Source: an uncultured bacterium
GTDB taxonomy: Bacteria; Cyanobacteriota; Vampirovibrionia; Gastranaerophilales; Gastranaerophilaceae
NCBI GenBank assembly: GCA_949288725.1
Contig: CASELF010000051.1
Location: forward strand, 1 to 54,054
Reading direction: 5' to 3'
DNA length: 54,054 nucleotides
Position 1 is the stretch's first letter, and every line of letters starts with the position of its first letter. Below, one piece after another: positions 1-54,054 of this stretch. Both the position numbers and the translations under genes were made by a program. Under the pieces are notes generated by a model. That model saw nothing but the letters and a program-made list of their open reading frames with translations, ran no database searches and was not told the DNA's origin.

Positions 1-170
1 GCTTTAGACTTTGCAATCGGATTAGTTACTTCTTTTTGAGCGGTCATAATACTGTTCATTTTGGCAGTGTATTTTTCATAGCCGTCCTCGCCGTACATTG
101 CCCTCAATGATTTGGCATAGTCCGAATTGTCGTTTTTAAAATAATTTTCTGAAACAATACTTATTCCCAT
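1..170 (-). CDS. hypothetical protein, N-terminal part only (cut by window edge)
   Basis: An open frame runs off the left end of the window; its first 56 codons are visible and start MGISIVSENYFKNDNSDYAK. The ATG at 170 is preceded by AGGA at a normal ribosome-binding distance. The visible part is polar, with no signal peptide or membrane segment, and no family was recognised. Upstream at 193-210 is a TATATATATAGG run resembling sequences before three other unknown genes in the window (at 2021, 27371 and 37653). It is a real gene judging by start context and composition, but its function is unknown. Confidence 0.7.
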   Translation of the reverse strand, partial: MGISIVSENYFKNDNSDYAKSLRAMYGEDGYEKYTAKMNSIMTAQKEVTNPIAKSK

Positions 171-251
171 AATATTCCTGTTGATTCTTTTTCCTATATA
201 TATAATAAAGTATTTTTTCACTTAAAAATTTCGTATTATTACAAAAAATTT

Positions 252-284
252 ACAAAAAAAATTCCTGTATAAATACAGGAATAA
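252..284 (-). terminator. intrinsic terminator after the 456-aa coiled-coil protein gene
   Basis: A perfect hairpin (ATTCCTGTA, 4-base loop, TACAGGAAT on the + strand at 261-282) is followed on the minus strand by a run of eight Ts. It lies about 95 bases past the stop of the minus-strand gene ending at 380. Confidence 0.85.
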
Positions 285-379
285 AATTTACACTACTTTC
301 TAACCTTTTTAAATATTTCTCACTTCGATATTTAAGGAATAAAATAAGTAATTATAAATGTATGTTATAATTTGCGATA

Positions 380-1750
380 TTATTCTTTAGCAGGAGTTTC
401 AACATATTTCTTTCCTTCTTTTTGTGCAATTTTCTTAATTATATTGTCGTAGTTTGCGGCAACATCATTATCGAACCAGAAGGTTGATTTAACTTCACGG
501 TTAATTTTTGCAAAATCTTCACGGCATTCATCCATTAAGCCTAATTCAAGAACTTTATCTCTCAAGGCATTCATTATGATTTTACCGTATTTACGTTTAT
601 TGAAATATCCGGCTTCGTCTACAAATCTTTCCATAAATGATTGTTCATGTTCTGTTGCATATAGATCTTGCCATGCCAGCATTACATCCATTACGTTATC
701 AGAATTGATTTTGCTGCAAGCATCTTCCAATTCGCCCTCGTCAAATAAATCAACTAATTGACGACCTTCAACAGAATAACCTGAATTTGTTGGGGTTGCA
801 CTGCTTGGTGTATGTGTGTTTGGTTCTTCTGTTCCACTTGGTTCTGAGCCAGGGGTTTCACTTGGTGTTGCTCCAGGGGTTTCACTCGGTGTTGCTCCAG
901 GAGTTGCACTTGACGGAGTGCTTGGAGAACTTGCACTTATTTGATTGATTGCGTTAATAATCTTATTATATTCTGTTGCAATCTTTGTAAGTTCTGTATT
1001 TACCTGAGCAGGTTCTAAACCTTCAGGATTTTTCTGTAAGTTTTCTAATTTTGATTTTAACTGCTCTAATTCAGTTTTTAATTGTGCTAAACGTTCTTTT
1101 GCAGGTGCAGTTAAATCTGTTCTGGCTTCAATATTGGCAATCTTTTCAAAGGTCTTTTCCATATTTTTTAAACATGCTTTGATATTTTGACCTATTTGAA
1201 TTTCACCAACTATATTTTGAACTGCTGATTCTGTTTCTGCTACAGTTTTTGATAAATCACCTACAGATAAATTACCATTTTTTGCATCCTCTTGAGCTTG
1301 TAATAATTTTTCTTCTTGCTCATTCAATTTTGTTATATAATCATTTAATTTTGCGGCTTCTTCTTCTGTTATTCCTTTTTTATATAATTGAGCATACATT
1401 TGTTGTCTTAAACGCTCAATTCCTGCAAGAGTAGAACTGATTCTACGTTGAGTACTTTCGGCGGTCATTCTATTTGCTACATTCAACATATTATCAATAA
1501 ATATATTTCCTGTATTTCCGCCAGATACCCCAGGAACCATACCAGGTGTTGTTACACCCCAGTTATTATATATACTTTGTTGTTGATTCAATAGCGCCAA
1601 TGCTTGAGCATTTAAATTCATCCCTACAGGACCGCTTGTTATGTCATCAGGCAAAGTGAAAACTTGAATATCACCTCCGAAATTAGTCATTCCGCAAGGT
1701 AATATATTCCAATATGGTAAATTTGCGTAAGATAGATAATTGTAACTCAT
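380..1750 (-). CDS. hypothetical protein with duplicated N-terminal module, coiled coil and Pro/Thr/Ser repeats
   Basis: A 456-aa protein of unknown function. Residues 1-65 (MSYNYLSYANLPYWN..., then PDDITSGPVGM) are nearly the same as the 75-aa protein encoded just upstream. Residues about 90-270 are rich in Glu, Lys, Leu and Gln and look like coiled coil. Residues about 275-325 are a Ser/Thr/Pro linker built from an ATPSETPG unit, encoded by a 24-bp tandem repeat at 849-909. The C-terminal 125 residues look globular and acidic. No signal peptide or membrane segment is evident. GGGG lies a few bases before the ATG. It is 43 bases downstream of its short paralogue and probably shares its transcript. 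A structural or adhesin-like role is only a guess. Confidence 0.8.
   Translation of the reverse strand: MSYNYLSYANLPYWNILPCGMTNFGGDIQVFTLPDDITSGPVGMNLNAQALALLNQQQSIYNNWGVTTPGMVPGVSGGNTGNIFIDNMLNVANRMTAESTQRRISSTLAGIERLRQQMYAQLYKKGITEEEAAKLNDYITKLNEQEEKLLQAQEDAKNGNLSVGDLSKTVAETESAVQNIVGEIQIGQNIKACLKNMEKTFEKIANIEARTDLTAPAKERLAQLKTELEQLKSKLENLQKNPEGLEPAQVNTELTKIATEYNKIINAINQISASSPSTPSSATPGATPSETPGATPSETPGSEPSGTEEPNTHTPSSATPTNSGYSVEGRQLVDLFDEGELEDACSKINSDNVMDVMLAWQDLYATEHEQSFMERFVDEAGYFNKRKYGKIIMNALRDKVLELGLMDECREDFAKINREVKSTFWFDNDVAANYDNIIKKIAQKEGKKYVETPAKE
849..909 (-). repeat. 24-bp in-frame tandem repeat encoding ATPSETPG
   Basis: Two complete 24-bp units (849-872 and 873-896) differ at one base and are followed by a partial, diverged third unit. 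Each encodes eight residues, so a change in copy number keeps the reading frame. Confidence 0.85.
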
Positions 1751-1793
1751 AATTTCCCCGTTTCCTTTTTCTTTACCTTAAAATCTTTTTCCC

Positions 1794-2021
1794 TTAACAG
1801 TAATACCCAAATCCAAAGCCCATTGGACCCCAGTTATTGTATATTGTTGTCTGTCTGTTTAAAACTCCTAATGCAGGATAGTTCAAAAACATCCCCACAG
1901 GACCGCTTGTTATATCATCAGGAATCGTAAAGACTTGAGTATCGCCACCGAAATTTGTAATACCACAAGGTAAAATGTTCCAATATGGCATATTCGCATA
2001 TGATAAGTAGTTGAAACTCAT
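1794..2021 (-). CDS. small hypothetical protein, paralogous to the N-terminus of the next gene
   Basis: A 75-aa protein. It matches the first 65 residues of the downstream 456-aa protein almost throughout: NYLSYAN, PYWNILPCG, TNFGGD, QVFT, PDDITSGPVGM and IYNNWG are shared, and it then ends in a Gly/Phe/Tyr-rich tail. GGGGAAAAGGAA precedes the ATG. It is probably the first gene of a two-gene minus-strand unit. A TATATATATACAGGGA stretch at 2046-2065 may be part of its promoter. Function unknown. The conserved single Cys in PCG and the aromatic residues suggest a small folded or assembly module, but this is inference. Confidence 0.75.
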   Translation of the reverse strand: MSFNYLSYANMPYWNILPCGITNFGGDTQVFTIPDDITSGPVGMFLNYPALGVLNRQTTIYNNWGPMGFGFGYYC

Positions 2022-2205
2022 TTCCTTTTCCCCAATTCCTTTATTTTCCCTGTATATATATAAACAATTTATACCTGTTGAAATTGCATGATTATATTAC
2101 ATTTAACATGTTCTAAAAAGTCAAAAGCCTTATCACAAAGTCGTTTTAAGCATTCATTATTTATATTCATATTTCTTAACATTTCCCAATATACATATAT
2201 TATGG

Positions 2206-2211
2206 TAAAAT
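2206..2211 (+). promoter_or_regulatory. -10 element of a leaderless promoter for the HTH/zinc-ribbon gene
   Basis: TAAAAT ends 7 bases before the ATG at 2219. A weak -35 (TTCCCA, 2183-2188) lies 17 bases upstream. There is no room for a Shine-Dalgarno sequence downstream of the expected transcription start. Confidence 0.6.
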
Positions 2212-2218
2212 ATCCGAT

Positions 2219-2623
2219 ATGGAAACATTAGCAAAATTTATTCAAAACAAAAGAAAAGAACTTGATATAACCCCAAAAGGGCTTGCCATTGCTGCAAATC
2301 TTCCTTTGAACATGGTTGAAGATATTGAATGCGGAAAAGAATTATTTCTATCAGTGACAACAAGGCAGGCTCTTGCCAAGGTTTTAAAATGTGAGCCTTA
2401 TGAAATTAAAAAATTAGAAAAAGATATTGCAAATGATATTGTTTCACCCGAAATTATTGAAAGTTTGAAACAACTTATTCTAAATGGTGCCGGCGGATTG
2501 AAATGCCCCAAATGCGGTGCCCCGTTAGATACAAGAATTGCAAAAATGTATGATTTGGAAGATAATCTTGTGTTACATGCAAAAGCACATTGTACAAAAT
2601 GCCCGTTTCAAATTCATTCGTAA
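2219..2623 (+). CDS. HTH (Xre-like) regulator with C-terminal zinc ribbon
   Basis: A 134-aa protein. Residues about 1-60 fit an Xre/Cro-type helix-turn-helix (KFIQNKRKELDITPKGLAIA, then a recognition-like helix and a third helix ending at KVLKCEPYEIKKLEKD). The C-terminal 40 residues carry CPKCGAP and CTKCP pairs, a likely zinc ribbon. Presumably a cytosolic transcription regulator; its target cannot be read from context. It is transcribed alone and converges on mrnC. The start is set by a -10 box 7 bases upstream, giving a probably leaderless mRNA. Confidence 0.75.
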   Translation: METLAKFIQNKRKELDITPKGLAIAANLPLNMVEDIECGKELFLSVTTRQALAKVLKCEPYEIKKLEKDIANDIVSPEIIESLKQLILNGAGGLKCPKCGAPLDTRIAKMYDLEDNLVLHAKAHCTKCPFQIHS

Positions 2624-2633
2624 ATTTTTTAAT

Positions 2634-2999
2634 TTATTCCCACAAGATGTATTTTTCAAGATAGTTTAGCATCTTTTCCAAACGCGGTTTGTCATAGGTG
2701 TACCACCAACCGATCAAGGTTTCAAATGCTGTTGCTTGACGGTATTCATGTTGAATATTTTTCCTGCCGACAGGTATTGGAAGATTTCTTGCTCTTTTGG
2801 TAAGTTCAAGTTCTTCTTCCGTTAATTTTTCAGTCATATTATGCAAAAGTTCGCATTGAAAATTTGTTTTAACTTTATCTGTCGTAAGTTTATGCAAATT
2901 CTTAGCATTATTGGTTAGCCTAATTGTCTTATTTCTTATATATAATTCCCAAACAGCATCGCCCAAATAGGCATAATTTCTTAAATTTAGTTCTTCCAT
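2634..2999 (-). CDS. mrnC: Mini-ribonuclease III (MrnC)
   Basis: A 121-aa protein equivalent to the RNase III catalytic domain without the double-stranded RNA-binding domain. Family features include NLRNYAYLGDAVWELYIR near the start (the RNase III signature region with the acidic GDAVWE), VKTNFQCELLH in the middle and EYRQATAFETLIGWWY near the end, with the second acidic catalytic position in FETLIGW. In Firmicutes this enzyme matures 23S rRNA ends. A longer TTG-started reading (from 3005) is possible, but a -10 TAGAAT ends exactly 6 bases before the ATG at 2999, so I start it there. The mRNA is then leaderless. Confidence 0.9.
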   Translation of the reverse strand: MEELNLRNYAYLGDAVWELYIRNKTIRLTNNAKNLHKLTTDKVKTNFQCELLHNMTEKLTEEELELTKRARNLPIPVGRKNIQHEYRQATAFETLIGWWYTYDKPRLEKMLNYLEKYILWE

Positions 3000-3005
3000 A
3001 TCCAA

Positions 3006-3011
3006 ATTCTA
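3006..3011 (-). promoter_or_regulatory. -10 element of leaderless promoter for mrnC
   Basis: Minus-strand TAGAAT (3011 to 3006) ends 6 bases before the ATG at 2999. A possible -35, TTGCAA (3032 to 3027), lies 15 bases further upstream, which is short spacing. Confidence 0.55.
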
Positions 3012-3082
3012 CTATAAATATGTTCTTTGCAAAATTTTTTATGATAGTATAATTTTATCTATTAAAAGAGGTTTTATTTAAC

Positions 3083-3655
3083 ATGAATAAAAAAATATTA
3101 TCAGGGTTTTGTGTATTTTTTATGTTGCTTCTATGCGTTCCTTCCGTTAACTCAATAGAAGTTTACAAAGCGTGCTGTAACAAATCCAATATTGAAGCAC
3201 CTCAAGAGGCTCTTGCTTATAAACAACATTTTATGCGATTACAGAAAAACAGATCCCTTATTTACAATGCCCTTGATTTAACAGATGAACAAATTAAAAC
3301 AAAAGAAGAATGTAACGAAAAATATTCACCTCTATATGAAACTAAATTCAACGAACTAATTAAAGAAAGTTATACCTTAAAAGCACTAACAGTCGCTAAT
3401 GTTGATTCCGGAGAAATTAATCAACAGAAAAAAATCGTTAAAAACATCAAAAATGATATAGATAAACTTTTTAAACAAGAAGATAAAACCTTCAAAAAAT
3501 GCTTAACCCGTGAACAACGTTCAAAATATGCAATGATTAAAAAATTAGACAGAAGAGATTACAAAGCATCTAAACATCAAAAGGATTACTACAAGTCAAA
3601 CCCTCGCATGCGTCCTTTTGGAAACCCTAAACCTTGTCAGACTTCTGTACAATAA
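3083..3655 (+). CDS. exported Spy/CpxP-like protein with two LTxxQ motifs
   Basis: A 190-aa protein with a typical signal peptide (MNKKILSGFCVFFMLLLCVP, cleavage probably around residue 24). The mature part is a charged helical protein with LTDEQ at about residue 72 and LTREQ at about residue 146, the LTxxQ motif of the Spy/CpxP periplasmic chaperone family. The spacing of the two motifs and the long helices between them fit that fold. It has an AGAGG ribosome-binding site about 11 bases before the ATG. It probably acts in the periplasm. The family call rests on motif and architecture, so moderate confidence. Confidence 0.65.
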   Translation: MNKKILSGFCVFFMLLLCVPSVNSIEVYKACCNKSNIEAPQEALAYKQHFMRLQKNRSLIYNALDLTDEQIKTKEECNEKYSPLYETKFNELIKESYTLKALTVANVDSGEINQQKKIVKNIKNDIDKLFKQEDKTFKKCLTREQRSKYAMIKKLDRRDYKASKHQKDYYKSNPRMRPFGNPKPCQTSVQ

Positions 3656-3694
3656 ATTAAAGTAAATAAAGGATGATTTTTTTACATATATCAT

Positions 3695-3700
3695 TATAAT
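3695..3700 (+). promoter_or_regulatory. -10 element of leaderless promoter
   Basis: TATAAT ends exactly 6 bases before the ATG at 3707. No convincing -35 is seen at 16-18 bases. Confidence 0.6.
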
Positions 3701-3706
3701 TGTGGT

Positions 3707-4348
3707 ATGCGTAAGTTATATATAATCTTTTTAGCAACATTTATAATTCTTTCAACTCTTTCCTTGGGAGATGCTTTTGCCAAGGAAGAAGAAGATTTGA
3801 CCGGAAAAGGTTATGTTGGGACTTTACCCGATTTGAGTAGAATATATGAAAAAGAACAACCTAAAAAAATATCCCCGGATTTTAGACCCGCAAAAGATTT
3901 CAACTCTGCAAATGAATTGAAACCTGTACCTAGAGATAATCCAGCATTTGTTAATATAATTTTGAAAACAGACAAAACTTCTAAATATGTTAATGATTTG
4001 AACGAATTTATCCCAATGCTTGAAACTCTTTCTGATATGATAGATGAAGGCGCTAATGTGCAAGCATTCAATGCCAAAGCGTATTATTTTACCAAAAGTG
4101 CGGATTATTTCAAAGATAAATATGCAAACAAACCTGAAAGTTATTTCCTTTCATATAAAAAATTACTCGAACTTAGCATGCACACAAAATCAATTGCACT
4201 TTTGAGAACAGAAGCCGCTAAATATAATCCATATATGGCATACGGAGGTTCAGGATACTTATATAACCCTGACAGTTTGACCGAACAATTAGGGTATCTG
4301 AAAAACGAAATCGACAGAACAATTTTAATCTTGAAAGAAGCAAATTAA
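3707..4348 (+). CDS. exported hypothetical protein
   Basis: A 213-aa protein with a signal peptide (residues 1-25, ending LSLGDAFA). The mature part is mostly helical and rich in Lys, Tyr and Asn, with no motif I recognise. The start is fixed by TATAAT ending 6 bases before the ATG, with no Shine-Dalgarno site. It is followed by lptF/G in the same direction, which has its own promoter, so co-transcription is not required. A role in the envelope is a guess from the signal peptide and neighbour. Confidence 0.7.
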   Translation: MRKLYIIFLATFIILSTLSLGDAFAKEEEDLTGKGYVGTLPDLSRIYEKEQPKKISPDFRPAKDFNSANELKPVPRDNPAFVNIILKTDKTSKYVNDLNEFIPMLETLSDMIDEGANVQAFNAKAYYFTKSADYFKDKYANKPESYFLSYKKLLELSMHTKSIALLRTEAAKYNPYMAYGGSGYLYNPDSLTEQLGYLKNEIDRTILILKEAN

Positions 4349-4417
4349 ATCTGTTAAATGTAAATATTTTCAGGTTTTAACATTTTATAAACTTTTATAA
4401 TATTTTCCTATTCTTGT

Positions 4418-4446
4418 TTGATAAAAACTTATGTTTCTATTAAAAT
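4418..4446 (+). promoter_or_regulatory. leaderless promoter of the LptF/G gene
   Basis: TTGATA (4418-4423), 17-base spacer, TAAAAT (4441-4446), then 6 bases to the ATG at 4453. The expected transcription start coincides with the A of the start codon. Confidence 0.75.
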
Positions 4447-4452
4447 CAGTTT

Positions 4453-5589
4453 ATGTTTAATAAGATTTTGTCAAAAGTAAAAGAGCAACTTTCTAAGATA
4501 AAAATACTTGACAGATACATTCTAAAGCAAGTAATTGAAATGTTCATAACAGGGGTTTTTGTCTTTACAACAATTATTTTTGCATCTGATACTTTTCTGA
4601 CTTTGGTTAAACAAATTACTAAATTTGGCATACCGTTTAAGGTTGCATTCTTAATGATTTTGCTTAACTTGCCATCTGTTATTGTAATGACAATCCCTAT
4701 GGGTGTTCTTTTGTCTACAGTTATGACATTGAACAAATTAAGTCTATCTTCTGAAATAACAGTTATGAGAGCTTGCGGAATAAGTTTGAACAGAATTGCA
4801 AAATCTATTTTTATTTTCGCAATCATTATGGCTCTATCAAGTTTTGTCATAAACGAAAAAATCGTACCAATTATGACTCAACAGTCAACAAAATTAGCAC
4901 TTTGGGCTATGGGACAAAAACACGTTCCTGAAGGTAAAGAAAATTTTGTGTTCAAAGAACTTGGTGAAGGCGGGTTATTAAAAAGATTATTCTATTCAGG
5001 TTCTTGCAAAAACGGAATTCTATATAACGTAACAATATTAGACAATTCAAAACCTGGAACAATCCAAGTTCTGCAAGCAAGACAAGGCAAAACAACTCCT
5101 AACGGTTGGGTTCTGCAAAAAGCAGCCGCATACACTATTGCCAATGACGGACAAGTTTTGAATACTTCACTGGTTGAAGATTCTGTAATTACATTCAATA
5201 TGGATATGTCTAAAGTTACAAACAAAAACTTTGCAAAAGAAAATAATTTTAAACAATTATTGAATTACATCAAAAAATCAGATATTCCGGAGGAAGAAAA
5301 AATCCAATACAAAGTTGAATTGTACGACAAAATCGCTTTGCCTGTAACAACTATTGTATTTGTATTACTTGGCGTACCTTTAGCAATTACACCTCCGAGA
5401 GTACGTTATAACAGAGGATTTTTGTTCAGTATTTTGATAATATTCTTCTATTACCTTGTTAGAGCATTATCTTTATCAATGGGGGAACAAGGTACAATAT
5501 GCCCATTTATCGCCGCTTGGCTGCCTAACATTGTGTTAGCAATCTGTGGTTTATTTATGTACTATAGGAAAGTGTACACTATCACATAA
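4453..5589 (+). CDS. LptF/LptG-family (YjgP/YjgQ) permease
   Basis: A 378-aa inner-membrane protein of the LptF/LptG permease family, which with LptB extracts lipopolysaccharide from the inner membrane. The layout is typical: a membrane-proximal helix (LDRYILKQVIEMFITGVFVF), membrane segments in the first 130 residues, a soluble jellyroll-like middle (about 135-280) and three more membrane segments at the C-terminus. The motif LPSVIVMTIPMGVLLSTVM belongs to the family. Many cyanobacteria-related genomes have a single such gene acting as both subunits, so I do not choose between lptF and lptG. It implies a diderm envelope. Expressed from its own leaderless promoter. Confidence 0.85.
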   Translation: MFNKILSKVKEQLSKIKILDRYILKQVIEMFITGVFVFTTIIFASDTFLTLVKQITKFGIPFKVAFLMILLNLPSVIVMTIPMGVLLSTVMTLNKLSLSSEITVMRACGISLNRIAKSIFIFAIIMALSSFVINEKIVPIMTQQSTKLALWAMGQKHVPEGKENFVFKELGEGGLLKRLFYSGSCKNGILYNVTILDNSKPGTIQVLQARQGKTTPNGWVLQKAAAYTIANDGQVLNTSLVEDSVITFNMDMSKVTNKNFAKENNFKQLLNYIKKSDIPEEEKIQYKVELYDKIALPVTTIVFVLLGVPLAITPPRVRYNRGFLFSILIIFFYYLVRALSLSMGEQGTICPFIAAWLPNIVLAICGLFMYYRKVYTIT

Positions 5590-5645
5590 AATTTTGTAAA
5601 ATCCTACTTTTAAATGTGATAAAATCTATTTTCTTGGTTTACAAT

Positions 5646-6368
5646 ATGGGTATGGATAATAATGGGAATAATAGCAAAATAAACAATAATATTTTCAGCA
5701 GCCATTATAAGTTTTCTGAAGTTAATCCCTTTAGCGGAAATTTCACACCACAGGAAACTTCTAATCCATTTGAACAAAAACCAACACCCCCACCTGAACC
5801 GACCGTTTCTAATCCAATAAAAAGGTTAAACGGTTATGATTCTGTTATATTAAATAATACGAGATTTGATGAGCCTCAAGGGGAAGATTTAAGTCTTGAA
5901 TATAGAATAAAAGATAAAGAATCCACATTGCAAGAACTTAATGCAAAGATTAAAGCCGCAGACAACTACGGAACATTGAATGAATCGTTAAGTCTTAAAG
6001 CAAAACGACAACGTATAATGCAAGAACTCGATTCACTAAGAAAACAGCAACTATACGGAGGTAGAGTTCTTGGAGAAAAGAAACAACCTTATCATCAGGA
6101 ATTTAGAGAAAAAATGCCTGTAATATATAAAGTTCAAGAATTTATTTCAAGAAAAGTTATGGCTAAAATTTCTAAAAAAGTTAAATCCGTTGTCGACCTA
6201 TCAGATTCGCTGGATAAACTTTCAGAAATAAGCAAAAGTGTTGATGAATTGATTGATATGAATGTTCCATACGGTGAAAAAACTCGCAACTACGAAAAAT
6301 TAACCGACTATCTAAATCAAGCAAACCAAATTCATTCTAAAATCACTAAATCTATGGGTAAGCATTAA
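5646..6368 (+). CDS. hypothetical polar protein with coiled-coil segment
   Basis: A 240-aa protein of unknown function. A GTG-started reading from 5616 exists, but GTGATAAAAT there looks like a -10 (TAAAAT, 5620-5625), so the ATG at 5646 is preferred. The N-terminal 70 residues are Asn/Pro-rich and probably disordered (NNGNNSKINNN, KPTPPPEPT). Residues about 80-140 form a predicted helical or coiled-coil stretch (RIKDKESTLQELNAKIK). The C-terminal 80 residues are basic and helical. No signal peptide or membrane segment. It converges on the helicase-nuclease gene with a 15-base gap. Confidence 0.65.
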   Translation: MGMDNNGNNSKINNNIFSSHYKFSEVNPFSGNFTPQETSNPFEQKPTPPPEPTVSNPIKRLNGYDSVILNNTRFDEPQGEDLSLEYRIKDKESTLQELNAKIKAADNYGTLNESLSLKAKRQRIMQELDSLRKQQLYGGRVLGEKKQPYHQEFREKMPVIYKVQEFISRKVMAKISKKVKSVVDLSDSLDKLSEISKSVDELIDMNVPYGEKTRNYEKLTDYLNQANQIHSKITKSMGKH

Positions 6369-6383
6369 GTTTAGCAATAAGTT

Positions 6384-9300
6384 TTATATTATTTCCATAT
6401 CACAAAAAGTAATATATGGACAATATTGACAAGCCTTTTGGTTATATGAAGGCTCAAATTTGTATGATTTGATATCTGAAATTGCATCATTAAATTTCTG
6501 TTTTATTCTTTCGCAATCTTCATCAATCAAATTCAAAGTAAAATTATTTTCGGGTTCTTCAGGATAAATAAAAGTTGTTTCTTTAACTTTTTTACCTGTT
6601 TGTTTTTCAAAATAATATTTATATAATCCGATTTGATTATAATAATCTTCGTGATCGCCACCTTCACAAATTATTTTTTCATTTTTCGCGCTACCTGTTT
6701 TGTAATCATATATCGTATAGGTTCCGTCAGGATTTTTATCTATTCTATCAATAATTCCTCTGAAATTCACACCGTCAATATTCAAATCAATACATTTTTC
6801 TACGGCATACAGCATTGAAATAGGTGTGACACACATACAAGAATAGAATTTATCAAGAGCATCTTCTCCACGTTTTTCATAGATTTCTCTTTGTTGGAAT
6901 GTTGACATCGGAAGATTTTGTAAGTTATCTTTAAACTCTTTGATAAAATCTTCTTTTGAAGGATATTGACCATTTTCTTTTGCATACGAAACCGCAACTT
7001 CACAAGCCTTATGAACCGCAATTCCGTAACTAAAAGCATCCGGATTTCCGTCTTTTGCTTGCAAATCAAGAATATAATCATAAAAATACCAGCGAGGACA
7101 TTTGAAATATGTATTTATTGAACTTGGAGAAAAATGTCTTCCCTCCAGTTTCTTATCTACCATTGAACAAAAATCCCGCTTATAATCATAATCTCTTTTT
7201 GTTATAGACTTTGCGCGCTCTTGCCAGAATGAATTTATATCATATTCAAAAGGTTTGTCTTCCCGTTCAAAATCAATATCAGAATTTATAATTAGTGCAG
7301 ACGGAACTTTTACGGTTTTGCCGTCTTTATCAGGATATGAAAGTCTTAGAGCATGTTTTGCTCTTGTCATTCCGACATATAAAACTTTTATTTGCTCTGA
7401 TATTTTTTGCTCTTTTAATTCATCTTCTGTTTTATATTGAGAAACATCAAGAGGAATAATAGGTTTCATGGACTTTCTGCTGCTTTCCCATTTATCGCGC
7501 ACCAGAGTTGGCATATATACATATTCAAATTCTCGACCTTTTGCAGAATGATATGTCGATAATTGCACAGCGTTCATCACGACAGGTGCTTTATCTGTTG
7601 TAATAGATATTTCATCTTGCAAGCACATGTCTAAATATTCAACAAAATCTTCAAGACTTATTTTTTTATAAAGATTTGAAAAATCTTCTGCTTGGTCAAC
7701 AAGTTTCTTCAATCCCGAAATATTTTCTATTCTGTTTGTTTCTGAATTGATATAATACTCAAATATACCTGTTTTAGAACCTATTTCAAGAATAATATTT
7801 CGCAAGGTTTCATTTGTTTTATATTCAGACAAATACTCAAATGTTTTGATAAACTTTTCAACCTTATCAGCTTCAGTATAACTTTCTGATTTTGCAGACT
7901 TTATTAAATCTACAATCGATTTATATTGAGATCTTTTATTATATAAAATTTCAAAATCTTTTGGATGAATATTAAACGGTTTTGCCAATGCTAATTTGAA
8001 AAACTTATCACTATGAAGTTCAGGATTAGTAAGCATTTGCATATAATAATACATGACTGTAAATGAATGAATTAGAAAAATATTTTTACCGTCTTTTAAT
8101 TCTGCAGGAATATCTCTTTCTTTTAAAAGTTCAAAAAACGAAGTTAATTCATCATTACTTAGCGTTAAAATCGCAATTTCTGAGAGTTTTTTATTCCCAT
8201 TTTCATCTACAGGACAATCATCAGAATTCACAAGATTTGCAATCTCATCAACAATTTCTTGATATTCTTGCAAAATATCTGCATATTTATAAAATCTTAC
8301 CTTTTTGTTTTTATCCGCTAAATCCTTGTTTTTAGAAACCAATTTTTTACTGATATTATAACGCTCAAACTTAGGATTAACCTCAAGTCTTTTTGTGTCT
8401 TGTTCAACAAATTTTCTTGAAGCGTCTAAAATTTGTTGAGTTGAGCGCATATTTTCTTCAAGACAAATGACCTTAGTTTCTGGGAAATTATCAAGAAATT
8501 TTTCGATAGTATCAAGTTTAGCACCCTGAAACCCATAAATTATTTGATCATCGTCCCCAACAACAAAAACATTTTCGCTATCTATGGATTTTGTAAGGTA
8601 GAAAACAATATCATTCTGGCTTTTATTTGTGTCTTGGTATTCATCAACAAGAATATATTTATATTGATTTGCAACCTTATGCAAAAATGACGGTTCATCT
8701 TCAAATTTGTCCAGAACATAATTTATCATGTCATTAAAATCGACATAATGCTGTTCTTCCATCTTTGACTTATAAAGTTCATAAAAATCCCAAAGTTCAG
8801 TAACTTTAGCAATCTTTTTTTCCATACTGTCTATTCCGTCAGGAATACGTTTTGGAATTTTTGCACCTTTTTCGGTCTTTTCTTTTAGTTCTTGTTGAAG
8901 TGCTTTTAATTGAGGTTTCCAATCAGGATTTTTTTCAAGATTTTCAAAGAATTTAGATTTGGTTAATCTATTTGTCTTTATCGCATTAATCCCGTTTGAT
9001 ATCTCATTAATAAAATAATAAGGATCATTACGTTTTGTTCTATACGCAACAGGATTAATCTCATCAATACATTCTTTTAACAGATTAACAGACACAGCAG
9101 GCGGGATTACCCTATAATTTTCAGGCAATTCAAATTCCTCAGGGTGAACGGTAATTATATCATTACAAAAAGAGTGATAGGTAAAAATATTTACTTCAAC
9201 ATTACTTTTGTTCAATTCTTTGGCAAGTCTTGTGCGCATTTCATTTGCCGCAGCATCAGAAAAAGTTAAACACAAAATTGTTTCAGGCTTAATACCTTTT

Positions 9301-9425
9301 TCTATCATACTTTTAACACGCTGAATAAGTGTAAAAGTCTTCCCCGTTCCGGGACCTGCCAGAACTAAATATTTACCCTCAATATTATCAATACATTCCT
9401 GCTGTTTTTTATTCGGACTAATCAT
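6384..9425 (-). CDS. UvrD/Rep-family helicase fused to RecB-type Fe-S nuclease domain
   Basis: A 1013-aa protein. Residues 1 to about 680 form an SF1A helicase: Walker A LAGPGTGKT (K29), Walker B-like YILVDEYQDTN, VVGDDDQIIYGFQGA and, towards the end, LYVGMTRAKHALRL. The C-terminal 240 residues form a PD-(D/E)XK exonuclease: SPSSINTYFKCPRWYFYDY, D893 in GIIDRID, D907-Y-K909, and four Cys positioned as in AddB and Cas4 iron-sulfur nucleases (C776, C999, C1002, C1008). It is likely a DNA-end resection or repair enzyme, comparable to one subunit of AddAB or AdnAB; no partner gene is adjacent. The start at 9425 follows a TTGACA-17-TAAAAT promoter. A longer TTG-started reading would begin inside its -35. 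Confidence 0.85.
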   Translation of the reverse strand: MISPNKKQQECIDNIEGKYLVLAGPGTGKTFTLIQRVKSMIEKGIKPETILCLTFSDAAANEMRTRLAKELNKSNVEVNIFTYHSFCNDIITVHPEEFELPENYRVIPPAVSVNLLKECIDEINPVAYRTKRNDPYYFINEISNGINAIKTNRLTKSKFFENLEKNPDWKPQLKALQQELKEKTEKGAKIPKRIPDGIDSMEKKIAKVTELWDFYELYKSKMEEQHYVDFNDMINYVLDKFEDEPSFLHKVANQYKYILVDEYQDTNKSQNDIVFYLTKSIDSENVFVVGDDDQIIYGFQGAKLDTIEKFLDNFPETKVICLEENMRSTQQILDASRKFVEQDTKRLEVNPKFERYNISKKLVSKNKDLADKNKKVRFYKYADILQEYQEIVDEIANLVNSDDCPVDENGNKKLSEIAILTLSNDELTSFFELLKERDIPAELKDGKNIFLIHSFTVMYYYMQMLTNPELHSDKFFKLALAKPFNIHPKDFEILYNKRSQYKSIVDLIKSAKSESYTEADKVEKFIKTFEYLSEYKTNETLRNIILEIGSKTGIFEYYINSETNRIENISGLKKLVDQAEDFSNLYKKISLEDFVEYLDMCLQDEISITTDKAPVVMNAVQLSTYHSAKGREFEYVYMPTLVRDKWESSRKSMKPIIPLDVSQYKTEDELKEQKISEQIKVLYVGMTRAKHALRLSYPDKDGKTVKVPSALIINSDIDFEREDKPFEYDINSFWQERAKSITKRDYDYKRDFCSMVDKKLEGRHFSPSSINTYFKCPRWYFYDYILDLQAKDGNPDAFSYGIAVHKACEVAVSYAKENGQYPSKEDFIKEFKDNLQNLPMSTFQQREIYEKRGEDALDKFYSCMCVTPISMLYAVEKCIDLNIDGVNFRGIIDRIDKNPDGTYTIYDYKTGSAKNEKIICEGGDHEDYYNQIGLYKYYFEKQTGKKVKETTFIYPEEPENNFTLNLIDEDCERIKQKFNDAISDIKSYKFEPSYNQKACQYCPYITFCDMEII

Positions 9426-9435
9426 AAGTTGATTT

Positions 9436-9464
9436 ATTTTACAAAAAACTACAACCCGTGTCAA
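9436..9464 (-). promoter_or_regulatory. promoter of the helicase-nuclease gene
   Basis: On the minus strand, TTGACA (9464 to 9459), 17-base spacer, TAAAAT (9441 to 9436), then 10 bases to the ATG at 9425. The predicted 5' leader is about 4 nt, so the mRNA is nearly leaderless. Confidence 0.75.
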
Positions 9465-9601
9465 TTAATAATTGAATCTTAAAATAATATATAAATTATT
9501 ACGATATGTAACAAAATTTCAATTATTTTTGCCAAAAGACTAAAGATTCTTAAATACATGCCGTAACTTATCTTGTAAGTAAACGAAAAGGAGCAACCGA
9601 A

Positions 9602-10015
9602 ATGTCAATCAAATTTAATGATTTCAATAACGGTTATAACAATTACAATCTAAGAGTATTACAACAAGGTAAGGCAAAGGAAGTTGAAAAACAGGTTGAA
9701 GAAGTAAAAGAAAACCAATCTAATGCCGTATTCAAAGGTTTAGAAAACGAAACAGATTTACTAACTCAAAATGCACAATACGTATATGTTTCAAAATTAG
9801 GCAATTTCTCATTGGAAAACAAAGAAATCGCAGATGAAACAAATGCAATTCTTGCAAGTTTGGGATATGACTATAAAGTAACTGCAGCCCAAGCAGCAAG
9901 TGTTGCAAACGGAGTTCAAAAAATTGTACTTCCAGGTTTGAAATCAGTTGAAGAGAGTGCAGTTGCAGCACGTATTCAAGATCCAAACGGACCTTTTGCT
10001 GATTTATTCGCATAA
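9602..10015 (+). CDS. hypothetical protein
   Basis: A 137-aa protein with a strong ribosome-binding site (AAAAGGAG, 9586-9593). The first 60 residues are polar, with Asn/Tyr and Lys/Glu/Gln stretches. The rest is Ala-rich and helical (AAQAASVANGVQKIV). No signal peptide, membrane segment or known motif. It is a single-gene unit with its own terminator just downstream. Confidence 0.7.
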   Translation: MSIKFNDFNNGYNNYNLRVLQQGKAKEVEKQVEEVKENQSNAVFKGLENETDLLTQNAQYVYVSKLGNFSLENKEIADETNAILASLGYDYKVTAAQAASVANGVQKIVLPGLKSVEESAVAARIQDPNGPFADLFA

Positions 10016-10040
10016 CCCCATTATTTTATAATATATATAT

Positions 10041-10074
10041 AAAAGACTGATTATAAAATCAGTCTTTTGTTTTG
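10041..10074 (+). terminator. intrinsic terminator
   Basis: AAAAGACTGATT, 4-base loop, AATCAGTCTTTT, followed by GTTTTG. It ends the 137-aa gene. Confidence 0.9.
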
Positions 10075-10118
10075 TATGGACATTTGTAATATAAAAATAT
10101 GAAATTCTACCAATAAAT

Positions 10119-10146
10119 TTAACACATTTTCTATTAGTGTTACAAT
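10119..10146 (+). promoter_or_regulatory. leaderless promoter of dnaG
   Basis: TTAACA (10119-10124), 16-base spacer, TACAAT (10141-10146) with a TGT just before it, then exactly 6 bases to the ATG at 10153. Confidence 0.75.
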
Positions 10147-10152
10147 GTCAGT

Positions 10153-12042
10153 ATGGCTACTTCATGGGATGAATTAATACAACAGATAAAAGAACGGTTG
10201 GATATAGTAGATGTTATATCAAAAGAAGTTGTGTTGAAAAAACGAGGCAATACATATTGGGGATTGTGCCCGTTTCACAAGGACAAAAACCCTTCTTTTT
10301 GCGTAACTCCTTCTATGGGAATATATAAATGCTTCAGTTGCGGAGAATCAGGTGACGCTTTAAAATTCATTATGAAAACCCGAAACATCGAGTTTAAGGA
10401 CTTGATATATGAATTAGCAGATCAATTTGATCTGGAGGTTCCACATTCATATAGAAAAAATGACGGTACCTCTATCAAAGAATTAAAAGAACAAATGCTT
10501 GGCGCAACAATGGTTGCTGCTGAAATTTATCACGATTTACTGTTAAGAAATAAAGATTCAGGCACTGATTTTGCGCTGAAATACTTGAATAATCGAGGGA
10601 TTTCAACAGATATAATAAAAAAATTTCATCTGGGTATGGCTCCTAAAAAATATACCTTTTTATATGATGAATTAAAAAAAGATTTCTCAAACGAAATTCT
10701 TGAAAAAGCAGGATTAATTATCAAAAAAGAAAATGGCTATATCGACAGATTTTTAGATAGATTAATAATTCCAATTCAAAACGAAAACGGAGATTACGTA
10801 GCATTTGGAGCAAGAACTTTTGAAAAAGACAGGCAACCAAAATATCTAAATTCCTCAGATTCGCTTATCTATAATAAAAGCAAACTTTTATACGGGCTAT
10901 ACACAGCCAAAGAGGCAATAAAAGCAAATGATTCGGTTGTTTTAATGGAAGGATATTTTGATGTTATCTCATCCCAAGCCCACGGAATAGAAAATTGTGT
11001 GGCTTCTTGCGGAACTTCACTTACTACAGATCACGTTAAATTACTTTCAAGATATACAAAATCAAGAAGGATTTATCTTTCATTTGACACCGATGCAGCA
11101 GGACAAAAAGCAACCGCACGCGGTGCCGAAATAATAAAAGATGTATTTGCAGGTCTGGGTAATATCAAGCAATTTGATGAAAGTTTTGTATCATCAAATG
11201 AAGATAAATATGCCTGCGAAATAAGGGTAATCGCACCACCGGAAGGCAAAGATCCCGATGAATTTATACGTTCAGTAGGCGCAGACGCTTATAGAATGTA
11301 TATGGAAAATGCTCCATTATTCATAGATTTTAGATTAAATAATATATTGAAAGAAAAAGATAAATACAAAACACCTCAAGAAAAAGCGCAATATATTAAA
11401 CAAATAATTCCAATCTTGGCAGAAATAAAAAACAAAATTATACGCTCAGAATACATAGACTCAGTAGCCCAAACATTGGGAATAGACGCAAATGCAATAA
11501 AATCAGAAATGACACTTTTTGAACGTGCAAATTACACAGCACCTGAAAGAATTGTTAAGAATGTAACAAAAAGTAAATCTGTATTAACAAAAGCGCAAAA
11601 AATTTTGTTGAGCGTTTTTTTTGTACCTGACAGTCCAAAAACATTTACTCAAATCGATGAAATAATCGGTGATATAACATTTGAAGACGAATTATTAACA
11701 AATGTAAAATCTACAATTGACAAATTCATTCGAACCGTAAATAATGTGAAGGAATTAATTGAACATTTATATACTGAATACGTTGAAAATAGTGAAGCGC
11801 AAGCACTAATTTCAGAATTAATAACAACAGCGGAAGTATATAAAGGTTTGTCAGAAGAAGATTTTGAAAGTGTGATAAATGAAACCATAGCAAAAATAAA
11901 TCGTTGTGAACACCTCAAAGAATCAGAACAAATAAGGAAAATGTACATAGGGGTAAGTGATGATGACCCCGAAGCCCTGAAAATACAAATGCGCCTCAGG
12001 GACAAAATAAAAAAACTAAGACAAAAATCGGAGAAAATATAA
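10153..12042 (+). CDS. dnaG: DNA primase
   Basis: A 629-aa bacterial primase that makes RNA primers at the replication fork. Domains in order: CHC2 zinc finger (CPFHKDKNPSF, later CFSCGESGD), catalytic core with TOPRIM motifs (EGYFDVI and the metal-binding DTDAAGQKA), and a C-terminal helicase-binding region that is less conserved. Length is normal. It begins at a leaderless promoter and ends directly against rpoD: its TAA is followed at once by the rpoD ATG, whose GGAG ribosome-binding site lies inside the dnaG tail. This is the macromolecular synthesis operon without rpsU. Confidence 0.97.
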   Translation: MATSWDELIQQIKERLDIVDVISKEVVLKKRGNTYWGLCPFHKDKNPSFCVTPSMGIYKCFSCGESGDALKFIMKTRNIEFKDLIYELADQFDLEVPHSYRKNDGTSIKELKEQMLGATMVAAEIYHDLLLRNKDSGTDFALKYLNNRGISTDIIKKFHLGMAPKKYTFLYDELKKDFSNEILEKAGLIIKKENGYIDRFLDRLIIPIQNENGDYVAFGARTFEKDRQPKYLNSSDSLIYNKSKLLYGLYTAKEAIKANDSVVLMEGYFDVISSQAHGIENCVASCGTSLTTDHVKLLSRYTKSRRIYLSFDTDAAGQKATARGAEIIKDVFAGLGNIKQFDESFVSSNEDKYACEIRVIAPPEGKDPDEFIRSVGADAYRMYMENAPLFIDFRLNNILKEKDKYKTPQEKAQYIKQIIPILAEIKNKIIRSEYIDSVAQTLGIDANAIKSEMTLFERANYTAPERIVKNVTKSKSVLTKAQKILLSVFFVPDSPKTFTQIDEIIGDITFEDELLTNVKSTIDKFIRTVNNVKELIEHLYTEYVENSEAQALISELITTAEVYKGLSEEDFESVINETIAKINRCEHLKESEQIRKMYIGVSDDDPEALKIQMRLRDKIKKLRQKSEKI

Positions 12043-13140
12043 ATGACAAAAAAAAGACAATCAGGTTCCTCAATCGTCAGTGTAATGGAAGAAGATGCTC
12101 TCGATTTGCAGGATATTAACGAAGATTCAGTCATCGACACTGACAATGATGATATGAATTACATGAACGTTGACATTTCAACAGACAACATAGAAGATAT
12201 CGTATCTTCTAAAATCGGTGACAAAGTAAGCAGTGATGATATATATATGCTTCACAATTCAGATGAACCGGATATGAATGATTTAGAAATCCCGAAAAAT
12301 GTCGCAATTGATGATCCGGTAAGATTGTATTTAAGAGAAATCGGAAGAATAAAATTATTATCCGCAAATGAAGAAATCGAATTAGCAAGAAAAATTCTAG
12401 AAGGCGGAACACCAGGCGCAATAGCAAAAAGAAAATTAGTTCAAGCAAACCTTCGTTTAGTTGTAAGTATTGCTAAAAAATATGTAGGACGTGGAATGTT
12501 ATTCCTAGATCTTATCCAAGAAGGAAACTTAGGTCTTATACGTGCAGCAGAAAAATTTGACCACGAAAGAGGATTCAAATTTTCAACATACGCAACTTGG
12601 TGGATTAGACAAGCAATAACAAGAGCAATAGCAGACCAAGCAAGAACAATCAGAATACCTGTTCACATGGTAGAAACAATTAATAAATTGAAAAAGGTTA
12701 CAAGAAAACTTGCACAAGACCTTTCAAGAAAACCAACCGAAGATGAATTAGCAGCCGAAATGAATGTTTCAATTTCGAAACTTCGTGAAATTATTAAAAT
12801 AGCACAAGAACCTCTATCACTTGAAACCCCAATAGGTAAAGAAGAAGATTCTCGTTTGGGCGATTTCATTGAAGACAAAGAAGCTGATGCTCCTGTCAAA
12901 ATGGTTGCTTCAGAATTGTTAAAAGAAGATTTGGCAGAAGTTCTTTGTACATTATCTCCAAGAGAAAGAGATGTATTAAGACTACGTTTCGGAATGGACG
13001 ACGGTCGCCAAAGAACTCTTGAAGAAGTTGGACAATTGTTCGGTGTAACAAGAGAACGTATCAGACAAATTGAAGCAAAAGCACTAAGAAAATTACGTCA
13101 TCCAAATCGTAAAAAACGCTTAGAAGAATATGTTGAATAA
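12043..13140 (+). CDS. rpoD: primary sigma factor RpoD/SigA
   Basis: A 365-aa group 1 sigma-70. The acidic N-terminal 85 residues replace a full region 1.1. Region 1.2 follows ([14 protein letters not shown]), then region 2 with [30 protein letters not shown] and the -10-recognising [11 protein letters not shown], region 3, and region 4 with LRFGMDDG and the -35-recognising [19 protein letters not shown]. It directs transcription from TTGACA/TATAAT-type promoters, as found throughout this window. Translationally linked to dnaG and ended by a terminator 20 bases after its stop. Confidence 0.96.
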
Positions 13141-13159
13141 AACACAATAGTAACAAACT

Positions 13160-13193
13160 AAAAAACCGAAGAATAGAAGTTCTTCGGTTTTTT
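13160..13193 (+). terminator. intrinsic terminator of dnaG-rpoD
   Basis: AAAAAACCGAAGAA, 6-base loop, TTCTTCGGTTTTTT. Because of the flanking A run it could also work on the minus strand. Confidence 0.9.
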
Positions 13194-13309
13194 AGTATCA
13201 AAAAAATTGCTATGCAAAATCAAAACAAATACAAAAAACAACCGAGAGCATATATGCCCTGTCCGTTAAACAAGCACAAAACCTTATAATAAACTTTTAA
13301 GACAAAACT

Positions 13310-13498
13310 CTAGCTTAGAATATCTTCTAAAATTTCAGCATTCTTAGAAGCATTTAGAATTTGCTGTTTAGAAATCCTACGCATATAAGATCTTAAAGCT
13401 TCTCTAATCAATTCACTTCTTGAACAACTTTCTTTATCAGCCAGCCCATCAACTTTATTTAAAAATTCATCAGGCATGGTCACTAGAATTTTCGCCAT
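13310..13498 (-). CDS. ribbon-helix-helix (CopG/Arc-type) DNA-binding protein
   Basis: A 62-aa protein with a classic RHH layout: beta strand AKILVTMPDEF, helix A LNKVDGLADKE, turn SCSRSELIREALRSYM and helix B. Such proteins are antitoxins or small repressors. No toxin gene lies beside it (neighbours are rpoD and an Hsp20-like gene), so it may be an orphan regulator. It has an AGGAAAGGG ribosome-binding site and a TATAAT -10 (minus strand, about 40 bases upstream). It could repress its own promoter or the divergent Hsp20-like gene; this is inference. Confidence 0.8.
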   Translation of the reverse strand: MAKILVTMPDEFLNKVDGLADKESCSRSELIREALRSYMRRISKQQILNASKNAEILEDILS

Positions 13499-13565
13499 AT
13501 AACTAACCCTTTCCTAAAGGATATTATAACATATCCACTATCTTTAATCAAGTAGAATTATCCAA

Positions 13566-13612
13566 TTTGACTCATCCAATCCGGTAATTGTATGAGCCAA
13601 TTCTTTTTATAG
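13566..13612 (+). promoter_or_regulatory. hairpin plus U-run in the leader of the Hsp20-like gene
   Basis: TTGACTCATCCAAT pairs with ATTGTATGAGCCAA (two mismatches) around a 6-7 base loop and is followed by TTCTTTTTAT. It lies 29-75 bases before the ATG at 13641 with no upstream + strand gene to terminate, since rpoD already has its own terminator. It could be an attenuator or a structured, temperature-responsive leader. No experiment or family match supports a specific choice. Confidence 0.4.
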
Positions 13613-13640
13613 AATAAAAAGGAACGAAAGGAGATTTTAC

Positions 13641-14195
13641 ATGGACGAAAATCAAAAACCTGAAGAAAACAACAACGAAGTAAAACCATTGTGCAAAAAG
13701 CATCCGTTTTTTAAATGTTTATTATGTGGTTTAATGGTATTTTTAGGCGCATTTTGTGCATTTTATGTAGTAGCGGACTGGCATTTTAAATCAATGTGGA
13801 GAATGAAGCCTTTTATGCCTTATGAAAGAAAAATGGAAAAATTAGCCCATAAAGAAATGAGAGGACTTGAATCATTTATGGGTAAAGAAAGCAAAATGTT
13901 TAGAAAAAATGGAATAATCCATATTCAAAACACAGGTAATGCTTACAAAATTATTATTGACTTGAGGGCCTTTGACAATAATGAAAATAATGTTCAAGTA
14001 TCATCAAACGGAAACATTTTAACAATTGCAGGACGCTCAATAAGAACCTCTAAACATAATGAACAAATTACGGAATTCCAACAAAATTATTTATTTGGCA
14101 GTAATGTTAAGTTAAGCAATATGACCAAAGAAACAGACGGTAATTATTATATAATAACCATTCCAATTCAAACAAACGATAATAACGAAGATTAA
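13641..14195 (+). CDS. membrane-anchored Hsp20/alpha-crystallin-like protein
   Basis: A 184-aa protein. A short polar N-terminus is followed by one membrane segment at residues about 25-45 (CLLCGLMVFLGAFCAFYVVA). Residues about 95-180 match the alpha-crystallin domain pattern: NAYKIIIDLRAF, NVQVSSNGNILTIAGRSIR and a final YYIITIPIQ in place of the usual LTVTVPK. A small heat-shock-like domain tethered to the membrane with its C-terminus outside is unusual. Good ribosome-binding site (AAAGGAG, 13627-13633). A client-holding role in the envelope is inference. Confidence 0.65.
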   Translation: MDENQKPEENNNEVKPLCKKHPFFKCLLCGLMVFLGAFCAFYVVADWHFKSMWRMKPFMPYERKMEKLAHKEMRGLESFMGKESKMFRKNGIIHIQNTGNAYKIIIDLRAFDNNENNVQVSSNGNILTIAGRSIRTSKHNEQITEFQQNYLFGSNVKLSNMTKETDGNYYIITIPIQTNDNNED

Positions 14196-14224
14196 GGAAT
14201 AAAACGAAGGGTACATCCAAATTT

Positions 14225-14253
14225 AAAATCGACTTTTCAAAAAGTCGATTTTT
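14225..14253 (+). terminator. intrinsic terminator
   Basis: AAAATCGACTTTT, 2-base loop, AAAAGTCGATTTTT. It ends the Hsp20-like gene. Confidence 0.9.
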
Positions 14254-14269
14254 CGTATTATGAAGATAT

Positions 14270-14298
14270 TTGCCAAGATATACAAATACTGATAAAAT
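14270..14298 (+). promoter_or_regulatory. leaderless promoter of ruvC
   Basis: TTGCCA (14270-14275), 17-base spacer, TAAAAT (14293-14298), then exactly 6 bases to the ATG at 14305. Confidence 0.75.
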
Positions 14299-14304
14299 CA
14301 TAAT

Positions 14305-14820
14305 ATGAAAATACTCGGGATAGATCCCGGAATGGCAATAGTTGGATACAGCGTACTGGAATATGACGGAGAAAATATAGCCTTATTGCATTCCGGCTCA
14401 ATACAGACAACAAAAAATGAAAGAGAACCGGCAAGATTATTAGAGATATTCAATGATATGACAACAATAGTTGAAAGATTTCAGCCGGATGTATGTTCTA
14501 TTGAAAAGTTGTTCTTTTTCAGAAACAGAACAACTGTAATGCCTGTAGCACATGCACGTGGAGTAATTTTAACGGTTTTGGAAAAACACAATATACCTGT
14601 TTATGAATTTACTCCGATGGAAGTGAAACAGATTCTGACAGGATATGGCAGAGCAGATAAAAAAGAAGTTGAACAGATGGTAAAATTGGCACTTCAAACA
14701 GATAATCTGCCCAAACTTGATGATACAGTAGATTCTATAGCAATAGCAATTTCATATACCCGAGGTGCAGATATTATGAAGGATTTGCAAAAATTTGAGT
14801 TATCTATGCAAAAATGCTAA
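14305..14820 (+). CDS. ruvC: Holliday junction endodeoxyribonuclease RuvC
   Basis: A 171-aa resolvase that cuts Holliday junctions symmetrically after RuvAB branch migration. The four catalytic acidic residues are in place: D7 in GIDPGMAIVGY, the Glu in CSIEKLFFFRN, and the C-terminal DDTVDSIAIAI pair. Length is normal for the family. The start codon sits directly under a leaderless promoter. ruvA and ruvB are not in the window. Confidence 0.96.
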   Translation: MKILGIDPGMAIVGYSVLEYDGENIALLHSGSIQTTKNEREPARLLEIFNDMTTIVERFQPDVCSIEKLFFFRNRTTVMPVAHARGVILTVLEKHNIPVYEFTPMEVKQILTGYGRADKKEVEQMVKLALQTDNLPKLDDTVDSIAIAISYTRGADIMKDLQKFELSMQKC

Positions 14821-14836
14821 AATGTTGTGAAATATT

Positions 14837-15319
14837 ATGGATAAATTTGTAGTAAAAAATCTTATAATAATCAGTTCCATACTTGGGGTGGGACTTGGCA
14901 TTGTCGGGGCAGTACCATACATTGGAATTTGGATGTTTATTGCTTCACTTATTTTAGCAGCCCCAATCACAATGGTTTACTTAATAATGGATAGCAAACT
15001 GGATTTAACTACAATAGGCAACAGCATTATCACAGGTGCAATTACTGGATTTTGTTCAAGCATAATATTTTGTGCAGCATATTCTCTTTTAACAGCATTA
15101 ATTTTCAAGTTCTTACACTACTCACACAACGCAATTTTAACATCCATAATAATAAATTCACCAATTTGGTTAAGTATAGTATTCATAATATTTATTGCCG
15201 TGGTAAGCGCAACTATCAATGCTTTTTCAGGACTTGCCACATATTACATAATCAATTTTATACGAGATATGTATGAGAAAAAACATCCACACAATGAAGA
15301 TGAGCTGAAATATGAATAA
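14837..15319 (+). CDS. hypothetical multi-pass membrane protein
   Basis: A 160-aa, very hydrophobic protein with about five membrane segments (two within residues 8-50, one around 58-92, two within 105-150) and a charged C-terminus. No motif recognised. It starts 17 bases after ruvC without a clear Shine-Dalgarno; a TAAAAT at 14818-14823 could give it its own near-leaderless start. Its end is next to the mtnA start. Function unknown. Confidence 0.65.
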   Translation: MDKFVVKNLIIISSILGVGLGIVGAVPYIGIWMFIASLILAAPITMVYLIMDSKLDLTTIGNSIITGAITGFCSSIIFCAAYSLLTALIFKFLHYSHNAILTSIIINSPIWLSIVFIIFIAVVSATINAFSGLATYYIINFIRDMYEKKHPHNEDELKYE

Positions 15320-15335
15320 GATGAAGGAAAAAGAA

Positions 15336-16394
15336 ATGAGCGAATTTACATCAACAATAAGAACAATAGAATGGAAAGATACATATTCGAGAATGGTTGA
15401 CCAAACAAAATTCCCGGAAAGTTTTGAATATATCGACATTAAAACAGGCGATAAAATGTTTGATGCAATCAGAACAATGATAGTAAGAGGCGCACCGGCA
15501 ATCGGCATTGCAGGAGCACACGGGATTGTTCTTTATGCTCAAGAAGGATTAGATAAATTTGACAACAGACAAGACTTTGTAAATTGGCTGATTGAAAAAG
15601 CTCAATATATGAAAACTTCACGCCCGACAGCAGTAAACTTAATGTGGGCTTGCCAAAAACAAATAGAGATTATAAAAAATTCAACATCAGATAAAGAAGG
15701 CATAATAGAAGAACTTAAGCAAAATGCCATAAAACTTGAAAATGAAGATATCGAAATAAACAAAAAAATCGGAGATTACGGAGCAGAAGTAGTTCCCAAG
15801 GGAGCAACAATTTTAACACACTGCAACGCAGGAGCATTAGCAACAGTAGGATACGGAACTGCACTAGGGGTAGTACGTTCAGCATTTGCTAAAGATAATA
15901 CAATCCAAGTTTTTGCAGATGAAACCCGTCCAAGACAACAAGGGGCAAGAATTACAACTCTTGAATTAACCATGGATGGAATACCTGTAACATTGATTAC
16001 AGATGGAATGTGTTCATACTTTATGAGAAAAGGTATGATTGATATGGTATGTGTCGGAGCAGACAGAATTGCAGCAAACGGAGATACCGCAAACAAAATT
16101 GGAACATATACAGTAGCGATTGCAGCAAAATATCATAACATACCGTTTTATGTAGCAGCGCCATTATCAACTATTGATACATCAATCAAAACAGGAGATG
16201 ATATTGTTATTGAAGAGCGCTCACACGATGAAGTTACAATGATAAACGGCAAACCAATATGTGCAAAAGGTGTGAATGTAATAAATCCGGGATTTGATGT
16301 AACACCTAACGAACTAATAACAGGAATAATAACAGAAAAAGGAATCCTAAGACCGGATTACCGAAAATCTATTGAAGAAGTTTTTCAAAAATAA
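15336..16394 (+). CDS. mtnA: S-methyl-5-thioribose-1-phosphate isomerase
   Basis: A 352-aa enzyme of the methionine salvage pathway converting methylthioribose-1-phosphate to methylthioribulose-1-phosphate. Family motifs: RGAPAIGIAGAHG, SRPTAVNLMWACQ, the catalytic Cys region LTHCNAGALATVGYGTA, the catalytic Asp in GADRIAANGDTANKIGTY, and YVAAPLSTID. Two in-frame ATGs lie further upstream (15312, 15321), but AAGGAA at 15324-15329 places the start at 15336, clear of the preceding gene. Some members act on related ribose-1-phosphates, so the exact substrate is not certain. No other mtn gene is nearby. Confidence 0.92.
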   Translation: MSEFTSTIRTIEWKDTYSRMVDQTKFPESFEYIDIKTGDKMFDAIRTMIVRGAPAIGIAGAHGIVLYAQEGLDKFDNRQDFVNWLIEKAQYMKTSRPTAVNLMWACQKQIEIIKNSTSDKEGIIEELKQNAIKLENEDIEINKKIGDYGAEVVPKGATILTHCNAGALATVGYGTALGVVRSAFAKDNTIQVFADETRPRQQGARITTLELTMDGIPVTLITDGMCSYFMRKGMIDMVCVGADRIAANGDTANKIGTYTVAIAAKYHNIPFYVAAPLSTIDTSIKTGDDIVIEERSHDEVTMINGKPICAKGVNVINPGFDVTPNELITGIITEKGILRPDYRKSIEEVFQK

Positions 16395-16408
16395 CAGCGG
16401 GGGAAGAG

Positions 16409-18034
16409 ATGAAAATTTCCAAAAAGGTAAAGAATATCATGAAAGTTTCAGCCCTTCTTGCAATAGTAATTATTGCAGGAAGCAGCGGCATAAACCAAAC
16501 AGCAATTGCTGTGAATAATGCCGGATACCAAAACTCTCAAGCAGGAAATAGTAATGGCGGAGTTCAAAATGCAGATTTCGGGCCATACATGAAAAGAATG
16601 CAAGATAAAATCAAATCATACTGGCGTCCGCCAATAAAAGATAAAAATGCACAAATTGTCGTCAAATATAGAATCCGCAAAGACGGCACATTAGATAGCT
16701 ACGGAATTTTATCATCTTCAGGATATCAAGACCTTGATAGTGCAGCAATAGAAGCACTACGAAGTGCAGCCCCGTTTGAACCTTTACCTGCAAGTTTTAA
16801 CAAAGAAAGCATCTTGGTACAATTTACATTTGATTATCAAAAACCAAAAACCACAACCCAAACCGTTACGGCAGAACCCGCAAATAATCGTATTGCACAA
16901 TACCAACCAATTGTGCCTGTAAATAACCAACAAACCCAATCTCAACCACAAACAATTCCTGCAGGAACACCTGTCACACCAATAAAAATAAAAGCAAATC
17001 CGGGAGAAGAAATACAAATCCAAAAACTTCCACCGAAACAAAAAGTTTTTCCACCGGTTAGGGCAGTACAATCTTACGAACAAACACCTGCAACAATTGC
17101 AGGCTCACAACAAACAGTGCAAAAATACATCGCTCCTCCTGAGAGTATAATGCCACCTGCACAAGTTACACAGGTTTATACGCAAACTCCACCACCGCCT
17201 ACAATATTGGAGCCTATACAACCACCAAGGGCAATAGTTCCGCTACCGCCTAAAAACACAGATCCTCGTAACGTTGCAGTTCCACCTCCAATAAGACAAA
17301 CCCCGAGTGTGGATGTTAAAACCTATGCCCAAGGCGATTTGCTGGATCTGGACAAAAGCAAAATTACACAAGACACTCCAACAACAACAGCAGCACCTGT
17401 AATTATTCAAGCAGGGCAAAGCGCCGGACCAACTCCTGTAAATGCAACACAAATAAACAGAGTTGTTCCACCTTCACAGCCTGAAATCGAATATGTAAGA
17501 TTTGAAGCCCAAGAAGAAGTTCCGGTCAATACTATGCTTTCAACAGGAATAAACAAGGTAGCAATGCCTACAACAAGACGCAAAAAACTTACAAAACCTG
17601 TTGAAGAAGAACAATATCCAAATGTACCTGAATACAAAGCAGTTCCGACATCAGCACCTCCCGGTAGAGAACCGGGTGTCTATGTCACTCCTGTTAAGGT
17701 TACAGACTTTTCTGAATATATGAGAAAAGTTGAACGTAGGATTACAAAAAAATGGAAACCGCCTCTTTCTGATTACTCAACAAAAGTTGTAGTCAATTAC
17801 GTTATTCATAAAAACGGAGAATTAGGAAATTACTATGTTGCAGAATCCTCAGGAAATTCAAGAATGGATTTATCTGCAATGCAAGCACTAAAAAAAGCCG
17901 CACCATTTGACCCGCTACCGGTCGGTTTTGGAGAGGAAAGTGTTGATGTAAAATTCACATTTGACTATAACGTTTACAAAAATAAATCAGAGAAAAAAGG
18001 GATTAAAGAATTGGAAGAAGGCGAAAATCTTTAA
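16409..18034 (+). CDS. protein with two TonB C-terminal domains around a Pro-rich linker
   Basis: A 541-aa exported or anchored protein. An N-terminal hydrophobic segment (residues about 10-28) is followed by a first TonB_C-like domain at about 50-145 (YMKRMQDKIKSYWRPP, IRKDGTLDSYGILSSSG). A linker of about 280 residues rich in Pro, Gln and Thr comes next, then a second copy at about 430-525 (YMRKVERRITKKWKPP, VIHKNGELGNYYVAESSG). TonB normally has one such domain, at the C-terminus, contacting outer-membrane receptors. No exbB or exbD gene is adjacent. Starts 14 bases after mtnA with a GGGGGAAGAG site. An envelope-spanning or peptidoglycan-associated role is inferred. Confidence 0.8.
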   Translation: MKISKKVKNIMKVSALLAIVIIAGSSGINQTAIAVNNAGYQNSQAGNSNGGVQNADFGPYMKRMQDKIKSYWRPPIKDKNAQIVVKYRIRKDGTLDSYGILSSSGYQDLDSAAIEALRSAAPFEPLPASFNKESILVQFTFDYQKPKTTTQTVTAEPANNRIAQYQPIVPVNNQQTQSQPQTIPAGTPVTPIKIKANPGEEIQIQKLPPKQKVFPPVRAVQSYEQTPATIAGSQQTVQKYIAPPESIMPPAQVTQVYTQTPPPPTILEPIQPPRAIVPLPPKNTDPRNVAVPPPIRQTPSVDVKTYAQGDLLDLDKSKITQDTPTTTAAPVIIQAGQSAGPTPVNATQINRVVPPSQPEIEYVRFEAQEEVPVNTMLSTGINKVAMPTTRRKKLTKPVEEEQYPNVPEYKAVPTSAPPGREPGVYVTPVKVTDFSEYMRKVERRITKKWKPPLSDYSTKVVVNYVIHKNGELGNYYVAESSGNSRMDLSAMQALKKAAPFDPLPVGFGEESVDVKFTFDYNVYKNKSEKKGIKELEEGENL

Positions 18035-18054
18035 TAAAAAAATATCCACTCAAT

Positions 18055-18100
18055 AAAAAAATAAGTCTTTTACTCAAAAGATAAAAGGCTTATTTTTTTT
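18055..18100 (+). terminator. intrinsic terminator
   Basis: AAAAATAAG and CTTTT arms pair with AAAAG and CTTATTTTT, one mismatch, followed by Ts. It ends the mtnA/TonB-domain unit. Confidence 0.8.
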
Positions 18101-18142
18101 ATGCTATACTTGTAACGTAATAAATGGAGAGAAAAAGAGAAG

Positions 18143-20659
18143 ATGAAAGAAAGTTATTTTCCGCAAGAAATAGAAAAGAAATGGCAAAAAGTATGGGATG
18201 AAACCAAAGCCTTCAAAACTTTGGATGAATCAGACAAACCTAAATACTATGCTCTTTCCATGTTCCCTTACCCATCAGGTAAACTACATATGGGACATGT
18301 CAGAAATTACACAATTACAGACGTTATAGCAAGATTTAAAAGAGCCAACGGCTACAATGTCTTGCACCCAATCGGCTGGGACAGTTTCGGCTTACCTGCT
18401 GAAAATGCTGCGATGAAACACCATGCAGACCCTGAAACTTGGACTGATGAAAACATTGCATATATGACAAAACAATTAAAAATGTTAGGTCTATCTTATG
18501 ATTGGGACAGAGAAGTTACAACTTGCAAACCGGAATATTATAAATGGACACAATGGCTATTTTTACAATTATATAAAAAAGGACTTGTATATAAAAAAGA
18601 AGCCGCAGTAAACTGGTGTAACCAATGCGGAACAGTTCTTGCAAATGAACAAGTTATTGATGGTAAATGCTGGAGATGTGATAGTGTTGTTGAGAAAAAA
18701 TACTTATCACAATGGTTTATCAAAATAACAGATTACGCAGAAGTTTTGTTAGAAGATTTAGACAAACTTCCGGGCTGGGGTGACAACGTTAAAACAATGC
18801 AGGCAAATTGGATTGGAAAATCAAAAGGGGCAATCTTCAAATTCCCTGTAATCGATGCTCCAATCGGTGAAAAAATAGAAGTTCCTGTATATACAACAAG
18901 ACCTGATACAGTGTTTGGTATAACATATCTTGTTGTTGCACCTGAATATAAAGATATTGAAAAACTTACAACCCCTGAAAATAAACAAGCAGTTGAAGAA
19001 TACAGAGCAAACGCTCGTAAAATGACAGAAATTGAAAGACTTTCAACTGAAAGAACAAAAACAGGTGTACCTTTAGGAACACATTGTAAAAATCCGTTCA
19101 ATGGTGAAATTTTCCCATTATGGACAGCAGATTATGCATTAGTTGAATACGGAACAGGTGCAGTTATGGCAGTTCCGACTCACGATGGACGTGACTTTGA
19201 CTTTGCAAAAAAATATAACCTTCCAATGAAGATTGTAATTGCAACAAAAGAAATTCAAGAAAAATTGGCTCAAGATAAAAATTACCAATTAGAAAAAGTT
19301 TCTGAAGATGGCGGAATATTGATAAATTCCGGAGAATTTGACGGAATGAACAATAATGAAGCTAAAAAAGCAATTACACAATGGGCAGTTGATCATGGTT
19401 TTGGAGAATTCAAGACTCAATACAGATTAAGAGATTGGTTAATATCCCGTCAAAGATATTGGGGAGCACCAATTCCTGTAGTATATTGCGACAAATGCGG
19501 AATTGTACCTGTACCTGAAGATCAATTACCTGTAATGTTACCAAAAGATGTTGATTTTTCTGTAGTTGGAAAATCTCCAATAACAACATCAAAGACATTC
19601 AAAGACACTGTCTGCCCTGTATGCGGAGGACACGCTGTTAGAGAAACAGATACAATGGATACTTTTGTATGCTCAAGTTGGTATTATCTAAGATATGCTG
19701 ATGCAAGAAATTCTAAAGAATGCTTTAATAAAGACAAAGTAAATCATTGGTTACCTGTTGATCAATATGTCGGCGGAATTGAACATGCAATATTACACTT
19801 GTTATATTCAAGATTTTTCACAAAAGCATTAAGAGATTGCGGATTGTTAGATTTTGATGAACCGTTTAAAAACCTGTTAACTCAAGGTATGGTATTGAAA
19901 GACGGTTCAAAAATGTCAAAATCTAAGGGTAATACAGTTGACCCTGATGAAATATTTGAAAATTACGGAGCAGATACCGCAAGATTATTTATTCTTTCAG
20001 ATTCACCTCCGGCAAGAGATTTTGACTGGTCTGATGCAGGTGTTGAAGGATGCTACAAATTCTTAAATAGAGTTTGGAGATTAATTTCAACTAATGCAGA
20101 TAATATCACTTTGGATTACCCTGAATTCAGCGTAGGTTCATTAAAAGATAAATCAAATGATGATTTATTAAGAACAGTACATATAGCAATCAAGGGAATT
20201 ACAAATGATATTTCTAACGACTTCCAATTCAACACTGTAATTTCAAAATACAGAGAATTAACCAATGCCATCTATGATTGGCAGGCAAAGAAAACTGATT
20301 TAACTGAAGAAGATAAATCAATACTAAGTTATGCAATAGTATCATTGATGAAATTAATGTCACCTGTTGCAGTACACCTGACAGAAGAAGCATGGCATGA
20401 ATTGGGCGGCAAAGGTTCAATCCACGAACAACCTTGGTGCAAATGGGATGAAAACCTTGCCAAATCAAGTTCAATTACACTTGTCGTTCAAGTAAACGGT
20501 AAAGTGAAAGATAGAATTGAAGTTGAAGAAGGATTAAATCAAGAAGAAATGAAAAAAATTGCTCTTGAAAGTCCAAAAATCAAAGCCCAAACCGAAGGAA
20601 AAACTATTATTAAAACTATAGTCGTTCCGGGGAAATTGGTTAATATTGTTGTAAGATAA
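18143..20659 (+). CDS. leuS: leucyl-tRNA synthetase
   Basis: An 838-aa class Ia synthetase that attaches leucine to tRNA-Leu. The HIGH motif is in PYPSGKLHMGHVRN, the KMSKS motif in GSKMSKSKGNTVDP. The CP1 editing domain (residues about 225-420) has the threonine-rich TTRPDTVFGITYLVV and VPTHDGRDFDFA. The C-terminal tRNA-binding region ends VPGKLVNIVVR. Zinc-type Cys pairs (CNQCG and CWRC; CDKCG and CPVCG) are intact. A GGAGAG site precedes the ATG. Single-gene unit with strong terminators on both sides. Confidence 0.97.
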   Translation: MKESYFPQEIEKKWQKVWDETKAFKTLDESDKPKYYALSMFPYPSGKLHMGHVRNYTITDVIARFKRANGYNVLHPIGWDSFGLPAENAAMKHHADPETWTDENIAYMTKQLKMLGLSYDWDREVTTCKPEYYKWTQWLFLQLYKKGLVYKKEAAVNWCNQCGTVLANEQVIDGKCWRCDSVVEKKYLSQWFIKITDYAEVLLEDLDKLPGWGDNVKTMQANWIGKSKGAIFKFPVIDAPIGEKIEVPVYTTRPDTVFGITYLVVAPEYKDIEKLTTPENKQAVEEYRANARKMTEIERLSTERTKTGVPLGTHCKNPFNGEIFPLWTADYALVEYGTGAVMAVPTHDGRDFDFAKKYNLPMKIVIATKEIQEKLAQDKNYQLEKVSEDGGILINSGEFDGMNNNEAKKAITQWAVDHGFGEFKTQYRLRDWLISRQRYWGAPIPVVYCDKCGIVPVPEDQLPVMLPKDVDFSVVGKSPITTSKTFKDTVCPVCGGHAVRETDTMDTFVCSSWYYLRYADARNSKECFNKDKVNHWLPVDQYVGGIEHAILHLLYSRFFTKALRDCGLLDFDEPFKNLLTQGMVLKDGSKMSKSKGNTVDPDEIFENYGADTARLFILSDSPPARDFDWSDAGVEGCYKFLNRVWRLISTNADNITLDYPEFSVGSLKDKSNDDLLRTVHIAIKGITNDISNDFQFNTVISKYRELTNAIYDWQAKKTDLTEEDKSILSYAIVSLMKLMSPVAVHLTEEAWHELGGKGSIHEQPWCKWDENLAKSSSITLVVQVNGKVKDRIEVEEGLNQEEMKKIALESPKIKAQTEGKTIIKTIVVPGKLVNIVVR

Positions 20660-20679
20660 TAATAAACATTAATAAATAA

Positions 20680-20718
20680 AAAAGGGGCTGTTAAATTAAA
20701 AATTTAACAGCCCCTTTT
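20680..20718 (+). terminator. intrinsic terminator of leuS
   Basis: AAAAGGGGCTGTTAAATT, 3-base loop, AATTTAACAGCCCCTTTT: a perfect stem of about 18 bp. Confidence 0.92.
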
Positions 20719-20763
20719 CTCTAGGAAAATATCTTCAAAAGCAGTCGCTATGGTTTGTTATCA

Positions 20764-20791
20764 TTGTTAAATTTCTTTTTTATAGTAAAAT
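20764..20791 (+). promoter_or_regulatory. probable promoter of the PPi-phosphofructokinase gene
   Basis: TTGTTA (20764-20769), 16-base spacer, TAAAAT (20786-20791), giving a leader of about 35 nt before the ATG at 20833, which has an AAGGAAAGGA site. Confidence 0.6.
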
Positions 20792-20832
20792 ATTCCATGT
20801 AAACACTGGTTACTAAAGGAAAGGATATTAAA

Positions 20833-22512
20833 ATGACAAAACTTTCACCATTACAAATTGAAAGATTAAAGTACCAGCCAAAATTACCGAAAAGTTTACA
20901 AAACGGAGTAAACTCTTTGGAATTGGTTGAAGGTTCCGCAACTCAATCTGTTAGAGATCAGGAACAAATTAAAGCTTTATTTGCAAACACTTACGGAAAA
21001 CCAACCGTAACTTTTAAAACAACTTCATCATCATCTTCTTCAGAAGTAAGAAATGTTGGTGTTATTTTATCAGGCGGTCAGGCTCCTGGTGGACATAACG
21101 TTATTGCAGGTTTATATGATTCTTTAAAAAATGCAAATCCTGCTAATAAATTATATGGATTTTTAGGTGGACCTTCAGGTATCATCGAAGGTAAATATGT
21201 TGAATTTGATGATGAATTTATCAATGCATACAGAAATACCGGTGGTTTTGATATTATTGGTTCAGGCAGAACTAAACTTGAAACAGAAGAACAATTCCAA
21301 AAATCTCTTGCTGTTTGCAAAAGTTTAGGAATTTCAGCAGTTGTTATTATTGGTGGAGATGATTCTAACACTAATGCTGCTTTGCTTGCTGAATGGTTTG
21401 TAAAAAATAATGCAGGTATTCAAGTTATCGGTTGTCCTAAAACTATTGATGGCGACCTTAAAAATGAACAAATCGAAATTTCTTTCGGATTTGATACTGC
21501 AACAAAAACTTATGCAGAACTTATCGGAAACATTCAAAGAGATGCAAATTCTGCTAAAAAATATTGGCACTTCATTAAAATTATGGGAAGAAGTGCTTCT
21601 CACGTTGCTTTGGAAGCGGCATTGCAAACTCAACCTAATATCACTTTAATTTCTGAAGAAGTTGAAGCGAAAAAAATGTCATTGGCTTCAATCATTGACT
21701 ATATGACAGATATTATCGTTAAACGTTCAGAAAATGGCAAGAACTTTGGTATTGCAGTTATTCCTGAAGGGTTAATCGAATTTATCCCTGAAATGGGTTC
21801 TATGATTTCTAATTTGAACGATATTATGGCTTCATTAGAAACAGATTCTTCATTTGTTAATGCTTCTGCTAATGAAAAATTCAGCATTGTTGAAAGCAAA
21901 TTATCAAGTGAAAATGCTAAAGTTTATGCTTCATTACCTGCATTAATCAAAACTCAATTACTAGCAGATCGTGACCCACACGGTAACGTTCAAGTTTCTA
22001 AAATTGAAACTGAAAAACTTTTAATTGAAATGATTTCTGAAAGATTAAGCCAATTGAAAGCAGAAGGCAAATATTCAGGTAAATTCTCAGCACAATCTCA
22101 TTTCTTCGGTTATGAAGGTCGTTGTGCATTCCCATCAAACTTTGATGCTGATTATTGCTATTCATTAGGTTACAATGCATTTGCATTAATTAGTTTTGGT
22201 TTAACAGGCTACTTGTCATCTGTAAGAAACTTAACTCAACCTGCTGATGAATGGATCGCAGGCGGTATTCCACTTACTATGATGATGAATATGGAAAAAC
22301 GCCACGGTGAAATGAAACCTGTAATTCAAAAAGCATTAGTTAAACTTGATGGTCCTGTATTCAAAAGATTACAAGACAACAGACAAGATTGGGCTATGAA
22401 TGACAGATACTTATTCCCTGGCGCTATCCAATACTTCGGACCAAGTTCTGTTTGTGATATCACAACAATTACTCTACAATTAGAAAGAGGCAAAACTCTT
22501 GCTGCTGTATAG
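20833..22512 (+). CDS. pfp: pyrophosphate-dependent 6-phosphofructokinase
   Basis: A 559-aa enzyme interconverting fructose 6-phosphate and fructose 1,6-bisphosphate with pyrophosphate as phosphoryl donor. It belongs to the long PFK clade (plant beta-subunit and spirochaete type). Phosphate-binding [15 protein letters not shown] is present. [10 protein letters not shown] has Asp where ATP-type enzymes have Gly, and CPKTIDGDL has the Lys typical of PPi users. The fructose-6-phosphate region includes [16 protein letters not shown]. By these residues PPi rather than ATP is expected. tpiA lies two genes downstream; each has its own signals. Confidence 0.9.
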
Positions 22513-22533
22513 TTTTTGAGATTAATTTATCAT

Positions 22534-22570
22534 GGAGCGACCTTGCATAATGCAAGGTCGCTCCTTTTTT
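22534..22570 (+). terminator. intrinsic terminator
   Basis: GGAGCGACCTTGCAT, then ATGCAAGGTCGCTCC and six Ts. It ends the phosphofructokinase gene. Confidence 0.93.
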
Positions 22571-22617
22571 GTAAATAATTACTCTATATATATGACAACT
22601 ATTTAAAACTTATTTTC

Positions 22618-22623
22618 TATAAT
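22618..22623 (+). promoter_or_regulatory. -10 element of leaderless promoter
   Basis: TATAAT ends exactly 6 bases before the ATG at 22630. The best -35-like sequence (ATGACA, 22592-22597) is 20 bases away and weak. Confidence 0.55.
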
Positions 22624-22629
22624 GATAAA

Positions 22630-23307
22630 ATGGAAGAAGTTGTTATTGATAAGAAATATTCAGATTTTATCGAAGATATGATAGAACAAGTTTCATCTGT
22701 TTTGCCCGAAGACATAAATACGCTTCAGGTTAGTTATCTTAAAAATAATATGAGAAAATCAATGACATTAATGGCTTCTTCTATCAATGACAACGATATT
22801 TTTAAAGAATTAGATTTTGAAGAACAGTGTTTCTATATACAAATAATAGCCGAATGGTCCTTCCATAAAGAAATTGATTTGTTCCGTTCGGGAATTGCCC
22901 CAAAATATTGGAAAGTCGTTATGAGTAAAATTTGGTATGTAATTTGGGAGGTTATGTATGCTTGTGCTAAAAATGATGCTCCGCATGCTACCACTTTGGC
23001 TCTTGTTGAACGATTTGTCAATAGAAGTTATAACGAAGCAATCGAGGAACTTAAAGAACAAGATGTTATTGATGATGTGACAGAAATTCAAGCAAAAGAA
23101 CAATCTAATATTGATAAAATGGCTCGTGAAATAAAATTAGCCGAAAACATTAAACAAGGAATTTCTGTTTCTATTAAACGCTTACTTCTTGCCGTACTTG
23201 TTGGAACAATAATAACAGTCTTAATACTTAAATTGAAAGTTGTCGGACTTATCGGGATTTTGACATTTATCCTTGTGTATTATTTTATCCCGAATAATAA
23301 AGTATAA
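22630..23307 (+). CDS. hypothetical tail-anchored membrane protein
   Basis: A 225-aa protein. Residues 1 to about 180 are soluble and helical, with an acidic N-terminus and the aromatic segment KYWKVVMSKIWYVIWEVMY. Two membrane segments close the C-terminus (about 183-203 and 206-222, ending FILVYYFIPNNKV). No known domain. The start is set by the leaderless -10 box; no Shine-Dalgarno. It precedes tpiA, which has its own ribosome-binding site and possibly its own promoter. Confidence 0.7.
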   Translation: MEEVVIDKKYSDFIEDMIEQVSSVLPEDINTLQVSYLKNNMRKSMTLMASSINDNDIFKELDFEEQCFYIQIIAEWSFHKEIDLFRSGIAPKYWKVVMSKIWYVIWEVMYACAKNDAPHATTLALVERFVNRSYNEAIEELKEQDVIDDVTEIQAKEQSNIDKMAREIKLAENIKQGISVSIKRLLLAVLVGTIITVLILKLKVVGLIGILTFILVYYFIPNNKV

Positions 23308-23387
23308 TAAGGATTTATCCTTGCATAAGATTTTTGTTTAATATAAAATACGTGTGTTATTATGGTACTAATAAAGGAGAGATTACT

Positions 23388-24182
23388 ATGTCAAGAAAAC
23401 CAATTATTGCAGGAAACTGGAAAATGAATCTTTTGCAAAGCGATGCAAAAGCATTATATGAAGGAATCAAATCATTCGTATCAAAATACAATGCACCACA
23501 ATTACCAACAGTAATTATTGCACCTGTATTTACATCATTAAACCAAGTAGCAGAAATCCCTTGTGATTGCGGCTGCAATGGAAGCAAATTATATGTTGCA
23601 GGTCAAAATTGTCACTGGGAATCATCTGGCGCTTATACAGGTGAAATTTCAGTTGAAATGCTAAAAGATGCAGGTTGCTCTTATGTTATCATCGGTCACT
23701 CTGAAAGAAGACAATATTTCTCAGAAACAGATGAAATGATTAACAAAAAAGCAAAAGCAATTCTAGCAGGCGGACTAATTCCTATTATCTGCTGTGGTGA
23801 AACTTTAGAACAAAGGGAAGACGGTATCACAGATTCTCATATCGCAACTCAAATTAGAGCAGCACTTAACGGAATTGCATCTGAAGATATTGCAAAATCA
23901 GTTATAGCATACGAACCAATCTGGGCTATCGGTACAGGAAAATCTTGTGATGCAGATGAAGCAAACAGAGTTATCAAAATGATTAGAAGCGTTGTTGCAG
24001 AAATTGCAGGTGCTCAAGCTGCTGATTCTATCAGAATTCTATACGGCGGTTCTGTAAAACCTTCAACAATTGAAGAACAAATGTCAAAATCAGATATCGA
24101 TGGCGCTTTAATCGGCGGTGCTTCACTTAAAGCAGACAGCTTCAATGAAATTATTGAAAAAACTATGAAAGTTGCTGTATAA
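23388..24182 (+). CDS. tpiA: triosephosphate isomerase
   Basis: A 264-aa glycolytic enzyme interconverting dihydroxyacetone phosphate and glyceraldehyde 3-phosphate. Catalytic residues are the Lys in AGNWKMN, the His in VIIGHSERR and the Glu in AYEPIWAIGTGK; the phosphate-binding ILYGGSVKP and LIGGASLK are present. A longer reading from 23334 exists, but AAAGGAGAG just upstream of 23388 and the family start MSRKPIIAGNWKMN fix the start. A short Cys-rich insert (CDCGCNGSK, about residue 48) is unusual. Confidence 0.95.
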   Translation: MSRKPIIAGNWKMNLLQSDAKALYEGIKSFVSKYNAPQLPTVIIAPVFTSLNQVAEIPCDCGCNGSKLYVAGQNCHWESSGAYTGEISVEMLKDAGCSYVIIGHSERRQYFSETDEMINKKAKAILAGGLIPIICCGETLEQREDGITDSHIATQIRAALNGIASEDIAKSVIAYEPIWAIGTGKSCDADEANRVIKMIRSVVAEIAGAQAADSIRILYGGSVKPSTIEEQMSKSDIDGALIGGASLKADSFNEIIEKTMKVAV

Positions 24183-24208
24183 AAATTTTCGATTGACAGT
24201 CAAAGATG

Positions 24209-24240
24209 AAAAGGTTCAGATAAATTATCTGAACCTTTTT
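24209..24240 (+). terminator. intrinsic terminator of tpiA
   Basis: AAAAGGTTCAGATAA, 1-base loop, TTATCTGAACCTTTTT. Confidence 0.92.
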
Positions 24241-24557
24241 GTTAACTTTTTGTAATGAAAAATTGGCTATATTGAGTTATGTAAAGTCATAAATTATCCC
24301 AAAATTTTGGAATAATTTGTTCCCCAAGCAAAAGATAATTTTTCTATTTTTTAAAATGGAAAGTGTTGAGGGCAGATACTTTGATGGGGTTTTGAATTGT
24401 AAAGTTTTGTTACTTTTTACTACTAATATAGTAAATTTATGTAGAAAAAATACCGATACATGTAGTATAATATATATAGAAGATATACTAAATATTAAAT
24501 CGCAAACAATAGCCAAAGAATATTTTGTTATAATCAAAATAGAAAGGCAGCGAATAT
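24241..24557. other. intergenic region without a convincing gene; promoter-like sequences near the right end
   Basis: Low G+C, with open frames on both strands that start at TTG or lack ribosome-binding sites and have no recognisable protein. TATAAT at 24466-24471 and TTGTTATAAT at 24525-24534 are candidate -10 elements for the ATPase gene at 24558. Nothing else is apparent. Confidence 0.5.
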
Positions 24558-26171
24558 ATGAGTAACTTACAATTTCAGAATGATTTAGACAAATTAGTGG
24601 AGATTCTGCCCGAAAAAATTCGGAAACATATCGATTACCCTACAATGGATGACGTTATAGAAATCGTTGTTGACATAGGTCGTCCTCCTGAAATTCGACA
24701 TGCAGAAGGCAAGATAGAATATCTTGGAGATGAAAATGTAACGTATGAAGACATTGATTATATAACATCACGAGTACAGGAATTCACGACAGACAATCGT
24801 TCAGGAATACCGGGAACACTACATAGAATAAGTGCTATCAGAAACAGACAAAACAGAATTGTAGGCTTAACCTGCAGAATAGGCAGAGTAGTAACCGGCA
24901 CAATCTCATGTATAAAAGATATATGTTTGCAAAACAAAAGTATATTATTCCTAGGTCGACCAGGCGTGGGCAAAACGACAAAATTAAGAGAAATATCACG
25001 CCTTGTGGCAGATGAACTCGGCAAAAGAGTCGTAATAGTTGATACATCAAACGAAATAGCAGGAGATGGTGACACACCGCACCCGGCAGTAGGACATGCC
25101 AGAAGAATGCAAGTTCGTCAACCGGAATTTCAAAAAGATGTAATGATTGAAGCAGTTGAAAACCATACACCTGAAGTCATTGTTGTCGATGAAATCGGTA
25201 CAGAAGCCGAAGCCCAAGCAGCCAGAACAATTGCAGAACGTGGTGTAATGCTTATTGCAACTGCTCACGGAAACAGTCTGGAAAGCCTAATCAAAAACCC
25301 GACATTATCAGATTTAGTCGGCGGTATTCAATCCGTTACTTTAGGTGACGATGAGGCAAAACGCCGTTCCTCACAAAAAACTGTTCTTGAACGGGAGAAA
25401 CAGCCGACTTTCGATATAGTTATAGAAATTCTTGACAGAAATACTCTTGCTGTATATAAAGATACAGCAGAGGCAGTCGATTATATCCTTAGAGGATGGC
25501 CAATCAGACCTGAAATCAGAAAAGTCGACAAGTCCTATGATGCACAAAAAACTGAAACCAAAACTGAAAAATCCCCTAATGTTATTGACAAAATCAATGC
25601 GCTGGATGATAAAATCGAACACCCTGAAAGTTTGAAATTCAGTTTTTCAAGACAAAAGTATGTCGAAGAAGTTAAAAAATATAAAAAAATATATCTTTAT
25701 GCCGTATCAAGAAGTATTGCTGAAAAAGTTATAGAAAGACTTGATCTCAATGCTGAAATTACAAGAAACCTTGATGATGCTGATATCGTTATCGCACATA
25801 AAAACTTCATCAAAGGCGGTGCAAAAGTTCTAAGTACGGCAGAAGAAAACAGATTACAAATATTCTATATCAAAACTAATTCTATGGCCCAAATCCAAAA
25901 AGTAATTAAAGAAGCATTAGATATTGCAGAACTTAATGAGCATCAAACCTTCTATGATATAACCGAAAAAGCCCTTGATGAAGCAAAAAAAGCAATAGAT
26001 AAAATACTTGCGGGAGCAACAGATGTTGAACTAACCCCACAAAATACCAGAATTAGAAAACTACAACACGAACTAGTTGAACAACACAATCTGGAAAGCA
26101 AATCCATCGGCGAAGGCACAAACAGACACCTTAGAATTGTCGGTGGCAAAGACTACAACAGAGCCAATTAG
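24558..26171 (+). CDS. Ycf45-like AAA ATPase with C-terminal R3H domain
   Basis: A 537-aa protein of the Ycf45/SpoIIIAA-like ATPase group, conserved in cyanobacteria and some plastids. N-terminal domain (about 1-115) with IEIVVDIGRPPEIR. ATPase core with Walker A LGRPGVGKTTKLREISRL, Walker B EVIVVDEIGTEAEAQAA and ATAHGNSLESLIKNP. A middle region with a second nucleic-acid-binding-like fold follows. The C-terminal 60 residues are an R3H domain (IRKLQHELVEQHNLESKS, then a conserved TNRHLRIV) for single-stranded nucleic acid binding. Cytosolic; the exact role is not established in the family. An AAAGGCAG site precedes the ATG. Confidence 0.85.
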   Translation: MSNLQFQNDLDKLVEILPEKIRKHIDYPTMDDVIEIVVDIGRPPEIRHAEGKIEYLGDENVTYEDIDYITSRVQEFTTDNRSGIPGTLHRISAIRNRQNRIVGLTCRIGRVVTGTISCIKDICLQNKSILFLGRPGVGKTTKLREISRLVADELGKRVVIVDTSNEIAGDGDTPHPAVGHARRMQVRQPEFQKDVMIEAVENHTPEVIVVDEIGTEAEAQAARTIAERGVMLIATAHGNSLESLIKNPTLSDLVGGIQSVTLGDDEAKRRSSQKTVLEREKQPTFDIVIEILDRNTLAVYKDTAEAVDYILRGWPIRPEIRKVDKSYDAQKTETKTEKSPNVIDKINALDDKIEHPESLKFSFSRQKYVEEVKKYKKIYLYAVSRSIAEKVIERLDLNAEITRNLDDADIVIAHKNFIKGGAKVLSTAEENRLQIFYIKTNSMAQIQKVIKEALDIAELNEHQTFYDITEKALDEAKKAIDKILAGATDVELTPQNTRIRKLQHELVEQHNLESKSIGEGTNRHLRIVGGKDYNRAN

Positions 26172-26193
26172 ATGAAAATTTAATAACAAGTTT

Positions 26194-26256
26194 GAACCTC
26201 TTCTCTAAAGTGCGGGGAAACTACGTCATTCCACCAACACCTTTGAGAGGAGGTTC
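26194..26256. ncRNA. GC-rich inverted-repeat element, candidate structured RNA of unknown class
   Basis: In a convergent intergenic gap, 63 bases at about half G+C stand out from the AT-rich surroundings. Outer arms GAACCTC and GAGGTTC pair perfectly. Inner arms TCTCTAAAGTG and CACCTTTGAGA pair with two mismatches, leaving a loop of about 25 bases containing CGGGGAAACTACGTC. No T-run follows directly on either strand, so it is not a simple terminator. It does not show the SRP RNA, 6S or tmRNA signatures I looked for. A small mobile repeat is the alternative. Confidence 0.45.
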
Positions 26257-26342
26257 GTGATTTTGGCTCTTATTTATTCGATTTATTTTGATTTTCTCCT
26301 TATTTACAACAAATTGGCTTGAATTATTTTTAATATAAATTC

Positions 26343-27371
26343 CTATTTTGCCAATTTGACATCACCTTCAACAGGTTTTGCGTTTTCGGCAACTCTGTAA
26401 TAATATTGCGGATATGAATCTTCCTTACCTTCATTAAAATCTCTCAATGAAATAGGGTAATATTCATAGTCCCAGACAGTTTCATTATATTGGTATAATT
26501 CATTATATTTAGTCTTTTTCACACGGGCTGCACCAAGTTTTTGACCATCTTCTGTCGTTACTACAGATTCTATAAGTTTATCACCATCCATCCCGGCATA
26601 TTTCGAAGGACGCGGTGATGAATACAAACTGTCAATTGCTATTAATTTTGCTATCTTATCTAATTCCTGATATTTTTCCTGTGCTTTTTTATTATCAGCT
26701 TCTATCTGCTCTTGTGTCTTTGGTGTCTTAACTAATTCTTGTTTTGCTTTCCTTAAAAATCTTCGTTTAGTTACAACTTCGGATGTGTATGGTTTTTTAA
26801 GATTATTAATCTCATATCGTAATTCAGATTGCATCTTTCTTAATGTAGCCTGTGAATGTGCTAATTCTTCTTCTGACCAAGTTTTTTTCATCTCGTCCAA
26901 TTCTTTTGCCAATGTTGATACTTCATCTGATTTGGTTTCCTGAACTTGAGTTTCTTTAACTTCTACAGGTTCTTTCTTTTCTGTTTCTGCCTTTATTGCT
27001 GCAGGGGCTTCGGGAGTTGTTACTGGCGCAACTGCTTTTTCCGGCTCGATATCCTCTGCCAAAATATAACCTGCCGCTTTTGCTAATCTAATAAATTCTT
27101 CATCTTTATAATCAATTGTCTTGCCTGCAAGCAAACGTTTGAACTTAATATTGTCACCACGCTCTATATGAAGTTTCTCAAACTCCTGCCCTAATGCCTT
27201 TTGCTCTGCCTTTGTAAAACCATTATTATCCTTATCTACAAAAATTCCTGCTTTTACATAGGTATTTAATTTGTCCATATAATCATATGAAATTCCAATT
27301 CTTCGTGGCGTTCTTTGTGTACCATCAGTTAATGTAATTCTAGTAATACCATTTCCCCAATCATTACTCAT
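26343..27371 (-). CDS. hypothetical protein with an EF-hand-like loop and coiled coil
   Basis: A 342-aa protein. Near residue 45 is DKDNNGFTKAEQ, matching the calcium-binding EF-hand loop at positions 1, 3, 5, 6 and 11, with Gln instead of Glu at 12. Residues about 110-150 are a Glu/Lys/Val/Thr-rich linker. Residues about 155-245 are helical and probably coiled coil. The last 100 residues look globular, with a Tyr-rich stretch. No signal peptide. AGGATG precedes the ATG. A TATACGGGGAT motif at 27402-27420 resembles sequences before three other unknown genes here. Function unknown. Confidence 0.75.
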   Translation of the reverse strand: MSNDWGNGITRITLTDGTQRTPRRIGISYDYMDKLNTYVKAGIFVDKDNNGFTKAEQKALGQEFEKLHIERGDNIKFKRLLAGKTIDYKDEEFIRLAKAAGYILAEDIEPEKAVAPVTTPEAPAAIKAETEKKEPVEVKETQVQETKSDEVSTLAKELDEMKKTWSEEELAHSQATLRKMQSELRYEINNLKKPYTSEVVTKRRFLRKAKQELVKTPKTQEQIEADNKKAQEKYQELDKIAKLIAIDSLYSSPRPSKYAGMDGDKLIESVVTTEDGQKLGAARVKKTKYNELYQYNETVWDYEYYPISLRDFNEGKEDSYPQYYYRVAENAKPVEGDVKLAK

Positions 27372-27564
27372 AATTTTACATCCTTTTTCTTTACTAATAT
27401 TATCCCCGTATATTTATTAAAAGTTTTTTCTAATAAAAATTGCCTTATTTTGAAAAAACAGATATTTTAAATATCCCCAAACATATAAATAAAGACAGGG
27501 AAAAAGGATTTTACATAAATTTACAATATAAATAAAATATAAAAGAGGTGATAAAAAATAAAAA

Positions 27565-27635
27565 AGGCGACACCCAGATTCGAACTGGGGATAAAAGCTT
27601 TGCAGGCTTCTGCCTTACCACTTGGCCATGTCGCC
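27565..27635 (-). tRNA. trnC: tRNA-Cys (anticodon GCA)
   Basis: A 71-nt cloverleaf on the minus strand. Acceptor GGCGACA pairs with TGTCGCC, the discriminator base is U as expected for cysteine, the anticodon loop CTGCAAA (GCA) sits on a 5-bp stem, and the T-arm contains GTTCGAATC. The 3' CCA is not encoded; a T-run follows and probably terminates transcription. It is preceded by a TTGACA-type promoter. Confidence 0.95.
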
Positions 27636-27650
27636 GTCCCTCACTAGTAT

Positions 27651-27679
27651 AGAATACACAAGACATAGTACTATGTCAA
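27651..27679 (-). promoter_or_regulatory. promoter of tRNA-Cys overlapped by a 16-bp perfect palindrome
   Basis: Minus strand: TTGACA (27679 to 27674), 17-base spacer, TATTCT (27656 to 27651), 15 bases before the mature tRNA. GACATAGTACTATGTC (27662-27677) is a perfect palindrome covering part of the -35 and the spacer. Confidence 0.65.
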
Positions 27680-27698
27680 GAATTTGTATTCCTCTCTT

Positions 27699-28967
27699 CT
27701 AATCTTCCTTCTTTGAAAGTGTTCTTGCACTTATCATCTGTGCCATTACATCTTTTGCTTTTTCTAATTGAACATCACGTTTTGCAATTATATCAGATTT
27801 TTTTAATGGCATTTCTATATCAGGATCTATGCCTAATTTATTTATATCTTTACCTTTTGGTGTCAGATATTTCGCAACAGTCAAATTCAGACCTGTTTCA
27901 TTCGGCATCGGAATAATTTTTTGAACCATTCCTTTTCCGTAAGTTTTAGTACCTATTAGTTTTGCTCTATGATAATCTTTCATAGCACCTGAGAAAATTT
28001 CACTTGCACTTGCACTGGCACCATCAACAAGCAATATTATCGGTTTGTCGATATTCAAGTCTGTTTCCTGCGCCATAATATCATAATGATATCCGTTGCG
28101 CCCTACAATACTGACAATTTTGCCTTTAGGAATAAATAAATTTGAAATAAATACAGCATTTGGCAACAATCCGCCTGTATTTCCGCGCAAATCAATTATC
28201 AAACCCTTTGTATTATCAGTGTTTTCTAATGCTTCCAAAAACTCATTCGGAGTTGATGTGCTGATAAAACTTGATAATTGAATATAACCAATATTTTTAT
28301 CTATTGAACTTTTAACTGTTTTTATCGCAATTTCTTTTCTGATAATTTTCTTCTTGATTAAATTCTTATTTCTTAAAATATCAATACTTACAAATGTGTT
28401 TACAGGTCCCTTAACTAAGTTTGAAACCTCTGCCAATGAAAGACCGCTAACTTTCATACCGTTAACGGCAACTATAATATCTCCGACTTTCAACTCTGCA
28501 AATTGAGCAGGTGTATTTTCCATTACGTTAATTATACGGATTTTTCCTGATTCATTTACTATATTTACACCAATACCTGAAATTTTTGACGTGATTGAAT
28601 TGTTTTGCTCTGCAAACTCTTGTTTTGTCAAAAATCTTGAATATGGATCATTTAAACTTTCCAACATTGTATCAATAGCAACTTTAGCATCTTCTTCTGT
28701 CTTGATTTTGTCTTTGTAATGGTTCTTCCATCTTACCCAATATTGTTTGTTAAAATTCGGATCATAATATTCATTTTTTACAACCTGCCAAGTATGCTCA
28801 AATAACTTTTGTGGTGACAAATGCGACGTATCTACCACTTTTTGCTCAACGTTCAACATTGGATTGTGGTTAATGTTGTAAAACGCATTAAGTGCAAATA
28901 ACGTCGCTAAAGCCGCTACAAAAAATAAGATTGTTCTGGTCAGATTTTTCATAACCTTATTTAACAT
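27699..28967 (-). CDS. carboxyl-terminal processing protease (S41 family, CtpA-like)
   Basis: A 422-aa periplasmic serine protease anchored by an N-terminal membrane segment (TILFFVAALATLFALNAFY). It has an N-terminal helical region, a PDZ domain (about 105-185, with GIGVNIVNESGKIRIINVM and LKVGDIIVAVNG) and an S41 core with GNTGGLL, SASASEIFSGAMKDY and GTKTYGKGMVQ. By spacing in tail-specific proteases the Ser/Lys dyad is S320 and K345. Typical substrates are protein C-termini in the envelope. The start is uncertain: TTG 28970, ATG 28967 and ATG 28952 are possible and none has a good ribosome-binding site. Confidence 0.9.
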   Translation of the reverse strand: MLNKVMKNLTRTILFFVAALATLFALNAFYNINHNPMLNVEQKVVDTSHLSPQKLFEHTWQVVKNEYYDPNFNKQYWVRWKNHYKDKIKTEEDAKVAIDTMLESLNDPYSRFLTKQEFAEQNNSITSKISGIGVNIVNESGKIRIINVMENTPAQFAELKVGDIIVAVNGMKVSGLSLAEVSNLVKGPVNTFVSIDILRNKNLIKKKIIRKEIAIKTVKSSIDKNIGYIQLSSFISTSTPNEFLEALENTDNTKGLIIDLRGNTGGLLPNAVFISNLFIPKGKIVSIVGRNGYHYDIMAQETDLNIDKPIILLVDGASASASEIFSGAMKDYHRAKLIGTKTYGKGMVQKIIPMPNETGLNLTVAKYLTPKGKDINKLGIDPDIEMPLKKSDIIAKRDVQLEKAKDVMAQMISARTLSKKED

Positions 28968-29026
28968 CAAGGATTTTTTTTAATCAATATACTTTTTAAT
29001 TACAATTACTATTTATTCAAAAATCT

Positions 29027-29713
29027 TTATAAATCGTTAAATCCAGGTGAATATGAAGGCAAATTTTTATAGCCGGAATTGTTTAGTACTGCCTTTTTAA
29101 TGTATTTATTGGTATAATCACCCTTTTCTAATAGTTTTTTCAAAGTGTTCTCACGTCTGACTAAATCATTTTCTTCCTGATTACTCTCAGGATAGTTTTT
29201 TAAAATCTCATTCCAAACAACCGCTTCCATTGTCCAAGCGTATGTTTCTTCTGCCAGTGAATTATACTCGTCTTGGTGTAACGCTTCATGGGATAACAAT
29301 GCCGCAATTGCACCTGCAGGTGCGTTACGGTGTTTATTATTTATATATATATACAAATTTTTACCACGTTTCCAACCCAAAGCATCAAAAGTTGCATAAT
29401 TTTGATTTATCTGACCTAAGTCACGAAATTCTATTCGCATTACTCTTTGCGATAAATTGTTCCCTAATATTGCATTTCTTGAAAACATTCCCTCGGTACC
29501 TTTTAGCATGTCTAAGGCAACATAAAAAACTTCCTCTTTTCCAACATCTTTATATGTCGGGGTTATCTGTTCTATATATTCAGGGGTGTATTTTGCAGGA
29601 TACTGATGCGGAACTGTTGTTTCCGGTGTTTTTGCTGCATTTGCAAACCCCTGAGACATTATCGCTATTAGTGAAATTAATATTAATCTTTTTATATACT
29701 TCTTCATTACCAT
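29027..29713 (-). CDS. secreted protein with HExxH zinc-protease-like motif
   Basis: A 228-aa exported protein. The signal peptide is the first 25 or so residues (LILISLIAIMSQGFANA). H142-E143-A-L-H146 (in LLSHEALHQDEY) is an HExxH motif on a predicted helix, followed by E155/E156 in SLAEETYAW, which could supply the third zinc ligand. The spacing is shorter than in classic gluzincins, so proteolytic activity is plausible, not certain. A TTG-started longer form (29725) is possible, but GGAG 6 bases before the ATG at 29713 favours that start. It lies downstream of the TPR gene on the same strand. Confidence 0.6.
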   Translation of the reverse strand: MVMKKYIKRLILISLIAIMSQGFANAAKTPETTVPHQYPAKYTPEYIEQITPTYKDVGKEEVFYVALDMLKGTEGMFSRNAILGNNLSQRVMRIEFRDLGQINQNYATFDALGWKRGKNLYIYINNKHRNAPAGAIAALLSHEALHQDEYNSLAEETYAWTMEAVVWNEILKNYPESNQEENDLVRRENTLKKLLEKGDYTNKYIKKAVLNNSGYKNLPSYSPGFNDL

Positions 29714-29796
29714 CTCAATCTCCAAATACTACGTTTATAATAGTATTATATTTATCTTTCTTATAAAATCAAAAAATTTTTATTAAATTTTACGAT

Positions 29797-31374
29797 TTAT
29801 TTAGTTGGAAGTTTTCTGTTTATTTTTACCAATTCTGAATATATATATTTATATTCATTGGAAGGTTTTATGTTTTCTGCTTCGGTGATATATTCTAAGG
29901 CTGTTTTATAATCTTTCTTTAATTGATATAATTCACACATTTTTCTGTAGTATTCTGAATTATTCAAATCATATAATATTGCTCTTTTCATACATTCTAT
30001 TGCTTCGTCTGTATCACCGTCTTTTTCTCGTGCAAGTGCTATATAATAATAACCCTCAGAGCAACTGATATCCAATGATAAAACTTCTTGAGCGTATTCT
30101 TTTGACAATTCATAATCGCCCTTCAAATTAGCAATCTTTGCACATAAAATATTTCCTGAAATATAATTTGGATTAAGTTCTACACATTTCTGTGCAAGTT
30201 TTAATGCGCCGTCATAATTTTGTTCTTTTATATATATTTCTGCCAAATCAGTTAAATATGTAATATTATCAGGATTTTTCTCTAAAATTTCATTCACCAA
30301 TTTTTCGGCTTTGCCAAAATTGCTCAATTCTGCATAGATTTTACTTAGTGAACTTTTGGTAAAATCATCATCACAGCCATTTTTTATATTATCTTCAAGA
30401 ATTTCTTGTGCACCTATTAAATCCTTTTTATTCTCCAGAAGAAGTGCCTTTAATACTTTTGTCTGAGAATGCTGAGGCATTACCGCTAATATCGAGTTAA
30501 CCTCTTTTTCAGCCTTTGAATATTCTTTAATTGAATAATATAAATACGCAAGTGAATAACGATAATCTATATTTTCAGGGTTGATTAATAATGCCTGACG
30601 ATAAGCCTTCTGTGCCTCTTCCATCCAGCCGTTATAAAAATAAGCATTCCCTAAATTGTAATAATATTTTGAATTAGATTTGTCTAAATTTATTGCCCTT
30701 GAAAAATCTTTTATCGCTTCTATAAAATTCATTCCCTCTAATTCAAATAAACCTTTATAATTTAAAATTTCAGGATTTTGCGAATTTTTTCCAATTTTTG
30801 AGAAAATTTCTCTTGCACCATCTATATCATTTTCATCAAACTTTATTCTGCCGGCAAGCAACATTGCCTTTTCATTATTTGTATCACATTCTGACAAAAT
30901 TTCCTTTGCCTTGGCTTTTTCATTTGCCAAATATAATGCGTTTGCACAATCTAATTTAACTTCTTGAGTAAAATTCTCACTACCTCTATATTGTTCAATT
31001 TGGGCAAATAACTTCATCTCAATATATATTTTTAATAAATCCCACAATGTTTCAGGACTCGGATGATTTTCATATATTTTCTTTGATAATTCTAATACCT
31101 TATCCAAATTTCCTTCTCTTTCATTTATATTGCGCATCAACTGAAGTGCATTCAAATGGTTTGGAACAATCTGCAAAACCTTTGAAATATATTGCATTGC
31201 TCTTGAATAGTTGTTTAACAAAAAATACAACTCCCCTATTTGAAACAATATCTCGACATTATCATTTTCAATTTCTAATGCCTTGTATAAAAGTTCTATA
31301 GCATACTTATAATTTTTTGATTCCTTTAACTCAAAGGCTTGTTTTATATAATCAATACATTCCGGTTTTTCCAT
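29797..31374 (-). CDS. tetratricopeptide-repeat protein
   Basis: A 525-aa protein made almost entirely of TPR units (about 13-14), with many copies of the pattern as in YYYNLGNAYFYNGWMEEAQK and AYRQALLINPENIDYRYSLA. TPR solenoids are protein-binding scaffolds. No signal peptide or membrane segment. A TTG start at 31398 would overlap the upstream divIC-like stop; the ATG at 31374, with GGGTG upstream, is preferred. It directly follows the FtsB/DivIC-like gene, so a role in envelope or division assembly is possible, but that is context only. Confidence 0.85.
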   Translation of the reverse strand: MEKPECIDYIKQAFELKESKNYKYAIELLYKALEIENDNVEILFQIGELYFLLNNYSRAMQYISKVLQIVPNHLNALQLMRNINEREGNLDKVLELSKKIYENHPSPETLWDLLKIYIEMKLFAQIEQYRGSENFTQEVKLDCANALYLANEKAKAKEILSECDTNNEKAMLLAGRIKFDENDIDGAREIFSKIGKNSQNPEILNYKGLFELEGMNFIEAIKDFSRAINLDKSNSKYYYNLGNAYFYNGWMEEAQKAYRQALLINPENIDYRYSLAYLYYSIKEYSKAEKEVNSILAVMPQHSQTKVLKALLLENKKDLIGAQEILEDNIKNGCDDDFTKSSLSKIYAELSNFGKAEKLVNEILEKNPDNITYLTDLAEIYIKEQNYDGALKLAQKCVELNPNYISGNILCAKIANLKGDYELSKEYAQEVLSLDISCSEGYYYIALAREKDGDTDEAIECMKRAILYDLNNSEYYRKMCELYQLKKDYKTALEYITEAENIKPSNEYKYIYSELVKINRKLPTK

Positions 31375-31387
31375 ATTTACACCCGCT

Positions 31388-31858
31388 CTATTCTTCAACT
31401 ACCTCAGGTGGTATATATATATGCTCTGGTTTTATTTCTTCTTGCTTCTCTTTCTTAAACCATTTACTAATATCCCACTTGTTTTTCTTAGGTTTAGGCT
31501 CTTCTACTTTTTTGTTTATTATTATCAAAACTTCATCTTGACCTGCCATTTTTAAATTGTTTCTTGCAATACCTTCAAGACTATTATCTGATGTTATAAC
31601 TTTTTTCTGAGTTTTCAAGTCTTTGTTCCGCAACTGGGCCTTTTTCAACAAATCCTCTAAAGTAGCTTGTTTACCTTGGTAGGAAACAATTTTACCAACA
31701 TTCAAAACTGCCCCGTAACCTATTTGCAACAAACAAAATATCAGAATAAACGTGAACAAAGGACAAGTAAACTTTGTGTTATATTGAATTTTTCTTTTTC
31801 GTTTACGCTTCCCTGAATTCTTTGTATTAACTTTTTGTTCCGTATGTTGCTCTGTCAA
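31388..31858 (-). CDS. FtsB/DivIC-family septum formation initiator
   Basis: A 156-aa bitopic membrane protein. A basic N-terminal tail (KRKRKIQYNTKF) precedes one membrane segment (about 38-58) and a coiled coil (about 60-100). Then comes SLEGIARNNLKMAGQDEVLI, the conserved end of FtsB/DivIC proteins that assemble with FtsL/FtsQ at the septum. A further 45-residue basic and acidic tail is unusual for the family. The start is TTG, with AAGGGG 8 bases upstream. Upstream of the TPR gene on the same strand. Confidence 0.8.
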   Translation of the reverse strand: MTEQHTEQKVNTKNSGKRKRKRKIQYNTKFTCPLFTFILIFCLLQIGYGAVLNVGKIVSYQGKQATLEDLLKKAQLRNKDLKTQKKVITSDNSLEGIARNNLKMAGQDEVLIIINKKVEEPKPKKNKWDISKWFKKEKQEEIKPEHIYIPPEVVEE

Positions 31859-31924
31859 AATAAGTTCCCCTTACATTAAATTATAATCAAAATAAGTTTG
31901 ATAAACAAAAATATATTGATAAAT

Positions 31925-32893
31925 TTACAATTGGAATTTTGTAGAAAATTTAAACTGATTTTTTAATAAGGCATTTTTATCATCGTAAACAGAACTTGCC
32001 CCCAACTCAAAACGAAGTCTGTCTGTATCCTTGTGTCCAAAAGGATTTATGGAGAATATCATCTCTGCAGTTTTACGATTTTTGACAATATCGGCTGACA
32101 AAACTTCTCGTAATGAAAAATATTGATTGATTATCAATTCCGGAGAAAGATAAACATTATCATTGTAATTGTTATTTGTTGAATTGATTGTCCTTGCATA
32201 AGATGTACTTATTGCAAAATGCTTCGTTTCATAACGGGAAAAAACACCCGTTGATTGCTCTAATTCTGCATAATCAATTCCTTGATTATATGTTGTACCA
32301 GCAGAAAAACCACCCTTTTTGGCTGCATAACTTGTTCCTGAAATTGGGGCAATACTATATTCAAGACCACTCATAGAAGAATATAAATTTTGAGTTTCAG
32401 GCATCAACGGATCATACTTTTGAGAACCAATCTTTGCCGGTTTGGTAAGTTTTATAGTTTGAAATTCATCTAATGTATCTGAAAGTAATACCGCATCTTC
32501 TTCACCTTCATCATACTGTGCATAACCCTTCAACACGTCAGAATACATATCTCCAATTTGATATTCCTCTATTTCAGGTTCATCCATTTCATCATCTGAT
32601 TCTTCTTCTTCAACAATTTCCTCTCCTGAAGTATCTGCCGTTATATCATCAGAAGTAATATCTGATTTTACTTCTGCTTTATCTTCGTTATTTGATTTAG
32701 CCTTATCCTCAGAAGTTTCTTCAGCATCAGATGAAGTGATAGTTTCAGGAATATGGTATGTGAAAATTTTTGAAGGCGCAGAATCATCTGTCGCAGATGT
32801 TGAAGTTTCAGCACTGCAAGGCAAGAAAATTGAAAATATAAATAATATTATTAATATGCCTGCATTCTTCATCATATCGACATGATAACCCAT
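31925..32893 (-). CDS. exported protein with acidic linker and probable beta-barrel-like C-terminus
   Basis: A 322-aa protein with a signal peptide (GILIILFIFSIFLPCSA). Residues about 28-115 are extremely acidic and Ser/Thr-rich (Asp/Glu runs such as EEEESDDEMDEPEIEE). The C-terminal 150 residues show alternating polar and hydrophobic strands (HFAISTSYARTINS, RLRFELGASSVY) and end FKFSTKFQL, similar to outer-membrane barrel ends. AAAGG precedes the ATG. Outer-membrane or surface location is inferred. No family recognised. Confidence 0.65.
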   Translation of the reverse strand: MGYHVDMMKNAGILIILFIFSIFLPCSAETSTSATDDSAPSKIFTYHIPETITSSDAEETSEDKAKSNNEDKAEVKSDITSDDITADTSGEEIVEEEESDDEMDEPEIEEYQIGDMYSDVLKGYAQYDEGEEDAVLLSDTLDEFQTIKLTKPAKIGSQKYDPLMPETQNLYSSMSGLEYSIAPISGTSYAAKKGGFSAGTTYNQGIDYAELEQSTGVFSRYETKHFAISTSYARTINSTNNNYNDNVYLSPELIINQYFSLREVLSADIVKNRKTAEMIFSINPFGHKDTDRLRFELGASSVYDDKNALLKNQFKFSTKFQL

Positions 32894-32965
32894 AAATAAC
32901 CTTTCAGCAACTACATAGAAATAAATAATTCTATAATATTTGTTGAAAATTTCTAAACCCTAAAT

Positions 32966-34336
32966 CTAAACTCTGCCATACATATCTTCGTATCGAATAA
33001 TATCATCCTCAGATAAAATATCACCCTTTTGAACTTCAATAACTTCTATAGGAATATCATAAGGATTTTGAAGTGAATGAATTGCCTTAACCGCAATATC
33101 TATACTATGACCGGGAGATAAAATATGCTCTTTGCCTTCTAAAATAACCTTAGCATTTCCTGACAATATAACCCAATGCTCACTTCTGTAATCATGCGAT
33201 TGAAGCGACAATTTTTGCCCCGGATTAACATGAATAAGTTTTGTTTGAAAACCTGTCCCCTCGGCAATCACTGTATAAAATCCCCATGGTCTATATACTG
33301 TTTTATGAATTTTCTGGGTGTCATCATGTTGCTTTTTCAAAGTTTCATATATCTGCTTAACTTCTTGAGTTCTATCTTTTTGGCATACCAAAATTGCATC
33401 TTCTGTTTCTACAACCACAGTGTTTTCCAAACCTATTGTTGCTACAAGTTTTGATGTTGAACAAACTAGAGAATTCTTAGAACCCTTATCCAATACTTTT
33501 CCTGCAAACACATTGTTATTTACATCTTTTGGACTAACTTCATATATTGATTTCCAAGAACCTAAATCTTTCCATTTTGTATCCAACTCAAGCATAACCA
33601 AATTTTGACTCTTCTCCATTACTGCATAATCAATGGAAATATTAGGCATCTTGTCAAAGTCCTTTAGAGGAACCGTAATACCGCTACATTTGATATTTTT
33701 CATACATTGAGAAATTTCAGGACAATATTTTTCAAACTCATCTATTATTGTTGAAACTTTAAACATAAAAATCCCGCTATTCCAATAATAATTTGAATCT
33801 TTAAGGTATTCTGATGCAGTTTTGCTATCAGGTTTTTCGGTAAATGATTTTACTATATTGTTTTCTGATTTGATATAACCATAAGCCACTTCAGGATATG
33901 TAGGTTTTATACCGAAGGTTACAATCTTGCCTTCATCTGCATATTTTTTAGCCTCATTTATTTTATCAAATAAATTTTGAGTATATTCCATCATCAAATC
34001 TGAAGGAAATACAAGCATTATATCATCCGCACTATAATTTTCGATTATATATTTCGCACTCAAAGCAATTGCAGGAGCTGTATTTTTAGATACAGGTTCT
34101 GATAAAATCACAGGGTTTTCACATACCTGCAACAACTGCATTTTTACATTTGAAAGATGTTTGATATTGGTTACACTGATAATATTTTCTACAGGAATAA
34201 AATTTGATAACCCGATATAAGTGGATTGCAATAAACTTTCTTTGGCATTGATATTAAGTAACTGTTTAGGACATAACTCTCTTGATAATGGCCATAAACG
34301 ACTTCCTTCTCCTCCAGCCAATATTACTCCAAACAT
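32966..34336 (-). CDS. manC: mannose-1-phosphate guanylyltransferase / mannose-6-phosphate isomerase, copy 1
   Basis: A 456-aa bifunctional enzyme making GDP-mannose for surface polysaccharides. The N-terminal nucleotidyltransferase has FGVILAGGEGSRLWPLSREL, FTEKP and WNSGIFMF; the C-terminal type II isomerase cupin (about 345-456) has YRPWGFYTVIAEG, PGQKLSLQSHDYRSEHW and LSPGHSIDI. Paralogous to the gene at 51510: same length, 46 of the first 60 residues identical by eye. Divergent from the 412-aa gene at 34529, an arrangement repeated in inverted orientation around 51.4 kb. AAGGAG precedes the ATG. A TATAGTATAATAA -10 region is shared with copy 2. Confidence 0.93.
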   Translation of the reverse strand: MFGVILAGGEGSRLWPLSRELCPKQLLNINAKESLLQSTYIGLSNFIPVENIISVTNIKHLSNVKMQLLQVCENPVILSEPVSKNTAPAIALSAKYIIENYSADDIMLVFPSDLMMEYTQNLFDKINEAKKYADEGKIVTFGIKPTYPEVAYGYIKSENNIVKSFTEKPDSKTASEYLKDSNYYWNSGIFMFKVSTIIDEFEKYCPEISQCMKNIKCSGITVPLKDFDKMPNISIDYAVMEKSQNLVMLELDTKWKDLGSWKSIYEVSPKDVNNNVFAGKVLDKGSKNSLVCSTSKLVATIGLENTVVVETEDAILVCQKDRTQEVKQIYETLKKQHDDTQKIHKTVYRPWGFYTVIAEGTGFQTKLIHVNPGQKLSLQSHDYRSEHWVILSGNAKVILEGKEHILSPGHSIDIAVKAIHSLQNPYDIPIEVIEVQKGDILSEDDIIRYEDMYGRV

Positions 34337-34528
34337 CTTTTTAGCTCCTTATAAAATACTACTAATCCCTGTGATTATTATACTATAAAAAGTTCTATAG
34401 GCAAAATTAAACCGTATTTTTAATAAACTTTATGTCGTTACAAAAAGTAATACTACCGCAATTTTATTTAGAGATTTGTTTTAATATAACTATATAGATG
34501 TAGGTAAGATATATGAAAGGTAGTATTT

Positions 34529-35767
34529 ATGATTAATTCTTTAAATCCTGCGATGTACACTAATGGTGTAAATTTGCAAAACAATGTACCAAATGCACCG
34601 GTATCAGTGACAAATAATAACCCAATACAGCCTGTTGCAAACCCTAACTTAAATGGTCTGCAAGCAATGGCAGGATATAATAAAGCACAACAAACAACCC
34701 CAAAAGTTATTCAACCGGCTTTACCAACAATCCTGCAACCGGAAGCAGTACATGCACTGAAAGGTGAACGTATTAAAAATGCAAATGGGATTTTAGAAGC
34801 AATTATTGATAAAAATGATAAAACTACAGTTGTATATAAAATGGATCCACAAGCCCCTAATGATGTTATAAATAAAATTATATACATTGACAATGCAACA
34901 GGGAAAAAAATAAGAACCCAAGAAAATATTCAAGAAATCAAACAAGGTCAAATGCCTGTTTCATTAGGTATCTGTATTAAAGAGTATGATGAAAATGGTG
35001 AGCAAACTAAAATAACAGATTATTATAAAGACAATACTTATACTGTAAGAAAATATGAAACCGAACCTGATGGCTCTCGCAAAGTTTATGAAGTTGGAAG
35101 CAATGGTTCATATATCGCTGAATTAGATTCTGAAGACAACAGAATAAGAACAACCGACTTTGATAAAAAAGGACAAGTTCAAGAAGTTATAACATACCAA
35201 AATGATACCCCATCCCAAGTTGTAATATACAAAAACGGTATTCCTGCCAAAATAGAAAATGCAAATAAAAATACTACATTTTCACCTGAATTAGCAAAAA
35301 TTCCTGCCCAAGATAAAGATATTGCACCGGCACAACCATATATCTTAGGTTACGATCCTAAAACTGTACAAGGTGAAAAAACATTCTACTCAAACGGAAC
35401 TATACAAGAAATTAAAACAACCACCGCAAATGGCTCTGTAATTCATTCTTTTGATGCATTAGGTGATTTATCAGGAATTACAATAGACGAAAACGGCAAC
35501 AAGAAACAGATTTATTTCAACAATATAGGTGGCGAAAAATTATACTCTATAACCGAAAATCTTGGAAAAGACATAGACAAAACTACAACCTTTAATAAAG
35601 ATGGTTCAAAACAAGTTACCATAACAAACTATGGAATAAAAGAAGAAAGACACGCCCATTATGATAAAAAAGGTCTTTTAAACTGGTACTCAAAATACAA
35701 TGACGAAACTCATGAAAACATTGGTATCGGGTTTGATAAAAATGGAAATATTAAAGAAGTATTTTAA
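34529..35767 (+). CDS. hypothetical 412-aa protein, copy A (YD-like repeats)
   Basis: Unknown function. The first 75 residues are Asn/Pro/Gln-rich. Shared with copy B (50097-51335): LPTILQPEA, VVYKM, QAPND, INKI and GYDPK. From about residue 80 the protein consists of short strand repeats of the type DFDKKGQVQEVITYQN and FDKNGNIKEVF, resembling YD/RHS or MORN-variant repeats. No signal peptide, so any export would need another route. GAAAGG lies before the ATG. Divergent from manC copy 1 across a 192-base gap. A wall- or polysaccharide-associated role is suggested only by the repeated pairing with manC. Confidence 0.75.
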   Translation: MINSLNPAMYTNGVNLQNNVPNAPVSVTNNNPIQPVANPNLNGLQAMAGYNKAQQTTPKVIQPALPTILQPEAVHALKGERIKNANGILEAIIDKNDKTTVVYKMDPQAPNDVINKIIYIDNATGKKIRTQENIQEIKQGQMPVSLGICIKEYDENGEQTKITDYYKDNTYTVRKYETEPDGSRKVYEVGSNGSYIAELDSEDNRIRTTDFDKKGQVQEVITYQNDTPSQVVIYKNGIPAKIENANKNTTFSPELAKIPAQDKDIAPAQPYILGYDPKTVQGEKTFYSNGTIQEIKTTTANGSVIHSFDALGDLSGITIDENGNKKQIYFNNIGGEKLYSITENLGKDIDKTTTFNKDGSKQVTITNYGIKEERHAHYDKKGLLNWYSKYNDETHENIGIGFDKNGNIKEVF

Positions 35768-35786
35768 GCCGAAAATAAATACAAAT

Positions 35787-35821
35787 AAAAAAAGAACTCT
35801 AAATTTAGAGTTCTTTTTTTT
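35787..35821. terminator. bidirectional intrinsic terminator
   Basis: AAAAAAAGAACTCTAAATTTAGAGTTCTTTTTTTT: a self-complementary stem with A and T runs, placed between convergent genes (412-aa copy A and the 112-aa gene). Confidence 0.92.
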
Positions 35822-35843
35822 ATAATCATAAATAAACTTTTAC

Positions 35844-36182
35844 CTATGTCTGAACATTTTTACTTTCATAATCAATGCCCATTTCCTTAAGTGTTTTAAT
35901 AAAATTCTGAGCACAAATACGCTGAACTTCAGGAGGAACAATTCTTAATATTTCGACTGTTTTTGCGATAACAGGGTCCTTATCATACCAACGATTGTTT
36001 GCATTTACAGGCTTTGCCATAGCATAAAATTTGTCAATCGTTTCTTTAGAAAGTTTTTCTTCAAGTTTTTTCAAGAAAATTTCTGCCTGAACTCTCAATT
36101 CAGGTTGGTAATTTCTCAAAAGTTCAATAACTTCTAATAATAACGGGTCATGATCGTACCAACGTTTATATGTAGGACTCAT
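35844..36182 (-). CDS. small hypothetical protein with two RWYDxDP repeats
   Basis: A 112-aa soluble helical protein consisting of two related halves: KRWYDHDPLLLEVIELLRNY near the start and NRWYDKDPVIAKTVEILRIV from about residue 62, each followed by a helix of about 25 residues. Its ATG lies inside the last codons of murA (17-base overlap, different frame), so translation is probably coupled. Family not recognised. Coupling to murA suggests a function near peptidoglycan precursor synthesis, which is inference. Confidence 0.75.
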   Translation of the reverse strand: MSPTYKRWYDHDPLLLEVIELLRNYQPELRVQAEIFLKKLEEKLSKETIDKFYAMAKPVNANNRWYDKDPVIAKTVEILRIVPPEVQRICAQNFIKTLKEMGIDYESKNVQT

Positions 36183-37485
36183 TATGTGTACCCTCCGTTA
36201 GGTTCATAGGGGAATCGTCTTGACGTCTTTCTATTTTCCCTCCTAACAATCTTAACTTATATTCGAATTTTTCGTATCCTCTATCTATATGATGTAATTT
36301 TTCAACAGTAGAAGTTCCTTCTGCCATCAATGCCGCAACAACCAAAGACGCTCCTGCTCTTAAATCACTTGCTGTAAGAGCTGTACCTGATAATTTTTTA
36401 ACACCTTTAATAATTGCATGATTTCTATCTTGGTGAATATCTGCACCCATTCTGTTTAAATCAGGAACTTGCATAAATCTGTTTTCATATAAACTTTCGG
36501 TAATAATTCCAACACCATTTGCAGTTGACAAAAGTGCCATTGCCATTGATTGCAAATCTGTCGGAAATCCAGGATATGGTTGGGTAATAAAGTTGATAGA
36601 ATTTAGACGATTTTTGCAACTAACCTCCATTGATGTAGGGTCGAGCAATTTTATATTAGCACCCATCTTCAACAATTTATTTGTAAAGAATGTCAAATGT
36701 GCCGGATAAATATTTTTAATAATACCCTTACCTTTTGTTGCAATAATTGCGGTCATATAAGTTCCGGCCTCAATTCTATCAGGAATAGTTGTATATTCAA
36801 TCGGATGAAGTTGTTCTTGTTTTACACCGTTTATAACAAGTTCTGATGTGCCGGCTCCTGAAATATCTGCACCCATTGTGTTCAAGAAGTTTGCCAAATC
36901 AACGATTTCAGGCTCTTGAGCAGCATTTTGAATTCTTGTAGAACCTTCTGCCAAAACTGATGCTAACATAATATTTTCTGTTGCACCAACTGACGGAATA
37001 TCCAAATAAACATCAGAACCTACAAGTTTATTGGTTTTTGCATAAACATAACCATTTTCAATTTTAATTTTAGCACCAAGTGCTTCTAAACCTTTAATGT
37101 GAAAATCAACTCTTCTTTCACCAATTGCACATCCGCCAGGTAATGCAACTCTTGCTTCTTTGCAACGTGAAACTAATGCTCCTAATACAATAAATGAAGC
37201 TCTCATTTTGCTGACTAATTCATAAGTTGCAGTAACACTTGTGATATCAGTTGCATCAATAGTAATTGATTTTTCCTTTTTATCATAATGAGTTTTAGCC
37301 CCCAGTTGAGCAATTACACTAAGCATAATTTCAACATCAGTTAACTCAGGTACATTGTAAATCTTTGATTCACCTTTAGCCAAAAGTGCGGCAGCCATCA
37401 ATTTTAAAACAGAGTTTTTAGCACCACCGATTGACACTTCACCTTTTAAAGGCGTTCCGCCTTTTATATAATATCTTTCAACCAA
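36166..37485 (-). CDS. murA: UDP-N-acetylglucosamine 1-carboxyvinyltransferase
   Basis: A 439-aa cytosolic enzyme catalysing the first committed step of peptidoglycan synthesis (enolpyruvyl transfer from PEP). Hallmarks: GGAKNSVLKLMAAALLA near the start, the catalytic Cys in PGGCAIGERRVDFHIKGLEA (about residue 117, the fosfomycin target position), IPDRIEAGTYM and DLRAGASLVVAALMAEG. The start codon is TTG, supported by a perfect GGAGG (37495 to 37491) five bases upstream. Followed by the overlapping 112-aa gene. Confidence 0.96.
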   Translation of the reverse strand: MVERYYIKGGTPLKGEVSIGGAKNSVLKLMAAALLAKGESKIYNVPELTDVEIMLSVIAQLGAKTHYDKKEKSITIDATDITSVTATYELVSKMRASFIVLGALVSRCKEARVALPGGCAIGERRVDFHIKGLEALGAKIKIENGYVYAKTNKLVGSDVYLDIPSVGATENIMLASVLAEGSTRIQNAAQEPEIVDLANFLNTMGADISGAGTSELVINGVKQEQLHPIEYTTIPDRIEAGTYMTAIIATKGKGIIKNIYPAHLTFFTNKLLKMGANIKLLDPTSMEVSCKNRLNSINFITQPYPGFPTDLQSMAMALLSTANGVGIITESLYENRFMQVPDLNRMGADIHQDRNHAIIKGVKKLSGTALTASDLRAGASLVVAALMAEGTSTVEKLHHIDRGYEKFEYKLRLLGGKIERRQDDSPMNLTEGTHNESYI

Positions 37486-37652
37486 CTTAGCCTCCGAAAG
37501 AAATTTTTATCATATCCTTACTATACATAATAATACAATCAGTTCGTTTTGTTGTAAATAGATTAAATTATGTAAAGAAAGTATATACTCCGAAAGCAAA
37601 CTTAATATATATAATTACTTAATATATACATAGGGGAAATTAGAATAAATAA

Positions 37653-40007
37653 ATGGGAATTACAAAACTATTAACCGGTGCAATAAAAGCCGCCGGAGAA
37701 GAAACTAAAATCACATACGATATTGCCAAAGTTGCTGAAAAAGCAATTTCAAAGGCAACAAACGATGTTGCCTACAGAATAGTTGAAACATTACCTGAAA
37801 CAATCCCTGATATAACAAAAATAATAAAAGCAAACGCAAAATACTATCAATACTCTCCCCAAACACAACAGAAAGCACAAGCCTTACAGGAAGTAATTTT
37901 CAAATACGCCAAAGAAAAAAATGATCTGAGGATTTTTGCCCTTCACGAATCATATATAAAAAATCTTTTAAATTACTGTTCTGATGAAAAGACAGTTTAT
38001 ACTATTGTAGGCAGTATGGGGAATTACAACAAATACTGCAAATTAGCACAACAAATCTTTCAAGGTTTTAAAAAAGCAAAATATCTGAAAATAGAAGATA
38101 AAGAATCTGTTTTGACAAATTTAACCCTAATGGGATTTACAGACCCAAAAAGTTTTAAAACACTTTTCAAATCAAAGGGAATAGATGAGATTGCCTCAGG
38201 AAAATTAAATATAAGTTATCTCAAAGACATCAAATCAACTGATAAAATTGATGAAGACTACTTTTACAAACTTTTTGACAATATTGAAAAAGCAAGAAAT
38301 GAAAGAATTATCCAATCAGGACTTGATAAAAATATCATAAATAAATATCTTAAATTTTTGGATGATAACGTATGTCTTAATCCCGAATTTGCAAATGATT
38401 TTATTACAAAACTGGAAAAAATAAACAATCCGGAACTTGTAAATAAACTTTTGAATAAATTTCCAATGGATGATAATTTTAAAAATTTTGGGCATAAAGA
38501 ACTGTCAAAACTTATTGATAAAGCAGCAGATCATCCTGACGCAATACAAACAGTAATCCAATTACAAAAAACAACTCCGGGAATGACTAATCATTATGCC
38601 AATATTCTTATAAACAAAGAAATTCCGGAAGTTGAGGATTTGTTTCATTATTATCTGAAACTTGAAAAAGCACATCCTGAAATTTGTCAACCGGAAACAT
38701 TATCCTGTCTGCACGAATTTATAAAAAAAGGTGCAGATAAAAAAATGATGGAAGAAATTTGTGAAAAAGCCATTCAAATAAAAAATCCTGATTTTATTCC
38801 GGAAATTTGTAGTTATGCAGGCAAGGATAACTTTGATTTATTAAAGTCAATGTTAAAAAATAATACTTTTGATAGAGAAAGTATATTTAAGTTTAAAACG
38901 AGCCAATATGACAAAGAATTGACTCAAAAAGTTTACCAAGAAACTTACCTTCCTTTATTACAAGGATTAGAAAAATATAATATGCCACAAATGCAAAAAG
39001 AATATATTGCGCAAAAAATTGCAGATTTACAAATAAAATCACCAAAACAATTTGCCCAACTTCAAGATACAAAAATTTTAGATTTGGTAAAAGAAGGAAA
39101 AATTCACCCGAGAATACTTGACGATTATAGTCAAGAAACAGTTTTTACCCCGGAAATTCTTTCTGATGTTCAAAAACTTTTAAAAGGCGAAAGTCTTATC
39201 AAAAAATTTGATACAACAAAAGATATTTTACAAAAGACAACAACAGGTGATGTTATATCAGTCAAAGGGAAATTATACATAAATAACAACGGACATCTTG
39301 AACAATGGAATATGACAGAAGAAAAATTTAATGAACTGTTTCCTCTTGTTGACAGATTTTCTACAAGGCAAGGAATGGACGATTGCTACTTTATAAGTCC
39401 GCTTACCGCAATGTACAAAAACCCAAAAACCAGAGGGGAATATTACAAGATGTTTGAGCAAAAAGGAAATGACATCTATGTAACTATCCCTGCTTATAAA
39501 GACTATTTAGGCGAAGTAAAATTTCCAAACGGACAAATAAAAGTTCAAGATATTAATGCTGATGCAGCAAAAAATGTTCAAATGCTTGAACAAGCCTATG
39601 CTCGTACCGCTTTAAGAACACAACAAGAAGTACATAGTCAGGAAATGTTAAATCCTTTAACCACAGATAATTTAAACTATCTACAAAATCGTATCAGAAG
39701 CGGTCAGCTACGCAATTCAATGCGTGAACTATTCCCGCAAAATACACTTATCAGAAAGTTTGATGACAAAAACCAAATAATACAAATATTAAATGATTTT
39801 GCTAATGATAAAAGAACAATTATTCAAGAAGGCAGTTTGCTTCGTACCGGCGGCGAAATAGGACATGCCAGAACAATTTCCGGATACAATCCGCAAACCC
39901 AAACATTGACCTTAATCGATCCAAATAGAACAGCCGTTGAAGAAACTGTCCCTCTTGATAAGTTTATGGAAAAAATTCTATCAATTTTTGTCGCAAGACC
40001 TGTATAA
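37653..40007 (+). CDS. large helical protein with C-terminal calpain-like (C2) cysteine protease domain
   Basis: A 784-aa protein without signal peptide. Residues 1 to about 540 are helical, repeat-like and without a recognised family. The last 220 residues resemble a calpain catalytic core: Q573 and C578 in RQGMDDCYFISPLTAM (oxyanion Gln and nucleophile), H738 in EIGHARTISGY and N758 in LIDPNRTAVE. The Cys-His distance of 160 and His-Asn distance of 20 are close to eukaryotic calpains. It is probably a regulated intracellular or secreted protease; substrate unknown. GGGGAAATT is the likely ribosome-binding region. A TATATACATAGGGG motif precedes it. Confidence 0.75.
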   Translation: MGITKLLTGAIKAAGEETKITYDIAKVAEKAISKATNDVAYRIVETLPETIPDITKIIKANAKYYQYSPQTQQKAQALQEVIFKYAKEKNDLRIFALHESYIKNLLNYCSDEKTVYTIVGSMGNYNKYCKLAQQIFQGFKKAKYLKIEDKESVLTNLTLMGFTDPKSFKTLFKSKGIDEIASGKLNISYLKDIKSTDKIDEDYFYKLFDNIEKARNERIIQSGLDKNIINKYLKFLDDNVCLNPEFANDFITKLEKINNPELVNKLLNKFPMDDNFKNFGHKELSKLIDKAADHPDAIQTVIQLQKTTPGMTNHYANILINKEIPEVEDLFHYYLKLEKAHPEICQPETLSCLHEFIKKGADKKMMEEICEKAIQIKNPDFIPEICSYAGKDNFDLLKSMLKNNTFDRESIFKFKTSQYDKELTQKVYQETYLPLLQGLEKYNMPQMQKEYIAQKIADLQIKSPKQFAQLQDTKILDLVKEGKIHPRILDDYSQETVFTPEILSDVQKLLKGESLIKKFDTTKDILQKTTTGDVISVKGKLYINNNGHLEQWNMTEEKFNELFPLVDRFSTRQGMDDCYFISPLTAMYKNPKTRGEYYKMFEQKGNDIYVTIPAYKDYLGEVKFPNGQIKVQDINADAAKNVQMLEQAYARTALRTQQEVHSQEMLNPLTTDNLNYLQNRIRSGQLRNSMRELFPQNTLIRKFDDKNQIIQILNDFANDKRTIIQEGSLLRTGGEIGHARTISGYNPQTQTLTLIDPNRTAVEETVPLDKFMEKILSIFVARPV

Positions 40008-40010
40008 AAT

Positions 40011-40394
40011 TTACCAATTAACTTTTTCGATAACTTCTACTTCATATCCGTCCGGATCTTTTAAGAAAGCGATATTGCTACCTTTGCCGTTTAAATCAAA
40101 AGGTTCATATAAAAATTCATAACCTAAGTCAAACATTTTGTTTTTAAATTCATTCATTGACTCAACAGAAAATGCCAAATGCCCAAATGCTGTTCCAATA
40201 CTATAGCCTTCAGGTGGAATAACATCATTTTCTGTTAATTCTAATACAGGAGTTCCGTTTTCATCTGCTAAAAAATATAGCCAGCAATCGTTTAATTTTC
40301 TCATACTGTCTAATTTCATTTCAAATAATCCAATATAAAACTTCAAACTTGCTTCTGCGTCTTTAACCCTTATCATTGTATGCGAATATGTCAT
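40011..40394 (-). CDS. gloA: lactoylglutathione lyase (glyoxalase I)
   Basis: A 127-aa metalloenzyme of the vicinal oxygen chelate superfamily that detoxifies methylglyoxal. Metal ligands are visible: H5 in YSHTMIRVKD, the Glu in VLELTEN, the His in GHLAFSV and the Glu in DGYEVEVIE. Motifs SLKFYIGLFEMK and FLKDPDGYEVEVIE are typical. AGGAGAG precedes the ATG. Convergent with the calpain-like gene, with a 3-base gap. The thiol cofactor used here is unknown. Confidence 0.92.
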   Translation of the reverse strand: MTYSHTMIRVKDAEASLKFYIGLFEMKLDSMRKLNDCWLYFLADENGTPVLELTENDVIPPEGYSIGTAFGHLAFSVESMNEFKNKMFDLGYEFLYEPFDLNGKGSNIAFLKDPDGYEVEVIEKVNW

Positions 40395-40464
40395 TATTTC
40401 TCTCCTTTTTGCATAAAGTATATCATAAAATCAGACCTTTGCATACACTAAACCAGTGTATAAT

Positions 40465-40492
40465 TTGACATTATCCCTTTAAATTATATAAT
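40465..40492 (+). promoter_or_regulatory. consensus leaderless promoter of hisS
   Basis: TTGACA (40465-40470), 16-base spacer, TATAAT (40487-40492), then exactly 6 bases to the ATG at 40499. Both hexamers are perfect consensus; the predicted transcription start is the A of ATG. Confidence 0.85.
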
Positions 40493-40498
40493 CAACTT

Positions 40499-41740
40499 AT
40501 GAGCGAGATTTTAAAAGTATTAAAAGGAACAAAAGATATTCTGCCACAAGATATTGATATGTGGCATTTTGTAGAACAAAAAGCTGATGAAGTTTTTTCT
40601 AAATATGGATTTAAAGAAATCAGAACACCTATCATTGAAGTAACTGAACTTTTTGCAAGAGGTGTTGGTGACACTACAGATATTGTTAATAAGGAAATGT
40701 ACACTTTTGAAAAAAGTGATCGCTCAATTACATTACGTCCTGAAAATACAGCAGGTGTTGTTCGTGCTTATATTGAAAACGGAATGTCAAGATTATCTGC
40801 GCCCGTAAAACTTTGGTACAAAGGTCCAATGTTCAGATACGAAAGACCTCAAGCCGGAAGACAAAGACAATTTCACCAAGTTGGTGTTGAAATGTTTGGA
40901 ATTAAACAACCGACTGCTGATGCTGAAGTTATTCTTATGGCTACAAATTATTTGAAAGCATTAGGACTTAATGATTTGGAAGTTGAAATAAATTCTTTGG
41001 GATGCCCTAAGTGCAGAGAAGAATTTAAAAATAAATTAAAAGAAGTTTTAAAACCATATCTAAGCGAATTATGCGAAGATTGTCAAAAAAGATATGACAA
41101 AAATCCTTTAAGACTTCTCGATTGCAAAGTCGAATCTTGCAAGAAAATATTTGAAAAACCTGAAATTCAAGAAGTAGTTAACTCAGATTTTATTTGCGAT
41201 GAATGCGCAGACCATTATACTGCGGTTAAATTATATCTTGACAGAATGGGCGTTAAATATGTTGAAAACAAACAACTTGTTAGAGGTTTAGACTATTATA
41301 ACAGAACTGTTTTTGAGATTAAGTCAAACAATTTAGGTTCACAAAATGCCGTTTGCGGAGGCGGAAGATACGACGGACTTGTCGGACAATTGGGCGGAGA
41401 ACCTACTCCTGCTATCGGTTTTGCAATGGGAATGGAAAGATTAATTTCACTTATTCCTAAAATTGAACCTAAAAAACTTGATGGATATATAGTTTCTGAA
41501 CACCCTGTTGATGCTTTTCTTTTTGCTGAAGAATTAAGACATGAAGGGTTAAAGGTTGAATTTGACTTAACTACTAAAAAGTTTACTAAACAAATAGAAA
41601 AGGCTTCGAAAGTCGCAAAATATGCACTAATTTTGGGAGATGATGAAATTTCTCATCATTGCGTATCAATAAAAAATCTTGAGAAAGGAACTCAAATTAC
41701 AGTTGATAGAGTTGACTGTATAAAAATGCTTGAACTCTAA
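40499..41740 (+). CDS. hisS: histidyl-tRNA synthetase
   Basis: A 413-aa class II synthetase. Motif 1 region (KYGFKEIRTPIIE), motif 2 (GPMFRYERPQAGRQRQFHQ), the histidine-specific LVRGLDYYNRTVFEI, motif 3 (GFAMGMERLI) and the C-terminal anticodon-binding domain are all present. An insertion contains CX2C pairs (CPKC; CEDC; CDEC), a possible zinc site seen in some bacterial HisRS. The gene has a consensus promoter and no Shine-Dalgarno. Confidence 0.96.
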   Translation: MSEILKVLKGTKDILPQDIDMWHFVEQKADEVFSKYGFKEIRTPIIEVTELFARGVGDTTDIVNKEMYTFEKSDRSITLRPENTAGVVRAYIENGMSRLSAPVKLWYKGPMFRYERPQAGRQRQFHQVGVEMFGIKQPTADAEVILMATNYLKALGLNDLEVEINSLGCPKCREEFKNKLKEVLKPYLSELCEDCQKRYDKNPLRLLDCKVESCKKIFEKPEIQEVVNSDFICDECADHYTAVKLYLDRMGVKYVENKQLVRGLDYYNRTVFEIKSNNLGSQNAVCGGGRYDGLVGQLGGEPTPAIGFAMGMERLISLIPKIEPKKLDGYIVSEHPVDAFLFAEELRHEGLKVEFDLTTKKFTKQIEKASKVAKYALILGDDEISHHCVSIKNLEKGTQITVDRVDCIKMLEL

Positions 41741-41757
41741 AATATTGGAAAAATGTT

Positions 41758-42033
41758 ATGATTAGAATTGGATTAGGTTTTACAGATAGTTTTATAACAA
41801 AATTTAACAGAAGAACAAATGAAATTATCTCAAATGTCTATGATGATTATGATGCTTTTATTCCAAATTGGTCTGATTCAACAGAAAAAATTTCTCCATC
41901 TGAGCCCAAAACAACAGTTGTAAAGCCTGAAAATCACAAAAATTATCCGCCATATTTCAGCAACAAATCTATTTTATTTAATACTGTTTATCCTAATTAT
42001 TCATATCCGAATTATTCATTATATAAAAACTAA
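41758..42033 (+). CDS. small hypothetical protein
   Basis: A 91-aa protein with no recognised domain. The N-terminal 45 residues are mixed; the C-terminus is Asn/Pro/Tyr-rich (YPNYSYPNYSLYKN) and probably unstructured. Starts 17 bases after hisS with only a weak GGA upstream; a TAAAAT at 41738-41743 could serve as -10. Its end overlaps the convergent 109-aa gene by 4 bases. Moderate confidence that it is translated. Confidence 0.5.
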   Translation: MIRIGLGFTDSFITKFNRRTNEIISNVYDDYDAFIPNWSDSTEKISPSEPKTTVVKPENHKNYPPYFSNKSILFNTVYPNYSYPNYSLYKN

Positions 42034-42359
42034 TTATTGGGATTATTTAGTTTTGTCTTTTTGTAAGTATTAACCACATGGTTGCAAAATACAGGTAATT
42101 GCCCAACTTTATGCGTCAGATAATACGGATTGGTAAAAACAGAAAACAATTCAGCACTAACCGTTGCTCCTGTGTTAACAGCATACCTCACTCCCTTGTT
42201 AGAAATTTCATCTTTTGTAAAAGTTTTGCGAAAAGGATTATTACTTTCATACAAGTCATAAGTAACAGAATCAATAGCACTTGGAACAGATGTTGAATCA
42301 ACCCAATTGCTAATAATACCTAGATTTTGCCTTATGATTGTAGAGTTTATTATGTTCAT
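42030..42359 (-). CDS. small hypothetical protein
   Basis: A 109-aa protein with no family recognised: mixed composition, no signal peptide, a C-terminal Lys/Asn-rich tail. It lies 20 bases downstream of the terminator of the fab cluster and has no clear ribosome-binding site, so it may depend on read-through or on its own promoter near AAAATAATAT. Confidence 0.5.
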   Translation of the reverse strand: MNIINSTIIRQNLGIISNWVDSTSVPSAIDSVTYDLYESNNPFRKTFTKDEISNKGVRYAVNTGATVSAELFSVFTNPYYLTHKVGQLPVFCNHVVNTYKKTKLNNPNN

Positions 42360-42378
42360 AATATTATTTTTTGCTGAG

Positions 42379-42414
42379 AAAAGGCAAGACTCTGATAATC
42401 AGAGTCTTGCCTTG
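42379..42414 (-). terminator. intrinsic terminator of the fatty-acid cluster
   Basis: On the minus strand GGCAAGACTCTGAT, 1-base loop, ATCAGAGTCTTGCC followed by TTTTC, 15 bases past the fabF stop. Confidence 0.9.
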
Positions 42415-42428
42415 AAGAATTTGGAGTA

Positions 42429-43679
42429 CTATACTTCTTTAAAGATTAATGACGCATTTTGACCACCAAACCCGAATGAGTTTGATAATGCTGCGTGTAG
42501 AGGTGCTTTAACTGCCTTATACGGAACGTAATTCAAATCTGCAACCTCTTCATCTTGATTATCAAGGTTAATAGTAGGTGGAACAACATTGTCATTAAGC
42601 GCTTTGATACATACAATAGCTTCTGCTGCACCGGTTGCACCAAGCATATGACCATGCATACTCTTGGTTGATGAAACAAATAGATTTGGATTTTCTTTTC
42701 TGTCACCAAAAACTTTTGCTACAGCATGAGATTCTGCCTTGTCACCTAAACCGGTACTTGTACCATGAGTGTTGATATATTGAATATCCTCAGGCTTCAT
42801 ATCAGCATCTTTCAACGCAAATTCCATAGCCTTGATTGCACCGGCACCATCTGGAGCAGGAGCAACTACATCGTATGCATCTCCGGTTTGTCCATAACCT
42901 ACAATTTCTGCATAAATATGTGCACCACGTTTTTTAGCATGCTCATATTCTTCCAAAACTAATACCGCTGAACCTTCTGACATGATAAAACCATCTCTGT
43001 CTTTGTCATAAGGTCTTGATGCTCTTTGAGGTTCATCGTTACGTTTTGAAAGTGTTCTTGCTGCTGAAAATGCACCAACACCTACATCACATATTGTAGC
43101 TTCAGCACCGCCTGCAACCATTATATCTGCATCATTCCATTGGATTGCTCTAAAAGCATCACCTATTGAATGCGAACCTGTTGCACACGCTGAAATTACA
43201 ACTTTATTAATTCCTTTAAATCCATATTTTATTGAAATATTACCTGATGCCATATTTACAATCATCATTGGTACTGTAAATGGTGAACATTTGTTAGGCC
43301 CCTTTTCAATTATTCTTATGTGGTTTTCTTCAAATGTTCTAAATCCGCCAGCTGCGGAACTAACTATTACACCAATTCTGTATGGATCTACATCTTTTAA
43401 ATCTTCAATTTTTGCATCCTTTATTGCTTCATCTGCAGCTACCATGGCAAATTGAATAAATCTGTCCATTTTTTTAGCTTTTTTAGGATCAATATATTCT
43501 TCAGGATTAAAATGTTTCACCTCTCCGGAAATCTTTACAACATGCTTTGATATATCAATAGATTCTGATGTTGAAATTCCGCTTTTGCCCTCTTTCAAGC
43601 TCTCCCAAAATTTATCAACACCAATACCAAAAGGTGTTACGGCTCCTAATCCCGTAATAACTACTCTTCTTTTACTCAT
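42429..43679 (-). CDS. fabF: 3-oxoacyl-[acyl-carrier-protein] synthase II
   Basis: A 416-aa condensing enzyme of type II fatty-acid elongation. The Cys-His-His triad is in VISACATGSHSIGDAF, NTHGTSTGLGD and SMHGHMLGATGA. The C-terminal NSFGFGGQNASLIF is conserved. Last gene of the cluster, separated from acpP by a 120-base gap containing a long hairpin. AAAGGGA precedes the ATG. Confidence 0.96.
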   Translation of the reverse strand: MSKRRVVITGLGAVTPFGIGVDKFWESLKEGKSGISTSESIDISKHVVKISGEVKHFNPEEYIDPKKAKKMDRFIQFAMVAADEAIKDAKIEDLKDVDPYRIGVIVSSAAGGFRTFEENHIRIIEKGPNKCSPFTVPMMIVNMASGNISIKYGFKGINKVVISACATGSHSIGDAFRAIQWNDADIMVAGGAEATICDVGVGAFSAARTLSKRNDEPQRASRPYDKDRDGFIMSEGSAVLVLEEYEHAKKRGAHIYAEIVGYGQTGDAYDVVAPAPDGAGAIKAMEFALKDADMKPEDIQYINTHGTSTGLGDKAESHAVAKVFGDRKENPNLFVSSTKSMHGHMLGATGAAEAIVCIKALNDNVVPPTINLDNQDEEVADLNYVPYKAVKAPLHAALSNSFGFGGQNASLIFKEV

Positions 43680-43713
43680 TTATAACATCCCTTTTTCCTT
43701 AGTAATAAATAAT

Positions 43714-43745
43714 GCGAGAATGAAATATTAATATCTCACCCTCGC
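43714..43745 (-). promoter_or_regulatory. long intercistronic hairpin between acpP and fabF
   Basis: Minus strand: a 32-nt sequence folds into a 16-bp stem with a few G-U pairs and almost no loop (arms GCGAGGGTGAGATATT and AATATTTCATTCTCGC). No T-run follows, so RNA processing or stability control is likelier than termination. Confidence 0.6.
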
Positions 43746-43799
43746 AAATATAAAATCAGTTTGAAAATTCAAATTATAAAAATTCAACTAGTGAGACAA

Positions 43800-44036
43800 T
43801 TACTTACCTAATTTGCTATCGATGTAAGAAACTGCATCTTGAACTGTTTGAATTTTTTCTGCATCTTCATCAGGAATTTCGCATTTGAATTCTTCTTCTA
43901 AAGCCATAACTAATTCAACTGTGTCTAATGAATCAGCACCTAAATCTTCTGTATAAAGAGCTTCAGGTGTAACTAATTTTTCGTAAACACTTAATTGATC
44001 TACTACATCTTTTTTTACTTGGTCTAATGTACTCAT
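43800..44036 (-). CDS. acpP: acyl carrier protein
   Basis: A 78-aa acidic four-helix protein carrying acyl chains on 4'-phosphopantetheine. The attachment Ser lies in [19 protein letters not shown]. The fold and length match bacterial ACP (the usual helix I Lys/Gln segment is present). GAGGAAAAG precedes the ATG. It has its own promoter and is followed by a stable hairpin, in line with the high ACP level cells need. Confidence 0.97.
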
Positions 44037-44085
44037 CTTCTTTTCCTCATTATTATTTTTGTATTACTAATACTTGTCTTGCTAT

Positions 44086-44114
44086 ATTATAAACCGTTGA
44101 ATTAATTTTTGCAA
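44086..44114 (-). promoter_or_regulatory. internal promoter of acpP
   Basis: Minus strand: TTGCAA (44114 to 44109), 17-base spacer, TATAAT (44091 to 44086), about 50 bases before the acpP ATG. Confidence 0.75.
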
Positions 44115-44158
44115 GGTATTTACAAATACAGCAATATATTGTTAAAAATCTTTACTAA

Positions 44159-44890
44159 CTAGATAATCATACCACCGTCAACTTCTAGAGCTTGACCTGT
44201 AATATAATCAGTATCCAATGCTAAGAATTTAACAGCTTTTGCGATATCTTCAGCTTTACCCAATCTTCTTAGTGAAATAGCTTTCAAATAATCATCTAGA
44301 TTTGGTAAATTTTTAGTCATATCTGTTTCGATAAAACCAGGGCATACAGCGTTAACTCTGATTCCACGAGAACCTAATTCTTTTGCTAAAGATTTTGTAA
44401 AACCGATTAAACCGGCTTTTGCTGCTGAATAATTTGCTTGACCAGGGTTACCATACAAACCAACTACTGATGATGTATTGATAATTGCACCACTTCTTTG
44501 TTTCATCATCAATTTTACTACAGGTTTTGATACATAAAATGCACTATTTAAGTTTGTATTAATAACAGCATTCCATTTTTCTGCATCCATTCTAATAAAT
44601 AAATCATCACGAGTAATTCCGGCATTGTTTAATAAAATATCAATTCTACCATATTGTTCGATAATTTTTGAAATCCCTTCATTTACTTCTTCTTGATTTG
44701 AAACATCAAATTTATAACAAGAAGCATTTGAACCTAAAGCCTTTAATTCCTCAACTGTTTTTTCTGCTGCTTCAGAATTACCTGCATAATTAATAACAAC
44801 ATCGCAACCTGCTTTTGCTAATTCAATGGCACAAGCCTTACCAATACCTCTTGAACCACCTGTTACCAAAGCCACTTTTTTATCTGTCAT
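44159..44890 (-). CDS. fabG: 3-oxoacyl-[acyl-carrier-protein] reductase
   Basis: A 243-aa NADPH-dependent short-chain dehydrogenase reducing 3-oxoacyl-ACP. The cofactor-binding TGGSRGIGKACAIELAK, NNAG (in ILLNNAGITRDDLF), catalytic Ser in NTSSVVGLYGNPGQANYS and the YSAAKAG Tyr-Lys pair are present. AAGGAG precedes the ATG. Between fabD and acpP. Confidence 0.96.
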   Translation of the reverse strand: MTDKKVALVTGGSRGIGKACAIELAKAGCDVVINYAGNSEAAEKTVEELKALGSNASCYKFDVSNQEEVNEGISKIIEQYGRIDILLNNAGITRDDLFIRMDAEKWNAVINTNLNSAFYVSKPVVKLMMKQRSGAIINTSSVVGLYGNPGQANYSAAKAGLIGFTKSLAKELGSRGIRVNAVCPGFIETDMTKNLPNLDDYLKAISLRRLGKAEDIAKAVKFLALDTDYITGQALEVDGGMII

Positions 44891-44920
44891 AATTTTTCTC
44901 CTTATTTCAAAATTTAACCT

Positions 44921-45868
44921 TTATGCTAATGCTAATTCTTCTTTTAAAGCTACAATCGTTGATTCTAAAGATTCTTTATCATAAATATTATATGTTTTAA
45001 CAGTAGCATCAATTTTTTTGTTTAACCCGGCTAGAACCTTACCAGGTCCAATTTCTATAAAAGTATCAACATCTTCAGCAATCATATTCTGAATTGTTTG
45101 AGTCCAATGAACTGATGAATAAATTTGACGAGGCATTTTATGTTTAAATTCAGGAGCCAAGAATGTTGCATGAGCATCTACGTTTGTAAATACAGGAACT
45201 TGAGCATTATCTAAATCAAGTTCAGATACAAAACTTGCAAATTCATGACCTGCATTTTCCATAAATTTTGAATGGAAAGCACCAGATACAGCCAAAGGAA
45301 CAACTCTTCTTGCACCTGCAGCTGATAGCAATTCACCGGCTTTAGCTACAGCAGCCTCATCACCTGTAATTACAACTTGTGCCGGAGAATTATAATTTGC
45401 AACATCAACATAACCAACACTAGATGCTTCTTTCAAAACTTCTTCCAAACTACCTTCAGGAGCATTTAAAATAGCAGCCATAGCGCCACCTTTTGTTTGA
45501 CTCATTAAGTCTGCTCTTTTTTGAATAGCTTTTAATGTTGTTTCAAGATCCATAACACCTGATGCGTACATTGCACAATATTCACCCAAACTGTGACCTG
45601 CTGTACAATATGGTGTTATATCAAGTTGTGATTTTAATGCTTCTAATGCCGCGATTGACATTGTTACGATTGAAGGTTGAGTATTTACTGTTTGTTTTAA
45701 ATCTTCTTCCGGTCCTTCAAAACACATTTTTGTAATACTTTTTCCCAAAACTTTATCTGCTGTATCAAAAACATTTTTAGCAGCTTCGTAATTGTCGTAC
45801 AAATCTTTTCCCATTCCAACAAACTGTGAACCTTGACCTGGGAAAATAAAAGCAATTTTCTTTGTCAT
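44921..45868 (-). CDS. fabD: malonyl-CoA:ACP transacylase
   Basis: A 315-aa transferase loading malonyl groups onto ACP. FIFPGQGSQFVGMGKDLY, the nucleophile Ser in GHSLGEYCA, the catalytic His in SGAFHSKFM and the GPGKVLAGLNKK end are in place. A GTG start at 45880 would sit on the AGGGAG ribosome-binding site; the ATG at 45868 is therefore used. Preceded by a terminator-like hairpin and a TATAAT -10, so it begins a second transcription block of the cluster. Confidence 0.95.
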   Translation of the reverse strand: MTKKIAFIFPGQGSQFVGMGKDLYDNYEAAKNVFDTADKVLGKSITKMCFEGPEEDLKQTVNTQPSIVTMSIAALEALKSQLDITPYCTAGHSLGEYCAMYASGVMDLETTLKAIQKRADLMSQTKGGAMAAILNAPEGSLEEVLKEASSVGYVDVANYNSPAQVVITGDEAAVAKAGELLSAAGARRVVPLAVSGAFHSKFMENAGHEFASFVSELDLDNAQVPVFTNVDAHATFLAPEFKHKMPRQIYSSVHWTQTIQNMIAEDVDTFIEIGPGKVLAGLNKKIDATVKTYNIYDKESLESTIVALKEELALA

Positions 45869-45941
45869 ATTTTTATACACTCCCTACTTATCATCCTATA
45901 AATCGTTATAGATAATTATACAACAAACACACCAATAAAGC

Positions 45942-45970
45942 AAAAAATAGGCAATTAATGCCTATTTTTT
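45942..45970 (-). terminator. terminator-like hairpin between fabH and fabD
   Basis: AAAAAATAGGCA, short loop, TGCCTATTTTTT: symmetric, with a T-run on both strands, 25 bases past the fabH stop. A TTGTATAAT -10 follows before fabD. Confidence 0.8.
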
Positions 45971-45995
45971 ACAATTAGTATATTTATAAAAAGTA

Positions 45996-47006
45996 TTAGC
46001 AAATACCTTCACGAAGTCTGACAACTGCAGCACCCCAAGTCATGCCTGCACCAAAACCGCATAATATAGCAGTTGAACCAAGTTTAATTTTACCTTTTTC
46101 AACCCCTTCAACAAGAGCTATTGGAATAGATGCAGCTGAAGTATTTCCGTAATATTTAATATTAGAAATAACTTTTTCATCTGAATATCCTAATCTTTGT
46201 TGTAAAGCTTCGACAATTCTTTGATTTGCTTGGTGAGGAATTAAATAATCAATATCATCAGCAGTCATGCCAGCTTCTTCTATTGCTAAATCAACATATT
46301 TTGGTAATGTACTTACAACAAATTTGTAAACATCACGTCCTGCCATATGAATTTTTGAATCAACAACATCACTAGGTTCAACAAGCGGACAATTTTCACC
46401 AGGCATATTCATATAAATGTACTGACCAATTTCACCATCAGCTTTGATTTCTAAAGATAAAATATCATCAACACCATCTTCGGCTTCAGTAACAACCATA
46501 GCACCTGCACCATCACCGAATAAAATAGATGTACCTCTGTCTTTCCAATCAACTAAACGTGAATTGTTATCAGCAGCAACAATCAAAATTGTTTTATATA
46601 AACCTGAACCAACCAAACCACGTGCAACTTGTAGTGCATAAATTAAACCTGTACAAGCAGCTGTTAAATCAAAAGATGGTACGTGATTTGGAATACCAAG
46701 TCTATATTGCATATCACATGCCAATGCCGGATATAATTGAGGTGGAGCTGAGGCTGCTGCAATTACACAATCTATATCTTCTGGTTTAAAACCTGATTTT
46801 TCTATTGCTTTTTTGGCTGCATCGACACCTAAATCTATGGCATTTTCATTACCAGAAACAACACGTCTTTCTTTAATACCGGTACGTGTATAAATCCATT
46901 CATCAGATGTTTCATATAGTTTAGTTAAATCATCATTTGTTAAAACTGTATTTGGAACACTATATCCCATTCCGGCTATTCTAAGTGGTTTTACGTTATT
47001 AGTCAT
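45996..47006 (-). CDS. fabH: 3-oxoacyl-[acyl-carrier-protein] synthase III
   Basis: A 336-aa enzyme that starts fatty-acid chains by condensing acetyl-CoA with malonyl-ACP. The Cys-His-Asn triad is in FDLTAACTGLIYALQVARG, IPHQANQRIVEAL and KYYGNTSAASIP; the GFGAGMTWGA end is conserved. AGGAAA precedes the ATG. Follows plsX by 11 bases. Confidence 0.96.
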   Translation of the reverse strand: MTNNVKPLRIAGMGYSVPNTVLTNDDLTKLYETSDEWIYTRTGIKERRVVSGNENAIDLGVDAAKKAIEKSGFKPEDIDCVIAAASAPPQLYPALACDMQYRLGIPNHVPSFDLTAACTGLIYALQVARGLVGSGLYKTILIVAADNNSRLVDWKDRGTSILFGDGAGAMVVTEAEDGVDDILSLEIKADGEIGQYIYMNMPGENCPLVEPSDVVDSKIHMAGRDVYKFVVSTLPKYVDLAIEEAGMTADDIDYLIPHQANQRIVEALQQRLGYSDEKVISNIKYYGNTSAASIPIALVEGVEKGKIKLGSTAILCGFGAGMTWGAAVVRLREGIC

Positions 47007-47017
47007 AATTATGTTTC

Positions 47018-48082
47018 CTATCTGTTTATGTTCTCTGCAATTTTAGAGTTTATATCCTTGTTTAACACCCTAACTGCAGCCCTTACAGCATTTTTCATTG
47101 CATAAGTTGAACTGCGACCATGAGCAATTACGGATATACCCTTTACTCCTAATAATAGCATACCACCAAAAACTTCCCAATTAATTTTTTTCAAGATGCG
47201 TCTTAAAAATGGTTTAGCCATTAAACCAATAATACAGCCTATAAAATCAGATTTAAATTCACTGGAAATCATTTTCAAAAGCATTGATGCTGTTCCTTCT
47301 GTAACTTTTAATGCAACATTTCCTGCAAATCCGTCACAAACTACAACATCACATTTGTTAACAAAAAGTTCCTTACCTTCAATATTTCCAACAAACTGAA
47401 TTTTTCCTTGTTCGTTCATTTCTTTCAATAAAGGATAAGTTTCTTTAACTAAAGCATTACCTTTGCCCTCTTCTTCACCGATACTTAAAATTCCAACTTT
47501 AGGATTTTCAATACCTACAATATGCTTAGAATAAGCAACACCCATTTCTGCAAATTGAGTTAGCATTTCAGGAGTACAATCGCTATTTGCACCACCATCA
47601 ATCAATACAAGAGGTTCTTTCATTGTCGGAATAGTAACAGCAATAGCAGGACGAGTAACACCGTGAATTCTGCCTAAACCAAATAAGCTTGCAGCCATTG
47701 CTGCACCTGTTGAACCTGCAGAAACTACAGCTTCACATCTGCCTTCTGCAACTGCCCTAACTGATGCTACTATAGATGAATCTTTCTTTCTACGAATTGA
47801 TTGACCTACAGCTTCGCCCATGCCAATAACTTCTGATGCATGTGTAATTGTATAATCTATTTTATCAAGATCAATTTTTATCTTGCGTTTGTGACCTTTT
47901 GTCCCACAATCAGAAAGAATAAAACCTCTTTTTCTAATTTTTTCTAATATAGCTTTAATTTCATCTTCCTTGCCGACAAGCTCAAGGCCCACACCATATT
48001 CTTGTGCTGCCCATATTGATCCTTCAACAATTGCTCGTGGAGCGTAATCTCCACCCATTGCATCTATCGCTATTCTCGCCAT
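47018..48082 (-). CDS. plsX: phosphate acyltransferase PlsX
   Basis: A 354-aa peripheral membrane enzyme converting acyl-ACP to acyl-phosphate for phospholipid synthesis. Family blocks: IAIDAMGGDYAPRAIVEGS at the start, the SAGSTGAAMAAS loop, IDGGANSDCTPEMLTQFAEM and VCDGFAGNVALKVTEG. GGAGAGAGAAGG precedes the ATG. The order rpmF-plsX-fabH is common in bacteria. Confidence 0.96.
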   Translation of the reverse strand: MARIAIDAMGGDYAPRAIVEGSIWAAQEYGVGLELVGKEDEIKAILEKIRKRGFILSDCGTKGHKRKIKIDLDKIDYTITHASEVIGMGEAVGQSIRRKKDSSIVASVRAVAEGRCEAVVSAGSTGAAMAASLFGLGRIHGVTRPAIAVTIPTMKEPLVLIDGGANSDCTPEMLTQFAEMGVAYSKHIVGIENPKVGILSIGEEEGKGNALVKETYPLLKEMNEQGKIQFVGNIEGKELFVNKCDVVVCDGFAGNVALKVTEGTASMLLKMISSEFKSDFIGCIIGLMAKPFLRRILKKINWEVFGGMLLLGVKGISVIAHGRSSTYAMKNAVRAAVRVLNKDINSKIAENINR

Positions 48083-48111
48083 ATCCTTCTCTCTCCAAAG
48101 TTTGGTATGAA

Positions 48112-48147
48112 AATCAGAAGCGGCAATTTTTATTGTCGCCTCTGATT
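48112..48147 (-). promoter_or_regulatory. attenuator-like hairpin between rpmF and plsX
   Basis: AATCAGAAGCGGCAAT pairs with ATTGTCGCCTCTGATT (a few mismatches) around a short T-rich loop. On the minus strand a short GATTTTC follows. It may lower read-through from rpmF into plsX. Confidence 0.55.
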
Positions 48148-48155
48148 ATCTTATG

Positions 48156-48485
48156 TTATTCTTCTGTTTTTTCTTCTTTTGCTTCTTCAGCTTTAACTTC
48201 TTCAGCTTTTGCTTCTTCTACAACTGGTTCTTCAGCGCTTTTAGCTGCTGCTTTTTTTGTTGTTTTCTTTGTAGCTTTTTTTGCAGGAGCTGTTGCTGCT
48301 GCAGCTGCTTTGTCAGCCAATTTTACAGGTTGACCTTTGTATGTTCCGCATGCTGTACATACGGTGTGTGTTAAAACTGTTTCTCCGCAATTAGGACATT
48401 TTGTTGTTGCCGGTTTGGTAACTTTCCAATTAGATCTTCTGCTGCCTTGAGCGGAATGTCCTGTTCTTTTCTTAGGTACTGCCAT
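48156..48485 (-). CDS. rpmF: 50S ribosomal protein L32 with long C-terminal extension
   Basis: A 109-aa protein. Residues 1-58 are a complete L32: AVPKKRTGHSAQGSRRSNW followed by the zinc ribbon CPNCGE and CTACGTY. Residues 59-109 are an added tail, first Ala/Lys-rich (KKATKKTTKKAAAKS), then Glu-rich (VVEEAKAEEVKAEEAKEEK). Typical L32 has about 57-60 residues. The reading frame is intact and the base composition matches neighbours, so the tail looks genuine. AAAGGAAAG precedes the ATG. Confidence 0.93.
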   Translation of the reverse strand: MAVPKKRTGHSAQGSRRSNWKVTKPATTKCPNCGETVLTHTVCTACGTYKGQPVKLADKAAAAATAPAKKATKKTTKKAAAKSAEEPVVEEAKAEEVKAEEAKEEKTEE

Positions 48486-48515
48486 TTTTGTCTTTCCTTT
48501 TTTATTTTCTGCTAA

Positions 48516-49016
48516 CTAATCTTTTGGGTTAATTTGGATATTTTTAAAGACTTCCAGTCTTGGGTCGGGAATATTTTCTTCGGTTAAAAAATCCTTCCCT
48601 TTACAATTAATACCACAAACTTTTTTATTTGGAATATTTAATATTACAGATTGATACAATAAGTCATAAATATCAATCTCTTTTGAACCATTTAAGTCTG
48701 TTACAAATTGACCGTCTTTTATTTCGAACTCTTGTCCTGATTCGCTATATTCGCCTAATAGCGTGCCTTTTGAGTATAATTCATCTATATTAAAATCTAA
48801 TTTATACTCATATTTTTCTAAGCATAAATCACATTCTAAAGTTACAGTTCCTTTTACATTTCCTGTAACTTCAATAAAATCTCCAAGTGATTTTATACAA
48901 AGTTCGGCATGGATTGGGGTAACACAATCTATTCCTTCAATTTTTTCATCAAAGGTACAATATAATGTTTTATTTTCGGCTTTTTCTAAATCTTCAATAT
49001 ATAATATTTTTTCCAT
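48516..49016 (-). CDS. DUF177/YceD-family protein
   Basis: A 166-aa protein of the DUF177 (YceD) family, which commonly sits directly upstream of rpmF and is linked to 23S rRNA accumulation in plants and bacteria. Recognised by the central VKGTVTLECDLCLEKYEYKL with the conserved CxxC pair, the EIDIYDLLYQSVILNIPNKK block and the CGINCKGKDF pair near the C-terminus. Starts 2 bases after the preceding stop, without a clear own ribosome-binding site, so it is probably translated by coupling. Confidence 0.85.
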   Translation of the reverse strand: MEKILYIEDLEKAENKTLYCTFDEKIEGIDCVTPIHAELCIKSLGDFIEVTGNVKGTVTLECDLCLEKYEYKLDFNIDELYSKGTLLGEYSESGQEFEIKDGQFVTDLNGSKEIDIYDLLYQSVILNIPNKKVCGINCKGKDFLTEENIPDPRLEVFKNIQINPKD

Positions 49017-49018
49017 TT

Positions 49019-49282
49019 TTATACATACTGTTCTTCTTGGATAGCAACTGATGCTATTTGATTAGAAAGAAAACATACTTTTTTCAATGGACCTTCTGTT
49101 TCTTTTTCTATCAATGAAGCATTTGGAGATTGCATTTTTTCAACCAATTCTTGATACAAAGCTTGTGCATCTTTTACATATAAAACTAACGGTGCTGTTG
49201 AACTTTTTATAAATACCAATACTGCATAACGTTTTTTTATATTTTGTGCATTCATTCCTTGTGCATTAAATTGTTGTACCAT
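49019..49282 (-). CDS. small hypothetical protein, first gene of the lipid cluster
   Basis: An 87-aa soluble protein: a short polar start (MVQQFNAQGMNAQNIKKR), a hydrophobic strand pair (YAVLVFIKSSTAPLVLYV), a helix and a final strand. No family recognised. AGGAG precedes the ATG and a TTGATT/TAAAAT promoter lies upstream. Its position at the head of the DUF177-rpmF-plsX-fab transcript suggests a link to ribosome or lipid synthesis, by context only. Confidence 0.7.
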   Translation of the reverse strand: MVQQFNAQGMNAQNIKKRYAVLVFIKSSTAPLVLYVKDAQALYQELVEKMQSPNASLIEKETEGPLKKVCFLSNQIASVAIQEEQYV

Positions 49283-49306
49283 ACTTATCTCCTTATTTTT
49301 ATATGT

Positions 49307-49335
49307 ATTTTAACGAAAAAAAGAGTGAAAATCAA
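49307..49335 (-). promoter_or_regulatory. promoter of the rpmF-plsX-fab cluster
   Basis: Minus strand: TTGATT (49335 to 49330), 17-base spacer, TAAAAT (49312 to 49307), about 24 bases before the first ATG. Confidence 0.75.
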
Positions 49336-49397
49336 TATTAATCTTTTTGTTTTACTTACACAAAAACCGTTTAAAATACTCCATATTAGCATTCTAC

Positions 49398-49426
49398 TTG
49401 ACTAAACAAGTATGTATTTGTAAAAT
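49398..49426 (+). promoter_or_regulatory. promoter of thiE
   Basis: TTGACT (49398-49403), 17-base spacer, TAAAAT (49421-49426); leader of about 14 nt containing GGAG. No TPP riboswitch fits in this leader. A short inverted repeat TACTTG/CAAGTA (49395-49412) overlaps the -35. Confidence 0.75.
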
Positions 49427-49446
49427 GTAAGCATCGGAGTTGTTTT

Positions 49447-50100
49447 ATGTGGGACAAATTAAAAGAACAATTTAATCTTTTAAAACTTGAGAAAAAAAGA
49501 CTCTATCTTATTACGGATTCTGAAAAATTTATATCTAAAGATGATTTTTTAGATGCAATAGCTTCTGCCCTGCAAGGTGGAGTTGATATTGTTCAATTAA
49601 GAGAAAAAATAATTCCTGATAATGTTATTGTAGAAATTGCACGTAAGGTTAGAACTTTGTGTGATGAATACGGCGCAACTTTTTTAGTAAATGACAGACC
49701 TGATATTGCAAGAATTTCAGAAGCTGATGGAGTTCATCTGGGACAAGATGATATAAGCGTAGAAGATGCAAGAGAAATTCTGGGACAAAACGCTATTATT
49801 GGAAAATCCTGTCATAATACTGATGAAATTATTTCTGCAGTGAATGAAGGTGCTGATTATGTTACCTTTGGCCCAATTTTTACTACTTTGTCAAAATCAG
49901 GAGAATATATCGATTTTGCACAAATTCAATGGGTGCTTGAAAATATCGATATTCCAGTATTTTTAACAGGTGATATTACACTTACTAACATTCAAGAACT
50001 TTCTCAAACAGGTGCAAACAAATTTGTTATTACAAATTCTATAATGTATGCAAGAGTTCCTGAATATTCAGCAAGAGAAATTTTAAAATATCTGCCCTAA
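49447..50100 (+). CDS. thiE: thiamine-phosphate synthase
   Basis: A 217-aa TIM-barrel enzyme joining the pyrimidine and thiazole moieties of thiamine. Motifs: LYLITDSE, VDIVQLREK, FLVNDRPDIARISEADGVHL with GQDDI, IIGKSCHNTDE and VTFGPIFTT. The C-terminal phosphate-binding loop is less canonical (FLTGDITLTNI instead of a Gly-rich AIGGI), so substrate or activity could differ (TenI-like). An N-terminal extension of about 18 residues is present. No other thiamine genes in the window. The stop overlaps the convergent gene by 4 bases. Confidence 0.85.
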   Translation: MWDKLKEQFNLLKLEKKRLYLITDSEKFISKDDFLDAIASALQGGVDIVQLREKIIPDNVIVEIARKVRTLCDEYGATFLVNDRPDIARISEADGVHLGQDDISVEDAREILGQNAIIGKSCHNTDEIISAVNEGADYVTFGPIFTTLSKSGEYIDFAQIQWVLENIDIPVFLTGDITLTNIQELSQTGANKFVITNSIMYARVPEYSAREILKYLP

Positions 50101-51335
50101 ACTAATTTAATGATATTTCCTTGTTTATCGAATTCCATTAACATTTCGTTTTTGCCATCGGATCTTTCATAATATATTTTTGGCAATCCTTCTTTTGTAT
50201 ATGCGACATGTTTTTCGAAATCGGTTTTATAATTCATTACAGTAACATCTTTTGAACCATCTTTAGATATTACCGTAAGTTTTTCGGAACCATCTGCTAA
50301 ACGTTCACTAATTGATTGGTTATCTTGATTAAATGTAATCGTTTTTGGTTTGTCCAAATCAGTTTGATCTAAAATTGCAGCAAGATTTCCGTTTAAATCA
50401 AATCTATGAACCACTATTCCACCACTTTCAGTCATTGTTGAAATAGCTTCTAATGCTCCATTTGAAAAATATACTTTTTCTCCTTGAACTTGTTTTGGAT
50501 CATAACCCAAAACATACGCTTGTGCAGGAACCAAGTCTTTATCTGCCATTGGATTTTTATTTGTTAAATTTGGAACAGGAGATTTTGTTTCTACAGAACG
50601 ACTTGCTACAACACCATTTATGAATTGAAGTTTTTCTTTTGAATGTTGGTTTTCATCCTTTGTTACAATACTTGTTATATTTCCGTTTTTATCAAAATCT
50701 GTTTTTCTTCCCATATTTTGAGCTTCATTTGTTTCAACGATGGAAGAAGTTTTTTCTTTTAAATTTACAATATATTCTTTTACAGTTCCATTTGGCTCAT
50801 ATTCCTTTTCTATTACCATAAATGGTTTGCCATCTTGGTATGCTGTTTCATTCAAAATTTTACCTGTTTCAGGTGAATATTTTACTAATTGAATTAGCGG
50901 AATTCTAGGTAATTTACCTTTTTCAATTATATTTAAATTTTCTTGGACTTGAACAAGACGTCCTTGTGCATCGTATGTTTCTATTTTATTTATAGCATCA
51001 TTCGGAGCTTGAACTTCCATTTTATAGACAACGGTGCCATCATTTGTTTTCTTGATGATGCTATCCAATTCACCCATTGAATTATAAATTTTTTCACCTT
51101 GTATTGCTTTTATTGCTTCAGGTTGCAATATTGTCGGAAGAAGCGGTTGAACATTCTTTGCCACAGGTCTTGAAATTGATGGTGCATTATATGATGCTAA
51201 TGCATTCATTCCGTTTAAATTTTGATTATTGCTAATTTGACCATTTTGTTGAGGTTGTTGAATCGGATTTGTATTTAACCCGTTTGGCATACTTATATTT
51301 CTAACCATTGGTAAAGAATTGATTGAGTCTATCAT
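50097..51335 (-). CDS. hypothetical 412-aa protein, copy B (YD-like repeats)
   Basis: Paralogue of the protein at 34529-35767 with the same length and layout: an Asn/Gln/Pro-rich start, then the shared LPTILQPEA block, VVYKM, QAPND, INKI, PAQ, LGYDPK and VQGEK, and short strand repeats (FDKNGNITSIVTKDEN, FDKQGNIIKLV). More divergent from its partner than the two ManC proteins are from each other. Lies divergently from manC copy 2 across a 174-base gap. AAAGGCGG precedes the ATG. Function unknown. Confidence 0.75.
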   Translation of the reverse strand: MIDSINSLPMVRNISMPNGLNTNPIQQPQQNGQISNNQNLNGMNALASYNAPSISRPVAKNVQPLLPTILQPEAIKAIQGEKIYNSMGELDSIIKKTNDGTVVYKMEVQAPNDAINKIETYDAQGRLVQVQENLNIIEKGKLPRIPLIQLVKYSPETGKILNETAYQDGKPFMVIEKEYEPNGTVKEYIVNLKEKTSSIVETNEAQNMGRKTDFDKNGNITSIVTKDENQHSKEKLQFINGVVASRSVETKSPVPNLTNKNPMADKDLVPAQAYVLGYDPKQVQGEKVYFSNGALEAISTMTESGGIVVHRFDLNGNLAAILDQTDLDKPKTITFNQDNQSISERLADGSEKLTVISKDGSKDVTVMNYKTDFEKHVAYTKEGLPKIYYERSDGKNEMLMEFDKQGNIIKLV

Positions 51336-51509
51336 ACTACCGCCTTTATAAAAATTTCACACTACACTATATCTATAAAGGTATAACAAATAATTTTATT
51401 GCCAATTTGTAACTTTTTGTAAATTGTTAATTCTATTGCAATATTTAGGGTTTTTTAATTTTTATAGTATAATAAATTCAAGGGATATTTTTATGAAGAA
51501 GGAGCAAAG

Positions 51510-52880
51510 ATGTTCGGAGTAATACTAGCAGGGGGTTCAGGAAGTAGATTATGGCCATTATCAAGAGAATTATATCCTAAGCAACTCTTGAATTTATATG
51601 CTGAAAAAAGCCTATTACAATCTACTTTTGAGAGATTAAATAAGTTTATTCCTGCCGAAAATATTATCAGTGTTGCAAATACTAAACATCAAGCTAATGT
51701 TAAAATGCAACTTGGAAAATTGAGTGAAAATTCAATTATCCTATCTGAACCGATTTCTAAAAACACTGCTCCTGCTATTGCTCTTAGTGTAAAATATCTT
51801 ATCGAAAATAATAAATCAGACGAAACTGTTCTTGTTGTTCCATCTGATTTGCTAATCGAAGATAACGAAAAATTTATTCAAACAATAAAAGAAGCTCAAC
51901 CGCTTGTTGATAAGGGTTATATTGTAACTTTCGGGATAAAACCTAATTACCCTGAAACAGGATTTGGTTATATTTGCGCAGATAATAATATCGTTAAAAG
52001 TTTCACTGAAAAACCTGACAAACAAACCGCTGAAGAATATATTAAAAAATCAAATTATTTCTGGAATAGCGGAATTTTTATGTTTAAAGCTTCTGTTATG
52101 ATGAAAGAATTTGACAAATATTGTCCTGAAATTTCTGCAATAATCAATAAAATTAACTGTTCCGATAAAAATATTCCATTTACTGAATTTGAAAAAATGC
52201 CATCCATTTCAATCGATTATGCGGTTATGGAAAAAAGTGATAATATTGCAATGGTTGAATTAAAATCTGACTGGAAAGATTTAGGTTCTTGGAAATCTAT
52301 TTATGAAGTTAGCCCAAAAGATAAAAATAATAATGTTTTTGTCGGTCACGTTATCGATAAGGATTCTAAAAATTCCTTTGTTTACGCTTCATCAAAACTT
52401 GTAGCAACTATCGGACTTGAAGATACCGTTGTTATAGAAACTGAAGATGCCATTTTAGCTTGCAAAAAAGAACTTACAGAAGATGTTAAACAAATTTATG
52501 AAACACTAAAAGAGCAACACGATGATACCCAAAAAGTTCATAAAACCGTTTACAGACCTTGGGGATTTTATACAGTGATTGCAGAAGGAAAAGGTTTCCA
52601 AACAAAGATTATTCACGTAAATCCGGGACAACAATTATCTGTTCAATCACATAACCATAGAAGTGAACATTGGGTTATGTTATCAGGTATGGCAAAAGTC
52701 GTTCTGGAAGGGGAAGATCATATTCTATCTCCAGGACATAGTATTGATATCCCGGTAAAAGCTATCCATTCATTACAAAATCCTTTTGAAGAAGACTTGG
52801 AAATTATTGAAGTTCAAAAAGGTGATATACTTTCTGAAGATGATATTATCAGATATGAAGATATCTACGGTCGTGTCTAA
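51510..52880 (+). CDS. manC: mannose-1-phosphate guanylyltransferase / mannose-6-phosphate isomerase, copy 2
   Basis: A 456-aa bifunctional GDP-mannose enzyme, paralogous to 32966-34336. N-terminal FGVILAGGSGSRLWPLSREL, FTEKPD and WNSGIFMF; C-terminal cupin with YRPWGFYTVIAEG, HNHRSEHW and LSPGHSIDIPVKAIHSLQN. All catalytic segments are intact in both copies, so neither looks like a pseudogene. GAAGGAGC precedes the ATG. The upstream TTTTTATAGTATAATAA is shared with copy 1, including the following AGGGAT. Confidence 0.93.
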   Translation: MFGVILAGGSGSRLWPLSRELYPKQLLNLYAEKSLLQSTFERLNKFIPAENIISVANTKHQANVKMQLGKLSENSIILSEPISKNTAPAIALSVKYLIENNKSDETVLVVPSDLLIEDNEKFIQTIKEAQPLVDKGYIVTFGIKPNYPETGFGYICADNNIVKSFTEKPDKQTAEEYIKKSNYFWNSGIFMFKASVMMKEFDKYCPEISAIINKINCSDKNIPFTEFEKMPSISIDYAVMEKSDNIAMVELKSDWKDLGSWKSIYEVSPKDKNNNVFVGHVIDKDSKNSFVYASSKLVATIGLEDTVVIETEDAILACKKELTEDVKQIYETLKEQHDDTQKVHKTVYRPWGFYTVIAEGKGFQTKIIHVNPGQQLSVQSHNHRSEHWVMLSGMAKVVLEGEDHILSPGHSIDIPVKAIHSLQNPFEEDLEIIEVQKGDILSEDDIIRYEDIYGRV

Positions 52881-52971
52881 GTCTTGATTTTAGATAGTTT
52901 TTATCCTTTGTTACGTTATGTAAATAATATATCCTTTTTATATAAAATTGAGCAATTTTGGATTTTACAAA

Positions 52972-53000
52972 TTGTTTAATATAATATAACGAGGTATAAT
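52972..53000 (+). promoter_or_regulatory. leaderless promoter of the 61-aa gene
   Basis: TTGTTT (52972-52977), 17-base spacer, TATAAT (52995-53000), then 7 bases to the ATG at 53008. Confidence 0.65.
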
Positions 53001-53007
53001 TATTATC

Positions 53008-53193
53008 ATGACCGAGAAGACTGAACAAAACTTAAAAGTAATTAGAAGAGATGCTCCAGAGACGAGAGAACAAGAAGTTGTTGACAAAAATCGGTTAACT
53101 CGGCAGACAAATCCGATTGTAAGAAAGTTGTTGGACTTCAGTTTATCTGACAAAACCTGCAAATTTTCGGTTAAAGATTTGTTTAAAAGATAG
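53008..53193 (+). CDS. small hypothetical protein
   Basis: A 61-aa charged soluble protein (MTEKTEQNLKVIRRDAPE...), with Arg/Lys/Glu-rich first half and a helical end (IVRKLLDFSLSD). No family recognised. The ATG lies 7 bases after a -10 box of a well-spaced promoter and has no near Shine-Dalgarno, indicating a leaderless message. It is directly followed by a GC-rich non-coding island. Confidence 0.6.
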   Translation: MTEKTEQNLKVIRRDAPETREQEVVDKNRLTRQTNPIVRKLLDFSLSDKTCKFSVKDLFKR

Positions 53194-53300
53194 GCTCATG
53201 TAGCACGGTTTTATGAGGATCGACACGCTGGGTAATTCTTGCGGTTTGTGAAGGGCTGAAACGTAATTTTACTTCGTTTCCCCACTTGGGGGGTTCGATT
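53194..53300. ncRNA. GC-rich non-coding island, candidate structured RNA of unknown class
   Basis: About 105 bases near half G+C in an otherwise AT-rich stretch, with no open frame covering it. Visible pairings on the + strand: CTCAT/ATGAG (around 53197-53219), GAAACG/CGTTTC with an 11-base loop (53259-53281), CCCC/GGGG with loop ACTT, and ATCGA with TCGAT linking both ends. It lies between the 61-aa gene and the 171-aa gene, so it may be a separate RNA or the 5' leader of the prmC-containing unit. I could not match it to tmRNA, SRP RNA, 6S RNA or a known riboswitch. Confidence 0.45.
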
Positions 53301-53340
53301 TAAAAATAAGTTGTCGGTAGTTTTTTAAAGTTTTTAATTT

Positions 53341-53856
53341 ATGTATGAAATAAAAAAACAAATATATTTGGATTTTACAAAAAATCAAAAATCCGCGTTA
53401 TGTAATTATTTGAGAGCTTTAGTCAAAAAATCAATGGATTTAACCGTTGATGAAATTTTCGAAAGCTTCGTCGCTGATGAAAAGTATTATTTAGAATTGC
53501 ATTGTTCAAGATTTGAATTTTTGGAAGATATAATCGATAATGATGATTTTAAAAGCGATACTATAAAATATTTAAAAGAATGCAAAAAATATTATGAATA
53601 CAAAGAAAAACAACGACCAATAATAGAAGCAAATAAAGAATATGAAAAACAAAAACGAAAATTCCTTCAAGAAGTAAAAATGTCTAAAGAAGCACCGACA
53701 AAAAAACAACTTTATTATTATGATAGACTTTGCAAAAAATATGATATAGAGAAAAAAGAATTAACATCAAAACTTGAAGCCCGTAATGAAATTGATAGAA
53801 TAATAACAGAACATCAATCAGATTATAAAATAAATCCCGAAACAAACGAGGAATAA
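53341..53856 (+). CDS. hypothetical protein upstream of prmC
   Basis: A 171-aa charged, helical protein. The middle is Lys/Glu/Tyr-rich (KECKKYYEYKEKQRPIIEAN). The C-terminal PTKKQLYYYDRLCKKYDIE resembles a short motif seen at the ends of various replication and phage proteins (TxKQxxYxxxLxKKxG/D-like). No signal peptide. The start at 53341 has no clear Shine-Dalgarno. It ends 3 bases before the prmC ATG, so the two are likely co-translated. Function not recognised. Confidence 0.65.
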   Translation: MYEIKKQIYLDFTKNQKSALCNYLRALVKKSMDLTVDEIFESFVADEKYYLELHCSRFEFLEDIIDNDDFKSDTIKYLKECKKYYEYKEKQRPIIEANKEYEKQKRKFLQEVKMSKEAPTKKQLYYYDRLCKKYDIEKKELTSKLEARNEIDRIITEHQSDYKINPETNEE

Positions 53857-53859
53857 ATA

Positions 53860-54054
53860 ATGATACTTATACCGGATATTGTAAAAATACTAACAGATTC
53901 AGGAATAGAACCAAACGAAGCAAATGTTGAAGTTAAACTTCTCATTGAACATTTTGCGGGATATTCGCTGGTTGATATTTTAATGGGTAAAAAGCTTGAC
54001 GAAGAAAAGCTTAAACTTGTAGAAGAAAAAGCAAAATATAGAGCTAAAACAAAA
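53860..54054 (+). CDS. prmC: peptide chain release factor N5-glutamine methyltransferase, N-terminal part (cut by window edge)
   Basis: The first 65 codons of a gene running off the right end. The helical N-terminal domain of PrmC/HemK is recognisable: LTDSGIEPNEANVEVKLLIE, GYSLVDILMGKKLDEEKL and KAKYRAKTK just before the usual PIQYI-like segment. PrmC methylates the GGQ glutamine of release factors RF1/RF2. The catalytic NPPY motif would lie beyond the window. GAGGAA precedes the ATG. prfA, its frequent partner, is not upstream here. Confidence 0.8.
   Translation, partial: MILIPDIVKILTDSGIEPNEANVEVKLLIEHFAGYSLVDILMGKKLDEEKLKLVEEKAKYRAKTK

What the first reader, a model, noticed from the sequence alone, without database searches (positions are those of the whole stretch)
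37653..40007. Bacterial calpain-like cysteine protease with a long helical N-terminal region
Q573, C578, H738 and N758 occur in the right order and with spacing close to eukaryotic calpain cores, within RQGMDDCYFISPL, GHARTI and DPN segments. The first 540 residues look like helical repeats without known family and may recognise substrates or control the protease. There is no signal peptide, so it may act inside the cell or be exported by a special system. This is the strongest candidate for an undescribed protein system in the window.
Basis: partly seen in the sequence, partly recalled or inferred. Interest (0 to 1): 0.6.

Follow-up and report, generated by a model that had tools for sequence, protein, structure and literature searches.

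The report
Divergent calpain-family protease, gut Melainabacteria
This gene encodes a probable protein-cutting enzyme, a distant bacterial cousin of animal calpains with an altered active site and a long helical arm; it belongs to a large, apparently unreported expansion of such proteins in gut bacteria related to cyanobacteria.

Summary
The ORF is real (37653-40007, +, 784 aa). Its last ~230 residues are a calpain-fold (peptidase family C2) cysteine peptidase: the predicted structure (pLDDT 88) has calpains as its 22 best PDB matches (VIA Z 14.2), a 24-sequence profile hits human calpain-9 (E 1.7e-9), and direct homologues pass the Pfam Peptidase_C2 cut-off. Q573, C578 and H738 are conserved. 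All 11 sequences of this subfamily have Asp there and a Gln-Cys spacing of 5 instead of 6; they form one clade (support 100). Residues ~45-490 are confidently helical and homologous to the region before the same domain in giant (2-4 kaa) paralogues. The genome is Candidatus Gastranaerophilales. The domain occurs in 183 of 288 genomes of the family, often in several copies. The gene stands alone next to murA, with no linked inhibitor; relatives carry unrelated genes there, including a subtilase-like protein. It evolves faster than its neighbours (dN/dS ~0.2) but under constraint. Best reading: an active C-H-D endopeptidase whose helical arm selects substrate; export is plausible, unproven. A new variant of a known kind.

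The parts
37653..40007 (+). ORF of 784 aa: stand-alone helical-arm plus calpain-like (C2) cysteine peptidase
   Evidence: orthologues
37653..37784 (+). residues 1-44: predicted disordered, fastest-evolving tail (dN/dS 0.42-0.68)
   Evidence: (pLDDT <50)
37785..39122 (+). residues ~45-490: helical region, homologous to the region before the calpain domain in giant paralogues; proposed substrate or partner arm
   Evidence: pLDDT mostly 80-95, helices throughout; e.g. G398 E 3.5e-17, G513 E 8e-16
39135..39317 (+). residues ~495-555: small conserved module directly before the protease core (GDVISVKGKLYINNNG)
   Evidence: (G532 invariant), secondary structure
39315..40004 (+). residues 555-784: calpain protease-core fold
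   Evidence: Z 14.2, 201 residues aligned to 1tlo
39369..39371 (+). Q573, oxyanion-hole Gln
   Evidence: invariant in A1
39384..39386 (+). C578, nucleophile
   Evidence: invariant in A1
39864..39866 (+). H738, general base
   Evidence: invariant in A1
39918..39920 (+). D756, third catalytic position (Asn in most calpains)
   Evidence: invariant in A2; aligned with N of NPW

Best explanation
The protein is a member of a divergent, Gastranaerophilales-expanded branch of peptidase family C2. The C-terminal 230 residues form the calpain core and most likely cut protein substrates with C578 as nucleophile, H738 as base, D756 orienting the His, and Q573 in the oxyanion hole. The helical N-terminal arm most likely binds and presents the substrate or a partner. 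Shown: homology, predicted fold, conservation of the four residues in the clade, purifying selection, lack of a signal peptide and of a linked inhibitor, and an accessory, exchangeable genomic position. Inferred: proteolytic activity, the role of the arm, and the place of action. I think it more likely acts outside the bacterium (gut host or neighbouring microbes, about 45%) than on a cytoplasmic target (about 35%), with maturation of the giant paralogues third.
For: Core model pLDDT 88; Foldseek top 22 hits all calpains, E from 8.7e-6; VIA Z 14.2, rmsd 3.8, 201 residues against calpain-1. Profile against PDB: calpain-9 E 1.7e-9, aligning the Cys motif, His motif and NPW. Link to Pfam: P0001 matches the own-genome giant at E 8.9e-32, and that giant scores 30.0 bits against a 23.8 cut-off for PF00648. 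Q, C, H invariant in 24 domains; D invariant in the clade; clade support 100. Core dN/dS 0.14-0.19. Helical arm shared with giants; giants show sub-threshold EF-hand and LysM matches. Distribution 183/288 genomes in the family, up to 8 or more matches per genome. The position beside murA holds other genes in relatives.
Against: P0001 itself gets no Pfam Peptidase_C2 match. The one-residue deletion between Q and C could disturb the oxyanion hole; the models' active-site geometry was not measured. No activity data exist. No export signal is visible, and presence of an HlyB-type exporter does not track the calpain domain (7/10 against 21/36 genomes, Fisher p 0.72).
Confidence: 0.72

Rival explanations
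1. A cytoplasmic regulatory protease of the bacterium itself, with the helical arm as a sensor or adaptor (same enzyme, different place of action).
For: No signal peptide or transmembrane segment; same position beside murA in four species.
Against: Patchy distribution in the genus, 2-9 times higher dN/dS than murA, hisS and fabF, and unrelated genes at the same position in relatives do not look like housekeeping.
Confidence: 0.33
2. A trans-acting maturation peptidase, or a relic of one, for the giant multi-domain paralogues.
For: Giants carry the same helical-plus-calpain unit and some carry two calpain domains.
Against: Giants have their own calpain domains with canonical motifs; G014 and G035 gave only one A1-domain match at this threshold, the P0001-type gene itself.
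Confidence: 0.12
3. A non-peptidase homologue that uses the fold for binding only.
For: Asn to Asp change and one-residue shorter Q-C loop; non-peptidase C2 homologues exist (PMC4631099).
Against: Q, C, H and D are invariant in the clade; PalB-type Asp variants are regarded as possibly functional (PMC4631099).
Confidence: 0.15
4. A contact-dependent or polymorphic toxin with a linked immunity protein, or an anti-phage effector.
For: Accessory, fast-evolving, variable locus; papain-like toxins appear among weaker fold matches.
Against: No conserved adjacent immunity candidate: neighbours P0003 and P0004 stay in G024, which lacks the gene at this position; no PADLOC match; no relative found in viral contigs.
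Confidence: 0.1

Closest known systems
Peptidase family C2 (calpain) catalytic core, e.g. human calpain-1, -3, -9
   Same: Fold over 201 residues; Gln, Cys, His in order; His in GHA and third residue directly before Pro
   Different: Asp instead of Asn; Q-C spacing 5 instead of 6; no C2-like or EF-hand domains after the core; calcium-site-1 Asp replaced; ~11% identity in the structural alignment
Bacterial calpain homologues (Rawlings 2015, PMC4631099), including Porphyromonas gingivalis Tpr and cyanobacterial forms
   Same: Peptidase domain at the C-terminus, no signal peptide, patchy distribution, multidomain
   Different: Separate clade from the eight cyanobacterial PF00648 proteins; helical arm; Asp triad; much higher copy number in this order
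PalB/Rim13 calpains
   Same: Asp in place of catalytic Asn (PMC4631099)
   Different: Eukaryotic; different accessory domains; within the bacterial set the N/D state needs 3 changes on the tree, so the Asp here looks independent

Membership tests
Peptidase family C2 | Significant sequence relationship of the peptidase domain to known members | tested here: met
   Profile A1 to calpain-9 E 1.7e-9; direct homologue passes PF00648 cut-off; P0001 alone has no Pfam C2 match
Peptidase family C2 | Calpain protease-core fold (two subdomains) | tested here: met
   predicted model
Peptidase family C2 | Oxyanion Gln, nucleophilic Cys and His in that order | tested here: met
   Q573, C578, H738
Peptidase family C2 | Third catalytic residue Asn, or Asp as in PalB | tested here: met
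   D756, 11/11 in the clade; Asp accepted for PalB (PMC4631099)
Peptidase family C2 | Endopeptidase activity | not testable with these tools
   needs purified protein
Classical (calcium-dependent, EF-hand) calpains | Asn in the triad | tested here: not met
   D756
Classical (calcium-dependent, EF-hand) calpains | C2-like and EF-hand domains after the core | tested here: not met
   Protein ends with the core
Classical (calcium-dependent, EF-hand) calpains | Calcium site 1 Asp three residues before the oxyanion Gln (ligand identity from my knowledge of mu-calpain) | tested here: not met
   S570 in P0001; profile has Ser against Asp of calpain-9 TRTDICQ
Polymorphic toxin with immunity | Conserved adjacent immunity gene | tested here: not met

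The most novel reading that the evidence does not exclude
Gut Melainabacteria (Gastranaerophilales) carry a large, fast-evolving arsenal of calpain-fold proteases, from 300 to more than 4000 aa, that are exported and act on gut host or microbial proteins; the window gene is the prototype of a stand-alone C-H-D subfamily whose locus exchanges with another protease type.
Probability: 0.25. Interest if true: 0.75.

Novelty: new variant of a known kind. Interest (0 to 1): 0.47.

Why it matters
Bacterial calpains were described as rare (66 homologues in the 2015 survey, PMC4631099), with only one biochemically studied. Here most genomes of one gut-associated family carry the domain, often in several copies. 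That gives a dense natural set for the question of what bacterial calpains do and how the family reached eukaryotes, and a clade with a natural Asn-to-Asp change and a shortened oxyanion loop to test the limits of the calpain active site.

Tried and rejected
Pfam, NCBIfam, PADLOC and PHROGs searches of P0001: no significant assignment. PDB phmmer with P0001 alone: no hit of note. T4SS marker VirB4: none in the genome. A T1SS operon exists (G000:C102), but its presence in the genus is not associated with the calpain domain, so T1SS export of P0001 is not supported. Viral contigs: no relative. Literature: no paper listed from the held library links calpain with Melainabacteria or Gastranaerophilales. 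Small neighbours as inhibitors: rejected.

Full report
Observation. The ORF at 37653-40007 (+) encodes 784 residues without interruption. The genome (G000, 2.2 Mb, 96% complete) belongs to Candidatus Gastranaerophilales, judged from the named contigs carrying the closest orthologues (86% and 70% identity).

Homology and fold. P0001 alone has no significant Pfam or NCBIfam match. In the same genome it matches two other places, one in a 2263-codon open frame (E 8.9e-32), and that protein passes the Pfam Peptidase_C2 cut-off (30.0 against 23.8 bits). A profile of 24 domains (A1) finds calpain-9 in the PDB at E 1.7e-9, with the Cys and His-to-NPW segments in register. The AlphaFold model of residues 501-784 has mean pLDDT 88. 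Foldseek lists calpains as the 22 best matches, and VIA-align gives Z 14.2 over 201 residues to calpain-1, with the first non-calpain at 9.4. The catalytic domain is therefore of the calpain family, not merely papain-like.

Active site. Q573, C578 and H738 are invariant in all 24 domains. D756 is invariant in the orthologues and aligns with the catalytic Asn of calpain NPW. In a wider set of 67 domains the P0001 clade (11 rows) always has Asp and a Q-C spacing of 5; most others have Asn and a spacing of 6, a few 5 or 7. The clade has support 100, and the N/D state needs three changes on the tree. Asp in this position is known from PalB and regarded as compatible with activity (PMC4631099).

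Rest of the protein. Residues 1-44 are predicted disordered and ~45-490 are helices, mostly at pLDDT 80-95. The arm is homologous to the region before the calpain domain in giant paralogues. No transmembrane or signal segment. The giants show sub-threshold EF-hand and LysM matches near the N-terminus, and some have hydrophobic segments in the middle.

Distribution. A1 matches in 183 of 288 genomes of the family and 34 of 41 genera, with up to 8 places scored per genome; the P0001-type N-terminal region in 27 of 288. The own genome has five A1 places: P0001, two in a split giant gene, a ~755-aa protein and a ~298-aa protein. PF00648 itself rings in 48 of 386 genomes of the phylum; the eight strongest of these, from other families of the phylum, form a separate clade.

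Locus. P0001 is divergent from murA in four species (G000, G005, G035, G029), with murA 90-99% identical and P0001 38-86%. In other genus members the place beside murA holds unrelated genes: a 548-550 aa protein ending in GTSFATP, resembling subtilases (Pfam E 0.009, below cut-off; no PDB match) in G024 and G009; a 189-aa protein in G548 and G012; a 229-aa protein in G022. The small genes beyond hisS stay in G024, where P0001 is absent from the site, so they are not dedicated inhibitors. dN/dS is 0.20-0.28 for P0001 against 0.02-0.09 for murA, hisS and fabF; the core is 0.14-0.19, the helical part 0.18-0.35 and the tail 0.42-0.68.

Mechanism. The best-supported reading is an active endopeptidase with a C-H-D triad and an arm that selects substrate. 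Activity is inferred from residue conservation under constraint; the role of the arm is inferred from its shape and faster divergence. The place of action is open. Patchy presence, rapid change, exchangeable position and surface-type features of giant relatives favour action outside the cell, but no export route was found, and the T1SS of this genome does not track the domain in the genus.

Known or new. Bacterial calpains are known (PMC4631099), mostly C-terminal domains in proteins without signal peptides; those fused to WXG domains were suggested by a reviewer to be T7SS toxins. New here, as far as the held library shows, are the scale of the expansion in Gastranaerophilales and the C-H-D, short-loop clade. 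I rate it a new variant of a known kind.

Noticed in passing
L034:4859-12998 (-) with L170:1013-2635 (-), contig G000:C75: The giant calpain gene of this genome is split into three consecutive ORFs (540, 2241 and 465 aa), while a relative (G018, L037) has one intact 3629-aa ORF with an internal and a C-terminal calpain domain.
   Followed up: partly
L142:3300-4946, L143:3048-4700, L166:250-1641: Subtilase-like proteins (SHG, GTS-A-P motifs) share an N-terminal segment around ACGKRSILETSP; L148:9172-11046 has a very similar N-terminal segment (residues ~13-29) with a different remainder, suggesting an exchangeable N-terminal signal.
   Followed up: partly
window:37653-40007: Between G000 and G005 the 3' half of the gene (calpain core) has about a quarter of the synonymous divergence of the helical part (dS 0.12 against 0.47), suggesting a recombination tract.
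   Followed up: partly
window:32966-35767 and 50097-52880: A gene pair (456-aa mannose-1-phosphate guanylyltransferase/isomerase-like protein and a 412-aa protein with weak MORN/RHS-like repeats) occurs twice in the window in opposite orientation.
   Followed up: no
L171:475-2742: A second calpain-type protein (755 aa, QGLTGDCW, HAYSI, NPWD) in the own genome; similar 757-780 aa frames recur in the genus.
   Followed up: no
L048:2415-9410: A 2331-aa protein from another family of the order combines many RTX-like or beta-helical repeats (GDDxIxNxGxxxTI) with a C-terminal calpain-like domain.
   Followed up: no
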